This document shows, piece by piece, positions 1-64,000 of a stretch of 64,000 nucleotides of DNA; position 1 is the first letter of the stretch, and each line of letters opens with the position of its first letter. A program made the translations under genes and the position numbers. The notes beneath the pieces are model-generated. The model saw nothing but the letters and a program-made list of their open reading frames with translations. It searched no databases and was not told the origin of the DNA. Origin of the DNA: a virus; the IMG/VR virus record IMGVR_UViG_3300032288_003086, positions 1 through 64,000 of that record, one strand, 5' to 3'.

Positions 1-1
1 T

Positions 2-1744
2 AGGAGTCATCAGTGGAACGTTAGTTCTCCTTCTCTTGGATTTCGTCAGTTCACTTCTGTCAATGATTATTTCTTGGCTGCGGGGGATGACATCATCACT
101 AGGATCCTTAATGAGTCGGAAGATCTCCAAGACTTCGGGACATACCAGCTCCTGAGGGTTACCACCTGCTACTGGAAATCCCAAAGAATGGTAGGTCATC
201 TAACCAAGATTGACCCTGAGACAGGGATGAAGTTCCATGAAATTGTGACAGAGGATTACAAAGTGACTGTTCCTCCAGTATATGATACTCGTATTAATAA
301 GAATAAGGATGATTCTACCTTGACTCAGGGAGAACATATCAAATGGATATGGATCAACCAGGTGTGGGGTGGATTGAAGATTGGTCCTAACAGACCTAGC
401 TTCTATGGTAATGCTGACTATATGGGTATCCAACCTATATATCTGAATATAAAACCAATCAAGTTCCAGTTCAAAGGTGATTTGACTATCTATGGTTGCA
501 AGCTTCCTGTGGAAGGTTCGGTCTTCAGTGATCGCAATTCCAGGAGTGTATCCATGGTAGATAAGATGAAGCCTTTCCAAGTGGGCTATAATTTGGTGAA
601 CAACCAGATCTCTGACATCCTTATAGATGAGTTGGGCACTGTGATTTTGCTAGATCACAATGCTCTTCCTAAGCATTCAGCAGGCGAAGACTGGGGTAGA
701 AACAACTATGCCAAGGCATATGTGGCTATGAAGAACTTCCAGATCCTGCCTTTGGATACAAGTATTTCCAATACAGAGAATGCAGTAGGGTTTAATCACT
801 ACCAGATGTTGAATCTGGAGCAGACCCAGCGTCTGATGTCCAGGATTCAACTGGCCAACTACTTCAAGCAGCAGGCTTTTGAGGTGATTGGTATTACACC
901 ACAGCGTCTTGGTCAGCAGACTGGTCAGGAAACAGCCACAGGTATTGAGCAGTCCATCAATGCATCATTCTCCCAAACAGAGATGTACTTTGTGCAACAC
1001 TCTGAGTATCTGATGCCTAGGGTACACCAGATGCGTACAGACTTGGCACAGTATTATCATTCAAATCGTCCAAGCGTGCGTTTGTCTTATATGACATCCA
1101 TGGATGAGAAGGTCAATTTTGAGATGAATGGTACTCAGCTTTTGTCTAGGGAGCTGAATGTATTTGTAACTACCAAGGTGAATCACAAGCAGGTGATGGA
1201 ACAGATCAAGCAGCTTGCCATCCAGAATAATACAGCGGGTGCCAGTATCTATGATTTGGCTGAGATTGTGAAGGCTGACTCCATGAGTGAGGTAACGCAT
1301 GTGCTTAAGAAGATTGAGCAGAAGACTGAGGCACAACGTCAACAGGAGATGCAACAGCAACAGCAGATGCAGGATAAGCAACTCCAATCTGCACAACAAA
1401 TGCAGGAAGCTCAACAACGATTTGAGGCTGAGCAAAAGCAGTTGGATAGGCAGACCCAGATTGATGTGGCTGAGATCAAAGGTGCAGGGTATCAAGTTCA
1501 AGATATTAATGCCAATCAACAGAGTGACTACATGGATTCACTTCAGTATTTAGAAGGCAAGAGACAAGCCAATGAGACCCTGAATCTCAAGCGCGAGCAG
1601 GAGATCAATAAAAATGCCCGCGAATCTCAGAACATGGACATCAAAAGAGAGGAGATGAACACTCGAAAAGAAATAGCTGAGAAGCAGTTGCAGGTAGCCA
1701 AGGAGAACAAAAACAAGTATGACAATAAATCAAAAAATAAATAG
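2..1744 (+). CDS. Portal protein, C-terminal 580 residues (5' end outside window)
   Basis: The reading frame is open from the first bases of the window, so the gene starts upstream; the TTG at 74 is only an internal codon. Portals form the dodecameric ring at the capsid vertex through which DNA is packaged and ejected. The stretch near bases 910-985 (GQQTGQETATGIEQSINASF) is the pattern I recognise from portals of crAss-like phages, where an ETATG-type segment is followed by a long helix. From about base 1290 the protein turns into a glutamine-rich coiled coil (repeated QQ, EAQQRFEAEQKQ) and a Lys/Glu-rich helical tail, fitting a portal barrel and C-terminal extension. The gene ends with TAG. 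It sits directly upstream of the scaffold candidate and capsid gene, the usual portal position. Assignment by pattern; fairly sure. Confidence 0.8.
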   Translation, partial: RSHQWNVSSPSLGFRQFTSVNDYFLAAGDDIITRILNESEDLQDFGTYQLLRVTTCYWKSQRMVGHLTKIDPETGMKFHEIVTEDYKVTVPPVYDTRINKNKDDSTLTQGEHIKWIWINQVWGGLKIGPNRPSFYGNADYMGIQPIYLNIKPIKFQFKGDLTIYGCKLPVEGSVFSDRNSRSVSMVDKMKPFQVGYNLVNNQISDILIDELGTVILLDHNALPKHSAGEDWGRNNYAKAYVAMKNFQILPLDTSISNTENAVGFNHYQMLNLEQTQRLMSRIQLANYFKQQAFEVIGITPQRLGQQTGQETATGIEQSINASFSQTEMYFVQHSEYLMPRVHQMRTDLAQYYHSNRPSVRLSYMTSMDEKVNFEMNGTQLLSRELNVFVTTKVNHKQVMEQIKQLAIQNNTAGASIYDLAEIVKADSMSEVTHVLKKIEQKTEAQRQQEMQQQQQMQDKQLQSAQQMQEAQQRFEAEQKQLDRQTQIDVAEIKGAGYQVQDINANQQSDYMDSLQYLEGKRQANETLNLKREQEINKNARESQNMDIKREEMNTRKEIAEKQLQVAKENKNKYDNKSKNK

Positions 1745-1807
1745 CGTTATACTCCTCTGATTTTTAGTATACACAATGAAAAATAACTCTCAAAAGTTTA
1801 AAATTGC

Positions 1808-1817
1808 GTATATTATA
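1808..1817 (+). promoter_or_regulatory. Putative late promoter element GTATATTATA
   Basis: Exact copy of a 10-base element also found at 4772 and 26536, in the 102-base gap between portal and scaffold candidate. The motif ends 29 bases before the ATG at 1847, and an AAAACCAAC leader motif (1833-1841) lies between them. Promoter function is inferred from recurrence in front of operon-leading genes. Confidence 0.5.
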
Positions 1818-1846
1818 AATAGGAAGACAATCAAAACCAACCATAT

Positions 1847-3064
1847 ATGACTTCCAATGAAAACAATGCCCCAGACATTAATCTGGATGAGTTCTTACCA
1901 ATGCCAGGAGCTGAGGACATCGTCACAGCTTCAGAAACAACAAAACCCACCAATGTATTCTCAAAGCCTGAGCCCTTTGATACCAACTTCTTAGATAAGA
2001 AGGACGAGAAAAAGGATGAAGACAAAGAGGATAAGAAGGAGGAAAAGGTTGACCTTGAGGCAGCTGCACAAGTAATCGACGAGATTACAGGTGATGAGCC
2101 TAATGAAAGCAAGGGACCTGGAAGACCAAAGATTGACAAATCAGGTCTTGTAGACACCTTTTCCAAGCTCATCGAAGAAGGACTTCTAGTTCCTTTTGAT
2201 GATGACAAGCCCATGGAGGAATATTCAGTTAAAGACTGGAAGGAACTCTTGCAGGCAAACTTCGAGGATAGGGAGACTAAAGCTAGACAGGATCAAGCTG
2301 GGGAGATTGTCCAGCAACTTCCAGATGAGCTGAAGCTTGCCTACAAATACATCTCAGATGGTGGTACAGATTTGAAAGGATTATTCAGGGTCCTTTCACA
2401 TGTAGAAGAAGTTCGTTCTTTGAATCCTGAAGATGAAAGAGACCAAGAGACCATAGTAAGAAATTACTTCAGGTCAAAAGGTGATCTGTCCGAAGATGAG
2501 ATCAGTGAAGAAATTGATACATATAAGGACTTGGGAACCCTTGGTAAAAAGGCTACGCAGTACAAGCCTAAGTTGGATAAGTTTGAAGCTCAGAAAGTTG
2601 AGCATCGTCTTAGACAGCAAGAGCAGTACCAGCAGCAGAAGTATGAAGCCGCTCAGCAGTACATGGATAATGTGTATGATACACTTAAAGGTGGCCAGCT
2701 GAATGGTGTAAGACTTGACAAGAAGACACAGGCCTTCCTTTTCACAGAGCTTACGCAGCCCAAGTATCAGACTGCGGATGGTAGTGGAAGGACGACAAAC
2801 CTGCTAGGTCATTTGCTGGAGAGATACCAGTTTACTGAACCTAGATATGACTTGGTAGCTGAAGCGCTTTGGTTACTGGCTGATCCTGATGGTTACAAGA
2901 ATCAGATTAGGTCCTTAGCTAAGAATGAGGCTACTCAAGAAACAGTGAGAAAATTAAAGACCGAGGAGTCCCGTAAGATTTCGACGTCGATGGTTGATGA
3001 TCAAGAAGATCAGCAGCCAACAAAAAGAAAACTTCCAAGACAACAAAACATATTTAAACGTTAA
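1847..3064 (+). CDS. Acidic, helical capsid-assembly (scaffold-like) protein
   Basis: A 405-residue, highly charged protein lying between portal and major capsid protein, where tailed phages usually encode a scaffold. Residues about 1-95 are acidic and low complexity (runs of D, E and K, such as KKDEKKDEDKEDKKEE). A GRPK segment follows near residue 89, then a conserved-looking stretch (LIEEGLLVPFDDDKPMEEY), and a Gln-rich coiled coil near residues 250-275. The C-terminus is basic (TKRKLPRQQNIFKR), which suits binding to the inner capsid wall. No protease motif is visible. Start chosen at the first ATG after the promoter-like element and AAAACCAAC motif. Scaffold function is inferred from position, composition and predicted helicity; a minor inner capsid protein is the alternative. 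Confidence 0.55.
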   Translation: MTSNENNAPDINLDEFLPMPGAEDIVTASETTKPTNVFSKPEPFDTNFLDKKDEKKDEDKEDKKEEKVDLEAAAQVIDEITGDEPNESKGPGRPKIDKSGLVDTFSKLIEEGLLVPFDDDKPMEEYSVKDWKELLQANFEDRETKARQDQAGEIVQQLPDELKLAYKYISDGGTDLKGLFRVLSHVEEVRSLNPEDERDQETIVRNYFRSKGDLSEDEISEEIDTYKDLGTLGKKATQYKPKLDKFEAQKVEHRLRQQEQYQQQKYEAAQQYMDNVYDTLKGGQLNGVRLDKKTQAFLFTELTQPKYQTADGSGRTTNLLGHLLERYQFTEPRYDLVAEALWLLADPDGYKNQIRSLAKNEATQETVRKLKTEESRKISTSMVDDQEDQQPTKRKLPRQQNIFKR

Positions 3065-3091
3065 CCTATTACTAACTAATTTATTACAAAA

Positions 3092-4720
3092 ATGGCAACA
3101 CCAGTTTTAAACAATGGTCTATTTCTACGTGACACGCAGTACAAAGCTTCGTCCCACGTAGACTCATACCACTTAGTGAACATGCTTAGAGGAACTGAAC
3201 CTATGGATATGGGTCCTGTAGATCTTTGGGCTATGGCTCAGAAGGTAGAAATGCCTCTGTACCAGATGGCTTCATTTGGTGGTAAGAACACAATCCTTGT
3301 AGACAACCCTCGCGGTGAATACAAGTGGCAAACTCCTGTCGTACAAGATCTTCCCTACATCGTAGAGAACTTGGAAGATGGCAACACAACTACAGGTTCG
3401 GATGGAACAACCTTCCGCATCAAGTTGAACAAGCGCATCTTTGGTCATGGTGATATCATCACTTACGACAAATACAACGGTGCTGAATTGTACATCACTG
3501 CTGATGACATCATCCCTGCTGGCGATGGTTTTGTCTACACTGTGCAGATGGTGAACAATGATAACACCGCTATCTTCAAGCAGGACTATATGGCTCCTGG
3601 AACTAAGTACTTCCGCAAAGGTTCTGCCCGCGGTGAGTATGGTGAGCGTTTCTCTGACATCATGGTTCAAACTGGTTTCCGCGAGTACTACAACTTCGTA
3701 GGTGGCGCTGAAGCTCACGTACACTACAGCATCTCTTCTCGCGCAGAGTTGATGATGAAAGGTGGTTTGAATGCTGATGGTACACTTCCTGTTACTGAAA
3801 TCTGGCGCATGTTCGACAAGCAAGCTGATCCTTCGATCACTTCTCTTGAGACCATGGTATCCAAGATGGGTAAGGAATATGTGAAGCGTGCTTATGACAA
3901 CGGTACATTGACTCGTTCATTTGTAACTGCTTTGGAAGCTGCACACCTTACTAAGATCGCTACTGACATCGAGACTTACTTGATGTGGGGACAAGGTGGT
4001 CGCATTAAGCAAGATGGTCCAGATGATATCCGCTTGTCAGTGGGTCTTTGGAAGCAGCTTGACAACTCTTACAAGCGCATCTACAACAAAGGTCAGTTCT
4101 CTCTTGAGCTGTTCCGCGCTGAGATCTTCAACTTCTACAATGGTAAGGTTGAGTTCAAAGGTCCAGATCCAAAGCGTGAACTTATTGTTCAGACTGGTAT
4201 GGGTGGTATGAAGCTTGTAAATGAAGCAATTAAGAAGGAAGCAATCGCTGCTGGTCTTGTGATCAACGCTGGTCCTTCTGGTAATGGTATTGGTGCAATC
4301 ACTGGACAAGGCATGGATCTGAACTTCGGATTCGCTTTCACTAGCTACACCATCCCATTCCTTGCTAATGTGAAGTTTGTGTTGAACCCTGCGTTTGACA
4401 ATGTACACACCAATGACATTGAAAACCCAATGATCGATGGTTACCCATTGTCTTCATACAACTTCATTATCTTCGACATCACTGACAACACCAATGACAA
4501 CATCTTCCTTTTGAAGTTGTCTTGGGACAACCAGTTGAAGTGGTTCTATCAGAATGGTACTATGGATTATATGGGTCGTACCCAAGGCTTCCAGTCAAAT
4601 GGACAGTTCAATGGATACCGCGTCTATATGACTCAGACCATGCCTGCAATCTGGGTTAAGGATCCTACCAAGGTCCTCAAGATTGTTCAGAGGAACCCAA
4701 TCACTGGTGGTTCATTCTAA
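3092..4720 (+). CDS. Major capsid protein
   Basis: A 542-residue protein expected to form the icosahedral shell (HK97 fold in all tailed phages). The N-terminal region (LRDTQYKASSHVDSYHLVNM, then PMDMGPVDLWAMAQKVEMPL) and the mid part with MWGQGG and GNGIGAITGQGMDLNFGFAF match the style of crAss-like major capsid proteins I know. The gene prefers C-ending codons such as AAC, ATC and TAC more than its neighbours, as expected for a very highly expressed protein. It follows the scaffold candidate by 27 bases and is followed at once by a strong intrinsic terminator, which suits high-level expression. The leader lacks a Shine-Dalgarno sequence (TTACAAAAATGG). A prohead cleavage site cannot be placed by eye. 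Confidence 0.85.
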   Translation: MATPVLNNGLFLRDTQYKASSHVDSYHLVNMLRGTEPMDMGPVDLWAMAQKVEMPLYQMASFGGKNTILVDNPRGEYKWQTPVVQDLPYIVENLEDGNTTTGSDGTTFRIKLNKRIFGHGDIITYDKYNGAELYITADDIIPAGDGFVYTVQMVNNDNTAIFKQDYMAPGTKYFRKGSARGEYGERFSDIMVQTGFREYYNFVGGAEAHVHYSISSRAELMMKGGLNADGTLPVTEIWRMFDKQADPSITSLETMVSKMGKEYVKRAYDNGTLTRSFVTALEAAHLTKIATDIETYLMWGQGGRIKQDGPDDIRLSVGLWKQLDNSYKRIYNKGQFSLELFRAEIFNFYNGKVEFKGPDPKRELIVQTGMGGMKLVNEAIKKEAIAAGLVINAGPSGNGIGAITGQGMDLNFGFAFTSYTIPFLANVKFVLNPAFDNVHTNDIENPMIDGYPLSSYNFIIFDITDNTNDNIFLLKLSWDNQLKWFYQNGTMDYMGRTQGFQSNGQFNGYRVYMTQTMPAIWVKDPTKVLKIVQRNPITGGSF

Positions 4721-4731
4721 TCGAGGTTATC

Positions 4732-4770
4732 AAAAAAGGGGGAGAGAACGCAAAACTCTCCCCTTTTTTT
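4732..4770 (+). terminator. Strong intrinsic terminator after the capsid gene
   Basis: GGGGAGAG (4739-4746) pairs with CTCTCCCC (4756-4763) around a 9-base loop. The stem is extended by a G·U pair and six A-T pairs, and ends in seven T. It ends the capsid transcript 2 bases before the next promoter-like element. Confidence 0.9.
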
Positions 4771-4771
4771 A

Positions 4772-4798
4772 GTATATTATAGTATAAGCACTTATACT
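4772..4798 (+). promoter_or_regulatory. Promoter element GTATATTATA with adjoining perfect inverted repeat
   Basis: GTATATTATA occupies 4772-4781. AGTATAAG (4781-4788) and CTTATACT (4791-4798) form a perfect 8-base inverted repeat with a 2-base centre. The repeat ends one base before the ATG at 4800, so any transcript starting here has almost no leader. Confidence 0.5.
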
Positions 4799-4799
4799 C

Positions 4800-5384
4800 A
4801 TGGCAATATATCCCCCAATTCCTAAGCAATTTATGTGGCAATGCTGGAACGCTCCTGTAAAGGGTTCATGTGCCACAGGTGGTGGAGGTGGAACATCTTT
4901 ACTTTACAAAGAAGTTCCTATCTCCTCAGCACAGATCCTTACAATAGGCACTATTCGAGTTGAACTACTTCCTCAATTACCACAAGGACAGTATTATGAT
5001 AATGTGAAGATGAACTTGGAGTACAAGTTTGTTACGACACCTTATGTTGATGGCAATACTGCTTTGATCATAAATAGTATAAATGCCTCTTTTGTTGCAG
5101 ATTTTTCAGCTAGTCCCTATTTTGCGGTTACAAGAACCACACCTTTTGCAGCTACTACTGATACCGCTTGTATAATTGATGGTACACAGACACAAGGTAC
5201 AACTACTGTAAATAGTTTGAATTACAATGCTCGTCCTTTTAGCGCTAACATAGCAGATCCACAGTTTTCTGATTTACATATTTATGCAACTGGATCAAAA
5301 GGAGCTCCTAATCCATCAGGAGGAGATGGTACAATGCTTGTGAAGATCTGGTATGAGATTCGTAATATAGGTAGTGAATTATAA
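4800..5384 (+). CDS. Probable capsid-bound beta-sandwich decoration protein
   Basis: A 194-residue protein of unknown family. Its first 30 residues match those of the downstream collagen-like fibre: WQCWNAP is at residues 13-19 in both, followed by a Gly-Ser-Cys-x-Thr-Gly-Gly segment. The rest (residues about 33-194) alternates hydrophobic and polar residues with many Thr, Ser and Asn, and ends in KIWYEIRNIG, as in an all-beta domain; the 164-residue protein at 7624 ends similarly. It follows the capsid gene but has its own promoter-like element, suggesting separate and probably strong expression. A head decoration or short head-fibre role is inferred from location and the shared anchor. No catalytic motif is visible. 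Confidence 0.5.
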   Translation: MAIYPPIPKQFMWQCWNAPVKGSCATGGGGGTSLLYKEVPISSAQILTIGTIRVELLPQLPQGQYYDNVKMNLEYKFVTTPYVDGNTALIINSINASFVADFSASPYFAVTRTTPFAATTDTACIIDGTQTQGTTTVNSLNYNARPFSANIADPQFSDLHIYATGSKGAPNPSGGDGTMLVKIWYEIRNIGSEL

Positions 5385-5396
5385 AAAATATAAAAC

Positions 5397-7445
5397 ATGT
5401 CAATATATTCAAGACCAAGAAAGACACGCGGCTGGCAGTGTTGGAATGCTCCATTAGAAGGTGATTCATGTTCAACAGGTGGTTCTAGTATTCCAGGTCC
5501 TGCTGGTCCTGCTGGTCCACAAGGTGTGCAAGGAGCGCAAGGTATTCAAGGTTTTCAAGGTGTTGCTGGTACTACAGGTGCTACTGGTGCACCTGGTTCT
5601 CAAGGTATCCAAGGAGCAGCTGGTCCCATAGGTCCTGCTGGTTTGAACTGGCAAGGAACATGGTCAGCTCTTGCATCATATGTTCCTGATGATGCTGTAG
5701 CCTATAATGGTGCTTCTTACTTTGCAATAAACAATGTAGGACCTTTAGTCACTCCTCCAAATGTTGACACCGCTAACTGGGCGCTTTTGGCTGCACAGGG
5801 TGCAACAGGTCTACAAGGACCAACTGGAGCAACTGGAGCAACAGGAGCTACTGGTGCAACAGGTCTTCAAGGTCCACAAGGTTTACAAGGTCCTCAAGGT
5901 CTGCAAGGTATACCTGGTCCTACAGGTCCTGCGGGTAATGTAACAAGTCTTACAGTTGAAAGTGGTTTGAGGAACATTGGTGATCTTGCCAATCCAATCC
6001 TCAGACTTGGTCAGAATCCACTTCTTGCGCAGACAGAGATTCCTTCAGGAGGATTCAACCTGTCTTTGTCAGGTACTGGAAAACTAGGTGTTGGTCTTGA
6101 CTTGTCTACAGGTTCATCAACTGCTGCCAAACTACAGGTCATGTCAAACGGTGGCGCTGATTTGATAGCGGGTGTCATAAGTGGTAATACCCTTACTTTA
6201 CAGACAACCTGGGTTATAAACTCAATCACTTATACAAGCGCTGCTTTCACAGGTACCATAAACATAGGGGATGGAGTATTTGTACCTACGGATTCTGGTG
6301 TAAAACCTGGAACTGTGATAACAGCCAATCCTTCTCCAGGGGTTTATACCCTTAGCACTACTGGTAATAGTTTTACAGCATACGGAAATACTACTCCACC
6401 ACTTCCTCCAGGATTTGCAGGATACGGTATTTCCACATCTCCGCTTGTATTCAAAAGCCAACCTTTGACAGGATCCACATGGGATGGAGGAACAACAACC
6501 ACATCTTCATTTGAAGTATATGCAAATGGTGCAGTCAGATCAGGAAACCTGTTTATTTCAAAGCAAGGAAGCGGTGGAAGTAAATTCTCTTTTGGTTTTC
6601 CAACCAGCACTGATCCTTTTGGTACATCAGGTAATGGAAACTCTTCATTCTCTGTTCTTGGACAGATGGCTACAAATGCTGGTATAAGCACTGGAACACC
6701 AGGAGTAAGTTCAAGCATAAGGTTTGTAGGTCAGAATGAATGTGCCATAACTGGTCAAACAGATCTTGCACTGTCTTACTTTTCTCTGACAGGAACAAGA
6801 GGTCGTCACTCTTTCATAGGTGGTATTGCAATCAGTAAAAACTACGAGAATGGTGGTAATGCTATAAACGGAAGATTTCCATCCATTTATTATGGTGCTG
6901 ATTCATCAACAGCTGGAAACTATGGAGCACAACAAGGTTATTCCCTTTGCGTTTATCAGCCATTCAGTCCTGGAACAGCAGGTTCAATATCAGGTACAGT
7001 AACAGGTTACATAGTTGGAACCACCCTTTTTGTAACAGCTGTGAACGGTAGCGGATGTAATGCACTACCCGTAGGATTGTTGAATGCTGGCAATACGTTG
7101 TCATCAAGTAGCGCTGCTGCAAGTATCGTAATAGGTACTACAATTACAGGTACTCTCGTACCTTATGTACCTGGTGTTATATCAGGTGTTCCTCCTAGTT
7201 GTCCTGGGGCAGCAACTGTTGGTCAATATTCAGTATCCGCCTCCCAGACTTATTCCTCAGGTCCTGTTGGGGTCACAATATACGTATCCGCATATCCAAA
7301 CTGGAACAACTCACGCGCTATGTATGTGGATGGAACAATCAAGTTTGTAAATCTTCCACAAGGCGCTGGTTCCGCTCCAGTGGGTCTTACCGCGGGTGAT
7401 ATCTGGGTGGACACATCAGCAGGCAACGTATTGAAAATGGTGTAA
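5397..7445 (+). CDS. Collagen-like head/tail fibre with carbohydrate-binding-like domain
   Basis: A 682-residue fibre. Residues 1-30 are an anchor shared with the preceding gene (WQCWNAP at 13-19). Gly-X-Y collagen-like repeats run at residues 34-82 and 135-180. Between them, residues 84-133 (WQGTWSALASYVPDDAV through NWALLA) match the CBM5/12 (ChtBD3) pattern of spaced Trp and Tyr residues with a central V-Y-G-Y core, which often alternates with collagen segments in phage fibres. The remaining 500 residues are Ser/Thr/Gly-rich and beta-like, ending in a compact tip (LTAGDIWVDTSAGNVLKMV) typical of trimeric fibre ends. It probably decorates the virion and weakly binds glycans on the host or its surroundings. 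Position after the capsid gene favours a head fibre. Confidence 0.65.
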   Translation: MSIYSRPRKTRGWQCWNAPLEGDSCSTGGSSIPGPAGPAGPQGVQGAQGIQGFQGVAGTTGATGAPGSQGIQGAAGPIGPAGLNWQGTWSALASYVPDDAVAYNGASYFAINNVGPLVTPPNVDTANWALLAAQGATGLQGPTGATGATGATGATGLQGPQGLQGPQGLQGIPGPTGPAGNVTSLTVESGLRNIGDLANPILRLGQNPLLAQTEIPSGGFNLSLSGTGKLGVGLDLSTGSSTAAKLQVMSNGGADLIAGVISGNTLTLQTTWVINSITYTSAAFTGTINIGDGVFVPTDSGVKPGTVITANPSPGVYTLSTTGNSFTAYGNTTPPLPPGFAGYGISTSPLVFKSQPLTGSTWDGGTTTTSSFEVYANGAVRSGNLFISKQGSGGSKFSFGFPTSTDPFGTSGNGNSSFSVLGQMATNAGISTGTPGVSSSIRFVGQNECAITGQTDLALSYFSLTGTRGRHSFIGGIAISKNYENGGNAINGRFPSIYYGADSSTAGNYGAQQGYSLCVYQPFSPGTAGSISGTVTGYIVGTTLFVTAVNGSGCNALPVGLLNAGNTLSSSSAAASIVIGTTITGTLVPYVPGVISGVPPSCPGAATVGQYSVSASQTYSSGPVGVTIYVSAYPNWNNSRAMYVDGTIKFVNLPQGAGSAPVGLTAGDIWVDTSAGNVLKMV

Positions 7446-7475
7446 TAACGTAACCCCTTAAAACCAACCATATTT

Positions 7476-7667
7476 ATGAACATTACCCTTTATCTTACAG
7501 TAGAAGAAGTGAACGTCATCATTCAAGGACTAGGTGAATTGCCAGCAAAAACATCGATGACGCTTATTAAAAAAATTCAAGAAGAAGGTTCTAAACAGTT
7601 ACAATCTAATAATTATACTCAAAATGGGAATCAGACCTATACCGAAGATATACCCAGCGTCTCCTGA
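7476..7667 (+). CDS. Small conserved phage protein of unknown function (63 aa)
   Basis: A 63-residue protein: a short strand (ITLYLTVEEVN), then a helix containing GLGELPAKTSMTLIKKIQEEG, and a Gln/Asn-rich tail. The pattern 'VNVIIQGLGELPAKxSxxLIxKIQ' is one I associate with small hypothetical proteins in many phage structural regions, usually beside fibre or decoration genes. The AAAACCAAC motif at 7460-7468 precedes the ATG by seven bases and supports the start. Its last 44 bases overlap the next gene in another frame. Function unknown; an assembly helper or fibre-associated role is a guess from context. Confidence 0.6.
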   Translation: MNITLYLTVEEVNVIIQGLGELPAKTSMTLIKKIQEEGSKQLQSNNYTQNGNQTYTEDIPSVS

Positions 7668-8118
7668 CACTGCGATATCACGTGCAAAAGAATCAGAAGC
7701 AGCTCCTGCTAGACTTGCACATCTAAACAAACTTATTGCTGAACTCAATGACATCAAGCACTATGAGCTTGATATGTCATTGGCCTCTTCTGTTGAGATT
7801 ACCAGCTCAAAGGGAATCATTGACATCACAGGCATAGATGCATTTTCACCACCCGATCCAGATACAGCATTTGGAAGTTATGTAATAATTACACTGGTGA
7901 ATCCAGCCATTGTTGCAGCAGGGGTTGACAACACATATGTTCAAGTGACTCCGTATTATAATCCTGCTATGGATGATTGGGCAATTCCATACCTAATGCC
8001 AATCGGTGGTGGACCAACTGGATTGAATGTTGCAGTCTATAATGCATCACCTACACCTGCAGGAGCTAATCAATGGACAGGTGCATTTTACATCTACTAT
8101 GAAATCAAAACCCTGTAA
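7624..8118 (+). CDS. Hypothetical beta-rich virion protein (164 aa)
   Basis: The start lies inside the preceding gene (44-base out-of-frame overlap), giving MGIRPIPKIYPASPDTAISR at the N-terminus. Residues about 15-50 look helical (RAKESEAAPARLAHLNKLIAE); the rest is beta-like and ends in FYIYYEIKTL, similar to the end of the 194-residue protein at 4800. The helix plus beta-sandwich layout suggests another small decoration or fibre-base protein. Family not recognised. The overlap suggests co-translation with the 63-residue protein. A later start cannot be excluded, but the frame has no other suitable ATG near its beginning. Confidence 0.55.
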   Translation: MGIRPIPKIYPASPDTAISRAKESEAAPARLAHLNKLIAELNDIKHYELDMSLASSVEITSSKGIIDITGIDAFSPPDPDTAFGSYVIITLVNPAIVAAGVDNTYVQVTPYYNPAMDDWAIPYLMPIGGGPTGLNVAVYNASPTPAGANQWTGAFYIYYEIKTL

Positions 8119-8143
8119 TAGTGGGTTTTGAATACATTTATTA

Positions 8144-8153
8144 GTATTATTGC
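8144..8153 (+). promoter_or_regulatory. Weak candidate promoter element (GTATTATTGC)
   Basis: In the 62-base gap before the gene at 8181, TTAGTATTATTGC partly resembles the recurring GTATATTATA element and is followed by the AAAACCAAC motif at 8160-8168. Weak match. Confidence 0.25.
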
Positions 8154-8180
8154 AGACGTAAAACCAACAAAATCAGCAAT

Positions 8181-9197
8181 ATGAGCGTAACAATCGTTGA
8201 AACCAACCCCGTAAGCAAGAAGTACAACAGTACCATTGCTATCAGACCCTATGTTGACAGTAGTAAAAACAACATGGGTTTGGAGAAGTATGATCAAGCT
8301 TTGTTTGATGGAATCTTCCATGAAGAACAGCTAGCCTGTCTTGAGATGAATGGCATCAAACGCTATGTCACAGGACTGAATGAATTTGCTCCTGAGATTA
8401 AGCGTCTTCCCACTGAAGAGCGTGAAGCAGCCATCAAAGAGATTCGCAGACTAGTAACTCAGTTAGAAGCAGAGCTTGCAACCAACTTCCTAGATCCTGA
8501 AGACAAGGAGTTTTGGAATAAGGTAAAACTTCTGCGTCCTGACAATGATGACTTCTGGAGTAAGATTGTCATTCGCGTGGGTAATGAACCTATATGGTTA
8601 AATCCTACAGATCCTCACGATTTGATCAAGCTTAAAGCAATTGAAGCTGGTGGATTTAGTCTGGTGGCTAAGACTTTGGATGTAGCGCGTAAGAGTAATC
8701 CTTCTTACAAGTTCTATCTGGATAAGTTTGAAGAGACTGCCTCTATCAAGACTGAGGTTAAAAAGCTACGTAATAAAGCGCTGGCTGAACTGGAGAAGCT
8801 TGCAAACAAGAACGTCAATAAGTTGATGTATGTATGCAAAGTGGTGGATCCTAACTCTCCTCAGTACAAGAAGACTACTCCTACAGATGTCATGTACGAT
8901 AACATGGACAAGTACATCAATGGAGAAACTGTGGATACAGACAAGCGTAAGACTGCTCAGCGTTTCATGGATATTGCAAACCTGGATATGGAAACGCTTA
9001 AGATCCGCGCCATCATCAAAGATGCCACGTATTATAAGTTATTAATTCTCAGAGGTGATGGGTTTATTTATCATGGTGAATCCAATACTTTGGTAGGTAA
9101 GAATCCTTCTGAGATTGCAGAATATCTCAAAAACCCTCTCCATGAAGACATCCTGATGCATTTGACTAAGGGTGTGGAGAAATACTGGAATAACTGA
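8181..9197 (+). CDS. Conserved structural-region protein, unknown (338 aa)
   Basis: A charged, mostly helical 338-residue protein. A beta-like N-terminus (MSVTIVETNPVSKKYNSTIAIRP) precedes helical segments, including a coiled-coil-like stretch near residues 185-215 (SIKTEVKKLRNKALAELEKL). The C-terminus (RAIIKDATYYKLLILRGDGF, then ILMHLTKGVEKYWNN) forms a separate-looking module. A WLNPTDPHDLIKLKAIEAGG segment sits mid-protein. It follows the head-fibre block and overlaps the next gene by one base (TGATG), so the two are probably translated together. It resembles conserved crAss-like structural-block proteins in style, but I cannot name its role; capsid-vertex, connector-associated or packaged protein are all possible. 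Confidence 0.6.
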   Translation: MSVTIVETNPVSKKYNSTIAIRPYVDSSKNNMGLEKYDQALFDGIFHEEQLACLEMNGIKRYVTGLNEFAPEIKRLPTEEREAAIKEIRRLVTQLEAELATNFLDPEDKEFWNKVKLLRPDNDDFWSKIVIRVGNEPIWLNPTDPHDLIKLKAIEAGGFSLVAKTLDVARKSNPSYKFYLDKFEETASIKTEVKKLRNKALAELEKLANKNVNKLMYVCKVVDPNSPQYKKTTPTDVMYDNMDKYINGETVDTDKRKTAQRFMDIANLDMETLKIRAIIKDATYYKLLILRGDGFIYHGESNTLVGKNPSEIAEYLKNPLHEDILMHLTKGVEKYWNN

Positions 9198-9907
9198 TGA
9201 CAAACGCCGAGTTGCAAATTAAAGTCAAAGAGAGGCTGAACAAACTGGCCTCTCTTGACTATGATAACTTTGAATGCTGGCAGATTGTTGAGGCATTCAA
9301 CAAGGCGCAACTTGAGTGGTTTCGCCGTCAGATTAATGGTATCAACCAGCTTCAAGCGGGGGATGGATCTACCAAGGTCAACTACGATGATACCCAGAAG
9401 CTAATCAAAACAGTTCCTCTTACAGGTGCAAACTATCCAAATACATATCCTCAGAACTTTGAGACAGATCTTATCCCAGAGGATTATCTGTATTACAGTT
9501 CCATGTATGTAATGGCTAAGAGTGACTGTTGTCCAGAAAGGAATATCATTGTGTATATGGTAGATAAGGCTGATCTATATGTAATCCTTAGGGATGATAA
9601 TAAGAAGCCTAGCTTTGACTGGGGTGAAACAGTTGCAGTTGTTGGTGACAATAAGTTCATCATCTATACAGGTGGTGAGTTTGACATCACATCCATAAAT
9701 CTTACTTACTATAGAAAGCCAGTTCCAGTATCATTTGGCGGATGTGTGGATATCAGTACAGGACTTCCTACTGCAGATGTTGCATGTGAGTTCAAGGATG
9801 ATGTTGCAGAAATCCTAGTTGATAATGCTGTAACCATACTTGCTGCTGATATTGAATCATTCAATCAATACACTAGGGCTGCTAACTCAGTACAATCTAA
9901 CACATAA
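9197..9907 (+). CDS. Candidate head-tail connector (ring-type) protein
   Basis: A 236-residue protein. The N-terminal helices (NAELQIKVKERLNKLASLDYDNFECWQIVEAFNKAQLEWF) resemble the helical part of phage head-tail connectors. A beta domain follows, with YYSSMYVMAKSDCCPE, VILRDDNKKPSFDWGE and INLTYYRKPVPVSFGGC. The end (FKDDVAEILVDNAVTILAADIESFNQY) is a helix like those in connector or adaptor proteins that bind the portal. In crAss-like virions several ring proteins stack between portal and tail, and this gene's fold pattern and position fit one of them. Start and stop overlap both neighbours by one base. Identification is by architecture only. Confidence 0.5.
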   Translation: MTNAELQIKVKERLNKLASLDYDNFECWQIVEAFNKAQLEWFRRQINGINQLQAGDGSTKVNYDDTQKLIKTVPLTGANYPNTYPQNFETDLIPEDYLYYSSMYVMAKSDCCPERNIIVYMVDKADLYVILRDDNKKPSFDWGETVAVVGDNKFIIYTGGEFDITSINLTYYRKPVPVSFGGCVDISTGLPTADVACEFKDDVAEILVDNAVTILAADIESFNQYTRAANSVQSNT

Positions 9908-10473
9908 TGGCTGAATCTACACCATACAAAAGAGTTCTTAAGAACAGTGAGAAGGAGGCTGCCCCAGCTTCTAAGAAGAATCCTTTGATTACTGACAAAT
10001 GTGTTGAGTATCTCAACTACAGGATTGAGCAGGAGGAGTATAGTTCCCGCATCTATCTTGCAATGTCCATGTGGTTGGAGGACAAAGGATATGTGAATGC
10101 TGCTAAGCTTTGGAAGAAGTATTCTACAGAGGAGCATGCGCACGCGGACTGGGCGCGCGTATATCTTCTTAGTCTTGGTATTCAACCAAAAACACCTGCA
10201 TTGAAAGAACCTCCACAAGACTTCTCAGGACTTCCTCAAATCATTAAGGATTCACATGCTCATGAAGTGGATATTACCAACCAGACCAAGGACTTATCTT
10301 CTCATGCTTTGGAGATGTCTGACCACATGCTTTATCAGCTTGGTTTACAGTATGTTAAAGAGCAAGTGGAAGAACTCAGCAAGCTTCAGAACTGGTTAGA
10401 CCAGTTGGAATCCTTTGGTGAGGATAAGATTGCAATGCGTCTTTTGGACCACGAAATGAAAGATTACCTCTAA
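9907..10473 (+). CDS. Ferritin-like iron-storage protein with complete ferroxidase centre
   Basis: A 188-residue protein that aligns by eye along its length with bacterial non-haem ferritin (FtnA type). The four-helix bundle begins near residue 27. Predicted ferroxidase ligands are all present: E43 (in EEYSS, matching FtnA E17), E76 and H79 (in EEHAH, matching E50 and H53), E120 (in HEVDIT, matching E94) and Q153 with E155/E156 (in KEQVEE, matching Q127 and E129/E130). Ferritins oxidise Fe(II) and store it as mineral in a 24-mer cage. An extra N-terminal tail of about 26 residues, rich in Lys and Ser, precedes the bundle and could dock the protein to something. It sits between two structural genes and joins the upstream one through TAATG. 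Dps is less likely because the metal ligands lie within one subunit. Whether it is in the virion or acts in the infected cell cannot be told. Confidence 0.85.
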   Translation: MAESTPYKRVLKNSEKEAAPASKKNPLITDKCVEYLNYRIEQEEYSSRIYLAMSMWLEDKGYVNAAKLWKKYSTEEHAHADWARVYLLSLGIQPKTPALKEPPQDFSGLPQIIKDSHAHEVDITNQTKDLSSHALEMSDHMLYQLGLQYVKEQVEELSKLQNWLDQLESFGEDKIAMRLLDHEMKDYL

Positions 10474-10500
10474 AAAATTTGGATATCAGGCAGAAATGCC

Positions 10501-10510
10501 TTATATTATA
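10501..10510 (+). promoter_or_regulatory. Putative late promoter element (TTATATTATA)
   Basis: Nine of ten bases match GTATATTATA. The element ends 37 bases before the ATG at 10548, in the 74-base gap after the ferritin gene. The leader ends in CTAACAAAACAATGG, and the same AAAACAATGGCT start context recurs at 17902. Confidence 0.45.
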
Positions 10511-10547
10511 AGTGTAATTTATATGTATAACTTAATCTAACAAAACA

Positions 10548-11903
10548 ATGGCTTATTTTAATCATGCGTTCCAGAAGCTTCTTCTAGGAACGAACCCTAC
10601 AGCCGTAGGTGCCAACTATACAAATGGTTGGTACACTGGCGCTCAAGGTGCAATTCAGACAGGTGGTAATGTAATTCCTGCATTGAATCTTGCTCCTGGT
10701 ACTCTTGCTGCTGTCACTGCTACTCCTGGTGATGGTTCAATTGGTGCAAACGTAGTTCTTAAAGGTGATGCTGCAGCTCCTACAATTGCTGCTGCTCCTC
10801 AGATCTATCTTGCACAAGGTTCAATCAACACTAAAGACAGGCTCGGTCCTTTCGCTGGTGGTTACCAAGAGTCTGTAAAGACCAAAGGTATCAACCCACG
10901 CTATGTGACCAAGTTCTGGAAGCAGTGTCCTTTGACTCCTGAAAATGAAGTAGTGGATGTATGTATCTGCGAAGGTGCTGAACCTCAGTGCGGTACCTCT
11001 TACTACTTGCGTATTGATCTTAAAGGATCTCCATTATTGCGCTTCCTCAGTCACAATGCGTACAAGACATTTGCATCTGAGAACTATTGCTGCCCTGCAG
11101 ATCCTTTGGCATCAACTGCATTGAGTACTGCAGATGCATTTGGTATTCTTGTTGACTGGACATGGCAAATCTTGTTTGATCCATGGATGAGTCAGTTTAT
11201 TGCTCCTGAGTTGACTAGCGATGCTGGTACTTGGACTTGGCAGGATATCCAAATATGGTGGGCTGCAAATGGCGGAAACAGTGTAAACCTTGCTGACAAA
11301 CCGTCTAAAGCTGAGTTGTATGCTGCATATATTGCTGCAGAAGGTACTCCTGCAACCCTTACTGGTGCTTGTATCATTCTTTACGGTGCTTATGTAAGTA
11401 CTGAATTTGGAACATGTTCCTTCCACCCACAAGATCATTATGAGTTGGAGCCTGTGAAGATCTATGCATCTATCACTGACCAACTTGGCGATCCTTGCGT
11501 AGACCAAATCTTCTGCATTGAAAAGACTACTCTTGCTCAACAAGGTTCTGGATATGGACATCGTTACATCCGCGACCTGATCCTATTCCGTCGCTACATG
11601 CAAGAGCATTATGTATATGATCCACGTCTGCGTGAAGTTATGGACCAGGATGTCATTACCAACTCTGGATTGGTGCCTACTGAGCAATACACTGAGTACA
11701 ACATCCTTCACAGTGTTCCTCGCTTCAACAATCCAACAGGTGTGTTTGACAATGATCAGTATATGATTACTGTTGTATTCCCATGTGAAAACACTGACTT
11801 CGAAGATTTCATGCAAGAGTATATTGATCTTGGTGGAAATGGTGTTACACTTGAGTCTATCAACGGTTTGACTTGTGCTTGTCCTACTCCGCCGATTCTG
11901 TAA
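10548..11903 (+). CDS. Abundant structural protein, unknown family (451 aa)
   Basis: A 451-residue protein flanked by its own promoter-like element and a strong terminator. That makes it the only single-gene unit here besides the capsid operon, and suggests a major virion component. The N-terminus (MAYFNHAFQKLLLGTNPT) is followed by an Ala/Gly/Thr-rich stretch to about residue 90, then a mixed domain with several aromatic-rich segments (WTWQILFDPWMSQF, TWTWQDIQIWWAANGG). It is cysteine-rich for a phage structural protein (CICEGAEPQC, YCCPAD, TCACP at the end), and codon use resembles the capsid gene. The Arg/Tyr-rich segment HRYIRDLILFRRYMQEHYVY is distinctive. An auxiliary capsid or main tail component is plausible. 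I do not recognise the family. Confidence 0.55.
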   Translation: MAYFNHAFQKLLLGTNPTAVGANYTNGWYTGAQGAIQTGGNVIPALNLAPGTLAAVTATPGDGSIGANVVLKGDAAAPTIAAAPQIYLAQGSINTKDRLGPFAGGYQESVKTKGINPRYVTKFWKQCPLTPENEVVDVCICEGAEPQCGTSYYLRIDLKGSPLLRFLSHNAYKTFASENYCCPADPLASTALSTADAFGILVDWTWQILFDPWMSQFIAPELTSDAGTWTWQDIQIWWAANGGNSVNLADKPSKAELYAAYIAAEGTPATLTGACIILYGAYVSTEFGTCSFHPQDHYELEPVKIYASITDQLGDPCVDQIFCIEKTTLAQQGSGYGHRYIRDLILFRRYMQEHYVYDPRLREVMDQDVITNSGLVPTEQYTEYNILHSVPRFNNPTGVFDNDQYMITVVFPCENTDFEDFMQEYIDLGGNGVTLESINGLTCACPTPPIL

Positions 11904-11926
11904 GAATAACGGTTAAACCTAGTATC

Positions 11927-11965
11927 AAAAGGGGGAGTGAGAGTTAATACTCTCCTTCCCCTTTT
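11927..11965 (+). terminator. Intrinsic terminator after the 451-residue structural gene
   Basis: AAAAGGGGGAGTGAGAG pairs with CTCTCCTTCCCCTTTT around a TTAATA loop, with one mismatch and two G·U pairs. It closely resembles the terminator after the capsid gene. It ends 45 bases before the next gene. Confidence 0.85.
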
Positions 11966-12009
11966 ATATTTTTGAAAAATTCATTAAATTATATTAATAC
12001 CAGTCAGTT

Positions 12010-12645
12010 ATGGCAATCAAGCATCAACTTTCCCTGAACATTGTGGATGGGTGTAATCCCAACAATTTCAGTATCCTGGATACAAGCCTCTATGGCGCAG
12101 GTCTACCTATTAGCTGCCCTACTCTTGCCATAACAGTTCCTGGTACATCAGGGCCTGTATATTTTAGTCAGGGCACCTTACCCAATCCAGCGTTGAATCC
12201 CAACGATGATTATTATATCCTTCCCACATATAATTACCCTCCTACTCCTTACAGTGGTACTCCAAAGTTCAATCTAAGTATTGACAATGTGTTTTTACAT
12301 ATTCAGACTTCAGGAGAGAACTTAAGCCCCTTACCTGATGGATTGTATACAATCAGCTATTGTGTAGCCCCATGTGATAAACTTCAGGTAGAATACTACT
12401 ATCTTAGGACCACGGTTGCACTGAATCAATATGCATCGCTTCTGTGTAAACTACGCTTATCAGATTGCCTTCCTTCACAGGAGACACAAAACATGATTAA
12501 CCAGTTACATATTATCAAAATGTATCTTGATGCTGCCAAAGCCAGAGTTGAGGTATGCCATGCTCCAAATGAAGGGGTTGCATTGTATGAGTATGCTCTA
12601 AGGTTAATGGCAAACTGGGAAAGAACCTGTTGTTCAACTTGTTAA
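12010..12645 (+). CDS. Tail-region protein with helical Cys-rich C-terminus (211 aa)
   Basis: First gene of the tail-fibre region. Residues about 1-135 are beta-like, with a Pro-rich loop (YILPTYNYPPTPYSG) and a strand pair ending in YTISYCVAPCDKLQVEYYYL. Residues about 136-211 form helices (LLCKLRLSDCLPSQETQNMINQLHIIKMYLDAAKARVEVC) and end in ERTCCSTC. The beta-domain-plus-helix layout resembles small structural proteins found before tail fibres in other Bacteroidota phages. The nine cysteines, most of them in the C-terminal half, could form disulphides or bind metal. A baseplate or fibre-adaptor role is inferred from position. Leader is CCAGTCAGTTATGG without Shine-Dalgarno. Confidence 0.5.
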   Translation: MAIKHQLSLNIVDGCNPNNFSILDTSLYGAGLPISCPTLAITVPGTSGPVYFSQGTLPNPALNPNDDYYILPTYNYPPTPYSGTPKFNLSIDNVFLHIQTSGENLSPLPDGLYTISYCVAPCDKLQVEYYYLRTTVALNQYASLLCKLRLSDCLPSQETQNMINQLHIIKMYLDAAKARVEVCHAPNEGVALYEYALRLMANWERTCCSTC

Positions 12646-12675
12646 CTATCACTATAAACTAAAAACCAACAAACT

Positions 12676-12831
12676 ATGGCTAAAATAGCATGCCCTAATT
12701 GCGGTATCCAATGCACAGGATGTGCGGGTGCTAGAATCACAACAGCTTCTGATGGAAGAAAATGCTGTACCAAATGTCTTCCTAGGGTTGAAGCTGAGAT
12801 TAAAGCTAAATCATTAAGACCTAAAACATGA
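12676..12831 (+). CDS. Small zinc-ribbon-like protein (51 aa)
   Basis: A short gene supported by the AAAACCAAC motif at 12662-12670 five bases before its ATG, and by a 4-base ATGA overlap with the next gene. The product has a CPNCGIQCTGCAG segment (C6, C9, C13, C16), then KCCTKC (C30, C31, C34), and a basic helical end. The paired Cys-x2-Cys motifs are typical of zinc ribbons. No further domain is present. It could be a structural metal-binding peptide of the tail or a small regulator; its position between tail genes favours the former. Confidence 0.6.
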   Translation: MAKIACPNCGIQCTGCAGARITTASDGRKCCTKCLPRVEAEIKAKSLRPKT

Positions 12832-13073
12832 GTTGCAAAGTCACTCCTTCAACCTCTCCTGAGGACAAGATCCAGATTCTTATGGGAAACGAGGCGATGA
12901 ATAGATATCGCCAGGATCACTATGGGATGAATACATGTCGCATTGGGTATGATTACATGTATCTTGCTGATATGGCATTCCTATTGAAGATGACTTCATG
13001 TGCGGAAGAATCCTGCCATTGCTATTGCCAATGCTCTTATACAAGGGTTAAAGAGAAGATAAACATGTTATGA
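12828..13073 (+). CDS. Small Cys-rich hypothetical protein (81 aa)
   Basis: An 81-residue protein joined to both neighbours by ATGA overlaps, so the trio is probably translated as one coupled unit. It has an N-terminal helix (SPEDKIQILMGNEAMNRYRQDHYG), a Tyr-rich middle (RIGYDYMYLADMAFLLKM) and a cysteine cluster (SCAEESCHCYCQCSY). Family not recognised. Together with the zinc-ribbon-like protein before it and the Cys-rich fibres after it, it suggests a disulphide- or metal-stabilised tail sub-assembly. Confidence 0.55.
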   Translation: MSCKVTPSTSPEDKIQILMGNEAMNRYRQDHYGMNTCRIGYDYMYLADMAFLLKMTSCAEESCHCYCQCSYTRVKEKINML

Positions 13074-14674
13074 AGCCACTGGGCAAACCTGTAAATAATC
13101 TGGTAAAGTCATGCGAAGATGTGACAGCAACCTGTGTCATTTGGGATGGACCAAACATCTCAGCTGACTGCCTTGGTATACAGATATACCAGGGAGACAG
13201 TATTGTGCCCATTGTATATAACACTTTCAAAAGGTTTTGTGAGCTTCTGCAGAAGATTGATCTCAGTGCCATAGATTCCAGTTGTATTATTGATCTGACT
13301 TCTCCTCCTGATCAATTGGTTGAGTTGATTAATTTGATCAATGAAAAGCTTTGTGAGAACAATGTTCGCATTACCAAGGAAGAGAATAAGGCCTATGCTG
13401 CCAACATAGCGGGTCTACCATTCTGCCTGCAGATAAAAAGTGATACCATTACCATAACTAGGCTGCCTTTGGATGAACAGCTGGGTGTGGTATCCTCAAA
13501 GGTTTGTGAGGAATTGCAGGACATTGAGAATCTGAAATCACAATTAGATCCCAGTTTCACACCTACTCCTGACATTTATGTGCAGCTAGATGAGTTGCAA
13601 GATCAGATAGATGCCCAATGCAGTGTAGTTGTTCCTGATGTGACACTTACTTGCATTGCCCCTATTGGTATTCCTATGCCAGTGGAGGAGGCTTATCAGC
13701 TACTTGAAAAGGCATTTTGCACATTCAGGAATTTCACAGGTACTCCTTCGGAGTTACAGGCAGCTATTGCCAGGGATTGTCCAAATCTCAGCAGTTTGCC
13801 AGCTTTATCCAATACAGGATTAATGAGTGACATATATGGATGGATAGACAGTCCTATAAATGTTGCACAAAGCATGAGCAATCTATGGTTGACTATATGT
13901 GATTTGCGTACTGCAATTCGCAAGATATTAGACACTTGTTGCGCTGATACCCCGTGTCTTTCTTTTGATATAGGATACAAACTCAATTTTGATCCCAATG
14001 ATCAGTTTGTGGAAGTAATATTCCAAGATTTTTATAATGGTCCAACTCCTGTATTACCTCCAGGTCCTCCTAGTATCAATTGGATTTCTAGGATATTTAA
14101 TCTGGATAGGACAGCAAGCTATCTTTCTACTCCTCCTCCTTACCCAGCGTGGTTGGATCAAACTACTACTTCTGATTTCTTTGATATATCCACTGTGCAG
14201 ATAACCCTTAATGATGGATCTGGTGATTTTACACAGGATACAGGACTGACCATAATGCAGTTGATGGAGATTTTTCCCTTTGGATACCAATTCAACTATC
14301 CTGCAGGCTACAATCCCCAAGCCTTGGCAAAGACCATCAACATTGAATTCACATATTCCCATGTACTGAAGATTACCAATGCCCTTCCTAATATTCCATC
14401 TCCAGGTAAGGTTACATATCAGACAGCTACAAAGCATCCTTTTGTGGTGGGATCCAGAGTGGACATCATGAATGTCAATCCTTCTACCTATGATAACATG
14501 GATATAATTGTGACATCTGTTACTTCAGCATATGAATTTGTTGTGACAACTCCTACTATTCCTGCTCTTGGTGCATATGTTTCTGGTGGAAATGTGATAC
14601 AAAGTTCTCAAACCAGGAATTGTGAAGAGTGCGCATGTTGCTGCACATATTCAATAACAAACGGACTCTATTAA
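13070..14674 (+). CDS. Tail fibre/baseplate protein with N-terminal adaptor domain (534 aa)
   Basis: Residues about 20-60 carry a domain with TCVIWDGPNISADCLGIQIY and GDSI (pattern T-x-C-V-x-W-x-G-P-x-I), which I recognise from N-termini of fibre proteins in Bacteroidota phages and which returns in the next gene. Residues about 195-310 contain helices with SNLWLTICDLRTAIRKILDTCC; a matching segment occurs in the next protein, showing the two are paralogues. A beta-rich domain follows (about 315-450) with FDIGYKLNFDPNDQFVEVIF, and the protein ends in the cysteine cluster NCEECACCC. It is probably a structural adaptor or base of an adhesin. It starts in an ATGA overlap. Confidence 0.6.
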   Translation: MKPLGKPVNNLVKSCEDVTATCVIWDGPNISADCLGIQIYQGDSIVPIVYNTFKRFCELLQKIDLSAIDSSCIIDLTSPPDQLVELINLINEKLCENNVRITKEENKAYAANIAGLPFCLQIKSDTITITRLPLDEQLGVVSSKVCEELQDIENLKSQLDPSFTPTPDIYVQLDELQDQIDAQCSVVVPDVTLTCIAPIGIPMPVEEAYQLLEKAFCTFRNFTGTPSELQAAIARDCPNLSSLPALSNTGLMSDIYGWIDSPINVAQSMSNLWLTICDLRTAIRKILDTCCADTPCLSFDIGYKLNFDPNDQFVEVIFQDFYNGPTPVLPPGPPSINWISRIFNLDRTASYLSTPPPYPAWLDQTTTSDFFDISTVQITLNDGSGDFTQDTGLTIMQLMEIFPFGYQFNYPAGYNPQALAKTINIEFTYSHVLKITNALPNIPSPGKVTYQTATKHPFVVGSRVDIMNVNPSTYDNMDIIVTSVTSAYEFVVTTPTIPALGAYVSGGNVIQSSQTRNCEECACCCTYSITNGLY

Positions 14675-14675
14675 T

Positions 14676-17600
14676 ATGAAACCAATCAGTTCCAATATAA
14701 AACCCAATAACAAGTGTCTGAATCCAGTCACTACCAAATGTGTAACATGGGATGGTCCAGATATTGTATGTCTGGATGGAACAGTACTTTGTAAAGGGCA
14801 AAGTGTTGAAACCACTCTGTATGCAATTGCCACCAAGCTTTGCCAGGTGATCAATGAACTGAATTTGGAGGGTATCAACCCATGTATCAATAACATTGAT
14901 GATGGAGGTGTTTCTGTAAATGTCAGTCAGAACTCCAGTTTACAAGAAGTTTTTTCAGCTATAATCCAAAAGCTCTGCGTATTGAATACCAGAGTTGAAG
15001 TCCTTGAAGGTGAAGAATGTGATGTTCCTAGGGTAATTGTTCCAGTTACAAGTTGTTTCAGGAATGTAAACTATCCTAATTGGAATGTGGAGACCCAGCC
15101 TGATTGGGATCCTGTTACTGAAAGTCTTCCTGCTACGACATTTGCAGAACTTGTAGCTGTTGCTGTTTGTGCAATGCTGGTGGATATAACAGCTCTCAAT
15201 TCATCTGTTGCCACTATCAATATGCAAATCCAGGACTTGTGGTTTGCATTGCAGAATTGTGCAAATAACTGTGACAATCTGGTTCTTCCTACTTGCACTT
15301 ATGACTTCACGTTGAATCCAGATGGAGAGCCTGTATCAGTACAGACTGCATTCAGCTGGCTAGAGCTGGACTATTGTTCTTTGAAGTCTGCCATAGGAAC
15401 TGAGGATGACATCACAGAAGCCATTTCAAAGCAGTGTCCTGATCTTGCATTTCAAGACAGGTTGTCCGCAGGTGGTCAAATGGGCGATGTTTCAGGATGG
15501 ATGAGCAATCCAATAACGCTTTCTGACAGCCTTGGCAATCTATGGTTGACAGTATGTGATATGCGTCAGGCTGTAGCAAATATCCTTGATGGATGTTGTT
15601 TCTCAGCATGTGACTATCTTGAGTTTGGATACAATCTATTTTGGGATCCACTTGGGGATTATGTTGATGTAATGTTCAGTGATACAATCCAACCTGGTGT
15701 AACTTATGTTTCATCAAGTACTCCTCCTGCAGGGGTGCCTGTGATTGCTACTCCTGGAGTAGCTCTTCCAGCTTGGGTGACTACCCAGTTTCCAACAGGA
15801 GTACAGACAAACATTATTCTTACAGTGAGTGATGGAACAGTTGCTGGTACATTTGACACAGGTGCTGTATTAAATTCCTGGGCGGTGGTCACTAATGCCA
15901 CACACAATGGATATAGGATAAACTTCTCTGCAATCCCTGGATATGACAAGACATCTGTGAATCAAAGTATAAATATATATTTCACATATAGTGTAAATAC
16001 TGGAACAAGTGTTACAGCATGTACCATAAACCAAACTGATGGTTTAGTTTTCCAATGCTGTGCTCCTAAGCCATACATCTGCGATGCCATGATTACTACT
16101 ACAAGTGATCCATTAGGTGTAGGATTAGAGCTTATGATCTCAGGAATTGTCTCTGAAGAGCCTTTGCTTTGGGATAGTTCTGTTACTTCTGCAGGAACAG
16201 GTACTGATACATTAGAAGATACAGGAGGTGTTGACTTCAATACTATAGGTATTACTACTGGTACTAATGCTGGATCTATTGTGTATATCAACTATAATAG
16301 CACTACTGGATCATATGATCAGTGCCGATACATAGTAAGTATAAATGCTGCGGATGAAATTCAAGTTGACTCTGATTGGAACCCTGTCTTGGTAGGTGGA
16401 GAGACTTATGTCATCAAAGATGCCTACTATAATGATTATCAAGATAGTCCTTGTGCATACAATGCTGGAACGTCAACAAATTATCTTACAGGATTCACAG
16501 TAAAAATAATCCTGATTGATTCAGCATTCAATCCTAATGATCCTAATACCTGGAATCTTGTTACACAGAATACAAATGTCTCATGGTCTGTCTTGACAAA
16601 TTCTCCAGGTTTTGTGGTTCCAAACGGAACTCTTGATCCTAATAAGGATTATACTGCTGCGATATATGCAAATTATGTCTGTGGAAAGTCCGAGTATTCT
16701 ATTCTTTATGGTAAGACAGCCATACTTGCTTCTGTACTATTGCAGAGCGGAACTCCTTCTCAGCCTGTCCCTGGCGTATTTCAAGGAACAACTTCTGTAT
16801 CAGTAGCCTATATAACAAGCAATGATACTACACCGAATCTTCCTGATCAAACAGCTACTTTCTCAGGACCTGCACAGTTCTCATTGGATCTTCCTACAGG
16901 TTCTAATGTCACACAGTTTCATATAATACCAAGTCCTGCGCCATGGATAAATACAGTGGGTGTATATCCTAAGAGTTTCTGCTATTGTGGATTGAATGTT
17001 CCAGGAAACGTATTTGGTACAGTGACTGTGGGTGGTAGTACTATTCCCACAAGGGACACTATCCTTGGACAATTTAGGGGATATGCTGTGCAACCGCTGT
17101 ATAATGATGTACTGAATAATTCATTGTTACCTATTCTTGACAACTCAGCTCCTCCTATCCCTTACCTGACAGATTCAATTAGTGACCCTAATTTGACATT
17201 CTCATCCAATACTCCTACTGTGGATGGTACTATAGCTGGAGGTATTGTGGCAAGTATACCTTCTACATTTACAGCTGGACTTTATCCTGTGATAGTAAGG
17301 TATAATCCAAACCCTTATAGGGTAATTCTTACCCAGGATTATCATACTCTGACACTTGATTTTGCTGAGTTTATAGTGAACAATAATAGACTTACACCTA
17401 TTGATATTGAAGTTAGGACAATTGCAGAAGTCCTAAGGTGGAATTCAAACAACAGTGTTTATGAAAGCTATAGTCCTACAAGAACTCTTACTTATAGCAC
17501 AGGTGTGCAGACTATCCCTGCTTCAACTAGTGTAACCTTTACTTTAGGTGCACCTTTGACAATGCTGTGCAAGTATGGTGATGCTGTTTATTTCCAATGG

Positions 17601-17876
17601 CAGTATCGTGTTAACTTTGGTGGAGGCTGGCTGCCTGTAACTCCCACTATTGATATAGCCTCACGGCTATTGGTTACACCATCTGCAACAGCTCCTGTAA
17701 ACTATTCATGTTCAGGATCACAACAGACATTGCAAAATGCATTATATCCTACAGCAAATAATAACAATGGCAATATACCTGTGAATCCTCAAGGATATGG
17801 ATTTATAGCAACATCATTCCTTGTGACAGAGGATTTTGATCTTGAAACACGTGTTACACTAGATGTCGATCCTTAA
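14676..17876 (+). CDS. Large tail fibre/adhesin, paralogue of the upstream gene (1066 aa)
   Basis: Residues about 20-65 repeat the adaptor pattern (TKCVTWDGPDIVCLDG, GQSVETTLYAIATKLC). Residues about 190-310 repeat the helical core (SDSLGNLWLTVCDMRQAVANILDGCC), and residues about 311-440 repeat the following beta domain, so the first 440 residues are homologous to the upstream protein. The remaining 620 residues are unrelated to it, beta-rich and Thr/Ser/Asn/Pro-rich. They look like a chain of immunoglobulin-like or fibronectin-III-like sandwiches ending in YGFIATSFLVTEDFDLETRV. The shared base with a new distal part suggests fibre diversification by duplication. A receptor-binding role is inferred. 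Confidence 0.65.
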   Translation: MKPISSNIKPNNKCLNPVTTKCVTWDGPDIVCLDGTVLCKGQSVETTLYAIATKLCQVINELNLEGINPCINNIDDGGVSVNVSQNSSLQEVFSAIIQKLCVLNTRVEVLEGEECDVPRVIVPVTSCFRNVNYPNWNVETQPDWDPVTESLPATTFAELVAVAVCAMLVDITALNSSVATINMQIQDLWFALQNCANNCDNLVLPTCTYDFTLNPDGEPVSVQTAFSWLELDYCSLKSAIGTEDDITEAISKQCPDLAFQDRLSAGGQMGDVSGWMSNPITLSDSLGNLWLTVCDMRQAVANILDGCCFSACDYLEFGYNLFWDPLGDYVDVMFSDTIQPGVTYVSSSTPPAGVPVIATPGVALPAWVTTQFPTGVQTNIILTVSDGTVAGTFDTGAVLNSWAVVTNATHNGYRINFSAIPGYDKTSVNQSINIYFTYSVNTGTSVTACTINQTDGLVFQCCAPKPYICDAMITTTSDPLGVGLELMISGIVSEEPLLWDSSVTSAGTGTDTLEDTGGVDFNTIGITTGTNAGSIVYINYNSTTGSYDQCRYIVSINAADEIQVDSDWNPVLVGGETYVIKDAYYNDYQDSPCAYNAGTSTNYLTGFTVKIILIDSAFNPNDPNTWNLVTQNTNVSWSVLTNSPGFVVPNGTLDPNKDYTAAIYANYVCGKSEYSILYGKTAILASVLLQSGTPSQPVPGVFQGTTSVSVAYITSNDTTPNLPDQTATFSGPAQFSLDLPTGSNVTQFHIIPSPAPWINTVGVYPKSFCYCGLNVPGNVFGTVTVGGSTIPTRDTILGQFRGYAVQPLYNDVLNNSLLPILDNSAPPIPYLTDSISDPNLTFSSNTPTVDGTIAGGIVASIPSTFTAGLYPVIVRYNPNPYRVILTQDYHTLTLDFAEFIVNNNRLTPIDIEVRTIAEVLRWNSNNSVYESYSPTRTLTYSTGVQTIPASTSVTFTLGAPLTMLCKYGDAVYFQWQYRVNFGGGWLPVTPTIDIASRLLVTPSATAPVNYSCSGSQQTLQNALYPTANNNNGNIPVNPQGYGFIATSFLVTEDFDLETRVTLDVDP

Positions 17877-17901
17877 TTCATAATAACATATATATAAAAC
17901 A

Positions 17902-19011
17902 ATGGCTAATAACACTAACTGCGAACCTTGTAACATAACAGCTACAGTTCCAGTAGCTCCTCCACCTACTTGTCCTGTGGAGGCTTGTGAGGAACTTGTC
18001 CCTACAGAGTGTGTGATAAACAACACGCTTAATGATAATTGCACATCACAGTTCTATCAATATGATACAGATGGTAGTTTGGTGACAAATAATGGTCTTC
18101 CTGTTCCACAGGTTCCTCCCATTCCATTGGGATTAACCATTACTCAGGGACAGAATTTGAACACCATTCTCACAAACATGATTGATGCGCAGAACTGCAA
18201 CTTCCAGCCCAATGTAATTGCAGGGATGTTGCAGGTCATTCAGGCAAATCCAAATCATCCTGTAAGTCAGATATTCTGTAATCTGGTATGCAGTTGTGTT
18301 TGCGATGTACCATGCGATGAGAATCTTACAGTGGATCAGGTTGTATTCAGTCCAATAGGACAGACTAGTGTGTCATTTACTTTCTACGCGCAGGCGGGAG
18401 TTACATATGATTTCACATTCATAAATACTACAGTCACTCCTCCTACTTCAAGTAGTTATACTGGATATACAGCAAGTCCTGGTAATGCAAATGTTACCAT
18501 TAATACAAACTCATTGTCTGGGTTTGATCCATTAGAACCAGATTCCAGGTATCAATTGTTCATCAATGCTTATACTGAAGAAGGAGAGTCCTGTCCAAAT
18601 GGTTCTTGGTTCTTTAGGACAAATGGTGATCCTGATTGTGAGTGTGATGATGTATTGATCAACCTTGTATTTGAGCCTGGTGTTACAGATTGCATTTCTT
18701 TTGATATTGTTTATGCGATTGCACCTGGACAACCTGCTCCTGAAGGTTACAATGTATTGATTACTCAAGGAACAACTTCTCCTGTTACCATATATGGTCC
18801 TACTTTCAATCCAGTTTCCACTACATCCAATGCTACTCCATTCTCTTATGGATGCACAGGAGGTCTTGTAAATGACACATACACAGTATATGTAGAGCCT
18901 GTATGTACTCAACTTCCTCCATGTATTGGTATAGAGATCTTTGAAACCTTTGAGATCACAGGTGTAGTAGTGTGCGATCCTCCAATAATCACAGGCGTAT
19001 CAATAGGATAA
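17902..19011 (+). CDS. Cys-rich tail protein with fibronectin-III-like domains (369 aa)
   Basis: The N-terminus has many cysteines (NCEPCNITATVPVAPPPTCPVEACEE). A degenerate version of the upstream adaptor follows (TECVINNTLNDNC, then GLTITQGQNLNTILTNMIDAQNC). A cluster NLVCSCVCDVPCDEN sits near residue 130. Residues about 140-245 form a fibronectin-III-like domain (TSVSFTFYAQAGVTYDFTF, DPLEPDSRYQLFINAY), and a second similar domain covers about 250-355. Such domains commonly extend phage adhesins. It shares the AAAACAATGGCT start context with the gene at 10548. Likely a minor fibre or fibre base. Confidence 0.55.
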   Translation: MANNTNCEPCNITATVPVAPPPTCPVEACEELVPTECVINNTLNDNCTSQFYQYDTDGSLVTNNGLPVPQVPPIPLGLTITQGQNLNTILTNMIDAQNCNFQPNVIAGMLQVIQANPNHPVSQIFCNLVCSCVCDVPCDENLTVDQVVFSPIGQTSVSFTFYAQAGVTYDFTFINTTVTPPTSSSYTGYTASPGNANVTINTNSLSGFDPLEPDSRYQLFINAYTEEGESCPNGSWFFRTNGDPDCECDDVLINLVFEPGVTDCISFDIVYAIAPGQPAPEGYNVLITQGTTSPVTIYGPTFNPVSTTSNATPFSYGCTGGLVNDTYTVYVEPVCTQLPPCIGIEIFETFEITGVVVCDPPIITGVSIG

Positions 19012-19015
19012 CAAG

Positions 19016-21310
19016 ATGCCAGCTTTAACAACATACACAATATCATTCACAGTATCAGGGATCTCGTCGGAAACCATACGCATCAAGTATAAGGCGAACG
19101 ACGAGACCACCTATACTGTATTGGCAACACTTGCGAATGTTCCACCAGGGGTGCCACAGACATATACGCTTCCTCCATTGTTATCCCATAGGATGTATAC
19201 AGTGATATTGGAAACAGTCTGTAGTCCTACTTCTTTTGAATTTGGTGGTATTCGCTATCTAGCAAACTTCATCTGTAGTCCTTTTACAGTGGAGTTTGTA
19301 GGTCCTACAATATCTGTGGATTGGGAGTGTTATGTTCCAGAAGCAAGTGGGGATTCTGTAAAGGAATACAGGTTGGAGTATAAACCATTGGGTTCAAGTT
19401 CTCCATATTATGTGGAGACAATACCTATTGCTACTGTTGTAGCTGATTGGGCTTCAAATCCTGGAACTTATCCATTCTATAACTATGTATTGACTACAGG
19501 AGTCAATCAAGCTATATCCTATGAAGTCAATCATTACACTGTGATTGAGTATAACTTCTACACTTCTGGTGGAGGATCCATACCTATTGAAGTAGTGATT
19601 AACAGCACTACTCCATGTTCTGCAATATTGGAAGGCAATGAGTGTCCAAACTGCGGAGAGGCATTGGATTTTGTCAGTAATCCTGGAGCAGATGGTATTT
19701 ATGTAGATGATGAATCTCCAATCTTGGTTCCTCGGACAAGTGGTAGTTTTGGATATTATTTCAATCTTGCAGGTACAGGATCAGCATCTGGATCAACTAA
19801 TGGAGATTTCAACTGGAGATCATCAGTATTGATTACTGATCCAGGATCTCCTTATTATAATATGATTGCTGTTTCAGTGACTTTGTTTGGAGAGCCAGGT
19901 ACTCCTACCAAGATACAGATATGGGATCCAACGCCTACCCCAACTCCTGTTTTTGTAACTGAGTTCCAATTTGGAACTGGATTCTCAAACAATATATTTG
20001 GACCTATAAGTTATGATGCTGTCAATGACAGGGTCTATTTTACTATCATAGGGTTACAGATGCATTACCTTGATCTTGGTACTGGCACATTCACATTTGT
20101 AAGCAGCATCGGCGGCACACCTTCTGGAAACGTCTATGGATATGGCATGGCTGTTAATCCAGTGACAAATAAGAAATACACATTTTCCAGTGGAGTTTAC
20201 ATATATCCTCCAGATCGAGGATCTAATCAGATATTCTCAGCAACAGGTGTGCTACAGAATACTTTCCCATTTGACACACTCTATACAACTCCAGATCCTA
20301 CCATAGATGTTGAGTTTGCATCTACTGCAGGATTTGTATTTGACAACTTGGGATATGCTTATACGGTAACATCAACTCAATGTACCAACTATCTTCCTGG
20401 TTCTACCCAACGAGACATAGTAAAACTTGATCCTGTTACTAATGCCGTGGTTGGGATATTGAATTATGATCCTACACAGACTTGGTTACCATTGAGTTAT
20501 ACCAATAGTACTAATCAATCTGTGATGCAGTATTATGATGGCACTGGTTTGATTGCAGGAGAAAAGATACTTGTGGCGTATAGGAATATTGGTCCTTCTA
20601 CTGGGCAGACTCCTACAGGTAACATATTTACAAACTCCCCAGGTACAATAACCAGACTGGTGGCTTTTGACACCACTGCTCCTTATGCTTCTTCTGTAAT
20701 ACTTGAACTTCCAGATGCAACATATGGAGGAGTAAGCAAGTTCTTCTACAGTTATAAGTTCAACAAGATCTTTACAAATAGTGTGTATAATCAGTTATAT
20801 GCATTTGATATTGCAGGAAATGTGGTGTATTTTGAAAACACAATTCCATATACAGGTGGCACCCATTATGAGTTTAGCGATCTTCCATTCTGTAATAGGG
20901 TCTTTACAATAAACTCCGAATCTAATCCAAGTGCTAACCTTATATTAATTGAACCTGTAGATCCTTGTGATGGTGAAATTGTGCAGATGTATATTGGAGC
21001 TGATGGGCCATATCAATGGAATGCATCTACTAACTCTTGGGATGTGATGTGTAGTACAGTATTGACATCAGGCGTAGGAACATTCACAGTCACTGCATCC
21101 TTCCTTCCTTCTGCAGTACAAGGGGCATTATTGATATCCACAGATGGAGGAACAACCTATATACCTTATGAGGATCAATCCAATGTTCTATATGCTGCAC
21201 CTGTTGGATGGGCATTAGGAAGGATCTACACTGATCCAGGTGTTCCGTTTAGCGCAAGGGTTACTTTCACAGATACCACACCATGTAGTTTACAAGGAGC
21301 TGTTGTTTAA
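19016..21310 (+). CDS. Tail adhesin with FN3-like N-terminus and beta-propeller-like region (764 aa)
   Basis: Residues 1-90 form a fibronectin-III-like domain (YTISFTVSGISSETIRIKY, LLSHRMYTVILETVC), and a related sandwich follows to about 200. Residues about 240-640 show recurring blade-like units: strands followed by turns such as YDAVNDRVYFTI, AVNPVTNKKYTFSS, FDNLGYAYTVTS and KLDPVTNAVVGI. This 'x-D-P-x-T-N-x-V' pattern is typical of YncE/NHL-like propellers. The last 120 residues are again sandwich-like. Propellers in adhesins usually bind protein or glycan ligands. It starts 4 bases after the previous stop and is joined to the next gene through TAATG. Propeller call from repeat pattern only. 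Confidence 0.55.
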   Translation: MPALTTYTISFTVSGISSETIRIKYKANDETTYTVLATLANVPPGVPQTYTLPPLLSHRMYTVILETVCSPTSFEFGGIRYLANFICSPFTVEFVGPTISVDWECYVPEASGDSVKEYRLEYKPLGSSSPYYVETIPIATVVADWASNPGTYPFYNYVLTTGVNQAISYEVNHYTVIEYNFYTSGGGSIPIEVVINSTTPCSAILEGNECPNCGEALDFVSNPGADGIYVDDESPILVPRTSGSFGYYFNLAGTGSASGSTNGDFNWRSSVLITDPGSPYYNMIAVSVTLFGEPGTPTKIQIWDPTPTPTPVFVTEFQFGTGFSNNIFGPISYDAVNDRVYFTIIGLQMHYLDLGTGTFTFVSSIGGTPSGNVYGYGMAVNPVTNKKYTFSSGVYIYPPDRGSNQIFSATGVLQNTFPFDTLYTTPDPTIDVEFASTAGFVFDNLGYAYTVTSTQCTNYLPGSTQRDIVKLDPVTNAVVGILNYDPTQTWLPLSYTNSTNQSVMQYYDGTGLIAGEKILVAYRNIGPSTGQTPTGNIFTNSPGTITRLVAFDTTAPYASSVILELPDATYGGVSKFFYSYKFNKIFTNSVYNQLYAFDIAGNVVYFENTIPYTGGTHYEFSDLPFCNRVFTINSESNPSANLILIEPVDPCDGEIVQMYIGADGPYQWNASTNSWDVMCSTVLTSGVGTFTVTASFLPSAVQGALLISTDGGTTYIPYEDQSNVLYAAPVGWALGRIYTDPGVPFSARVTFTDTTPCSLQGAVV

Positions 21311-22089
21311 TGGGACTTTGGGGAGATACAATATTTAATAACCCCATAAGTCTTGCTGGGGGTATATATCTTGATAACTATTCTCAGACAGAGGTAAGGA
21401 TACGCAATTACGATTATACAGCCAACATATTCACTCATGAATCGCTGATCCTAAAGAACTCTAGTTGGGCATTTATAGAAACCCTGCTGGTATCTCCTCC
21501 CTTATATATACCATCCAATGCAATAACCATTGGACAAACAGGTCATAGTAACACTTATAGCTTTACCTATGACCAACTTGTAGATCCCACAGTTTCATCA
21601 ATTGATGAGCTTATAAGAACACTTAATGGTTGGTTCAACTTTGGAGGGGTTCCTATTTCAGTTAATGGTGGTACTCTTATCAGTGGATTAGCTGGTATAA
21701 ATTTCATAGAGGGAGCTAACATTACAATAAATGTTGCCCAGAATCTTACTACAAATCTTACGGATGTCACTATAAGTGCATTGGGTGGAGGTGGAGGATT
21801 CTCGTATACTACAGTTGCTGTCAATACAACTCCTTATGCAGTACTTCCAATTACAGGTTGGTATATGTATCTTGTGGATGCTACAGCAGGAAACATAGTA
21901 ATCAACTTCCCCACGGCGGTTGGTAACAATGCAGTCTATACAGTAAAGAAAGTGGATGCTTCAGCCAATACAGTTACACTTACTCCCAATGGTGCAGAGA
22001 CTATAGATGGCGCGGCGACCAAGATTATCAGATTTCAAAACACCAGCATTGACATATACAGTGACAATGCTAACTTATATATAATGTAA
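21310..22089 (+). CDS. Short tail fibre protein (259 aa)
   Basis: A 259-residue protein with an N-terminal region (MGLWGDTIFNNPISLAGGIYLDN) reminiscent of virion-attachment segments. A middle part resembles trimeric fibre stalks (GGTLISGLAGINFIEGANITINV), followed by a Gly run (GGGGG) near residue 160. The C-terminal beta domain (VIVINFP-like strand, YTVKKVDASANTVTLTPNGAETIDGAATK) is the common phage fibre tip pattern with 'T-L-T-P-x-G-x-E-T-I-D-G'. That tip domain is well known in tail fibres of many phages. Start and stop overlap the neighbours by one base (TAATG). Confidence 0.65.
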   Translation: MGLWGDTIFNNPISLAGGIYLDNYSQTEVRIRNYDYTANIFTHESLILKNSSWAFIETLLVSPPLYIPSNAITIGQTGHSNTYSFTYDQLVDPTVSSIDELIRTLNGWFNFGGVPISVNGGTLISGLAGINFIEGANITINVAQNLTTNLTDVTISALGGGGGFSYTTVAVNTTPYAVLPITGWYMYLVDATAGNIVINFPTAVGNNAVYTVKKVDASANTVTLTPNGAETIDGAATKIIRFQNTSIDIYSDNANLYIM

Positions 22090-25000
22090 TGGCATACATC
22101 GAATCAGTAATAATCAGGGATACTGGAGGTACAGAAGCTGATGTAACCGCAGCCAATGCGCTGAAGGTGGATGGGTCTGCTGTCACCCAACCAGTCAATA
22201 TAGTAGCAGGTTCCATTTCCGCATCAGTTGACTTGCAACAGGATGTCTTTGGACAGCTTGTTATTGCAAACAGGTATAATCAGTTTGAAATCAACTATGA
22301 TACAACAGATCCTGATTCCATATCTGAGATCACAGTTACCAAGACAAGCGGGGGTGATGCATCCAATCTGAATGGTCAGGCTGTATTCACATCCAACGCC
22401 AACACCAATGGTGGGGTAAAAGCTGTTACAAACCTCAGTACTACCTATAGACCAAACTCTGAAACATATGCGGCTTTCACAGCGATATGGCCTTCAGGAG
22501 GTCTTGCCAATTCATATCAACGTATTGGTATCTATGATGCAAACAATGGATTCTTCATAGGTTATGAGGGTACTGCGTTTGGTATAACCTTGCGTAAAGC
22601 AGCGGTTGATAGCTTTATCGCACAAGCTGCTTGGAATGTGGACACTCTTACTGGAGGTGTAGGTTCCAAGTATACACGCAATGGAGTACCTGAGGCGATT
22701 GATTTTACAAAGGACAACCTTTTTAGATTAAGATATGGATGGTTGGGAGCTGCTCCAATCTATTGGGAGGTTCTTAGTCCTGATGGAGAGTGGGTGCTGT
22801 TTGACATATACAGACATCCCAATACCACAGGTGGCACTACGATCAATAATCCAGACCTACCAATGACTCTGGATATCAAGAAGACTGCAGCTGGTGCTAC
22901 TGTTCTAACCATGAACACCGCTTGCTGGGCAGCTGGTACCACCTCTCCTTATACCAAGATATCAAGCACTATCAATGACAATACCTTGGCCAATATGTCA
23001 AGGTCTGTAATCACTGGTCGTTCAAGCACTGGTGGTGGTACGTATTATAATGTGAAGGTTAATCCGTCAGGATCTCTTGTTACCACTGCTGACTTTGCAT
23101 TTCCTGAGGATTCCGCGCACGCGAGCGGGGATACTGGAGCATTTGTAATGGGAGTCAGGAATGACGCTAATGCGGCAATGACAACAACTGATGGAGATTA
23201 CAGTCCCATAGCTGTCAATGCAAATGGTGCAGTAGCTATCAATGATGGTGGTAATAGTGTAACAGTAGATGCTCCTGTTGGCACTCCTGTGAATGTCCAA
23301 ATAGGTGATGGTACTGATACTGCGGATGTACTTCCTTTGGCTGGCAATGATGCACTTGTTGTTGCCATTGTAGATGGTACAGGTACGCAGATTACATCAT
23401 TTGGCGGCGGAGTTCAATATCAAGAAGACACTCCTCATACTACAGGTGACACAGGAACTCTTTCACTTGCTATCAGGAATGATGATGCAGGTACAGCATT
23501 AACCAGTAATAATGGAGATTATTCAGGTATTGCTGTTGATTCTAGGGGTCAAGTATTTATCAATACAGCATCTGGTAATTCACTGAATGTCAATGTCACT
23601 GGTCTTCCTAATGAGGGACAGCAGACAATGGCTAACAGTATATCTGTGGCTATTGCATCTGATCAATCAGCTGTTCCCATTTCTGGAACTGTGACTGCAT
23701 CAGTATCAGGAACAGTTACAGCAAGTGTAAATTTTTCATATAGTGAAGACAGTGCTCATGTAAGTAACGATAAAGGAGCCTTTATACTTGGTGTAAGAAA
23801 CGACTCTGCAGCTACTACTTTTACAAGTACTGATGGGGATTACTCTCCTATTGCCACAGATGATAAGGGAAGAGTATTTGATTATGCTTCCCAGGAAGTA
23901 AGTACAGGATATGCAAGAGGTGTTTCAACCATAGGTGGAGTTGATGGAAATACAGGTAATGCAGAGGTTGATAACATATATGTTCTTACAAATGGCAATG
24001 CGCTTGCTGTAGGTCTTGCTGACAAGAACGGAGATCTTATTGGAGCAGAAAAGCTGATTGAAACCCATCGTAAGGAAGATGATCCCCATACGACAGGTGA
24101 TTATGGAAACTTTGTACTTGCTGTAAGAAACGATGCAAATGCTGTAGTTACTTCAACTGATGGTGACTATTCCCAGATATCAGTCAACGACAAAGGAGCT
24201 ATTGCTATCCAAGACGGAGGCAACTCAATCACTGTAGACGGTACTGTGGGAGTATCAGGTACTGTTACTGTATCAGGTACTGTTGCCGCAACCCAATCAG
24301 GAACTTGGGTACTAGGTGCGAACTCTGGAGTGGATATTGGAGATGTTGATGTCACCAGTGTTATCCCAGGAACTGGAGCTACTAACTTAGGAAAAGCGGA
24401 GGATGCAGCACACACTTCAGGTGATGTGGGGGTGATGACCTTAGGTGTTAGAAACGATAGTGCTTCAAATACGCTTTCCAATAGCAATGGTGATTATACT
24501 CCTATAGCCACAGATCAATATGGCAAACAGTTTAGTGTATCTGAAAGAGTACATAATACAGTACACACGCCTTCTGACATTGGGACATTTATACTTGCTG
24601 TACGTAATGACAATGCTGTAAATCAAGCAGCTACATTAAATAATACCTATGCATCCATATCAGTAGATGAATTTGGTAAAGCGTATGGAGCAGAGAACAA
24701 GCAGGAAGATAATGCTCACACATCAGGTGACACTGGAAGTTTTATACTTGCTGTAAGGAATGACTCCAATACATCTATGACATCTGCCAATGGAGACTAC
24801 TCTCCAATTGCAGTTAATGCCAATGGAGCAGTTGCCATTAATGATGGTGGAAACTCTATTACTGTGGATGGTACTGTTGCAGCTACGCAGTCTGGTACTT
24901 GGAACGTGGTTGCCGCAGGTGATGTGGCTCATGATTCCCCTGATTCTGGTAATCCAGTTAAGATTGGATTCCAAGCTGAGACAACACTGCCAACAGCTGT

Positions 25001-25421
25001 TGCCAATGGAGACAGAACCAATGGAACAGCTGATCAGTTTGGAAGGCAGCTTGTCACTCACATATCACCAGGTATGCAAACCTGGAAATCTGGTAACTAC
25101 ACTACCACACAGACAGGTGTTGCACTTTGGACTCCTACCGCAGGTAAGACTGTTGCAGTCACATATCTTGCGGTTAGTTCTTATGCTACTACCGCAGGAC
25201 GTGTCATTGTTTGGTTTGGAGCTACTGCTGATACCACATATACAGCAGGTACAGACCAGCTTGTATGGGCGGGATCATTTGCTCCATCTGCCAACAGTAA
25301 ACCTGGGGCGATACTTACATTCAATACTCCTGTGTTTTCTGCAAACGTGGACTACGTGCTGCGTGTGACTACGGATGCCAATATATCACTTGATGTTTCA
25401 GTTTATGGATATGAATTCTAA
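22089..25421 (+). CDS. Tandem-repeat tail fibre protein (1110 aa)
   Basis: Residues 1-310 hold a non-repeated beta-rich domain (QLVIANRYNQFEINYDTTDP onward; YWEVLSPDGEWVLFDIY) that resembles a concanavalin-like or virion-anchoring module common at the start of such proteins. From about residue 338 to 928, seven copies of a roughly 45-residue unit occur (E-D-x-A-H-x-S-G-D-x-G-x-F-x-L-A-V-R-N-D, then x-G-D-Y-S-P-I-A-V-x-x-x-G), with a degenerate eighth copy to about 990. Spacers between them vary and include V-S-G-T-V and A-T-Q-S-G-T-W elements. Residues about 995-1110 form a terminal beta domain (ALWTPTAGKTVAVTYLAVSS). It is probably an elongated tail fibre or sheath-like surface protein. Confidence 0.65.
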   Translation: MAYIESVIIRDTGGTEADVTAANALKVDGSAVTQPVNIVAGSISASVDLQQDVFGQLVIANRYNQFEINYDTTDPDSISEITVTKTSGGDASNLNGQAVFTSNANTNGGVKAVTNLSTTYRPNSETYAAFTAIWPSGGLANSYQRIGIYDANNGFFIGYEGTAFGITLRKAAVDSFIAQAAWNVDTLTGGVGSKYTRNGVPEAIDFTKDNLFRLRYGWLGAAPIYWEVLSPDGEWVLFDIYRHPNTTGGTTINNPDLPMTLDIKKTAAGATVLTMNTACWAAGTTSPYTKISSTINDNTLANMSRSVITGRSSTGGGTYYNVKVNPSGSLVTTADFAFPEDSAHASGDTGAFVMGVRNDANAAMTTTDGDYSPIAVNANGAVAINDGGNSVTVDAPVGTPVNVQIGDGTDTADVLPLAGNDALVVAIVDGTGTQITSFGGGVQYQEDTPHTTGDTGTLSLAIRNDDAGTALTSNNGDYSGIAVDSRGQVFINTASGNSLNVNVTGLPNEGQQTMANSISVAIASDQSAVPISGTVTASVSGTVTASVNFSYSEDSAHVSNDKGAFILGVRNDSAATTFTSTDGDYSPIATDDKGRVFDYASQEVSTGYARGVSTIGGVDGNTGNAEVDNIYVLTNGNALAVGLADKNGDLIGAEKLIETHRKEDDPHTTGDYGNFVLAVRNDANAVVTSTDGDYSQISVNDKGAIAIQDGGNSITVDGTVGVSGTVTVSGTVAATQSGTWVLGANSGVDIGDVDVTSVIPGTGATNLGKAEDAAHTSGDVGVMTLGVRNDSASNTLSNSNGDYTPIATDQYGKQFSVSERVHNTVHTPSDIGTFILAVRNDNAVNQAATLNNTYASISVDEFGKAYGAENKQEDNAHTSGDTGSFILAVRNDSNTSMTSANGDYSPIAVNANGAVAINDGGNSITVDGTVAATQSGTWNVVAAGDVAHDSPDSGNPVKIGFQAETTLPTAVANGDRTNGTADQFGRQLVTHISPGMQTWKSGNYTTTQTGVALWTPTAGKTVAVTYLAVSSYATTAGRVIVWFGATADTTYTAGTDQLVWAGSFAPSANSKPGAILTFNTPVFSANVDYVLRVTTDANISLDVSVYGYEF
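23100..25062 (+). repeat. Coding tandem repeats, seven full and one degenerate
   Basis: The units of the 1110-residue fibre share ED-x-AH-x-SGD-x-G and LAVRND cores, then GDY-x-PIA. They have diverged in DNA sequence, so they are old rather than recent duplications, apart from the first and seventh copies. Those share nearly identical protein (YSPIAVNANGAVAINDGGNS). Confidence 0.8.
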
Positions 25422-25618
25422 TGGATAAGCTAATTGAACTTGTAGATAAGGTAGATACTGGTGTTGAGATAAGACTCATCGCAGAGATGAACATATATGA
25501 ACTTGGCGTACATGTTGCCCAGTGGAGCAGGTCTCCTTTCAGTTTCCCATCAGGGATGCCTGACCAGGATATCATAGACTCCCTTCAACAAAACCAATAC
25601 GCACACTATTTTGAATAA
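25421..25618 (+). CDS. Small acidic hypothetical protein (65 aa)
   Basis: A 65-residue protein whose ATG overlaps the upstream stop (TAATG) and whose stop overlaps the next ATG. Its N-terminal half looks helical (MDKLIELVDKVDTGVEIRLIAEMNIYELGVHVAQW) and the rest is a Pro-containing loop plus short helix. Family not recognised. The coupling on both sides is the main support that it is real. A fibre chaperone is possible, as small coupled proteins after phage fibre genes often are, but nothing in the sequence proves it. Confidence 0.5.
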   Translation: MDKLIELVDKVDTGVEIRLIAEMNIYELGVHVAQWSRSPFSFPSGMPDQDIIDSLQQNQYAHYFE

Positions 25619-26049
25619 TGGCTACTACTACTAACAGATACCTGGCATATCCTGCCGCAGCAAACGGAATATCAAGAGCATCATCAGGTGGTGTTGCTTG
25701 GTCTTTTTCTGCATGGACAGAGGTTGTTCCTGCATCCACCATTACCGCTAACTTTTATATCGCAGGTATCACATGGGCGTGGCATACTCCAGTGGCTGCC
25801 GCTGATACAACATATCAGTGGATCATAGAACTTGGTACAGGTGCAGCAGCTGCGGAAACAACCATCATACAGGTTCCATCAAATGTCAGGGGTGATACCT
25901 TGGTAGGATATGTCCCATCAATGAATGTCATGTTTCCTGAGCCTAAGTTTGTCGCAGCCAACACAAGGATTTCAGTAAGGGTGGCGTACTCCCTTGCCAC
26001 TACAAGCAATACGCTGACTGGTATTAAAATCATCTATCAGATTCCTTAA
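25618..26049 (+). CDS. Beta-sandwich virion protein, first of a paralogous pair (143 aa)
   Basis: A 143-residue all-beta protein. TWAWHTPVAAADTTYQWIIELGTGAAAAETTIIQVPSNVRGDT is followed by PEPKFVAANTRISVRVAYSL and ends in LTGIKIIYQIP. The next protein has the same order of elements with clear residue matches (E-L/I-G-x-G-x-A-x-A-E-x-T, then P-x-N-V-R-x-D-T, then T-R-I-x-V/I-R-V-A-x-S-L-A). Such domains occur as carbohydrate-binding or decoration modules in phage tails. TAATG joins it to both neighbours. Role inferred from context. Confidence 0.55.
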   Translation: MATTTNRYLAYPAAANGISRASSGGVAWSFSAWTEVVPASTITANFYIAGITWAWHTPVAAADTTYQWIIELGTGAAAAETTIIQVPSNVRGDTLVGYVPSMNVMFPEPKFVAANTRISVRVAYSLATTSNTLTGIKIIYQIP

Positions 26050-26519
26050 TGGCTCTTGATGATATAGAATCGTTACCCACGACTGTCAATGGTATAACAC
26101 CCATATCAGCGGCATCAATATGGGGATTTGGTCTGTGGACTGAACTTACATCAGCCACAACCACGGATATCTATGTCATAAGTCTTGTATTCCAGATAAC
26201 CAACATCCCTGCTTTGGATACAACTGTAGAGCAGCTTTTTGAGATAGGTATTGGAACAGCAGGAGCAGAAGTTACTGACATACAGATACCTTATAATGTA
26301 AGGAATGACACCCAGGTTGGTTATTACTTGACAACACCAGACCATATATTCCTACCTGAGCCTGTGTTGATTACATCAGGAACAAGGATAGCGATCAGGG
26401 TAGCGGATAGTCTTGCTACTGCAATCACCTACCAAGGTGTGAAAATCATGTATACAGAGGGGGCATCTGCATTTACCCCAGTAGATCCTTTTGGGATGAT
26501 GGGGATCTTTGGGATCTAA
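26049..26519 (+). CDS. Beta-sandwich virion protein, second of a paralogous pair (156 aa)
   Basis: A 156-residue paralogue of the preceding protein. Shared elements are EIGIGTAGAEVTDIQIPYNVRNDTQ, PEPVLITSGTRIAIRVADSLA and GVKIMYTEG. It adds about 18 hydrophobic, Gly/Phe-rich residues at the C-terminus (PVDPFGMMGIFGI), which could be an interaction peptide. It is the last gene of the fibre run before a new promoter-like element. Function unknown beyond a likely surface-exposed or fibre-tip domain. Confidence 0.55.
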   Translation: MALDDIESLPTTVNGITPISAASIWGFGLWTELTSATTTDIYVISLVFQITNIPALDTTVEQLFEIGIGTAGAEVTDIQIPYNVRNDTQVGYYLTTPDHIFLPEPVLITSGTRIAIRVADSLATAITYQGVKIMYTEGASAFTPVDPFGMMGIFGI

Positions 26520-26535
26520 AAGTCCCAAATTTTTC

Positions 26536-26568
26536 GTATATTATATGTGTAACCTAAAACACATATAA
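26536..26568 (+). promoter_or_regulatory. Promoter element GTATATTATA with 10-base inverted repeat before the ATG
   Basis: GTATATTATA is at 26536-26545. TTATATGTGT (26541-26550) and ACACATATAA (26559-26568) form a perfect 10-base inverted repeat with an 8-base loop, ending two bases before the ATG at 26571. Confidence 0.55.
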
Positions 26569-26570
26569 AA

Positions 26571-27431
26571 ATGAAAAAATTCATTGGATTGATGGCAGTG
26601 CTGATGACCATCGTAACTCTTTCAGTATCAGCGCAAACTTGTCCTACTGCTGTTGAGAAACCCATCATTTATGGGGACTTTACACCATGTAGAAACCAAA
26701 GAAATGTTACTTACACAATTGCTAACCGCAATCCTGCGCTTCCAATGCAATGGACCTGGTGTCGTGGTCAAGTTGGTCAGAACGTTTCTGCTGGTTTTGT
26801 ACCCACTGAATATCGCTGGACTCTTCCTTCAATGACCACTGCTACTGATGGTATTACTACAGTAAACTCAAGCTCAGGCGGTTATCTTTATACTACTCAG
26901 ACTACTATTGCTGTAAGCTACAAAACTCGTGGTGGTTATCTGAGCTGCTACTACAAAGACTCTTGTGGAGTATGGCAAGCGATGAGTGGTCGTACCATCA
27001 ATCTTACTTGTGATGCTGGTACAGGGGAATTCCCATATGTAGCTCCTGCAGCTGTTGACACTGGACGTACTGTGATTAATGCAGATGTTATCCATGGTAC
27101 TTATGAGATGAGTTTTGATTTGGATAGTATTTCTGGTGAGACTGGTCCACACACTAATCTTGTAATGTATGTAAAGTGTCCTACCTGTTCTTGTTCTAGT
27201 AACTATGCGGTTTGGTTCTCTGATGGTTGGTATCAGCAGATTCGTCAAACTCCTGATCCATCTCTTCCTTTTACTGTGGCTTATGGATGGAGTTTGTACT
27301 TCGCATCTCCTAGTACTCCACCTCGAACTTTCCGTATTGCTGGTTCAGGTGCAAGTGGTGGATGGATAAGTTTACCATTTACCATCAGTACTTCAGTACC
27401 TTCTACAGTAAATTATCCAACGCTTCCCTAA
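26571..27431 (+). CDS. Secreted phage protein with signal peptide (286 aa)
   Basis: The protein starts MKKFIGLMAVLMTIVTLSVSAQ: a basic N-terminus, a hydrophobic core and an A-x-A-like site, so cleavage is expected after residue 21 by signal peptidase I. The mature part is beta-rich with paired cysteines (TCPTAVEKP, YGDFTPCRN, WCRGQ, SCYYKDSC, KCPTCSC), Trp and Tyr-rich strands, and a C-terminal domain around FAVAYGWSLYF-like strands. No enzyme motif is visible. It is the only gene here with a classical signal peptide, and it stands first in a unit with a lipoprotein and a holin candidate. It is therefore likely exported by the infected cell, rather than being a plain fibre. Possible roles are host surface change or an adhesin; neither is proven. 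Confidence 0.65.
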   Translation: MKKFIGLMAVLMTIVTLSVSAQTCPTAVEKPIIYGDFTPCRNQRNVTYTIANRNPALPMQWTWCRGQVGQNVSAGFVPTEYRWTLPSMTTATDGITTVNSSSGGYLYTTQTTIAVSYKTRGGYLSCYYKDSCGVWQAMSGRTINLTCDAGTGEFPYVAPAAVDTGRTVINADVIHGTYEMSFDLDSISGETGPHTNLVMYVKCPTCSCSSNYAVWFSDGWYQQIRQTPDPSLPFTVAYGWSLYFASPSTPPRTFRIAGSGASGGWISLPFTISTSVPSTVNYPTLP

Positions 27432-27441
27432 ACCATAGGTC

Positions 27442-28050
27442 ATGAAAGCCACTAGACTTCTTATTCTTCTCACAGCCTTGTTCATCATGGGCTGTGAGAA
27501 GGAGGATGTCAAACAGACATCTTCAAAAGCAAATGATGTAAAAACAGATTTGTCACAGGAGACCTCAGAGGATCAGCCTAGTGGAGAAAGAAGAGGTGGA
27601 AATGGCAATGGTAACGGTCAAGGTAACAATAACCAAATTACTGATCCTTGTGCCAGTTATCCTGTATATCCTATTGTAAATCAAGAGCCTACTGATTGGA
27701 ATATCAAGGTTGACACCACGATCTGCGGTATGGTTGTATTCAAATGGGATGCGCAGCCTGGGTTTAATCCAGTGACTGATACTTGCTTTACCATAGCCAG
27801 ATACTATTACATAGGGTTTGCTCCTGTAGGACATACCAACGGCTGCACAGGTGGCGGATCAATCAGTGCTACAAACTCCTACTATTACACCCTTGGCGCA
27901 GGATGTTCCCTGTGGCCAGGATACAAGTACATTATGGGTATCACTTACTATGAAAGGAATGTAGAACTACAGACCACCTTTGTAAGGGCATCCAAGACAG
28001 TGGAGTTTACAGCAGGTTCACGCACACCGTGGCTTAATAATTGTAACTAA
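27442..28050 (+). CDS. Predicted surface lipoprotein (202 aa)
   Basis: The N-terminus MKATRLLILLTALFIMGC is a lipoprotein signal with a lipobox (I-M-G-C, lipidated C18). The residues after the cysteine (E-K-E-D) fit the Lys followed by acidic pair that acts as a surface-export signal in Bacteroidota lipoproteins. A low-complexity linker follows (residues about 20-66, Ser/Thr/Glu then Gly-Asn repeats), then a roughly 130-residue beta domain with five or six cysteines (DPCASYPVYP, TTICGMVVFKW, DTCFTIARYYYIG, NGCTGGG, GCSLWPGYKYI). Phage lipoproteins of this kind often block superinfection by masking receptors, but that is inference. It lies 10 bases after the secreted protein and 15 before the holin candidate. 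Confidence 0.7.
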   Translation: MKATRLLILLTALFIMGCEKEDVKQTSSKANDVKTDLSQETSEDQPSGERRGGNGNGNGQGNNNQITDPCASYPVYPIVNQEPTDWNIKVDTTICGMVVFKWDAQPGFNPVTDTCFTIARYYYIGFAPVGHTNGCTGGGSISATNSYYYTLGAGCSLWPGYKYIMGITYYERNVELQTTFVRASKTVEFTAGSRTPWLNNCN

Positions 28051-28065
28051 TATAAACATTTAAAA

Positions 28066-28449
28066 ATGAACGCAGTACCATTTCTCAAATCAAAGATCGT
28101 ATGGGTACAGATCTTGGCAGCATTGTCAATCCTTGTAGCTCAGTATGGTCAGTTTGGATTTATGAATCCTCAGATTGCCATGTTCATCAGCTTTGCTTTG
28201 ACAGCAATTCTTCAGCAGTTTGGATCATACAAACCCATTACGCTTACAGGCATTTCTCATGATAAGACCATGTTCTGGACAAACGTAGTAGCTGCTGGTT
28301 TGATGATCACTGATTACTTCTTAGAAAACCAGATATTCATGTCCTGCGGGATGAATGCAAACATGATTGGTATGTTCATGATCACTGTGAACCTGGTTTT
28401 GCGTACTTACTTTACAAACCAGCCATCTGACGAAGTAGCTGGTAAATAA
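28066..28449 (+). CDS. Holin-like membrane protein (127 aa)
   Basis: A 127-residue protein with three likely membrane segments, near residues 12-28 (IVWVQILAALSILVAQY), 36-52 (IAMFISFALTAILQQFG) and 98-115 (MIGMFMITVNLVLRTYF), plus an amphipathic region around 70-86. The N-terminus is short and basic, and the C-terminus is charged (NQPSDEVAGK). Size, topology and nearness to the lysozyme gene suggest a holin, which opens the inner membrane to let the lysozyme reach the wall. The opening 'PFLKSKIVWVQILAALSIL' recalls membrane proteins in other Bacteroidota phages. An antiholin or membrane accessory protein is the alternative. Confidence 0.6.
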   Translation: MNAVPFLKSKIVWVQILAALSILVAQYGQFGFMNPQIAMFISFALTAILQQFGSYKPITLTGISHDKTMFWTNVVAAGLMITDYFLENQIFMSCGMNANMIGMFMITVNLVLRTYFTNQPSDEVAGK

Positions 28450-28558
28450 TAAGTTTCTCTTGGTTAATCGACTGGGGATAGCTTATTTTGTTGAAAATCA
28501 ACAGTTGCGGGCAGTTACTTAGGTAGCTGTCCGCAGTACTGTATATATTTAATTGACA
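28450..28558 (+). promoter_or_regulatory. Intergenic region with hairpins and a promoter-like element
   Basis: Inverted repeats are AATAAG/CTTATT (28448-28453 with 28482-28487) and GTTGA/TCAAC (28490-28494 with 28498-28502). The strongest is TGCGGGCAG (28506-28514) with CTGTCCGCA (28527-28535), nine pairs including one G·U. GTATATATTT (28541-28550) partly matches the promoter element and ends only 8 bases before the ATG at 28559. The region may both stop lysis transcription and start the next unit. Confidence 0.4.
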
Positions 28559-30337
28559 ATGAATGTATTAGTAACCTGGGCACCTGACGCTACTTCCCTG
28601 CTTCCAACAGATACTTTTAATGTATTCTACAAGGTAGCTGATGTAACCTATCTGAATATTTGGACATTGGCAACTCTGACGCCGCTTCCAAGTACAGCTA
28701 CCTCTTTTACAATAACAGGATTATCTCCTAACACTGTCTATAGGATTGGGGTTGAGAAATCCTGTATATCAGGACCAAGTCAATTTATTCAAGAGGTAGA
28801 AGTGACGGTGGTGAACTGTCCTATATACTCTTATTACCAAGGACCTGTAGTAAATGGATATGCCACTGTTTTCTACAGTCTATCTTACCCTGATTCTACA
28901 CATGTGACTATATCAGGATCACAGATTTATGATGTTACAAATGCTGACTACAGTTACATATCAGGCTGCTTGACTTTACCATCACCTTGCACCACTGCAT
29001 TTTTTCCAATAGGTAGAGGTGTTCGCTATGATTCACAGTGTCCTTCTTGTACAGGTCTGGGTTATCTCTGTGGACTAGATTACATGTTCTTTGACACACC
29101 TTGTAATATAACATCGGGGGTTGGCTACTATGGATTAGCTCCATCTCCATTCCAAGGAAATCAATCACTAAGTCAAAACTGTCCTTCAGGTTCTGGAATA
29201 TTGGGTGAGCCTATCCTTTTGGATTATGGAAGAGATTATAGGTTTGCACTTGGTCAACCATTTGTACAATCTCCTTCGCTTCCTCCATATACATTCCCAG
29301 TATCCAATCTCAATACAACATTGTTTGATACAGGAGAATGCGCATTTAATGCAGTAGGTCAGCCTTCATTTACACTGTCTCCAATTGCAAATGATCCTGC
29401 TAGACTTAGTGGGGAATTTGACTACAGTACCATAAGTGGAAAGGCTATACAGGACGTCATCGATGGTACTAACCAGACTGCAATCAATGGAAGCATCAAC
29501 CATTACATATTCTCATATACAGTAGAGGATTCTCTTAGCAATACGTTTCCTTTATTGAATTCCAATAACACTCCTGTTACAGGTCCCAATATCAGTTATT
29601 TCAGACATGCTCCAATCTACATACCTATAACAGCACCTGAGCTTTCCGCAGGCATGACCATTAACTGCAAAGTGTTAACTCCTGGACCTGGAAGCGTGGT
29701 GAATACAACAGTCAATGCTGCTGGACTATCTGTTGCCAACTTCTGTACCTTGATTGCAAACCTGCTCAATACTGCAGGATTTCCATCGGATACAGTTACT
29801 TATTTTGGAAACAGATACCTTAGATTTGGTCTTCCAGATGCTTCTTACCTAGGTGGAGAGATTGTAATAGATGGACCTAATGTAATTGGTGGTCCTGTGA
29901 CATATAATGACAATGTATATGGCATACTCAACACCTATCTGAACAATGTACTTTGGAGAAGTGAAGACTTGCTTTCTCCTACACTTGTAAGCGATACAGT
30001 AGGTCAGTACAAGTTCATCACCAGCGATACTTGGCAGATGATTCCTTATGGAGGAGTCATAAATGCAAATCCCAATGACATCATTGAATTTGTAATGTTT
30101 GATACGGATGTAACTTTATATGAAGTAGTTAACCTTAGCAGTGTTACCACATATGATCTGGCAAACTACACTAATAATCCTACACTTCCAACATTCAATA
30201 CCAACAACTCAATAACCGTATTCTCATTGCAGTGTGATACTGTCAACTTCTTTACGGGGAGTACTATTGCATTCAAGTTCACCAATCCTACGAATCCAAG
30301 TCTTCCATTTACAAATATTGTAACACTTAACTTCTAA
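28559..30337 (+). CDS. Tail adhesin with fibronectin-III-like N-terminus (593 aa)
   Basis: ATG at 28559 is preferred over the in-frame TTG two codons upstream. Residues about 1-88 form a fibronectin-III-like domain (VTWAPDATSLLPTDTFNVFYK, SFTITGLSPNTVYRIGVEKSC), similar in plan to the start of the 764-residue adhesin. The rest is beta-rich, with a Cys-containing loop region (residues about 130-165: GCLTLPSPCTT, SQCPSCTGLGYLCG) and long Thr/Asn-rich stretches. It shares TAATG with the following gene. It belongs to the tail adhesin class but lies between holin and lysozyme, apart from the main fibre cluster. Receptor binding is inferred. Confidence 0.6.
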   Translation: MNVLVTWAPDATSLLPTDTFNVFYKVADVTYLNIWTLATLTPLPSTATSFTITGLSPNTVYRIGVEKSCISGPSQFIQEVEVTVVNCPIYSYYQGPVVNGYATVFYSLSYPDSTHVTISGSQIYDVTNADYSYISGCLTLPSPCTTAFFPIGRGVRYDSQCPSCTGLGYLCGLDYMFFDTPCNITSGVGYYGLAPSPFQGNQSLSQNCPSGSGILGEPILLDYGRDYRFALGQPFVQSPSLPPYTFPVSNLNTTLFDTGECAFNAVGQPSFTLSPIANDPARLSGEFDYSTISGKAIQDVIDGTNQTAINGSINHYIFSYTVEDSLSNTFPLLNSNNTPVTGPNISYFRHAPIYIPITAPELSAGMTINCKVLTPGPGSVVNTTVNAAGLSVANFCTLIANLLNTAGFPSDTVTYFGNRYLRFGLPDASYLGGEIVIDGPNVIGGPVTYNDNVYGILNTYLNNVLWRSEDLLSPTLVSDTVGQYKFITSDTWQMIPYGGVINANPNDIIEFVMFDTDVTLYEVVNLSSVTTYDLANYTNNPTLPTFNTNNSITVFSLQCDTVNFFTGSTIAFKFTNPTNPSLPFTNIVTLNF

Positions 30338-31386
30338 TGCCTGTACTGTTTGACATAACCTATCAAAGTAGTCCTTATGCAATATTTGGGGGATTGTATT
30401 ACAGACACGTGCTTCCAGATGGAACCTATTCTACTTGGACATTTGCTTCTACCTATGGACCTTTTGTAATCAATACCAGCGGGGGTACTGTAACTACACA
30501 TACCCTTAATGATGTTGTTGGCAATCCTCCAGAGTTTTTCTCTGGAACAACTTACCAATTCTATATTGATCAACAGTGTAGCAACAATGTAGTAGAGCCT
30601 TCTCCTATATCAGATGATATTTGGATTCCAGCATGTCCTGAGTTTATTGCAAATCTTACTGTAGACTATGATGACAATGCTTCATCCTATGCCATACAGA
30701 TATCCCTTTATGATCCTGCTGGGCCTGGAGCTCCCATGAATCCACTTGCATACAGTATTGCAAACTACAACTTTACAGTCTATGAGCTTTTGAATACAGG
30801 GCCTGTGAATATAGGAACAATCACTGTCCCATACTCAAACATTGAAGCAATACTTCCTGCTACTCAATACACACTATTGATAACATCAGGAGACCTTGTA
30901 AATCCAATTGTTGCTGGTATAACTTATCAAATCAATATGAGTATTGATCTTACGACTTCTACTCAGATTGAAACTTACGAATGTCCTAATGCTGTCAACT
31001 TACTTGTTTCAGAGTGTGATACTTTTAAGATTACTACAGGAAAAACCTGGGCTGTTGAGTATTTGGATTGCAATGGTCAAGTGAGGAAGTTTGCAGGAAC
31101 AGCTCCTGTACCACCTTTCTACATTTGTGCCAAACAGATTCCAAAAGGGTACTGGTGTTTAAATGGTGTACAAAAGGCTCCAGTAAATACTACTGGGGGA
31201 GTCATTCATGCAATAGGAAGCTGCATATCCACAGCAATAACTGGAATCTTAGATCAAGGTGCTGTTATCACATGTGCTCCTGGCCCTGGTTGCGACAGTG
31301 CATACAATCAACCATATCCTACAAACATTCAGAATCAAATAACACTGAATACCTGGAACACAGTTATAACATCTGTTCAATGCTAA
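30337..31386 (+). CDS. Tail adhesin/fibre tip protein, Cys-rich C-terminus (349 aa)
   Basis: A 349-residue beta-rich protein. The first 100 residues form a fibronectin-III-like domain (YYRHVLPDGTYSTWTF, SGTTYQFYIDQQC), a second sandwich spans about 105-225, and the C-terminal 125 residues are a separate module with cysteines (CPNAVNLLVSECD, YLDCNGQ, YICAKQ, YWCLNG, GSCIST, GCDSAY, SVQC). The AVEYLDCNGQVRKFAGTAP segment recurs, as I remember it, at the ends of adhesins in Bacteroidota phages. Likely partner of the preceding adhesin, to which it is translationally coupled. Confidence 0.55.
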   Translation: MPVLFDITYQSSPYAIFGGLYYRHVLPDGTYSTWTFASTYGPFVINTSGGTVTTHTLNDVVGNPPEFFSGTTYQFYIDQQCSNNVVEPSPISDDIWIPACPEFIANLTVDYDDNASSYAIQISLYDPAGPGAPMNPLAYSIANYNFTVYELLNTGPVNIGTITVPYSNIEAILPATQYTLLITSGDLVNPIVAGITYQINMSIDLTTSTQIETYECPNAVNLLVSECDTFKITTGKTWAVEYLDCNGQVRKFAGTAPVPPFYICAKQIPKGYWCLNGVQKAPVNTTGGVIHAIGSCISTAITGILDQGAVITCAPGPGCDSAYNQPYPTNIQNQITLNTWNTVITSVQC

Positions 31387-31422
31387 ATCATTTGTCAGGT
31401 TGGTTGGTACCCCTGATTGTCG

Positions 31423-31457
31423 GTGAGGTCCCCCTGGGTGATAGCAGGGGGCTTCAC
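31423..31457 (+). promoter_or_regulatory. GC-rich 13-base-pair hairpin in the 112-base gap
   Basis: GTGAGG(T)CCCCCTG (31423-31436) pairs with CAGGGGGCTTCAC (31445-31457), with one bulged T and one G·T pair. An 8-base loop (GGTGATAG) sits between them. It is followed by TATTTGTAAAAAAAA, not a T-run, so it is not a standard terminator on this strand. It could pause, protect or process RNA. Confidence 0.5.
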
Positions 31458-31476
31458 TATTTGTAAAAAAAATTGA

Positions 31477-31497
31477 GTATATTACTATAGAGATAGT
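31477..31497 (+). promoter_or_regulatory. Promoter-like element with small hairpin before the ATG
   Basis: GTATATTACT (31477-31486) matches GTATATTATA at eight of ten bases. ACTAT (31484-31488) and ATAGT (31493-31497) form a 5-base inverted repeat with an AGAG loop, ending one base before the ATG at 31499. Confidence 0.45.
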
Positions 31498-31498
31498 T

Positions 31499-32080
31499 AT
31501 GAAAGACGCAATCAAGGTAAACCTAAAAGGTCCTCGCTACAGACCTCCAAGATTCAATACAATCTCCGCTGAAATACTCAGCGATATATCTGCTCATGAG
31601 GATTGTTTGATAAAGGATGTCAAGAAGATTAGGGACATCATTGTTGCGGCCAATAGGGAAATCTCAAAAACAGTGATAGACTTCAGGGATGGAATAGAAC
31701 TTCCTGATCAGCTAGGGTACATGTTCCTTGGAACCTGTCAACCCAAAGTACGTAAGAATGTAGATTACAAGGTCACCAAGGAATATCTCAAGGTGATCCA
31801 ACATCGTAACTGGGAAAGTGATAACTACCTAGCTAAGATTTTCTATACCAACTATGAAACAAAGTATGGTTTCAAGTTTCATGAAGTGTGGGCATTTGCT
31901 CCATGCAGGGACTTTACCAGGGAAGTAGGTAGAACCTATCCTGAAAACTGGAAGAAGTATATTCAGATTGACCATACTCTTAAGGTATCCAAGCTTTATC
32001 GCAAATACATGGGTGAGGTAAGAAGAAGCATGCTTGACAAGGAAAGACTTGAATCATATAATCCTTTGGAGCTAGACTGA
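31499..32080 (+). CDS. Conserved structural-block protein, unknown (193 aa)
   Basis: A 193-residue, mixed alpha/beta, basic protein. Features are RYRPPRFNTISAEILSD, a helix (IKDVKKIRDIIVAANREIS), then DFRDGIELPDQLGYMFLG with a TCQPKVRKNVDYKVTKEYL element, HRNWESDNYLAKIFYTNYET and YGFKFHEVWAFAPCRDF. The combination 'ELPDQLG...GTC...NVDY...NWESD.YLAKIFYTNYE.KY.FK' is one I associate with a conserved protein of crAss-like structural blocks, usually adjacent to ring and lysis genes. I cannot name a function. It leads the operon that carries lysozyme and connectors, two bases before the lysozyme gene. Confidence 0.6.
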   Translation: MKDAIKVNLKGPRYRPPRFNTISAEILSDISAHEDCLIKDVKKIRDIIVAANREISKTVIDFRDGIELPDQLGYMFLGTCQPKVRKNVDYKVTKEYLKVIQHRNWESDNYLAKIFYTNYETKYGFKFHEVWAFAPCRDFTREVGRTYPENWKKYIQIDHTLKVSKLYRKYMGEVRRSMLDKERLESYNPLELD

Positions 32081-32081
32081 T

Positions 32082-32612
32082 ATGCTTGACTTCATCAAAA
32101 ATATAATACGTAAATGGTATGGTACCCAAAATGAGGCCATCCATGAATCTGCAAAAGGCTATGCTGTCAATAAGCAGACTGTTAATTTAGTGAAGATGTT
32201 TGAAGGCTTTGAGCCTGTTGCCTACAAAGATGTAGTTGGAGTATGGACCATAGGATATGGCAATACATTCTATCTTGATGGAAAGAGAGTAAAAGAGGGT
32301 GATAATATCAGCCATGCCCAAGGTGAGCAGCTTTTAAAGAATGTATTAGATCATTTTGCCAAACTAGTGACTGACGAGATACGAGTGCAACTTACTGATT
32401 GCCAGTTTGGTGCCCTTGTGTCCTTTACATATAATGTAGGCATTGGCGCTTTTCGGAGGAGCACTCTCCTTCGAAAAGTCAATGCTGATCCAGAGAACCC
32501 TGAGATAAAAGCTGAGTTTACTAAATGGGTTAGAGCTGGAGGAAAGACATTGACTGGCTTAGTGAGACGTAGAAAAGCGGAAGCTGATTTGTATTTTAGT
32601 GAAAACTGCTAA
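32082..32612 (+). CDS. Endolysin, T4-type lysozyme (GH24)
   Basis: A 176-residue lysozyme. The catalytic triad of glycoside hydrolase family 24 is present with exact spacing: E41 (in MFEGFE), D50 and T56 (E-x8-D-x5-T, within YKDVVGVWTIGYGNT). Other family marks follow: LTDCQFGALVSFTYNVG near residue 107, and a C-terminal GLVRRRKAEADLYF (residues about 158-171). It cleaves the glycan strands of peptidoglycan at the end of infection. Residues 1-30 are an extra basic, amphipathic segment (MLDFIKNIIRKWYG) that could serve as membrane anchor or export aid, although no clear signal peptide is visible. It could also be a virion lysozyme, as ring proteins follow at once. Confidence 0.88.
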   Translation: MLDFIKNIIRKWYGTQNEAIHESAKGYAVNKQTVNLVKMFEGFEPVAYKDVVGVWTIGYGNTFYLDGKRVKEGDNISHAQGEQLLKNVLDHFAKLVTDEIRVQLTDCQFGALVSFTYNVGIGAFRRSTLLRKVNADPENPEIKAEFTKWVRAGGKTLTGLVRRRKAEADLYFSENC

Positions 32613-32614
32613 CC

Positions 32615-33289
32615 ATGGTAACAAAAGTATCAGAGGCCATAAGTAGGGTCAGAAACCAGATAAAGTCAGTGACAGTCGATGCATTTGTCACTGATCGTTA
32701 TATCTATTCGCTTATCCTCAAACATATATCCTGGCTGATCAAACGCGAAGATGACAAGGGTATCTTACGTAAGTACAATAACATCTTTCATACCTTGGAT
32801 TACTTTCCATTGATAGATGTGGATAAAGCTGATGTGGGATGTTTCTGTATTACATCAGGATGTACAATCAAGCGTAGTCAGCATAAGATTCCTCCTACAT
32901 ATGATGGAAGCTATGGGCCAATTATCAGGTCTTTAACCAGCATCGATGGTACCACTCCACTGACTATGACATACCCTTCGACTTATCAGGCAATGATACG
33001 TCAGAAGACCTTTAAGTATAATAAGACTCCTTACTACTACATAGTAAATGATTACATCTATGTACCTAGTGTAGACTGGCCTGCTATCCGAGTAGAAGGA
33101 TTGTTTAGATCAGGGATAGGAGATTATAATTGTGATACTGAGCATGACTGCATTTATGTGCAGGATGAACCATTCTCTGTTCCCATGTACCTCTATGGGG
33201 AGATGGAGCAGAATGTCATGAAAGACCTGGCAACCAGTATCAGCATACCAGGTGATGTCAAACAAGACTTTGTAAGCAACACCAAATGA
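32615..33289 (+). CDS. Ring/connector-type tail protein (224 aa)
   Basis: A 224-residue protein with an N-terminal helical part (VSEAISRVRNQIKSVTVDAFVTDRYIYSLILKHISWLIKRED) and a beta domain (YFPLIDVDKADVGCFCIT, CTIKRSQHKIPP, IRSLTSIDGTTPLTMTY, YYYIVNDYIYVPSVDWPAIRVEGLF). I recognise the order 'R-x-x-x-K...D.F.TDR-x-I-Y...TIKRS..K.P...I.R...T-S-I-D-G...Y.Y-V-P' from a conserved crAss-like structural protein that I believe forms one of the neck or tail rings. It overlaps the next, partner-like gene by four bases (ATGA). Assignment of a specific ring is not possible. Confidence 0.6.
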   Translation: MVTKVSEAISRVRNQIKSVTVDAFVTDRYIYSLILKHISWLIKREDDKGILRKYNNIFHTLDYFPLIDVDKADVGCFCITSGCTIKRSQHKIPPTYDGSYGPIIRSLTSIDGTTPLTMTYPSTYQAMIRQKTFKYNKTPYYYIVNDYIYVPSVDWPAIRVEGLFRSGIGDYNCDTEHDCIYVQDEPFSVPMYLYGEMEQNVMKDLATSISIPGDVKQDFVSNTK

Positions 33290-34413
33290 AGACAGAACTC
33301 CAATACAGGACATTCGATGACCTGATGAACTCTGTACGGAGTGATCTGTACACTTATGACCAGGACAACTTCCTGAATCCTCAAGAACTCTTGAAGATTG
33401 CTATCAAGGTCAATTATGAACTTGGTCTGAAGATTAACCCTAGCAGAGGAAAAATCATAGATGTCCATAATGGAAAGGGGAAGTTACCTTCTGATTTCTA
33501 TGTGATGAACTTTGCTATGCTCTGTGGTCTTGGCAATGAGACATACACTAACTGCACGCAGTCACAGGTTGAGACATTGTATGACCAGATGGTCAAGCTT
33601 GCTGAGATTGTAAATGCAAGACCTCTTGTACAAGTTGCTGATTTGGGTGAGGGATGGAATATAGTAACCCACAATTTAGGTTCTACTAATTTGGTTCTCA
33701 AAGTTCAAAACTCTGAAAAGGAATATGTCAACTTCGAATATGTCATCCTTAACGAAAACCAAGTCAAAGTCAAAGTTTTTGAAACTTGGAATGCTGCGCG
33801 CATTACTATTATTGCCGCGGCAAATATTGTTGCTAATTGTAGCATCAGTCTTGATAATTGCCCTGATGGTTGCAGGATTATTGAAAATAGACCCGGACTC
33901 ATGAGGGAGTTTCCAAGGCCTGTTCCTATTGAAATTATCCCATACAACTACGGTGAACCAGAATGCAATCTCGCGCATGTAGGTTCATATGAATACAGAC
34001 TCAAGATCAAAGATGGATTTATTCATACGATCAACTTCAAAGAAGGTCGTGTATATATAAACTATGAATCAGTCATGGAAGACGATGAGGGCAACTTGCT
34101 TGTCCTGGATCATCCCATGGTAAATGAGTATTATGAATATGCACTCAAAGAGCGTATTCTAGAAAATCTGTTTATGAATGGTGAGCCTACTGCGGCACAA
34201 AGACTGCAGCTGATTCAGGCTAAGATTAGACCTTCAAGGAATAATGCTCTTAGTTACATCAATACTCCTGACTATGGCGAGATGAAACGTATGTGGGAAA
34301 AGAACCGCAAGGCGATGTATGCCAAGTACTATAATATGTTTAACAGCTATGCATGGTATGGAGGATTGAAGACTGCAAGAGGTCCTTATCCATCACATCC
34401 ATTCCATTATTAA
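33286..34413 (+). CDS. Ring/tail-hub-type structural protein with inserted beta domain (375 aa)
   Basis: A 375-residue protein. Residues 1-75 are helical with FLNPQELLKIAIKVNYELGL; residues about 200-300 are beta-rich (FPRPVPIEIIPYNYGE, GFIHTINFKEGRVYINYESV). The rest (YYEYALKERILENLFMNGEP and EMKRMWEKNRKAMYAKYYNM) is helical again and ends with GPYPSHPFHY. Between them, residues about 115-190 (LGEGWNIVTHNLGSTNLVLKV through ETWNAARITII) match the small beta sandwich often found in fibre proteins ('W-x-V-x-H-N-L'). It thus looks like an insertion in a ring or hub protein. It starts in an ATGA overlap with the previous ring-type gene. Its position just before the giant muzzle-like protein fits a tail-tube component. 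Confidence 0.6.
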   Translation: MKTELQYRTFDDLMNSVRSDLYTYDQDNFLNPQELLKIAIKVNYELGLKINPSRGKIIDVHNGKGKLPSDFYVMNFAMLCGLGNETYTNCTQSQVETLYDQMVKLAEIVNARPLVQVADLGEGWNIVTHNLGSTNLVLKVQNSEKEYVNFEYVILNENQVKVKVFETWNAARITIIAAANIVANCSISLDNCPDGCRIIENRPGLMREFPRPVPIEIIPYNYGEPECNLAHVGSYEYRLKIKDGFIHTINFKEGRVYINYESVMEDDEGNLLVLDHPMVNEYYEYALKERILENLFMNGEPTAAQRLQLIQAKIRPSRNNALSYINTPDYGEMKRMWEKNRKAMYAKYYNMFNSYAWYGGLKTARGPYPSHPFHY

Positions 34414-34419
34414 TAGATT

Positions 34420-37400
34420 ATGGCAAAGTCCACAAGCTCTTCATCTGGCACCACTGATCTCAATAGTGCAAAGAGTGCTACCTATGTAAAAGGTCTTATC
34501 AAGGATTATAACGACAGTTATGTTCCTGAAGGAGTGTGGATCAATGCTATCAATGCGGTTACTAACTCTCATAAGGGTGATGCTGGTACAATAGGTAATG
34601 AGCCTTCCAATAGATTTTGTGTAGAGGCTCCTTATACCATAATAGGTCTTGTGCGCAGGGACTCCAACACCTGGGTTGTTTTCTCTACCAATAATGTCAT
34701 ATCCGAGATAGGTTACTTTACAGAGTCTACTTGTGAATACATTAAGATCATAACAGATCAATGTTTAGGATTCAAAAAAGAATATCTGATCACAGGAGTT
34801 ATCCAGTACAATTTTGATTGCACATGGTCTGTGTTTTTTGCAGATGGATTGAATCCAGATAGGACAATCAATCTAGATAATCCTCCTTATCAGTATACAT
34901 GGGATAGGACCAATCCAAACTGTCCTATAAAAGTATTCAATGATTGTTTGGACTGTGAGCAGACCAGATTGAATTACCTGATGACACCTCCCTGCATCAA
35001 TGTAAAGAAAGCAGTGGGAGCGGGTTCGCTGTTCAATGGATCCTATCAAGCTGTTATTGCTTACAGCATAAATGGACAAAGAGTCAGTAATTACTTTAGT
35101 CCAAGTAATGTCTTAGGCATATGGGATCACACAGGTGTAGCTGGTGGTCTTGAGATAAGTATTGAAGACTTGGACACCAGGTTTGAGGAGTATGAGTTAG
35201 TGGTTGTAAGCAACATCAATAGCCAGAACTTTGCAAGGAAGATTGGTAATTACAGCACCAGTCAGTCTGTAGTATATCTTGATATATATTCTGAAAGTCT
35301 TCCATCCATACCATTGAGTATAATTCCACTAGTGGTTCCTGTATATGAAAAGTCTGACAAGATGTTTGCAGTAAACAACTATCTTCTCAGATCGGGCATA
35401 TACAGCAAGTATGAGTTCAATTACCAGCCATTAGCCAACAACATTGCAGCACATTGGCAGGAGGTGGAATATCCTTCTGACTACTATTACAATGGAGGAG
35501 CAAATACATCCTATATGAGGGATGAGCAGTATGCTTTTTTCATCAGATGGCTATACAATGATGGCGATAAATCAGCAAGTTACCATATACCAGGAAGGGT
35601 GGCAGATCCATCTGATCTAACTACAGTGAACAACTTGGATGTGTTATATCCTGATGACAACAAATACTGGCAGGTTTACAATACAGCCTCTGTCACTAAT
35701 CCTGTTGTAAACACTATTCTTCCAGATGGTGGTATAGTTACCAAAGAAGGCTTGATGGGTTATTGGGAATCCACTGAAAAATATCCTATTAATAGGCCTC
35801 AGGTATGGGGTGATCTTTGCGGGCTTCCTATTCGTCATCATAAGTTTCCAGACAACTGTGTTTCCCACATCCATAATCAAGGTGGAGACAAGATGTATAT
35901 ACTGGGTGTCAAGTTCTCAAACATCCAGCATCCTTTGGATAACAATGGAAACCCTATATTAAACATCATAGGGTATGAGATATTGCGAGGTAGCAGGGAA
36001 GGCAACAGAACTGTTATTGCCAAAGGTATGCTCAACAATATGCGTGAGTATACCAGTATTGGTGATCAAAAGGTATTATATCAGAACTATCCATATAATG
36101 ATCTTAATCCAGATTACTTCCTAAGGACATCCCTTGCCAATGACCAGGGTGAGTCTCCTGATGACAGCGGCAGTCCATTGTCAGTATACAAAACAGATTA
36201 CTACAGCTTCCATAGTCCTGAAACCAACTTTGCAAAACCCTTTCTTTCATTCAATGAGGTAAGGTTGTATTCCAAAGAATATGGAACAAGCAATGGAAGT
36301 TTTGAATATCCATTTGGGCATCCCAAGCATAAGCTAATAACCAACGCATCCTATATATTGGCTTTGACACTTGGTTTGTCAATAGGTCTTAAAGCTGCGT
36401 TTGGTCAAAGGAATGTAAAGGCTACTGCAGATTCTGCCACAGCTCTTCCTGCAGCATTGAGTACAATATCCAGTTATGGATTCTTTGGAGTCAATGGTTC
36501 TATGGCTGCAGCACTTTCATCTTATGTGGGAAGTGCTCCTATATCGATATCCTCAGGAAACTATGGTCAATTTGTAGGAGGTACTTCTACTGGTTCAGGG
36601 GGTGGTAACTGGGGAGGTGTAGAGTTTCCAACTTTGACAGAAACAGGAGGTGACCTTTCAAACCTTGACTTTAGGACATTCTTTCCTGGATATACGACCA
36701 AGGTTGGACAGTTTGCATTTGAGGCTTTGAAGTATTTAGCATTCCTGTCAACTATAAAATACTGGTCTGGACTTGGTCTTGATGCTGCATTGAATGTTAT
36801 ATATGAGCTTATACCTTTCAGACAGTATGCGCTTCAGTATAACTCACATGCCTTTTATGCAAACTACAAAACCATTTGTCCAAGCAATTCCGCAGGTGAT
36901 ATGCGTAGGGCACATCAAGACAGTGTTTACATAAGGGATCAGATACAAAGCTTTGATGCCACTTATAATGTAAACAACCTTTATAGGAACAACTATGTCT
37001 TGGTTAAGATAAAAGGTAATTTTCCTAATGTGTCTGCTACTGACTCTTCTATAAAGGACAATTCAAGGAAGCGCGTGAGAGACACAAGTCTCAGTTTCAC
37101 CAATCCTACAAATACCAATATTACCTCTACTACCTCTGCATACTATGGAGGATTGAAGGTGGATCTTGAAAACCAATATGGACAGCTTGAAGGAATCGTG
37201 CAGGTTCCTATAGGGATGTGTTATGAGGTTACTTCTGGAAAGCTTGAGAACAAAAGATATGAATCAACCACATTGTTTGGTGGTGATATCTATATCAACA
37301 GGTATACAGAAAAGAATCCTTTCTTCTTTTTTGTCAATTGGCTTTATGATGTACCTAATGGTACCGAGTTTGATTATAGTCAATACAGCAATATCCTTTA

Positions 37401-39246
37401 TCCAAGGTACTGGGGTAACTTTACTAGGTTTGATAGATCTAGTATAAAGTCACCTTTTGGATTTGGTGCTATAAAAGGATGGGAGTCTGATGATGATCCT
37501 TTATTGGGTTGGATTCTTGCTGCTAGTGCTTATCATCACTTAGACAGATCCAACGCTACTAACACATTCCTTGTTACCAAAGCATGGTTCTATCTGTTTT
37601 ATAATGGAGTAAGAGATTTCTTTATAGAGTCCGAGGTAAATCTGGCATATAGGGATTATGGTGATTTGACCAGTCAGCGCCACTATGATTATAAGAGTTA
37701 CACGGATATTCCCAGGATGTTCAGGACTGATATTATCCAGTCTGGGAACTATTACAAGTATGACTACTCCCTTTCAGTAAGTAAGCTTTTGAGTCAATAC
37801 AAGACTTTCTCAGCAATACTTCCTAGGTCTTATGATCCAGATGTGGCGGAAAGCTGTTATACATATGTATCAGGAAAAGTGCTTTATAGTCTTCAGCAGC
37901 AGTCTGAACAAGCTAGAGAATCCTGGAGAATATACCTTCCTAATAACTATAAGGACTTTGAGAATGATGTCACTGCTTTCAAACCTATCAATAGGACGGG
38001 TGCATTAATCCTATTCCAAGATGCTGAACCCACTAGTTTTACAGGTGTAGATCAACTTCAGACAGCAGCAGGTACTAAGATTACTATTGGTGATGGTGGT
38101 TTGTTTGCACAGCCTTTCCAATCTCTTGTAAATGCTGATGATGAGTATGAGTATGGCTCATGCCAGGATACAAGATCCGTGGTCAATACTCCATATGGTA
38201 CATTCTGGATGAGTCGTAACACAGGTAAGATCCTAAATTATACAGGTTCTGGTATTGTGGACATTGCCATGAATGGGATGCGTTACTGGTTTGCAGAACA
38301 TCTACCCAATGTCTTGACTACCCAGTATCCTGAGTTTCCATTTACAGAGAATACAGTGGTGGGCATAGGTTGTCAAGCTGTTTATGATACCCAGTATGAT
38401 ATCCTTTACTTTTCAAAAAGGGACTTTAAGTCCAACACTGAGTCTGTCAAGTATGATGTAGCTGGCAAGTATTGGTATGTTGAAAGGCAGGCTGGTAATG
38501 AGGTCATTGAGCTTGGTGACCCTAATTACTTTGAAGATTGCTCATGGACAATTAGTTATGATCCAAAGACCAAGATGTGGTTGAGTTTCCATGATTGGCA
38601 CCCTAATCATTCCTTTGGTGTAAATGACCACTTCTATACCATCAAGGATAAAGGTTTCTGGAAACACAATGATGTGTGCAACAGCTTCTGTAATTACTAC
38701 GGGGTGGAGTATCCTTTTGAGGTGGAGGTACCTATCAATACCATAGCGGCGATTACTACCATCAAAAGCGTGGAATATTACCTAGAGGTATTGAACTATT
38801 CCCAAGATTGTATTGATCCATATCATGTGCTAGATGCCAACTTTGACTATGCCATGATCTACAATACAGAGCAGAACTCAGGTCTTCTAAAGCTGAATCT
38901 CAAGCCTAGGAACCCTAACTATATGCTAAGCTATCCAATAGTCTTGTCAGACAGGATAGAGATCATGTTCTCCAAAGAAGAGAATAAGTATCGCTTCAAT
39001 CAGTTTTGGGATGCTACCAGGGATAGGGGCGAGTTCTCAGGAATCCAATACAGGATGTTCAATACTGAGCAGAATGGATATCGTAAAGTATTAAATCCTA
39101 CATTTATAGATTATAATAAATCACCTTTGCAGCGTAAAAAGTTCAGGCATTATGGCAACAGGTTGATTCTGGGTAGGGCAGTCTCCCAGAACCTGAAGTA
39201 TAACCTGAAGATTTCAAGTGTGAAGGAAACTTCTAGTCCACGATGA
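34420..39246 (+). CDS. Muzzle/tail stabilization-like protein (1608 aa)
   Basis: A 1608-residue protein. The start (YVKGLIKDYNDSYVPEGVWINAINAV, then AGTIGNEPSNRFC) and the following repeats of beta strands match the pattern of crAss-like proteins commonly annotated as stabilization or muzzle protein, which cap the short tail tube and have a P22 gp10-like propeller part. Other signs are FNGSYQAVIAYSINGQRVSNYF, QNFARKIGNYSTSQSVVYLD, YPIN-R-PQVWGDLCGLPIRHHKFPD and the C-terminal SYDPKTKMWLSFHDWHPN. A Gly/Ser-rich hydrophobic stretch lies near residues 650-740 (SYILALTLGLSIGLKAAFGQ, SGNYGQFVGGTSTGSGGGNWGG) and could be buried in the tube. It overlaps the next gene by four bases. Confidence 0.65.
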   Translation: MAKSTSSSSGTTDLNSAKSATYVKGLIKDYNDSYVPEGVWINAINAVTNSHKGDAGTIGNEPSNRFCVEAPYTIIGLVRRDSNTWVVFSTNNVISEIGYFTESTCEYIKIITDQCLGFKKEYLITGVIQYNFDCTWSVFFADGLNPDRTINLDNPPYQYTWDRTNPNCPIKVFNDCLDCEQTRLNYLMTPPCINVKKAVGAGSLFNGSYQAVIAYSINGQRVSNYFSPSNVLGIWDHTGVAGGLEISIEDLDTRFEEYELVVVSNINSQNFARKIGNYSTSQSVVYLDIYSESLPSIPLSIIPLVVPVYEKSDKMFAVNNYLLRSGIYSKYEFNYQPLANNIAAHWQEVEYPSDYYYNGGANTSYMRDEQYAFFIRWLYNDGDKSASYHIPGRVADPSDLTTVNNLDVLYPDDNKYWQVYNTASVTNPVVNTILPDGGIVTKEGLMGYWESTEKYPINRPQVWGDLCGLPIRHHKFPDNCVSHIHNQGGDKMYILGVKFSNIQHPLDNNGNPILNIIGYEILRGSREGNRTVIAKGMLNNMREYTSIGDQKVLYQNYPYNDLNPDYFLRTSLANDQGESPDDSGSPLSVYKTDYYSFHSPETNFAKPFLSFNEVRLYSKEYGTSNGSFEYPFGHPKHKLITNASYILALTLGLSIGLKAAFGQRNVKATADSATALPAALSTISSYGFFGVNGSMAAALSSYVGSAPISISSGNYGQFVGGTSTGSGGGNWGGVEFPTLTETGGDLSNLDFRTFFPGYTTKVGQFAFEALKYLAFLSTIKYWSGLGLDAALNVIYELIPFRQYALQYNSHAFYANYKTICPSNSAGDMRRAHQDSVYIRDQIQSFDATYNVNNLYRNNYVLVKIKGNFPNVSATDSSIKDNSRKRVRDTSLSFTNPTNTNITSTTSAYYGGLKVDLENQYGQLEGIVQVPIGMCYEVTSGKLENKRYESTTLFGGDIYINRYTEKNPFFFFVNWLYDVPNGTEFDYSQYSNILYPRYWGNFTRFDRSSIKSPFGFGAIKGWESDDDPLLGWILAASAYHHLDRSNATNTFLVTKAWFYLFYNGVRDFFIESEVNLAYRDYGDLTSQRHYDYKSYTDIPRMFRTDIIQSGNYYKYDYSLSVSKLLSQYKTFSAILPRSYDPDVAESCYTYVSGKVLYSLQQQSEQARESWRIYLPNNYKDFENDVTAFKPINRTGALILFQDAEPTSFTGVDQLQTAAGTKITIGDGGLFAQPFQSLVNADDEYEYGSCQDTRSVVNTPYGTFWMSRNTGKILNYTGSGIVDIAMNGMRYWFAEHLPNVLTTQYPEFPFTENTVVGIGCQAVYDTQYDILYFSKRDFKSNTESVKYDVAGKYWYVERQAGNEVIELGDPNYFEDCSWTISYDPKTKMWLSFHDWHPNHSFGVNDHFYTIKDKGFWKHNDVCNSFCNYYGVEYPFEVEVPINTIAAITTIKSVEYYLEVLNYSQDCIDPYHVLDANFDYAMIYNTEQNSGLLKLNLKPRNPNYMLSYPIVLSDRIEIMFSKEENKYRFNQFWDATRDRGEFSGIQYRMFNTEQNGYRKVLNPTFIDYNKSPLQRKKFRHYGNRLILGRAVSQNLKYNLKISSVKETSSPR

Positions 39247-42200
39247 AAACCGATAAGTTACTGCATGTGCTCACTAAGAATGCCCCTAATAGGTCAGGCA
39301 GAGCACTTCCTTTGGATAAATATCAGGATAAGTCCCAGGTTAAAAATTGGGAAAGAAATTTAATGAATGAAAGTCCAAGAAGAGCTGCTGACAAAGCAAA
39401 AGAGCTTGGTGTTGATGTTGGTGGGTATAACAATCTTGGAGATGCATACAGGCATGCTCTTACAAGTTATTATACTACGGATCAATATGGTCCTGTCCTT
39501 GCAAATCTCATGGGTATAGGTCATGAGGGATTGGGCATATATGATTATTTCACTAAGAACAAAAACAAAAGTTTAGGTACATTTTTAAAATTGCTAAAAG
39601 AATCAGGTAGTGACATCTACAATAATGCAGTAGGTTCTTTTGCTTCTGCTACAGAACCTCTTGCTGCGTTGGCAAATCCTGGTAATCCAAACATTAATAC
39701 AGAACATCTGAAAAATGTTTTAAGCAATGTTCATGTTCTTAATAAAGGTGAGACCTACCCTGCATCTGAACAAGTAAGGGATATGTTTCCAATGGACTTA
39801 CAAAGAACAAGACATCCTCAAGAGATTAAACGCTTTCAAGGTACTATTAAACGCTTTCAAGGTACTGAACAAAGTCAGACAGGAACTTCTTTGAAGAAAT
39901 CTGTTCCAAAAGATTTGGAGGAAAGATATAGTACTGTTCAATCTAGAATACAGGGGATAATTGATAATCCTCCTCAGACTAAGAATCCAGGCATGGCTCC
40001 TGAGGATGTAATGAAGTATATCAAGGATCGTTCTATAAGTACATTGATGGAGGAAAATCCTTCTTTGGGTACTGCATGTAAAGGTCCTTATTGTACTACT
40101 GCGGCCAGTACAGCATTTAGATTGACTTATCCTAATGCAGCTCCTCTTCCTACTACAGGTGGAAATACTTTTAGGGATCAGATATTGAATAATCCTGCAT
40201 TTGGGGTTACCTCAAATGATATTTATTCCAACCTGCATCCAGGATCATATCTTCAACAACAAACGCTTGAAGAGTATTATGAAGATGAAGAAGGAAATAC
40301 CAAGCAAAGATCCAAGCCTTCTTATCAGTCTCTTCATAACATGTATGTATATGATGTTGAAAAACTCTCCAATGGTAGAAAAAGAATACATACTGTGCAA
40401 AACACAGGGAATATGTATAATCCAGAATCAACGCAGATTACAAAGGAATATGATGTAGACAAGGAAGGTAATGTTTATAACAAGGATTCAGACTATATTG
40501 TAATTGAATCGGCTAGTGAGAATGCTAAAGACAGGCCTCTATTGGTATACTACAAGGATAATGACATATGGAGTAATCCTGAAATGAACAGCCTTTTGAA
40601 AGAAAGGGAAGGGGTCAAAAAACAAATTTTGGACATTGACTCTGATTATTTCACTCCTGAGAAACCTACCAGGTATGATGTTGATTACCAACCTGGTCAA
40701 TTTCTTCTTCCTGAAAGCTTCTCATCTGAACAAGGTAAGATGGTTTCTAACAAGGACGATAAGGAGTTTATTGATTTACGTGAAAGCAAAATTCCTGAAA
40801 TTGTAGATCAGGTCAATAATCCTGAGTACAAGAAGATGATCATGCGGGATTATAACATCAGTGACGCTGAGTATAACGCAATGGTTAAGACCATGATTGG
40901 TCAGTACATGATGGAATCCCAAGGAGGCACTGATTGGCAAAGTGGATTCAGGATTCCTGAAAATAAAGGTTTGGCTAAACTGTCCACTGCATTAGGTGCC
41001 GATCTTTCAAAAAAGAGTGTAGGTCCTTTCCAAATAAACTACAGTCAGCTTGGAGAAAAGACAAAAGAGATAATTCCAAAGCGAGGAGTCAGCAATAAGA
41101 GTAGGCAGGAGTTCATTGATTTCATGTATGATCCTGTAAAGTCATCAGATGTGGCAATGCGATATCTTGCTGAAAACATGAGGATGGTCAGGAATCTGGC
41201 AAATCAGGAAGGTGAAAGACAGAACATGACTCCTGCTAACTATGTTGACTATTTACCTTATGTAATGAACCAACAAGGTTGGCTTCGTAGAACAGATGAG
41301 GAAAGTCAATCAAAAAAAGGTTCTATCTTAGGAGAAGGCACTAATGCATATGTTCAAGGTGTAAGGGATTATGGGAATAAGATGTTGGAGTATATTCCAA
41401 TGTCGAGTGATACCATGATCACAAATCCACCTACTATTCGTCGCGATGGTGGACCTTTACCCAAGGCACAGACTGGTAGATCTGCAATGACTGATTCTAT
41501 CAATGAGAACTATATACCTTCTGTCAAAGAAAAGAAGAAAGATCAACAGTCTTTATGGGATAAATTAACTGATCCAAACATGAAAACCCCTATGTTGGAT
41601 CTTTTTATGAAAGGAGCTTTTTTTCTTCCTGTGTTTAATACGCCTGAGCTTCAAAATCCTAATGCTATTCAATATAATAAAACAGGCGGATCAAAGCTAC
41701 CATCCCATCTACCAGAAGCTTACAGGGATGGCGGTCCTTTACCCAAAGCTCAGTCTGGACTTTACTATAAAGACAAGACTGGAACGCTTAGGTTTAAGCA
41801 TAATAATCAACCTGTAGCTACAGGAAAAGCTGAGTCAACAGCTAGTCCAATAGAAGCAGCATTGGCAGTAGCAACTGGAGCACCTTTGATTCCAACAGCT
41901 TTGAGTTTTGGATCAAAGACTGTTGGCAAATCAGGAGCCCATCCTTTAGATCAAAGTTGGATGGGAATACCTATTCCTGTTGCACTAGGGACCTTTGCTA
42001 ATACTTTGCGAGAAACTTATGAAGATGTTTCAAAAGGTATTCAGGATTACAACGCTACTAACCAGAGAAAAGAGGGAGGATCATTACCCAAAGCTCAGGC
42101 TGGGCTTAATACACAAGGTGTCCAAAGACTTGTTCAAGAGGCACATGCTACTGCTGAGCAGAACAAAAGATTACAACAGGACCAACAAAACACTTGGGCT

Positions 42201-42743
42201 AAACGAGATGAGACTTCTGTAAATCCACAAAAGGTAAAAGGTAATACTCCATATGTTGTATCAGGCACGGAAGGCGTTTTAGATGCAGCAGATGTTGTTT
42301 CTGATCTCATGCAATATGGATATTTTGTACCTCATCCTATAGGTCAAAGTGTTGGACTTCTAGGTAGTGGTCTGGGATCAGTTATAGATTCATATCAAGC
42401 TGGTCAGCAATATGCTCTTGGTAATTATGATGCAATGGCTGCTAACTTGGCATCCGCAAGTTTATCTGGATTGCTGGCTTCCAAAGGTTATACAAGGGAT
42501 ATGTATAATACAGTTCCAGGTTCAATGGCTGATAGGATTGCAAGTCTTGGGTCTAGGTCAGGTACCTATAGACCATTGACAGCTTATCCTCATCTTCGAA
42601 ATAATCCTGTAATACGTCGTGGATTGAATTATAATCGAGGCGCTTTAGGAACATTGGGTGCTGAAACCATTTATGATCTTCCTGAACAAAAGCTAGGTGG
42701 ACCTACTAAAACATTGAAAGTCAGAATAAAAAAATCAAAATAA
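39243..42743 (+). CDS. Multidomain virion protein with transglycosylase-like domain (1166 aa)
   Basis: Residues about 60-100 (NNLGDAYRHALTSYY, then GIGHEGLGIYDY) resemble a His-rich domain of unknown function with GDAYRHA plus HE. Residues about 275-365 contain C279, C284 (TACKGPYCTTAAS) and H365 (SLHNMYVYDV), compatible with a cysteine-amidase-like fold, though weakly. Residues about 550-690 look like a soluble lytic transglycosylase: E558 in MMESQGG, GPFQIN at 594-599. Three copies of GG-P/S-LPKAQ-x-G lie in the C-terminal half. The C-terminus is Gly-rich and basic (KLGGPTKTLKVRIKKSK). It probably travels in the virion and helps to open the cell wall during entry. Domain calls are by eye. 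A 21-base exact tandem duplication lies at 39825-39866. Confidence 0.6.
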   Translation: MKTDKLLHVLTKNAPNRSGRALPLDKYQDKSQVKNWERNLMNESPRRAADKAKELGVDVGGYNNLGDAYRHALTSYYTTDQYGPVLANLMGIGHEGLGIYDYFTKNKNKSLGTFLKLLKESGSDIYNNAVGSFASATEPLAALANPGNPNINTEHLKNVLSNVHVLNKGETYPASEQVRDMFPMDLQRTRHPQEIKRFQGTIKRFQGTEQSQTGTSLKKSVPKDLEERYSTVQSRIQGIIDNPPQTKNPGMAPEDVMKYIKDRSISTLMEENPSLGTACKGPYCTTAASTAFRLTYPNAAPLPTTGGNTFRDQILNNPAFGVTSNDIYSNLHPGSYLQQQTLEEYYEDEEGNTKQRSKPSYQSLHNMYVYDVEKLSNGRKRIHTVQNTGNMYNPESTQITKEYDVDKEGNVYNKDSDYIVIESASENAKDRPLLVYYKDNDIWSNPEMNSLLKEREGVKKQILDIDSDYFTPEKPTRYDVDYQPGQFLLPESFSSEQGKMVSNKDDKEFIDLRESKIPEIVDQVNNPEYKKMIMRDYNISDAEYNAMVKTMIGQYMMESQGGTDWQSGFRIPENKGLAKLSTALGADLSKKSVGPFQINYSQLGEKTKEIIPKRGVSNKSRQEFIDFMYDPVKSSDVAMRYLAENMRMVRNLANQEGERQNMTPANYVDYLPYVMNQQGWLRRTDEESQSKKGSILGEGTNAYVQGVRDYGNKMLEYIPMSSDTMITNPPTIRRDGGPLPKAQTGRSAMTDSINENYIPSVKEKKKDQQSLWDKLTDPNMKTPMLDLFMKGAFFLPVFNTPELQNPNAIQYNKTGGSKLPSHLPEAYRDGGPLPKAQSGLYYKDKTGTLRFKHNNQPVATGKAESTASPIEAALAVATGAPLIPTALSFGSKTVGKSGAHPLDQSWMGIPIPVALGTFANTLRETYEDVSKGIQDYNATNQRKEGGSLPKAQAGLNTQGVQRLVQEAHATAEQNKRLQQDQQNTWAKRDETSVNPQKVKGNTPYVVSGTEGVLDAADVVSDLMQYGYFVPHPIGQSVGLLGSGLGSVIDSYQAGQQYALGNYDAMAANLASASLSGLLASKGYTRDMYNTVPGSMADRIASLGSRSGTYRPLTAYPHLRNNPVIRRGLNYNRGALGTLGAETIYDLPEQKLGGPTKTLKVRIKKSK
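39825..39866 (+). repeat. Exact 21-base tandem duplication
   Basis: Two adjacent identical 21-base units (39825-39845 and 39846-39866) encode IKRFQGT twice in the 1166-residue virion protein. Being exact, the duplication is probably recent. Confidence 0.95.
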
Positions 42744-42744
42744 G

Positions 42745-45567
42745 ATGGCACAGAAGAAAATGAAGGATATCTTTACACATGAGATGGGTCAGATCCTATT
42801 TCCAGGTCAACCCACAGTAATTGAGTCTAAGAAGATATCTCCAGGCACAGATATAACTATGAAGAACACAAGACCCCAAATAGCCCTGACACCATATGGT
42901 GCTACACAGATGAGTCCTAACCAGAACTATTCCTTTGCTGGAAACACAGTAGTGGAGTTGCCTATGGCTCAAATGGGTGCACAAGCTGGTGGAGATGATC
43001 AACAGGCTCAGATCATGCAGATCATACAGATGTATGCCCAGATAAAGGGTGTAGATCCTAATCAATTGATCCAGGAGATCCAAGCTCTTCCTCAAGAAGA
43101 ACAGCAGAAGTCTTTTGAGCTTATGGCATCTGAGGTTCAGAATGCAATGGCTCAGCAGCAACAAGCTGCCCAGCAAGAGCAGCCTGGTGGTATGCCTATG
43201 GCTGGCAAGGGTGGAATAATGGATGCATATCCACAAGCCCAAAACTTAGAGTGGTTTTATAAAACTGCCAAGAATGGAGGATTGCTCAAAGCTCAAGATG
43301 TAGGAAACATAAATCTTTACAATCGAGTATTGTCAGATCGTAAGAACTTTATGTCTGGTCCTGAGGCAGCATGGAAAGCTGATCCAGCTTTAGTAAATGA
43401 AGATGGTTCTTTGAACATGTGTCTTGATTGCACAAATGTGGATTATAGTAATCAACAAGATGTCATTGACGCATCGAGACTTATCAATGAAGGTGTAAGT
43501 AAGGTACCTGAGTATAGCCTTAATGATCTTCAAACCGCATTGAAGAAATTTGATCTTCCAATGCCTGTTTATAATTCTGCCAAAACCAGAGAAAACATTA
43601 TAAATCAGGATCCTTCTTTAAAGAAGCAGCGTGCGGGTGGAGGATTATCAATACATCAACTCCGCGGGGTTGTTGACTCCATGGTCAAAGATGCTGTTCA
43701 GCGCTATATGACTGGTGGTGAAGCATTCCCTCAAGCCAATAAGTATCCAGAAGAATGGGCTGGTTATTCAGGTACCATGTATGCCCAAGGGGGGGAAGCC
43801 TTCCCACAAGCTCAGACATATCTTCCTTATGACAGGCCAGGTGAAACCAGACCTAATTTTATGTTTGCCCAAGGAGGCTCTAAGGATGAGTTTGGAGGGC
43901 AGCCAGATCTGGATACAATCTATAGGATGATGAGAAGCGGTGGCCTTGCGGTTAACGCCAAAAAAAAAAGGGGGGAGGAGCTAAGTTCTGAGGAATTTCA
44001 GCAATACCTCAGCGGCGGTTCTCTAAAAGAGTTCCAAGGTATCAATCAAAGTACTACAGGTTATAGTGGTTATAACAATGACCCACGATTTGATTATCCT
44101 GATGATACTACAGCAAATGCAACTACAAACGTAGCAGCTGGTAATACTATGACCAATGCTAGTGCTAGTGCACCTGCGGTATTGACAGCAAATGCTTCTA
44201 CTGCACCTGCAGGATATTCTTGGTCTACTGGTGCTACTAGCACAACTGCAGTACCTACTATAAAGACTGCAGACCAAGGTGCTTATAAGGGTGAGCTTAG
44301 TGCAAATAAGATAGTCAACCGTAATGAGACAGTTAGTCCAAAAGGTGGTTATTCAACTACAATACCAGCTCGTCCAGGTATTCCACCAGCAATGTATCTA
44401 AATGCAATAAACACTGCAACAGGTGGTAAGAGTAGTCTATTGGGACTTTTTGGTAATGTAGCTTCTTTGGTGGGAGACTTTGCAAGTTCTAATCAACCAG
44501 GTAGTAAAGAATCAATAGCAAATCCATATGTAGGTCTTTTTGAGCAATTTCAAAATAAAGTTCCATACTCAGTAGAGCCTGCACCTGGAACCATTGGTCC
44601 TCCTCCTACTGCAAAGAAAGGTGGTCGTAAGAAGTCATTACCAAAAGCTCAGTTTCAAATGCCGCAGCTTTCAGGTGTGGATCCTAATATAGCAGCTCAG
44701 ATTGCACAAAACAGGGGGATGACTCAAGTCCAGGGTTCAGGTATGTCATTTAATGAACCTCTTCAACCTATGAATCCTATTACCCAGATCCCTTCTCCTC
44801 AAGTAGATATGCAACCCATTGGAGCATCTGCGATGTCTCAAATGAACTTAGGTCTGCAAATGCCTGGGGAAGGTCCAATTGCGGATGAGATGTCTATACC
44901 TAAAGCATCAGAAGCATACAACCCAGATGGACCAATGAGCATGGCTCCTATGAGAAGTATTGGTAGTATAACTCCTAGCACTCCTGCTCCACAGATGCAG
45001 CCTCAAATGAGTTCACAAGACTTAGGTCCTGCAGGACTTACCAATAGACAGATTCGTCAAGAAGATAGAAGCAACAGACGCGAGCTTAAGCAGGATTGGA
45101 AGGACTTTAAACAGACTGATGAGTACAAGAATGCTAGTAAGCAGCAGAGAAAAGACTTCTGGTCAGACCCCAATGCTCGCTTTGATCATGCCAAAGCTGC
45201 AAGGATGGTGGGTGCAACCCAGGGTATAGCTGACTTCTTTAGAACTGGTAATCAAGAGTATATGGAAGATCAGTTGAAGAAGATGGGTGTGAATACTTCT
45301 GCTACCATGGGTGTAAGTCAAAATAGAGATCGTGGAGACTTTGCAACCAATAGTGGAAAGTTCAGACCTAATGAATATGTAGAAGCTCAGGATTCTGGAC
45401 GAAGCATGACAGACCAGACTTCCTTCTACAATACCTTCAATCAAATGTACAATGCAAAGCTAGGAGGAAGAATCCTGGACTTTCTTGAGGATGGAGGGGT
45501 CTATGACCTGGATGAGGATACCATCAGACTCATCATGGAAGCAGGCGGCTCAGTGGAGTTTATTTGA
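42745..45567 (+). CDS. Virion cargo/ejection protein, Gln-rich (940 aa)
   Basis: A 940-residue, low-complexity protein. Residues about 80-150 are very Gln-rich and helical (QIMQIIQMYAQIKGVDPNQL, MAQQQQAAQQEQ). GG-containing short motifs recur (GGLLKAQ, GGEAFPQA twice, FAQGGSKDEFG, GGRKKSLPKAQF). Residues about 430-600 are Thr/Ala/Ser-rich and AT-rich in DNA. The C-terminus GGRILDFLEDGGVYDLDEDT followed by IRLIMEAGGSVEFI is a Gly-Gly/acidic pattern I know from Bacteroidota phage virion proteins. No enzyme motif is seen. Position among giant proteins suggests packaged cargo delivered with the DNA. An A10-G6 run at 43960-43975 could cause slippage. Confidence 0.55.
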   Translation: MAQKKMKDIFTHEMGQILFPGQPTVIESKKISPGTDITMKNTRPQIALTPYGATQMSPNQNYSFAGNTVVELPMAQMGAQAGGDDQQAQIMQIIQMYAQIKGVDPNQLIQEIQALPQEEQQKSFELMASEVQNAMAQQQQAAQQEQPGGMPMAGKGGIMDAYPQAQNLEWFYKTAKNGGLLKAQDVGNINLYNRVLSDRKNFMSGPEAAWKADPALVNEDGSLNMCLDCTNVDYSNQQDVIDASRLINEGVSKVPEYSLNDLQTALKKFDLPMPVYNSAKTRENIINQDPSLKKQRAGGGLSIHQLRGVVDSMVKDAVQRYMTGGEAFPQANKYPEEWAGYSGTMYAQGGEAFPQAQTYLPYDRPGETRPNFMFAQGGSKDEFGGQPDLDTIYRMMRSGGLAVNAKKKRGEELSSEEFQQYLSGGSLKEFQGINQSTTGYSGYNNDPRFDYPDDTTANATTNVAAGNTMTNASASAPAVLTANASTAPAGYSWSTGATSTTAVPTIKTADQGAYKGELSANKIVNRNETVSPKGGYSTTIPARPGIPPAMYLNAINTATGGKSSLLGLFGNVASLVGDFASSNQPGSKESIANPYVGLFEQFQNKVPYSVEPAPGTIGPPPTAKKGGRKKSLPKAQFQMPQLSGVDPNIAAQIAQNRGMTQVQGSGMSFNEPLQPMNPITQIPSPQVDMQPIGASAMSQMNLGLQMPGEGPIADEMSIPKASEAYNPDGPMSMAPMRSIGSITPSTPAPQMQPQMSSQDLGPAGLTNRQIRQEDRSNRRELKQDWKDFKQTDEYKNASKQQRKDFWSDPNARFDHAKAARMVGATQGIADFFRTGNQEYMEDQLKKMGVNTSATMGVSQNRDRGDFATNSGKFRPNEYVEAQDSGRSMTDQTSFYNTFNQMYNAKLGGRILDFLEDGGVYDLDEDTIRLIMEAGGSVEFI
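43960..43975 (+). other. A10-G6 homopolymer run, possible slippage site
   Basis: Ten A followed by six G within the 940-residue gene, encoding AKKKRGEE near residue 405. Both other frames meet a stop within seven codons (AGC TAA in one, AAG TTC TGA in the other), so slippage would give a product of about 410 residues. Confidence 0.6.
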
Positions 45568-45634
45568 TATCTTCACGAAAATTTGTTAAATTTAAGTAGG
45601 TGGTTTTCAATAAGAAAATAAATCTCAAAAGTTT

Positions 45635-48600
45635 ATGAACGTCAAGGTAAATAGAGTTCGCGGGGGTAGCATGGGCGACCAGCGCAACTATGGTTTGGTA
45701 ACAGGCAGCATCTGGAACTATGAGGATAAGCCATCCACAAACGAAGTCTCTGATACACTAGGGGCTGTGGACAGGGATCAAGCAACCATAGAAGCTGAGC
45801 GTGGGGAGACTGTTATATATCCAGACAAGGATGGACAGATTACCCATGCCAAGATTGGTGGTAAAAGACATACTCATGGAGGAACCCCATTGGATATTCC
45901 AGATGGAGCTTTTGTCTTTTCAGACACTAGGGCTCTATTGATCAAGAACAAGGAGTTGCTTAAGAACATCTTTGGTATGAACAGCAAGAAGGCTGTGACT
46001 CCTGCCAAGGTTGCCCAGCGATATGACCTGAATCAGTACAATGAGATATTGAATGATCCTGAGTCTGACTTCTTATCTAAGAAGACTGCGCAGCTCATGC
46101 TTGACAACAACATGAAAAAGCTGGGGCAATTGGCTTTGGTACAAGAAGGCATGAAAGGATTCCCTGATGGTATTCCAGACATTGCTCTTCCTCTTTTTGG
46201 TAGTGACATTGCAGTGGCTCAGCCTATGCAAGAGATGCCACAAGCCAAGTTTGGTGGACAGATCATGAGAAGGGGTGGAAAGAAACTTCCAAAACATCAA
46301 GATTATGGTGAAGTATTTTCATCTGAATCAGGTTATAGGCTTCCTGAAGTATTAGTAGAAGAATTTTATCCTGAATGGCAGCAATATATCCAAAGAGGAT
46401 TAGTAGATCCTAATGCCCTTCCAGATGAAGATGAAAGTATCAAGCGACAGCAAGTTGCTAATGCTATTAAGATCTATAACGATGCTTTGAAAAGTGGAGA
46501 TGTAAAAGCTATGAAAAATGCATCTGACGCTCTTTTTAAGATGGATATTGAAGGCTTCTCAACTCCTGGTCCATGGCTTTCTAAAGGATGGAAGAATTTT
46601 CAACAAGGTCTTGGGAACTTAATGTTTGATGTTGTATCACCTGTTTTTAAAGAGTTTAACACACCTTTAGAAGATATTCCTGCTACGGACATGTATATAA
46701 ATATGAGGGGAGCTGCACAACGAGCTGAAAGAGCATTGGCACAAAGAGCTCCTTCTGGAGCATGGACTTGGCAAGATAAAATATATGAGATGGGTCGCAT
46801 GCTTGAAAATTTTATTGAAGACAAAGAGAAGATGTCAGCAACTTCTTCTAATGCGAAAAATTTACTACCTAAGATAGAAGAGTATGGTAAAAAGAAAGAT
46901 GAAGTAGTTTCAAAAGCTGAGGAAATACTTAAAAATCCTGAAGCATATTCTCCAGATTTAGTATATAAAGCTGGAGAGTTTATCAGTGAATATAAAGGTG
47001 AAGATTTTTGGCGTGGGCTTTTGAGAGATGAAAAGTCCTTTTTTGAAGCACCACTTAAACCAGCAGAAAATTTAAATCTACATCAACTTAATCCAGAAAC
47101 TTGGAACAGTCTGTATAGCAAGCCAGTTGGTATAATAAAAAAAGCATATGACGATCTTGTAGATACTAAGGCTATTAAAACAGAACAACAAAGACAAGAA
47201 CAAGAAAATGCAGGAACTCAATCTAATAAAGAAAGTCTTAATCAATGGATTAGTGGTATTAAAAGTGGTAAATATTCTGTAAATGAAGTACCTCGAGATC
47301 TTCTACCTGATCTTGAAGCAGCAGGTATTGATATATCTGGTGCTGGCAACCCTGCTCCTACTCGTAGTAGTTCTTCTTCCCGATCTACTCAACAGCGCGC
47401 AACAACTGCTCCTTCTAAAACTGAAGAGTCTGATGAAACAATTAGGCAGAGACTTATAAGTATTGGTATTGATCCAAATGATATTACTCCTGAGATGATA
47501 CAGCAGAATAAATATGCTAAAGGAGGAATGACATATGTATATGATCCTACGAACAATATAATGCTTGATAAGTATCAGACTAAAGGAGGTGTAAAGGCAT
47601 TTAATATCTATGATAAGAATTTTAGGGACTATGCTAATCAGAATAAGTTAAAGTTAGTTCTACCTAGTTGGGCTACAGGTATGATGAGCATTGGTGAACA
47701 AAATCCTTCAAAAGATCCAAGATTTAAAAAATCTGCTACAGGAGAGATTATACCAAGCGCGGGTATCAGTGGATATACAGGTCCTGATGATCTTATCAAA
47801 TGGCATAAGAGTCAAGGAATGGACTTCTCCAAGTATGTAGATGCTGATGGTAACACTGCCAAGGATGAGACAGATGGCATGACCAAGTTTAAAAATGACT
47901 TAAAGACTTGGGATAACAGTGGTAAGAAACACAGGCATGCTACTTCATGGATGCTTGGCAAGGTTGATGAAATCAATACTGAAAGAGCTACCAAGCTTGG
48001 GTTAGCCGCTCCTCCTAGTCAAACTGATAAAGGTACAACAGGATGGGATGTCACAGGATTTGATGTACTTACAGGAACAAAGTATCTTGCTCCTGAAGAT
48101 ACGCCTGTTGATGATGTACCACCTGTACAACCTCCTGTTGAAACACCTCCTGTTAATACTCCTCCAGCTGATGTTCCTACTCCAAAATATACAGCTGGCT
48201 ATCCAGGAGGCTGGACTGACTACAGTACATTGAATCTTGCTACAGCAATGGGGATGGCGAACCAAGTTGAGCCAGGTGCCCTTCCTCCTTTTACTCAAGC
48301 ATTCCCTGACTTAGGTCGTCCTGTGTTTATGGATCCTAGAGCCAATATCATGAATCAACTTGCACTGCAGAATCAGCAAGCTGAGATGATTGCGGGTATG
48401 TCTAGTCCTACTGTGGGTAGAGCAAACATCATTGCCAGTGCTGCAAAAACAGCTGAGCCAATCAGTGACATCATGGCCAAGTATGACCAGGCTAATGCCA
48501 CTATTGCAAACACCTATGAAGGACAGCGTGCTGCAATAAGCAATCAAGCACAGATGACAAGTGCTGCCAAGCGTGAAGAGTTCCAGGATGAGCTTGCTGT

Positions 48601-48940
48601 CCGCAGACAGAATTACTTGAATGCGTTAAAAGAATCTCAAGCCAATGTGGCTTATCAATATGAGCGTGGGGCAAAAGACTTCAGGGAAAAGAATGCCTTG
48701 AATGTACAAAACCCTAACTACATGTTTGATAACTATGGCAATATCATGTTCAAGCCTGGTTACAATCCAAATGCAACAGCAAGTAGTTCGGCAGATGATT
48801 TACTTGATAACTATATCAATAAAGGCATAGATCCTAACAAGGCAGCTGCTCTTGTTGCTGCACAGATGAAGTTGAATGACAATGCTTTCAATTATGACCC
48901 TATGTCTACGGTTTGGGGTTCTCAAAAACCAGTTAGTTAA
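45635..48940 (+). CDS. Virion cargo/ejection protein with conserved GGTPL N-terminal domain (1101 aa)
   Basis: Residues 1-225 form a conserved-looking domain: IEAERGETVIYPDKDG, then KRHTHGGTPLDIPDGAFVFSDT, TPAKVAQRYDLNQYNEI and QEGMKGFPDGIPDIALPLF. I recognise 'E-R-G-E-T...H-x-x-G-G-T-P-L...P-x-G-x-F-x-F-S-D-T' from large virion proteins of Bacteroidota phages. A GGKKLPKHQ motif follows. Residues about 225-715 are more AT-rich and variable-looking. The C-terminal 330 residues contain a Pro-rich linker (PVDDVPPVQPPVETPPVNTP) and a long helical part (NQAQMTSAAKREEFQDELAV) ending near KPVS. A DNA-associated ejection protein is the best guess. It is preceded by a 67-base gap with no clear GTATATTATA element. 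Confidence 0.6.
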   Translation: MNVKVNRVRGGSMGDQRNYGLVTGSIWNYEDKPSTNEVSDTLGAVDRDQATIEAERGETVIYPDKDGQITHAKIGGKRHTHGGTPLDIPDGAFVFSDTRALLIKNKELLKNIFGMNSKKAVTPAKVAQRYDLNQYNEILNDPESDFLSKKTAQLMLDNNMKKLGQLALVQEGMKGFPDGIPDIALPLFGSDIAVAQPMQEMPQAKFGGQIMRRGGKKLPKHQDYGEVFSSESGYRLPEVLVEEFYPEWQQYIQRGLVDPNALPDEDESIKRQQVANAIKIYNDALKSGDVKAMKNASDALFKMDIEGFSTPGPWLSKGWKNFQQGLGNLMFDVVSPVFKEFNTPLEDIPATDMYINMRGAAQRAERALAQRAPSGAWTWQDKIYEMGRMLENFIEDKEKMSATSSNAKNLLPKIEEYGKKKDEVVSKAEEILKNPEAYSPDLVYKAGEFISEYKGEDFWRGLLRDEKSFFEAPLKPAENLNLHQLNPETWNSLYSKPVGIIKKAYDDLVDTKAIKTEQQRQEQENAGTQSNKESLNQWISGIKSGKYSVNEVPRDLLPDLEAAGIDISGAGNPAPTRSSSSSRSTQQRATTAPSKTEESDETIRQRLISIGIDPNDITPEMIQQNKYAKGGMTYVYDPTNNIMLDKYQTKGGVKAFNIYDKNFRDYANQNKLKLVLPSWATGMMSIGEQNPSKDPRFKKSATGEIIPSAGISGYTGPDDLIKWHKSQGMDFSKYVDADGNTAKDETDGMTKFKNDLKTWDNSGKKHRHATSWMLGKVDEINTERATKLGLAAPPSQTDKGTTGWDVTGFDVLTGTKYLAPEDTPVDDVPPVQPPVETPPVNTPPADVPTPKYTAGYPGGWTDYSTLNLATAMGMANQVEPGALPPFTQAFPDLGRPVFMDPRANIMNQLALQNQQAEMIAGMSSPTVGRANIIASAAKTAEPISDIMAKYDQANATIANTYEGQRAAISNQAQMTSAAKREEFQDELAVRRQNYLNALKESQANVAYQYERGAKDFREKNALNVQNPNYMFDNYGNIMFKPGYNPNATASSSADDLLDNYINKGIDPNKAAALVAAQMKLNDNAFNYDPMSTVWGSQKPVS

Positions 48941-51711
48941 TGGCAACATATCTTAAAGGTGTAACGGATGTAATCCCTAAGCAACCAGAAGTCAAGTTAG
49001 ATTACGACCTGCTTTCCAAATCTCTTACTGCACTTCAAGGAAGATATGACAGTGCATATAAGAGTTGGAAGTCCATGTATAATTCTCTGCTTAGTGCAGA
49101 GCTTTCATCTACTGACAACGAGCAGTTTAGGGCTGACTACATGAAAAAGGCAGATGCTGCACTTAGTCAGGTCGCAGGCATTGATCTTGCCAATGGTGCA
49201 AACCTTCAGCAAGCGATGACCATCTTTGATCCTCTTGTGAATGACCAAGAGTATGTCAGAGACCTGTATCTGACCAAGACCCAGCGCCAGCAGTTTACAA
49301 AGATGAATCAGTTCAAGAACAGCACTGATCCCAAGCTACAAGCCCAGTACAATCCTATAATGGAGCAATACATGGGTATAGGTATGCAGCGTCTTTCTGA
49401 GATGAAAAGGGGTAATGGTTCCATAGAAAATGCTACTGTGAACATGTTCAGTCCTTGGCAGGATCCTTTAGAGTATGCTAGGACTACTGCAAAAGACCAA
49501 GGTCTTGAGATTAAAACCAACACTCCTAATGGAGAATGGTTAGTCACTGAAGTAAATGGTGGTAAAACTGTTGATACCTATAGGAATTGGTTTAAGAATA
49601 CCATAGGCAGTAAGTTTGACAATCAATTCAGGATTGAGGCGGAAGTTGATACAGAGAATGCCATCAGATCCAAAATGGCTGAAACCAAATTGGACAGGGG
49701 CACTGTGATGCAACAAATGGCGCAGGAGTACTCTACAACATATGTCAAGGATTACAACGATGACATGTCTTCTTTGGAATCCCAAATTAACAACCTGAAT
49801 TCCCAAAGGAAGAAGTTAGAGAAAAGGTATCCCAATCCTAGCCAGCAAGTTGTTGATCAGAACAATGCCATGAAGCAGCAGAAGGATATTCTTCAAAAGC
49901 AGCTTGATGACATGCGTACTGGAAAGGTGGATGATGCTCAGCTTCAAAAGAAGGCTTCTGACATATTCATGAGCAGTCCTTCAAGTGTGTATGTAGGACA
50001 GGTAAGGAACAGGTATGCTGACAGGTTTGCCTACAACCAGGCATATGGTAAGATGGAGCTCAAGTATGAGCCTAACCAGATTTGGATGCATAAAAGCAGC
50101 CAAGCTTTCCAAAGAGCCATGCAGGAAGATCAGCAGCAATTTACTGCTGAGCAGAACAAGCTTAAAGCACAGTGGGATTACAATCTTTCCCTTGCCAAGG
50201 GTGAGCTAAAAGGTACAGGTGCAGGCATTGGTCAAAAGACAGATGTGGGTGTACTGGGTGCATATGAGACTTACAGTAGGACTATCTCAGAGAACTTTAC
50301 TAAAAGCACCAATGCGTATATCAATGATAAGGTTCTAGCAGTAGCTGCTAACATAAAAATTGATAAAAATGGCACTGTAAAAACAGATGCAAATGAACCA
50401 GACATGCAGGTTGTACAATCTGCAATGGAAGCAAAAGCATCAGGTAAGGCATTGACAGGAGCTCAAAGTGTAGCTCTTACCAGATATTTCAATATGGTAT
50501 CTCCTAACTCTAGGATAAATCCCAATGCTGTAACTTTTACAGAAATGCAGAGCATGATTACCAATGCTATTCGCACTAATTCCAAACTGAATCCTGAGTA
50601 TGGTGCTGCTGCATGGACTAGTGTTAATGAAGCAAATCTTGCTAGACAGCAATACGAAAAGATGTTTGACAGTGAAACCAAGCATCTTGCAACCATCACT
50701 GATCCAGAGCTTACCAAGTTTATAAAAACAGATGCTTCAGGTAACAAGTCTGTTAATGTGGCTGCGGTAAATGCCCTTGATGAAGAAGACAGGGAAGTTA
50801 CTTATAGGGCACTGATGGGTGGCAACTATGATGCTTATGCCAAGAAAGGCGCTACACAGGCTAATACCATTGTGCTTAATCCTTTGGATGTAAGTAAGTT
50901 TGATTATTCTATTTTAAGTTCTGCAATCAATAATGCTGAACAAATAGGATACACTGATCCTACTTCAGGTAGTTTTATAAAACTGGATGAGACGGCGACT
51001 GCAGCGTTTAGAAGTCAAACATCAGGTGGTCAAAACATGAAACAAGCCTTTGATCCAAAAGGTACCATGTATGAGCGCAAGATTGTCAATGGTCAAGAAT
51101 ACATTAAAGTGACCATTCCTCTTCTGAGAACTTCTGGAGAAACCTCCACATCTATTGCCAAACAGTTCGGATATTTGAGTCAGGAGATGACTGCACAAAA
51201 CAAAGTTGAAATGTTAGTGCCTCTTGGAAAGGCTGATAATCTTGGCGGAGTCAAGGATATGAATATCAATCCTTACACTGGAGGACTGATGGGTGAACAG
51301 CAGTATCTTGGAGACATGATCAATGATCTTGCAGGCAGGTCACTTGTTGATGACAACACGAGTTGGGTTAGCGAAGGTCTTATGAATTCCAACAATGTGA
51401 CTTTTCCAGACTATCTCAAAGGTTCTGTTGAAAATGGAAATCTCAGTATAACTGGCAATGAGATAAGTTTGCAGATTCTAAATGATGATGGCATAAAACA
51501 AAATGTTAATCTTACTCAAGTCCTAGGTATTACGGCTAGTCAATTGAGAGCTGATCCTACGTCATATGATTTTAAACTAAGACAGACTGTTGAAAATTCT
51601 GTCTACAACTTACAAAGGGCAGCAATGTCTTCTTCACATAATGCCATAAATGAAAACAGGATGTCTGCTGGCTCTTCTGGAAGTAATTTTTGGAGCAGTA
51701 ATCCATTTTAA
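48940..51711 (+). CDS. Virion cargo/ejection protein, helical (923 aa)
   Basis: A 923-residue, mostly helical protein. The start (MATYLKGVTDVIPKQPEVKL then DYDLLSKSLTALQGRYDSAY) and the segment MTIFDPLVNDQEYVRDLYLT with KTQRQQFTKMNQF are patterns I associate with packaged proteins of crAss-like and other Bacteroidota phages. A coiled coil lies near residues 270-325 (SLESQINNLNSQRKKLEKRY, QKDILQKQLDDMRTGK). The C-terminal half is Asn/Thr/Ser-rich, and the end is SSGSNFWSSNPF. It overlaps the upstream gene by one base (TAATG). Likely to form part of the injected complex; no catalytic motif is seen. Confidence 0.55.
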   Translation: MATYLKGVTDVIPKQPEVKLDYDLLSKSLTALQGRYDSAYKSWKSMYNSLLSAELSSTDNEQFRADYMKKADAALSQVAGIDLANGANLQQAMTIFDPLVNDQEYVRDLYLTKTQRQQFTKMNQFKNSTDPKLQAQYNPIMEQYMGIGMQRLSEMKRGNGSIENATVNMFSPWQDPLEYARTTAKDQGLEIKTNTPNGEWLVTEVNGGKTVDTYRNWFKNTIGSKFDNQFRIEAEVDTENAIRSKMAETKLDRGTVMQQMAQEYSTTYVKDYNDDMSSLESQINNLNSQRKKLEKRYPNPSQQVVDQNNAMKQQKDILQKQLDDMRTGKVDDAQLQKKASDIFMSSPSSVYVGQVRNRYADRFAYNQAYGKMELKYEPNQIWMHKSSQAFQRAMQEDQQQFTAEQNKLKAQWDYNLSLAKGELKGTGAGIGQKTDVGVLGAYETYSRTISENFTKSTNAYINDKVLAVAANIKIDKNGTVKTDANEPDMQVVQSAMEAKASGKALTGAQSVALTRYFNMVSPNSRINPNAVTFTEMQSMITNAIRTNSKLNPEYGAAAWTSVNEANLARQQYEKMFDSETKHLATITDPELTKFIKTDASGNKSVNVAAVNALDEEDREVTYRALMGGNYDAYAKKGATQANTIVLNPLDVSKFDYSILSSAINNAEQIGYTDPTSGSFIKLDETATAAFRSQTSGGQNMKQAFDPKGTMYERKIVNGQEYIKVTIPLLRTSGETSTSIAKQFGYLSQEMTAQNKVEMLVPLGKADNLGGVKDMNINPYTGGLMGEQQYLGDMINDLAGRSLVDDNTSWVSEGLMNSNNVTFPDYLKGSVENGNLSITGNEISLQILNDDGIKQNVNLTQVLGITASQLRADPTSYDFKLRQTVENSVYNLQRAAMSSSHNAINENRMSAGSSGSNFWSSNPF

Positions 51712-51713
51712 TT

Positions 51714-54700
51714 ATGGTTGATCCATTTAACCTGTTTAGTTCAGATACAAGCTCAACACCAGATCCTACACCTGAACAAAGCGTAGGTGGAAGATCCTCT
51801 GAACCTGCTCAATCCCCTTCTCTTGGGGAGGCTGTCAATCAAGCTGCCAACACTGTAATGAGTCAGCAGCCGATGTTTGACGTTAGCAGCTATGACCCTA
51901 AGTTAAAAGAGCGTTACAAAAGCGATCCTAGTATCTACAATGATTACTTTGATCCTACTGCTGATAATGAAAGGGTTGCTTATGAGAACTGGGATAAGAT
52001 GGACGCCCTGGGTGCAGGATTCGGTGGCTTCATAGAAAACTTCAAAACATCTTATTCAGAAGGATGGATGGCCTGGCCTAGGATGGGTAAGGCTCTTTTT
52101 AATTTGGATGCTGATTATCTGATGCCTTCTGAGAAAGAACTTGCTCAGATGGCAATGAATGAGGAGAAGATGCGGCTTGAAAACCCTATCTTCTATGCTC
52201 CAGGTACGGAAGATGATTTCCTTACCAAAGGATTCATGGCTGAGACTTTTCAGAATCTTGGTTTCACTTTTGGTACAATGGGGCAGCTTACTACAGAGTG
52301 GGGTATAACAGCAGCAATTGCAGCTTTAGGAACAGCGGGTGCAGCTCCAACAGGAGGTACTTCAGCTGCAGCAGCAGGAGCTGTTGTAGGTGCACAAGTT
52401 GCAGCAACAGGTGTCAAGCTTGGAAGAATAGCTTCTGTATGGCAGAAGATGGGAAGGTTCTTTGTAGGAAGTGCTGCTGACGATGCTGCTAAGGCAGGTG
52501 TTAATGTTACTGCAAATGCTGTTGATGATATTACATCTACAGCCACACAAAGTGCCATAAGGAGAAGTGTTGCAGATGATGTTGCTTCATCAACTCTGGG
52601 ACCAGCTACTGGTGGAGGTTCCCGTATTTTGGATAATGCATTACAGCTTGCTTCAAAGACTCCTATAGTAGGGAATTTTGCAGATGCTGCTCGTATAATC
52701 AGGGCAGGAAGAAACGGTACACTTACAGGTGCTGAAATTGCAAAAGTAGGAGCAGGTGCTCTTAGAAGAGGATTTGCAGAATGGCAGATGGCTGCTGGTG
52801 AGGCATCCATTGAAGCAGGGGGCAACTATGGTCAGATTGTTACTACTCTTACTGATGAATACGCCAAGAAGAACAATGGCGCTCTTCCAATGGGAGATGA
52901 ATACAAGAAGATACAAGACCTGGCTATGCAGAGTGCCACTTCTGATTTTGCAACCAATGTGGCAATTCTTGCAGTAAGTAACAAGCTTATGTTTGGAAAC
53001 ATGATACGCAAGTTCATGCCAGACAGTAAAGCTGTTATTGCATTGAGAAGTGCCATGATGAAAGACATGGCTGAGGAAGCGGGAGTACTTGCTGTAAAAG
53101 GCATGGGTAAGGCTGGTAAGGAAACAACAAGGTTATATCAAAAAGGACTTTTAGGTACACTTGGTCTTGCTCCTCAGATTGCTACAACTTTTGGTGGTAA
53201 AAGAGCTGCTTGGGAAGTCGGTAAAAGTACTCTGAAAGGAGTGACTAGATTCCAACTATTGGAAGGTCTTCAAGAAAACTTGCAAGAAGGAACCAATGAA
53301 TATCTCATAGATTATTACACAGATTTATACAATGGTGATTTAGCTACTTGGGGTAAGTCATTTGATGAAGCTGTGGATTCCCAGATGACCAAGCGTGGAG
53401 CAAAGACATTCTTAATGGGTGCCATGACAGGATTGTTTGTGAATCCTGTGGTGAATACCATACAATATGGTGCGGCGGCTTCTGGTATTAATCCAAACTT
53501 GAAGAACCACCGTGAAAGCGTATCCAGGAGTGTGGAAGCCATGAATAACTTCTTCACTAGCGGGCATGAGAATGTATTGAAGGAGACTGTCAAAAACATC
53601 AAGCTTCAGACAGCTTATAATGACGGTATGGTGGAAGCGCTTAATACACAGGATAAGCTGCAATACTATAACAACAGAGATTCAGCTTTGATAGCTGCGG
53701 TGATGCATGCAAGAAGAACTGGAACCATGGATCATCTAAGCTCCTTTATAAAAGGATATGGTGAGAATTTTAGTGAAAAGGAATTTCAAGAGGCTTTCAA
53801 TTACACTCCTCAGGAGTTAGGCAAGTCATCTCCTTCTGAAGTCATGGGAGATATATCCAATTCTGTAAAGAAGTTCTCTGATATCTATGACAAGAACATG
53901 ACCAAGTTTGGTTTGTACTTGGGCATGGATGAATACATGAAGGATCCTGGAGCCAAACAAAGGTTTGGAATCAAGAAGGCGGCGTTATTAGATGCCATTG
54001 AAACAGTATCCTTCATGGAAGCTAAGGGTCAACAAAGTGTTGAACGCCAAAAACAAATGCTGCAGGAGATTGCCTCCTATGCTTCAATAGGCAGTAGTCT
54101 GTCTGGAGCATTCAATACCATCATCGACCCAGATGAGATCGACAATCAACTGCTCCTTCTTCAAAATGAGATAAAGACTCTAAGTGATATAGAGCAAACA
54201 GACCAGACCAAGAAAGCCATTGAGGGTAAAAATCAAGAGATAGATGACTTGAGCATACTTAAAATGTTCATGTATGATCCTCAAATTGCTAAAGATCCAA
54301 ATGATCCTTCCAAAAAGATAACTCTTTGGGATGTTCGTATGGCACTCAAGGATCAAGCAGGACTTAGAAAAGGTATTGCTACTGTTCTTTCTAGATATCT
54401 GCAAACCAAGAATGAACAGAATGGTGTAAAAACTCCTGTAAATGAACAGGAAGTATACGATGCCTTGGACACAATTCTGGACTATGTAGCTCTAGGTAGA
54501 GATCATGCTGAGTATGTACAGGCTATAAATTTGCTAAATGATCCTGAGACATTCACCAATCATATTGCAAAGATGCAAGATGCCAGGGCGGGTGCTTTTG
54601 CCAGATTGATATATGATCAATATCAAAAGCTTGGTGAGATAAGTGAAGTTGCAAGAGAGTGGGTAGAAGCTCCTGAACAAAAACAAGCTCTTGAGGAACT

Positions 54701-56576
54701 ACTCAAGATCAGTAAGAATCCTTCAGGCACATTTGAAAACCTTCAGAAGATAGAGCAGCTTCGCAGTAAACTTGCTGGTAAATCATCTGAGTTTGAAGCT
54801 CAGCGTACCCAGGAAGAGAAAGCTAAGCAAGAGGCAGTTGAAAAGGAGAGAGCTCAAAAACAGGCAGCTTCAGACCAGAGTAGGGACTATGTGGATATCA
54901 TATCATTATATGAAGATCCTGCCACTACACACCTTGCCCTTGAGTTCATGGCCATGCGTTATGATCTTGATGGGTTGCGGGACAACTTCCCATTTGCCAG
55001 TGAAGATCTTGCTCAAAGGGTTGTAAAAAGATATTATATAGGAGCCAATGGTGAGAGGGTTGAGTTCCCCAGGGCTTTAAGGATTAAACTCAGAAGTGAG
55101 CTGTATCCTTATGATGCAAACAATCAAAAAATACTTGATGAAAATCAAGAGCATGTACCAGTAGATACTGCTATTGATAATTACAATGCCCTGTTCCATT
55201 TTCTCATGGAGTATGAGTATGGTCTGTTTGTAAACCAGAAGGGCAATGAGATCATCCAAAACTCCCAACAGACAACAGAAACTGTTACTGCTGTAGATAA
55301 TGAGAAGGCCAAGCTGATAAACTTCGTAGGTACTCCTGTAGTTCTCAATGGAACATCAGGTACCTTGCGAATCATCGATGACCAGTTTATTCTGGAATAT
55401 GATAATGGAGACATGGTTCTGTTGGGCCCTGTATCTGAGGAAGCTTCATTTGACTCATTTACAGATCTTTCACGTTCCTATGTAAAGCAGTCCCCTGAGA
55501 ATGCCACAGTGGTGTCTAATACAGTTGCTGCCAAGGTAGATGTCCAGGAGTCTGGGGTAGTTACTATGGAAATATCTACAAACAACCCTAATGAAGTCAC
55601 TATAAACAATGTGACCTGGAGTGTAGATAGAAATCAAGCGGGAGAGATTATAGGATTTAACAGGACCACTGTTAATAAGAAAGGTAAGAGAAAGGTCCAA
55701 AAGATGTTTGGTACTGATCCAAAGGTTCAAGACTACATCCGCAGGGTCAATGCCTTTCTTATGATGACTCGTGCCATTCCAGATAACGTAATGGATGCTG
55801 CTACTGAGATTGAGAGTCTTGATATGGCTATTGCCCAAGCCACTCAGGAAGTCATGTCAATGGAGGAGCGCAAACTTCGCAGTGATGAGTTAATGGCTCA
55901 GTATCAAGTGAATAAGATTATCAGGGACAGTAAGACTCCTGATATCAACTTCTTGATACATCAGTGGAATAACTCTGAGACCAGAGCTGATATGACTCAA
56001 GAAGACTTGATGAAATTATTCATGTGGGCTTCTGACCTTCGTAACAAGATAAAAAGTAAGTTTACAATATACATGGGCAACAGAGTCTTGGAAGGAACCA
56101 TGGCTGAGTTGATCCAGGAGTATGTCAATCCCATATCTGAAATAATAGATGCAGATGCCACAGAACGAACAAAACCTAAAAGAGCTACAAAACGAGGTGC
56201 TAAAGAAAAGGAGCGAATTGAACAGCTTGATCAAGCTCTTGCCCCCAGAAAAGGCAAACGAGGTGCTAAGGAAGCTGGAGTCGAACCTGAAGGAAAAAAG
56301 CCCAAGCCAAGATCAGTAAAGACTGCTGTAGAGTCAGTAGACAAGAAGGCTGAGAAGAAGGCATCCAAGAGAGGTAAGTCTGAGACGAAATCTTCAGCTG
56401 TTGCTGACACACAACAGAAAGCCAGTCTAGGTCCTGGAACAAGGATGGCCAATAATATCACAGCCAAGAAGCTGGATACTATACAGCAATCCATAGCAGC
56501 ATCTAAAACATCTGAAATCTTCGAGCCGCAGGGTGAGAATCCATTTGAATCATTAAAACAAGCTTGTAATACATAA
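51714..56576 (+). CDS. Giant virion ejection protein with hydrophobic segments (1620 aa)
   Basis: A 1620-residue protein. Residues about 1-190 are soluble (YDPKLKERYKSDPSIYNDYF, FGGFIENFKTSYSEGWMAW). Residues about 192-240 are Ala/Gly-rich and hydrophobic (AAIAALGTAGAAP, AAAAGAVVGAQVAATG), able to enter a membrane; another apolar helix is near 408-425 (FATNVAILAVSNKLMFGNM) and one near 565-585 (MTGLFVNPVVNTIQYGAAAS). Long helices follow. A beta-like region near 1180-1320 (NDMVLLGPVSEEASF; VTMEISTNN) precedes a highly basic tail (KPKRATKRGAKEKER; APRKGKRGAKEAG, then KAEKKASKRGKSE). Membrane-insertion segments plus a DNA-binding-like tail fit a protein that escorts the genome or polymerase into the host. 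It lies 6 bases before the next giant gene. Confidence 0.6.
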   Translation: MVDPFNLFSSDTSSTPDPTPEQSVGGRSSEPAQSPSLGEAVNQAANTVMSQQPMFDVSSYDPKLKERYKSDPSIYNDYFDPTADNERVAYENWDKMDALGAGFGGFIENFKTSYSEGWMAWPRMGKALFNLDADYLMPSEKELAQMAMNEEKMRLENPIFYAPGTEDDFLTKGFMAETFQNLGFTFGTMGQLTTEWGITAAIAALGTAGAAPTGGTSAAAAGAVVGAQVAATGVKLGRIASVWQKMGRFFVGSAADDAAKAGVNVTANAVDDITSTATQSAIRRSVADDVASSTLGPATGGGSRILDNALQLASKTPIVGNFADAARIIRAGRNGTLTGAEIAKVGAGALRRGFAEWQMAAGEASIEAGGNYGQIVTTLTDEYAKKNNGALPMGDEYKKIQDLAMQSATSDFATNVAILAVSNKLMFGNMIRKFMPDSKAVIALRSAMMKDMAEEAGVLAVKGMGKAGKETTRLYQKGLLGTLGLAPQIATTFGGKRAAWEVGKSTLKGVTRFQLLEGLQENLQEGTNEYLIDYYTDLYNGDLATWGKSFDEAVDSQMTKRGAKTFLMGAMTGLFVNPVVNTIQYGAAASGINPNLKNHRESVSRSVEAMNNFFTSGHENVLKETVKNIKLQTAYNDGMVEALNTQDKLQYYNNRDSALIAAVMHARRTGTMDHLSSFIKGYGENFSEKEFQEAFNYTPQELGKSSPSEVMGDISNSVKKFSDIYDKNMTKFGLYLGMDEYMKDPGAKQRFGIKKAALLDAIETVSFMEAKGQQSVERQKQMLQEIASYASIGSSLSGAFNTIIDPDEIDNQLLLLQNEIKTLSDIEQTDQTKKAIEGKNQEIDDLSILKMFMYDPQIAKDPNDPSKKITLWDVRMALKDQAGLRKGIATVLSRYLQTKNEQNGVKTPVNEQEVYDALDTILDYVALGRDHAEYVQAINLLNDPETFTNHIAKMQDARAGAFARLIYDQYQKLGEISEVAREWVEAPEQKQALEELLKISKNPSGTFENLQKIEQLRSKLAGKSSEFEAQRTQEEKAKQEAVEKERAQKQAASDQSRDYVDIISLYEDPATTHLALEFMAMRYDLDGLRDNFPFASEDLAQRVVKRYYIGANGERVEFPRALRIKLRSELYPYDANNQKILDENQEHVPVDTAIDNYNALFHFLMEYEYGLFVNQKGNEIIQNSQQTTETVTAVDNEKAKLINFVGTPVVLNGTSGTLRIIDDQFILEYDNGDMVLLGPVSEEASFDSFTDLSRSYVKQSPENATVVSNTVAAKVDVQESGVVTMEISTNNPNEVTINNVTWSVDRNQAGEIIGFNRTTVNKKGKRKVQKMFGTDPKVQDYIRRVNAFLMMTRAIPDNVMDAATEIESLDMAIAQATQEVMSMEERKLRSDELMAQYQVNKIIRDSKTPDINFLIHQWNNSETRADMTQEDLMKLFMWASDLRNKIKSKFTIYMGNRVLEGTMAELIQEYVNPISEIIDADATERTKPKRATKRGAKEKERIEQLDQALAPRKGKRGAKEAGVEPEGKKPKPRSVKTAVESVDKKAEKKASKRGKSETKSSAVADTQQKASLGPGTRMANNITAKKLDTIQQSIAASKTSEIFEPQGENPFESLKQACNT

Positions 56577-56582
56577 GATACC

Positions 56583-59500
56583 ATGAGTTGTTTCGTACCA
56601 TATGATAGCCTTCAGAATACCTTGCTGGCCGCATACAGGAGTGATTTCAACAAGTTCAAAGAGTTATCCGCAGTGATTGGCTCTGTAATGGGCACTAGTC
56701 TTTCCCCAGAAGCCAAGATCCATGCTGTATGGTTCTATGCTGGCTTTGTGGATACTGCTGCCCAGAACATTCCTGAGTTGCAAACCCAACAGTGGAGTGA
56801 TGGTGCATATAGGAAGTTGCATAACTACCTCAAACCTTTCCTCAATGGAGAGCAGGCGTTTGATTATGATATGCTTCTTGGTAAGATCAATGAGTTACTT
56901 GCTCCAGTGACACCAGAAGTTACTCCAGCACCAGCAGCTCCTGTTGAAGTAATTGAATCCGATGACCGCAGTCTGTCAGAAAGAATCAATGATGCCATAG
57001 CTGAAACATCACAGATTACAGAATCTGATCTTTCCAGTCATGTCAATGACATCATTAAGATGATTACTGACAATGCTGTGGAGCTTAATGAAGTTGTCCT
57101 GGATCCTCAGACAACAGCTGTGGGCAACATGCTTAAGTACCTCAAAGAAGTATTGTCAAAAAGAGAGGACTCATCCACCAAGGTATCAGTCTTGGAGAAT
57201 GTGAACTATGCTATTGACAACATGCTTCAATCCGCCACCCAAGGTTCAAAGTATTTTGACTTGGCCGCGGTAGAAGGCATAAGCATGCACAATGGTTATC
57301 CAATTAAGATAGTCACTAAACCCAATGGTGAAAATATACAAGTAGTGTATTCACCTGAAAAGGGAATTGATGTATACTGGTCTCCAGGAACACAAGAGCA
57401 TCTTGAACCTTATATTCAAGATAAAAGTGATCATGCTACTAAAGTGTTTCCACAAAAAGATAACTTATATGTAACCAATCCTAACACTGGTGCATTACGC
57501 ATACAACCTGATCAATTGTTTACAGGGGTATCCATACCTTATGAGAATGACAAGATACAAGGTGAAAGAGCTGAGGCAATTTCCCAAAATGCTCCAATAG
57601 GTGCACCATTCCAATCTTCAGTGACAGTTCGTGCCCATACCAATACTGTGGAGTTAAATGCATCACGCGTTGAAAGACTGGCTCAGGAATATCCTGATGT
57701 CAATAGGACTCTTGAGACAATGGAAAGACCTAATCAGCGTGAGATGCTTAGGAATGGCAATGGTCCCATCATAACATTATACAGGCCTGTATCAGGATTC
57801 ACCATAAGGATCAATGATCAGCTGGGTAATAATGGATTTGATCTGGATACTCTGGCTAATCTTGCAATAGTATATCCTGACAATAGTGTAGTTCCTTTTG
57901 ATATAAACAACACTGAGCATGTCAATATCCTCAGGGCCAATGTTGAAACCAAGACTGGACCTGAGACATATGGCTCCATGACTGACAATCAGTTTGAGCA
58001 GTTGAAAGAGTCTTTGATTCGATACAAAGCATTTGAAAAAGAAGTGATGGAGCGTATGGAGCAAGAGAATAGCTCTGATGTGGACATCAAGGATATATTC
58101 AATAGGTATTATAACCTAAGTAATAACATCCAGACTTCTGAACTTATCTCAGATGCCAAGCCTAAGACTAGCTTACGTGAGTTCATTGAAGAGAATGATG
58201 GCTCATTGCCTGTAATGCTGCAAAGCACAGATCAGGAAAATGCACAACCTTACTCAGGTAGGATATACATTGTTCTTCGTAAGCAGAAAGGTGTGTGGAC
58301 AATTGAGAGCACTCTTCCCAAGAATACTGTTATTGTAGGCAGGGATGGCACCAAGTACAGGAGTATTGAGAACTATCTGAAATCAGAAGGGGTCGATTAT
58401 ACCCAGGAGATCACATCCAACTTTGGTAATAACCAGGCTGTATATCTCTCCTTTCAGTATGTAGGGAATAGATTGAATCCAAGGATCATTCCTTTGATGT
58501 ATGACAAGCGCGTGCGCAACAGCAAGGATGCTGTGGACTTTGCAAGTAGTCTTGTATACAGCTTTATGCAGGCTAGCATAAAAGAAGGTAACACTGCCAC
58601 TGCTGACCTTAACAATATATTGTGGGGATTTGATGTGATGGATGATACCAGAGCTCAGTTCACAGTATTGAAAGAAGTGGGTGGCAAGAAGACCTATGGT
58701 ATCAGGTTCTTTGGTCTGCCAGAGCTTCAGAACAATGACCCTGAGAGAGCTGAGATGCTTGATAAGAAAGGCAAGAACTATGATATCGAGTTCAGTTCTG
58801 ATATGATGAACTCCTTGTTCACAGCGTTGGACCAGATGATTAAGGAAGCTGGGGTGAAGATTCCAGAAAACGCATCTGTGAAACAACTTAACATGAGTGC
58901 CATGGAAGCCATGAATATCCTTGGCTCGGAACATGCGCTTGTGAAAAAGATAAGTGATCTTGTACAGGATCTTTCTGCTGATATAAAAAGGAAGTATGCC
59001 CAGACCATGACCAAGCATGACAGTGATGTCCATGATGGTGATCTGGCCATGCCCATATTCACTTCCAAGTTCAAGGACTTTTCCATGTTTGATGGCAACA
59101 TCATGAAGGTAAAGCGTAGAACAGAGAAGACTGATATCCTGGATGCCTATGACAGGTTGGAGACCAATGACCAAAAGAAGCTGACTGTTACTGCAAATGA
59201 GTCATCAACCAGGGTTTTATCAAGTATTCCTAACAGACTGCTTGAAGAACCTATGAAGGAGGCTCCATACAGTGCACCCATACAAGTACCAAAGCCAGCT
59301 CGTAAAGTGCTGGTGGATCCTACTTCTGTAGAGAATCCTTTGAACCAGCCTGTCAATCTTAATGAGATTGATGAGCAGAATAATGAAAATCCTTTCTCCC
59401 TTGTAGAAGATATTGAATCCTTCTTGACACTCTCAAATGAAGATTTCTCTTCTGAGATACAAGCCATGAAGGATCTCATGCCTGATGCTTTCACTTTTGT

Positions 59501-62500
59501 AAGCACAGGTCTCAATGGTATGAATGTGGATGGTCATGTGCTTGGTTACATGCAGGATATGTTCATCTATCTCAATGAGACTCTGCGTGCAAAAGGTGTA
59601 GCATATCACGAAGGATTCCATGGTATATTCCGCAAAGTGCTTTCCAAGTCACAACAGGACTTCTATCTTAACAAGGTAGAAGAAGCCCTTGGTGGATATA
59701 AGACAGATGACAAGGGTAAGTACATCAGTGTACGGGGCAAGAAGATATATGCCAATGACTTTCGTCAGCGCCGTAAGTATGGTCACCTCAATGATGACCA
59801 GATACGATTCCTCATATATGAAGAATACCTTGCTGATTCCTTTGCTGACTTCATGGGAACCAACAAGGTTCCAAGGACATGGATGCAAAAGCTGTTTGCA
59901 TATCTCAAGAAGCTGCTCAACCTGTTCAAGAAAGGTGGCAGGATTGACAATCTGTTCTATGACATCAGCCTGGGTAAGTTCAGGAATGCTCCGATCATAG
60001 ACAACCAAGGTCCTAATATGGAGAAGGTGTATAGCCTTGACTTCAGGGGTATACCTATGGCATATGTTGAAACCACTGGTAAAGTGATCACCAACAACCA
60101 GATCATAGGTTCTGAAATATCCTTGGAGGTGAAGGACTTCATACTTCAAGGTATGGCTGCATTGTCTATCAAGAATCCTGACATGTCTGCTTCTCAGTTG
60201 TTTGACTTGGCCAGGATGGAGGTGCTTAAGATGAAGGACATCAATACCTTGATATCCCAGTCTCCAGAACAAGAAGCTGAGATCTTGGCTAAGTATGGCG
60301 AGGAGTTTGCCACTGCAAGATGGCTTTTAGGAGCCATGCTAGAGGGTGAGACCTTTACATATAGAAACTTGACCAATGCACAGGAGTATGATAATCAAGC
60401 TACTACAAGTAAAAAGCAGAATGATATTGTCATAGCCAACCTTAAAAGATTGAAGTCTACAGTTATAGAGGAGTACAATAAGCTTGAAGATCTTGAAGAT
60501 GTAGCGGATGATGAGAATTTTGAAGAAGACTTCAACAAGCAAGATGAAGAGGTTGAAATCAAGGATTCATTCTATGAGGGCGCAGGCTTTGTTGGTATAA
60601 AACCCAATGAGGGCAATGCTGCTTTCCGCAGGATGATTCGTTTGATTACTTATGAAGAGATAGATCCTGTCCTTGGCATCAAGGTGCGCAGGATGGTAAA
60701 CTCTGCTTTGATATTCAGTACCATTACCAAGATTGCCTCAACAGAGTCAAAGGGTAATGCCATTCAAGCCATAAGTGATAAGATACAAGAGCTGGACTCC
60801 CAGATCAAATACTTCAGGGAGAATGTACAAAGCAAACTGCCAAACCCTAATGTCATTCCAATAAGTTATGACAAGGCCATCAAGCTCAGGGACAGTCTCA
60901 AGGCGGTATATGATACCATAGATAACATCGTAGGTCTCAATGAAGACTTCGAGGCAACTCGAAACGAGCATGTACTTAAGCAGTTCTCCACTGTATTCTC
61001 AAAAACCAACATCAAGCTTATCCAAGCCGAGGTTACTACTGAGATAGAGTTCGACCAGAACAAAAAGCCAGTACCTGTTCCTACACCTGAGTCTGCTGTG
61101 TCAGATATTGTCACGCTTTATGATATCAATAAGATAAGGAGTTCGCTGCGTGATTCCATATTGTCAATAGACATGACTAAGGATCAGGCAAAACCTCACT
61201 TGCAGAAGTTGCGTGAGCTGGCCAAGCTGCTTAATATAACCAAGCAGTCTGCCATTGACAACATGCTGGATACTTTCTTCACAGATAGTGGTGTGATCAA
61301 TGACCATGCTTTCAGGAACTTCATTGATGATGTATATATCACACTGTCAGCTTTCAATTTAGACATACCTTACTCGCTTCTGTATAATGCAATAGGTCAT
61401 ACGGTCTATATGGCCATGGGTAAGAACCTGGCCATGTTTCCCCAGAACAGTGACTTCAGAAGGTCATTGAGTTTAAATAAGGATTTCTTTCAAGATTTCT
61501 CCAAGGTAAAACATGACTTCTGGTATCACAATCTTGTCAATGCGATCGAAGCTTCCGTGGAAGCATCCAATGAGTCCAAGATGCGCATGAACAATGAGGC
61601 ATTGACTACAGCATTGAAGAGGTTCACTACTCCGTATGTGGCTGCCTATGGTGAGTATATTATAAAGCATGACCCTACAATTGCTGGATCAAGCACTAAG
61701 AATGCCAATGGTGACACCATATACAAGTATGTGGATCCTAACAAGGAGATGATCATTCTTCAAAAGCTCAAATCTTTTGATAATATTGAAGAAGGTCTTG
61801 CTGCAGTTCTTAATGATGGATTCGAGCATTTCTATGAGAACAATCCTATGTTGGACACCAATGATCCAGAAGTGCGCGCGTTCCTTCAGAACATGCGCAT
61901 GGAAGTCTTTGCTGGATTCCAACAAAGATTCAACATGCCAGATGGGGGTGTCAAGATGGGTGACCCTAGGACATTCAAAGATATTGATGATGCTGCCTTT
62001 TTGATGTCCATGCTCTCACTGTTTGTCAGTCAGGAAAGGATATATGTACCTGAGACCAAGAGTTACATCACATCATTCAAAAGGATTCTTACAGTATATG
62101 AAGCCACTGGTACCAGTATGGTCACCAATGGTGTACTTAGAAGATATTTTGACAATGCATCTGGCAATGTACTTTCAGAAAATGGTCGTCCTAAATACCT
62201 ATGGGATCTTGTCAATGTCCTCAAGCAGGAGTATGAATTGATTCGTACTAACTACGAGCAGGAAAGAACCAATGATGCAAACACCAAGAAGTACCTCAAC
62301 TACAACATCAACTCTGCCATAGACGAGAAGACAGGGTTCCCCAAAGACAGGGGTTTCAGGTTCAATGTGCTTGCTGACTTTGCAGATGCCAATCCTGATC
62401 TTGCCAAAGAGTTGATCATGGCTGCCAAGGAGGGATTGTCATTTGATGCCATCATGGCTTCCAAGTCTGAGAAAGTCCTGGTGGATGACATGCTCAATAA

Positions 62501-64000
62501 CCTGCACAAATATGCCCAGAATCAGTATGTGACATTCAGGGATAAGTTTCAAAGCCTGGGATTGGATGAGACACATATTCCATTGTATGTGACAGATGTA
62601 TTTGATGAAGAGGCTCAGGTATTCCAGAATGCAAATCCAACCACTGTTCTCAGGGAGTTCTTCTTCAATAACTGGATAAACTCTCTTTCATTGAACCAGA
62701 TCTTTGATGGTCCAGTAGCGGTGGGTGTAAAGAACTTTGCCAACTTCTTCAAACGCCAGAAGGCTGGTGCTGCTGCTGGTCCTAGCTTATTCAATCCCCA
62801 TGTGAACAAATATGGTGTGAGTAAGACATACAGGGCTGCTGTGATAAAAGAGATTGTCATGTATCTAGATGACTCTGATCTTACCAAGCCTGCGAGCTTC
62901 ACTCCTTACTATGAGAAGGGTGACAAGCGCAATGTAGAAGTGAAGATGATTGATGGTCAGTCCTACAATACCATTGCTAGGATGGTCAATGTGGCTGACA
63001 GCAGGGGAAGGCTTGACAATGAATCTTACAGAATGCTTAAGCGCATGATGTATGAAACAGAAGACACTTCCCAGTATGCTAAGAATGTACGCAAACTCAA
63101 CAAGAGAGGTATTGTCTTCAACAGCTTGAAGACTGTGACTGCAGGTCGTATTGAATACGTCAAACAGTCAGAGCATACTATTATGAGAAAAGATGTCAGT
63201 ACTCTCAAAGAGGGTGTTGACTATAATACTGCCATGCAAGAGCTGGATGTACTCTATGATCGCATCATGGATTATAGTTATATGCTGCAGGCTGGCAGGG
63301 ATGAGATGGTGTTTGATCCTTCAAACAACAGGGAAAGGCTTGTATCTGAATTATACAAAGAAGCTGTGACCCAGGCTCATTCTTATTTCGAGCCCATACC
63401 TCAACATGCATTCATGCATCACATGCTCAATTCCATGGAACTCCATAGGATTGACCAGATGTTTGATCCTAATGCAAGTAAGAAGATGACCATCAATCCT
63501 GTGGAGGTTGACTTACAACCTTCTACTACAGGAATGACTTATTACAACCTTGATCAGGCAGTAATGGATCTACCTAATGAATTCACATTCATCCAGGTCT
63601 CTACTGAAAAGGATGCCAACATGGTTACCCAAGGTATCCAACAGAAGCTGTTGCTTGCTGCACAGATTGCCGCGGAGAATCCTGAGTATGCCTCTATCAA
63701 GGATGACATAAACACATACAACACAGGTCTTGCCCAGATGGTGAAGACCCAGTTGAAAGTGCTTCAAAGGATGTTCAACACCAAAGACACAGAGGTGATA
63801 GGTAAGATCTATCAGGTCATCTCTGCAGGTCTTAAGCAGCAAGGTGCGGACAGTACCATACTCCAGTACTTTGAACTGAATCCAAATGGTAGTCCCAAGT
63901 ACAATCCAAATTTGATGGTTGTGCAGTCCACCATTGCCAACTACTTCTTTTCAATATTCAACAATAACCTGTTTGATAAAAAGATAGCAGGTAGGAAGTA
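56583..64000 (+). CDS. Giant virion protein with zincin motif and virion RNA polymerase-like region, 3' end cut (>2472 aa)
   Basis: Open without a stop from the ATG at 56583 to the window end (2472 codons so far). A zincin-type HExxH occurs as H1009-E-G-F-H1013 (in VAYHEGFHGIFRKVL), with E1080/E1081 in YEEYLADSFADFM as likely third ligand, so a metallopeptidase-like domain spans about 990-1095. From about residue 2020, FFFNNWINSLSLNQIF then GPVAVGVKNFANFFKRQKAG, and near 2335 QVSTEKDANMVTQGIQQKLL, recall segments I know from crAss-type virion RNA polymerases, which enter the cell with the DNA and transcribe early genes. The polymerase DxDxD metal motif is not in the visible part and would lie beyond the window. 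Polymerase identity is an inference. The start follows the previous stop by six bases. Confidence 0.6.
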   Translation, partial: MSCFVPYDSLQNTLLAAYRSDFNKFKELSAVIGSVMGTSLSPEAKIHAVWFYAGFVDTAAQNIPELQTQQWSDGAYRKLHNYLKPFLNGEQAFDYDMLLGKINELLAPVTPEVTPAPAAPVEVIESDDRSLSERINDAIAETSQITESDLSSHVNDIIKMITDNAVELNEVVLDPQTTAVGNMLKYLKEVLSKREDSSTKVSVLENVNYAIDNMLQSATQGSKYFDLAAVEGISMHNGYPIKIVTKPNGENIQVVYSPEKGIDVYWSPGTQEHLEPYIQDKSDHATKVFPQKDNLYVTNPNTGALRIQPDQLFTGVSIPYENDKIQGERAEAISQNAPIGAPFQSSVTVRAHTNTVELNASRVERLAQEYPDVNRTLETMERPNQREMLRNGNGPIITLYRPVSGFTIRINDQLGNNGFDLDTLANLAIVYPDNSVVPFDINNTEHVNILRANVETKTGPETYGSMTDNQFEQLKESLIRYKAFEKEVMERMEQENSSDVDIKDIFNRYYNLSNNIQTSELISDAKPKTSLREFIEENDGSLPVMLQSTDQENAQPYSGRIYIVLRKQKGVWTIESTLPKNTVIVGRDGTKYRSIENYLKSEGVDYTQEITSNFGNNQAVYLSFQYVGNRLNPRIIPLMYDKRVRNSKDAVDFASSLVYSFMQASIKEGNTATADLNNILWGFDVMDDTRAQFTVLKEVGGKKTYGIRFFGLPELQNNDPERAEMLDKKGKNYDIEFSSDMMNSLFTALDQMIKEAGVKIPENASVKQLNMSAMEAMNILGSEHALVKKISDLVQDLSADIKRKYAQTMTKHDSDVHDGDLAMPIFTSKFKDFSMFDGNIMKVKRRTEKTDILDAYDRLETNDQKKLTVTANESSTRVLSSIPNRLLEEPMKEAPYSAPIQVPKPARKVLVDPTSVENPLNQPVNLNEIDEQNNENPFSLVEDIESFLTLSNEDFSSEIQAMKDLMPDAFTFVSTGLNGMNVDGHVLGYMQDMFIYLNETLRAKGVAYHEGFHGIFRKVLSKSQQDFYLNKVEEALGGYKTDDKGKYISVRGKKIYANDFRQRRKYGHLNDDQIRFLIYEEYLADSFADFMGTNKVPRTWMQKLFAYLKKLLNLFKKGGRIDNLFYDISLGKFRNAPIIDNQGPNMEKVYSLDFRGIPMAYVETTGKVITNNQIIGSEISLEVKDFILQGMAALSIKNPDMSASQLFDLARMEVLKMKDINTLISQSPEQEAEILAKYGEEFATARWLLGAMLEGETFTYRNLTNAQEYDNQATTSKKQNDIVIANLKRLKSTVIEEYNKLEDLEDVADDENFEEDFNKQDEEVEIKDSFYEGAGFVGIKPNEGNAAFRRMIRLITYEEIDPVLGIKVRRMVNSALIFSTITKIASTESKGNAIQAISDKIQELDSQIKYFRENVQSKLPNPNVIPISYDKAIKLRDSLKAVYDTIDNIVGLNEDFEATRNEHVLKQFSTVFSKTNIKLIQAEVTTEIEFDQNKKPVPVPTPESAVSDIVTLYDINKIRSSLRDSILSIDMTKDQAKPHLQKLRELAKLLNITKQSAIDNMLDTFFTDSGVINDHAFRNFIDDVYITLSAFNLDIPYSLLYNAIGHTVYMAMGKNLAMFPQNSDFRRSLSLNKDFFQDFSKVKHDFWYHNLVNAIEASVEASNESKMRMNNEALTTALKRFTTPYVAAYGEYIIKHDPTIAGSSTKNANGDTIYKYVDPNKEMIILQKLKSFDNIEEGLAAVLNDGFEHFYENNPMLDTNDPEVRAFLQNMRMEVFAGFQQRFNMPDGGVKMGDPRTFKDIDDAAFLMSMLSLFVSQERIYVPETKSYITSFKRILTVYEATGTSMVTNGVLRRYFDNASGNVLSENGRPKYLWDLVNVLKQEYELIRTNYEQERTNDANTKKYLNYNINSAIDEKTGFPKDRGFRFNVLADFADANPDLAKELIMAAKEGLSFDAIMASKSEKVLVDDMLNNLHKYAQNQYVTFRDKFQSLGLDETHIPLYVTDVFDEEAQVFQNANPTTVLREFFFNNWINSLSLNQIFDGPVAVGVKNFANFFKRQKAGAAAGPSLFNPHVNKYGVSKTYRAAVIKEIVMYLDDSDLTKPASFTPYYEKGDKRNVEVKMIDGQSYNTIARMVNVADSRGRLDNESYRMLKRMMYETEDTSQYAKNVRKLNKRGIVFNSLKTVTAGRIEYVKQSEHTIMRKDVSTLKEGVDYNTAMQELDVLYDRIMDYSYMLQAGRDEMVFDPSNNRERLVSELYKEAVTQAHSYFEPIPQHAFMHHMLNSMELHRIDQMFDPNASKKMTINPVEVDLQPSTTGMTYYNLDQAVMDLPNEFTFIQVSTEKDANMVTQGIQQKLLLAAQIAAENPEYASIKDDINTYNTGLAQMVKTQLKVLQRMFNTKDTEVIGKIYQVISAGLKQQGADSTILQYFELNPNGSPKYNPNLMVVQSTIANYFFSIFNNNLFDKKIAGRK

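Follow-up and report, generated by a model that had tools for sequence, protein, structure and literature searches.

The window analysed here is a stretch of 64,000 nucleotides belonging to a virus record of 124,086 bases, and a ferritin gene lies among its head and tail genes (Table 1). The carrier phage is crAss-like (Crassvirales), as judged from the sequences of its Crassvirus-type major capsid protein (MCP), its portal protein and its multiple tail-ring proteins; a second ring-like gene is linked to crAss001 gp43. The portal gene, which begins before the window, is about 2.7 kb long when intact in relatives. The closest MCPs from isolates are those of Leptolyngbya phage Lbo-JY46 (29% identity, cyanobacterial host) and then of the Cellulophaga phages phi4:1 and phi17:2. 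Cellular contamination was ruled out as the origin of the ferritin gene, which is flanked by crAss MCP, portal and ring genes both in the window contig and in its relatives.

Table 1. Features of the window in and around the ferritin gene (positions counted from the first nucleotide of the window).
Feature	Position	Strand	Basis and remarks
Portal protein, 3' part (gene begins before the window)	74..1744	+	phrog_6547, profile positions 317-808 of 827, E = 2.4e-62
Scaffold-like protein	1847..3064	+	Relatives have it at the same place, between portal and MCP; putative function, from position
Crassvirus-type major capsid protein	3092..4720	+	PF23898, E = 9.2e-31; phrog_11589, E = 5.9e-31; crAss001 gp32
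338-residue homologue of crAss001 gp33	8181..9197	+	BLASTP 2.8e-8; phmmer 2.1e-10
Tail-barrel ring protein (R3-R5 type)	9197..9907	+	phrog_29507, virion structural protein, 3.8e-9
TAATG stop-start overlap of ring gene and ferritin gene	9905..9909	+	Sequence; putative translational coupling
FtnA-type ferritin	9907..10473	+	188-residue ORF from the ATG at 9907 to the stop codon at 10471-10473
N-terminal tag plus linker (MAESTPYKRVLK...), codons 1-24	9907..9978	+	Predicted to be disordered; tag part approximately codons 1-12
Ferritin core, five helices; ligands E43/E76/H79/E120/Q153 and E152/E155/E156	9979..10470	+	Alignment, AlphaFold2
451-residue conserved gene, 3' boundary of the slot	10548..11903	+	Downstream of the slot in relatives

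The gene directly upstream of the ferritin gene has a counterpart in a second crAss-like lineage (clade 2; the lineage of the window is termed clade 1) that matches crAss001 gp35 and gp34 at 6e-18 and 7e-15, respectively; gp35 is ring protein R3 and gp34 is R4/R5 (PMC10172136). The coupling to a connector-type gene noted in the first-pass annotation was confirmed as a stop-start overlap, and that gene is a homologue of the tail-barrel ring proteins of crAss001. Among 45 distinct relatives the junction between the ring stop and the ferritin start ranges from a 4 nt overlap to a 21 nt gap. Late expression of the ferritin is plausible; a scan for promoters and terminators gave the same counts as in shuffled sequences. 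The 451-residue protein encoded downstream (g451) matched no Pfam or PHROG family, so the abundant structural role given to it in the first-pass annotation is putative. No iron-dependent enzyme (ribonucleotide reductase) was found among 20 large ORFs scanned elsewhere in the genome. Separately, the adjacent proteins encoded at 4800-5384 and 5397-7445 have a common N-terminal motif (MAIYPPIPKQFMWQCWNAPVKG and MSIYSRPRKTRGWQCWNAPLEG, respectively), which in the second protein runs on into collagen-like repeats; the two are probably head fibres with one capsid-docking N-terminus.

The ORF was matched by the Pfam family Ferritin (PF00210; E = 4e-21, 75.9 bits against a cut-off of 24.5) and by PHROG 16594 (unknown function; E = 2.5e-15), and also by NCBIfam PRK10304, although under the equivalog cut-off (58 versus 178). 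At E <= 1e-3 it matched 116 distinct PDB sequences, the best being V. cholerae ferritin (1.7e-23). The AlphaFold2 model, built from a 19-row alignment (pLDDT 85), consists of helices A (30-59), B (63-89), C (109-136), D (140-170) and E (174-187) preceded by a disordered segment (residues 1-22, pLDDT < 50). This predicted four-helix bundle with a short E helix was superposed by Foldseek on solved bacterial ferritins with TM scores (target) of 0.93-0.96 and an rmsd of 0.9-1.2 Å; for 3QZ3 and 1EUM the values are 0.94-0.96 and 0.9-1.1 Å. Residues 30-184 are colinear with residues 4-158 of E. coli FtnA (1eum). In the MAFFT residue alignment with E. coli FtnA, the window residues E43, Y50, E75, E76 and H79 correspond to E17, Y24, E49, E50 and H53, and E120, E152, Q153, E155 and E156 to E94, E126, Q127, E129 and E130. 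The diiron ligands E17, E50, H53, E94 and Q127 (E. coli numbering) are thus all present. Because the alignment is colinear, the residues singled out in the first-pass annotation are real ferroxidase ligands, and its reading of the ORF as a ferritin with an intact ferroxidase centre is upheld by the profile match and the model.

Nine of these positions (E43, Y50, E76, H79, E120, E152, Q153, E155 and E156) are invariant in all 74 aligned distinct phage ferritins. The sole metal-site position found to vary among those checked is that of Glu49 in the C site (window E75), which is Glu in 51, Gly in 18 and Asp in five; it is the clade-2 ferritins that have no Glu49 equivalent. Phage and bacterial ferritins (E. 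coli 1EUM/4XGS and V. cholerae 3QZ3) thus agree in the five-helix fold, the colinear alignment, the A- and B-site ligands, Tyr24 and two of the three C-site acids, with the third (E49) kept in most, whereas the window ferritin differs in its tagged N-terminus of 24 residues, in the replacement of Trp122 and in the location of its gene in a phage tail/head operon. The core is under purifying selection (pN/pS 0.15-0.16 in close clade-1 pairs). By alignment and predicted structure, the ORF is assigned as an FtnA-type ferritin, and it is almost certainly a functional ferroxidase. A chance or mistranslated ORF was ruled out by the Pfam match, the PDB matches and the AlphaFold2 model; identity as Bfr or Dps was ruled out by the colinear, full-length FtnA alignment with its E helix.

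In a quick tree the phage ferritins form one clade (50 thinned rows, SH-aLRT 91) in which the two phage lineages are intermixed, so the ferritin gene has moved between phages. The sister of this clade is a chromosomal ferritin group from Flavobacteriaceae (L125-L134; L numbers denote the sequences collected) that is 48-55% identical to the phage protein; ordinary Bacteroidota ferritins are approximately 25-32% identical. This nearest cellular group could point to a host ferritin recently acquired and of no function for the phage, but the single phage clade spans two phage lineages and such a functionless recent acquisition is contradicted by the conservation of the core (pN/pS 0.16); it can be dismissed with near certainty. 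A phage-type ferritin (56%) was also seen on JACIXZ010000027.1 (L124, 5.5 kb), binned as a Tissierellales MAG, which looks like a mis-binned phage fragment. A search of the INPHARED isolates for relatives of the window ferritin gave weak ferritin matches only.

In order to avoid biased counts of the slot, relatives were fetched through the MCP and not through the ferritin. In 49 assessable MCP-anchored clade-1 loci the position behind the ring gene is held by a Dps-like gene in 38, by a ferritin gene in nine and by neither in two, i.e. a ferritin-superfamily gene occupies 47 of 49. In clade 2 the position lies behind the portal gene and holds a ferritin in 24 loci (21 scored by script plus L231-L233, whose ferritin begins at the stop of the portal gene), a Dps-like gene in 17, both in tandem in five and neither in 14. 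The first-pass annotation had suggested a search for the gene at the same place in related phages and had regarded iron proteins as rare in structural operons; many related phages were found to keep the gene at this position among their head and tail genes, and the rarity does not hold in this crAss-like lineage. In a FastTree phylogeny of 115 ring proteins (local supports only; set partly fetched with ferritin and Dps queries) the occupant changed between ferritin and Dps-like at least 18 times, a minimum for the sampled ring proteins and not a rate. The slot is filled repeatedly by one of two cage families. Neither a ferritin nor a Dps-like protein was found in the regions searched of crAss001 and Lbo-JY46.

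The Dps-like occupants (126-165 residues) belong to DUF5856 (PF19174) by Pfam. Their profile matches solved PDB Dps/HP-NAP sequences at 1.5e-6 with the Dps ligand spacing, and the model is a four-helix bundle for which the best folds are all Dps (probability 1.0, E only 5e-3). Four of the five Dps ligands (H51, H63, D67, D78 and E82) are invariant (97 of 109 scored by pattern), the exception being Asp67, at which position Asn is mostly found. By profile and model the alternative occupant is therefore classed as a Dps-like protein. In no case did the ferritin profile claim a Dps-like core, or the Dps-like profile a ferritin core. DUF5856, which comprises T4 rI.-1 and more than 1000 phage records (T4 rI.-1/MobD.6, LIMEstone1 ORF78 and Sajous1 gp217 among them), is of the ferritin superfamily, as is the window protein, and in sister phages it fills this slot, again behind the shared tag; it differs from the window ferritin as a shorter subfamily with Dps-type ligands and no E helix.

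Several observations on DUF5856 were made in passing. T4 rI.-1/MobD.6 (L384:2444-2830) and an Ackermannviridae homologue (L377:5010-5363) belong to the family, and the tie between DUF5856 and Dps comes from searches by profile and by fold with its crAss-like members; the RefSeq label of many members, `starvation-inducible transcriptional regulator', may mislead. Podoviruses from Manatee Spring have their DUF5856 gene immediately after a P22-like portal gene (1-base overlap) or a head-tail connector gene (L378:4001-4363 and L382:3920-4342), so the link to the portal reaches beyond crAss-like phages.

A new tail of about 26 residues had been ascribed to the window protein. A tail of 24-26 residues is real and is N-terminal, but it does not belong to this protein alone, being found throughout the lineage and common to the ferritin and Dps-like occupants. 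MEAKPRMLKR begins both the ferritin L116 and the Dps-like protein L361; other ferritin/Dps-like pairs within a lineage are MQKIARPTIFS and MQKISRNSIFS, and MEVPKVKL and MEVPKIKL. Both tandem genes of L292 begin with MALDINK, with two synonymous changes, and those of L106 begin with MQKIVRPTVF and MQKIPRPSVL. The match between ferritin and Dps-like tags exceeds that of shuffled tags by z = 17.6 in clade 1 and 6.8 in clade 2 and is absent across lineages; the tags group by lineage and not by fold. A search for the tag on other genes of the clade-1 loci did not find it (one occurrence versus three in the shuffled control).

The local tag was kept in each recent swap examined. In the L116/L361 swap the DNA homology spans the ring gene, ends at nt 30 (codon 10) and resumes behind the stop of the gene; L042/L228 shows the same pattern with the break at nt 24. 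As the homology breaks where the tag ends, a swap exchanges the cage and leaves the tag in place at the locus. In close clade-1 pairs pN/pS is 0.35-0.39 for the tag, 0.57 for the linker and 0.15-0.16 for the core, i.e. the tag is moderately constrained, and the clade-2 ferritin tag gives 0.80; positional pN/pS is unreliable for distant pairs because the tag motif shifts position. A basic motif is present in 28 of 32 ferritin tags and 47 of 54 Dps-like tags in clade 1 (5-6 expected), but in none of 15 and one of 12, respectively, in clade 2, where MEVPKVKL and MALDINK occur instead. A generic basic DNA-binding tail would fit clade 1 and was ruled out by clade 2. The absence of the motif there makes a protein partner likelier than DNA, and on balance the tag probably docks at the protein level.

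The tag may instead be a retained translation-initiation segment. The cage would then be a soluble late cytoplasmic iron store and antioxidant that docks to nothing, encoded by an auxiliary metabolic gene, and its place behind the ring or portal gene would merely provide late, high and coupled translation. This alternative carries some weight but is the less probable side of the balance. It agrees with the use of two different upstream genes (ring and portal), with recent swaps that keep the upstream DNA and the tag DNA together and with the Dps and Mn-catalase encoded by gut phages, for which a role in oxidative stress has been proposed (PMC8008677). It does not sit well with the persistence of the same tag motif despite a shifted position and changed codons (L106 and L292), nor with the expectation that a replacing gene would bring its own 5' end, and the relatives of the alternative occupant in LIMEstone1 and Sajous1 are virion proteins.

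In Dickeya phage LIMEstone1 the DUF5856 protein ORF78 was detected in virions by mass spectrometry (three unique peptides, 28% coverage; PMC3296691). Its homologue gp217 in Sajous1, 91% identical, was found in CsCl-purified virions and was recognized as ferritin-like by the authors (PMC10892097). The Ackermannviridae members have no crAss-like tag, so entry into the virion is independent of the tag there. They and T4 rI.-1, which likewise is without this tag, lie outside the main structural block, rI.-1 being outside the structural genes altogether. By analogy with these relatives from other phage families, the chance that the slot product is virion-associated appears to be about even. It was proposed for Sajous1, whose virion carries the Dps-like gp217, that virion-borne iron exploits iron-uptake receptors, a `Ferrojan horse' (PMC10892097). 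Vi01-like phages including Sajous1, however, infect TonB- and FeoB-deficient Salmonella with similar efficiency (PMC10892097), the slot adjoins ring or portal genes and not receptor-binding genes, and the iron would be hidden inside the cage; such a role is very improbable here. Three functions had been offered in the first-pass annotation, namely protection of DNA from iron-driven damage, hoarding of iron for progeny and use of iron receptors; the first is the best supported and the last is weakened by the Salmonella infections (PMC10892097).

The ferritin fold might also serve as a mere building block of a structural or assembly factor, with catalysis incidental. The gene does adjoin portal or ring genes in crAss-like phages and portal or connector genes in the spring podoviruses, and Asp67 is missing from most Dps-like members. 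In 74 of 74 ferritins, nevertheless, the six ferroxidase ligands are all invariant, and 14 of 60 clade-2 loci hold neither cage. Known ferritins form 24-mers and known Dps proteins form 12-mers, and mutual replacement of two such assemblies would be ill suited to a fixed structural joint. A purely structural role is accordingly improbable.

The reading preferred here, for which the balance of probability is even, is that of a late-made, tag-docked ferroxidase cage that shields phage DNA and assembly from iron and peroxide damage. Late in infection the head/tail operon would yield the tagged cage along with the portal, capsid and ring proteins, and the lineage-specific N-terminal tag would dock the ferritin cage to a partner made by the phage, whether the portal or ring complex, the procapsid or the completed virion. 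The ferroxidase of the docked cage would remove Fe2+ and peroxide or oxygen, free Fe2+ being oxidized and stored, and Fenton damage to replicated or packaged phage DNA and to assembling particles would be reduced. In sister phages a Dps-like cage in the same slot and with the same tag would do the same job. More tentatively, an interchangeable N-terminal tag specific to the lineage is proposed to load ferritin or Dps cages onto or into virions, at the HK97-fold capsid, the portal or the tail barrel.

Phage-borne ferritins and Dps proteins are already known, as is a Dps-like virion protein. The Dps and Mn-catalase of Gratiaviridae and the ferritin-like proteins of Lactobacillus phages are likewise phage-encoded members of the ferritin superfamily with a proposed role in oxidative stress; the Lactobacillus phage gene is located near replication genes, and a tag-sharing slot has not been reported (PMC8008677; PMC6669764). 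In the open-licence PMC papers searched, no description was found of a slot next to a ring or portal gene in which two cage families replace each other while their tag is conserved. Phage ferritin-like genes have so far been regarded as auxiliary metabolic genes of scattered occurrence; in these phages a single slot is tied to a tail-barrel or portal gene and refilled by either cage while the first 8-12 residues stay. The slot makes the question of why phages carry iron proteins testable, through the binding partner of the tag and the presence or absence of the cage in virus particles. Should it be present there, these phages would pack an iron and peroxide defence with the genome and DUF5856 would be linked to such a role.

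The cargo ferritin-like proteins of encapsulins offer a possible analogy, in that they too carry a short disordered terminal tag within a gene system that has an HK97-fold shell, but their tags are mostly C-terminal (L-x-(V/I)-x-x-L) and the cargo is not cage-forming (PMC11202242). The phage tag is N-terminal and, in clade 1, basic (KRxLKR / KIxRP), and its loading function is putative. An encapsulin C-terminal targeting peptide is absent from the window ferritin, the C-terminus of which is the ordered E helix ending in LLDHEMKDYL. Were virion loading to hold, the system would be a natural analogue of encapsulin cargo loading and a viral counterpart of encapsulin-ferritin loading, with the catalytic cage as an exchangeable module and the tag as a property of the virion. 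As a separate observation, the `prohead protease' proteins A0A6J7XDU5, A0A6J7WPK9 and A0A6J7WIS1 of uncultured Caudovirales match the ferritin model with weak scores, which suggests ferritin/Dps-like domains fused to capsid-maturation proteins in these phages.
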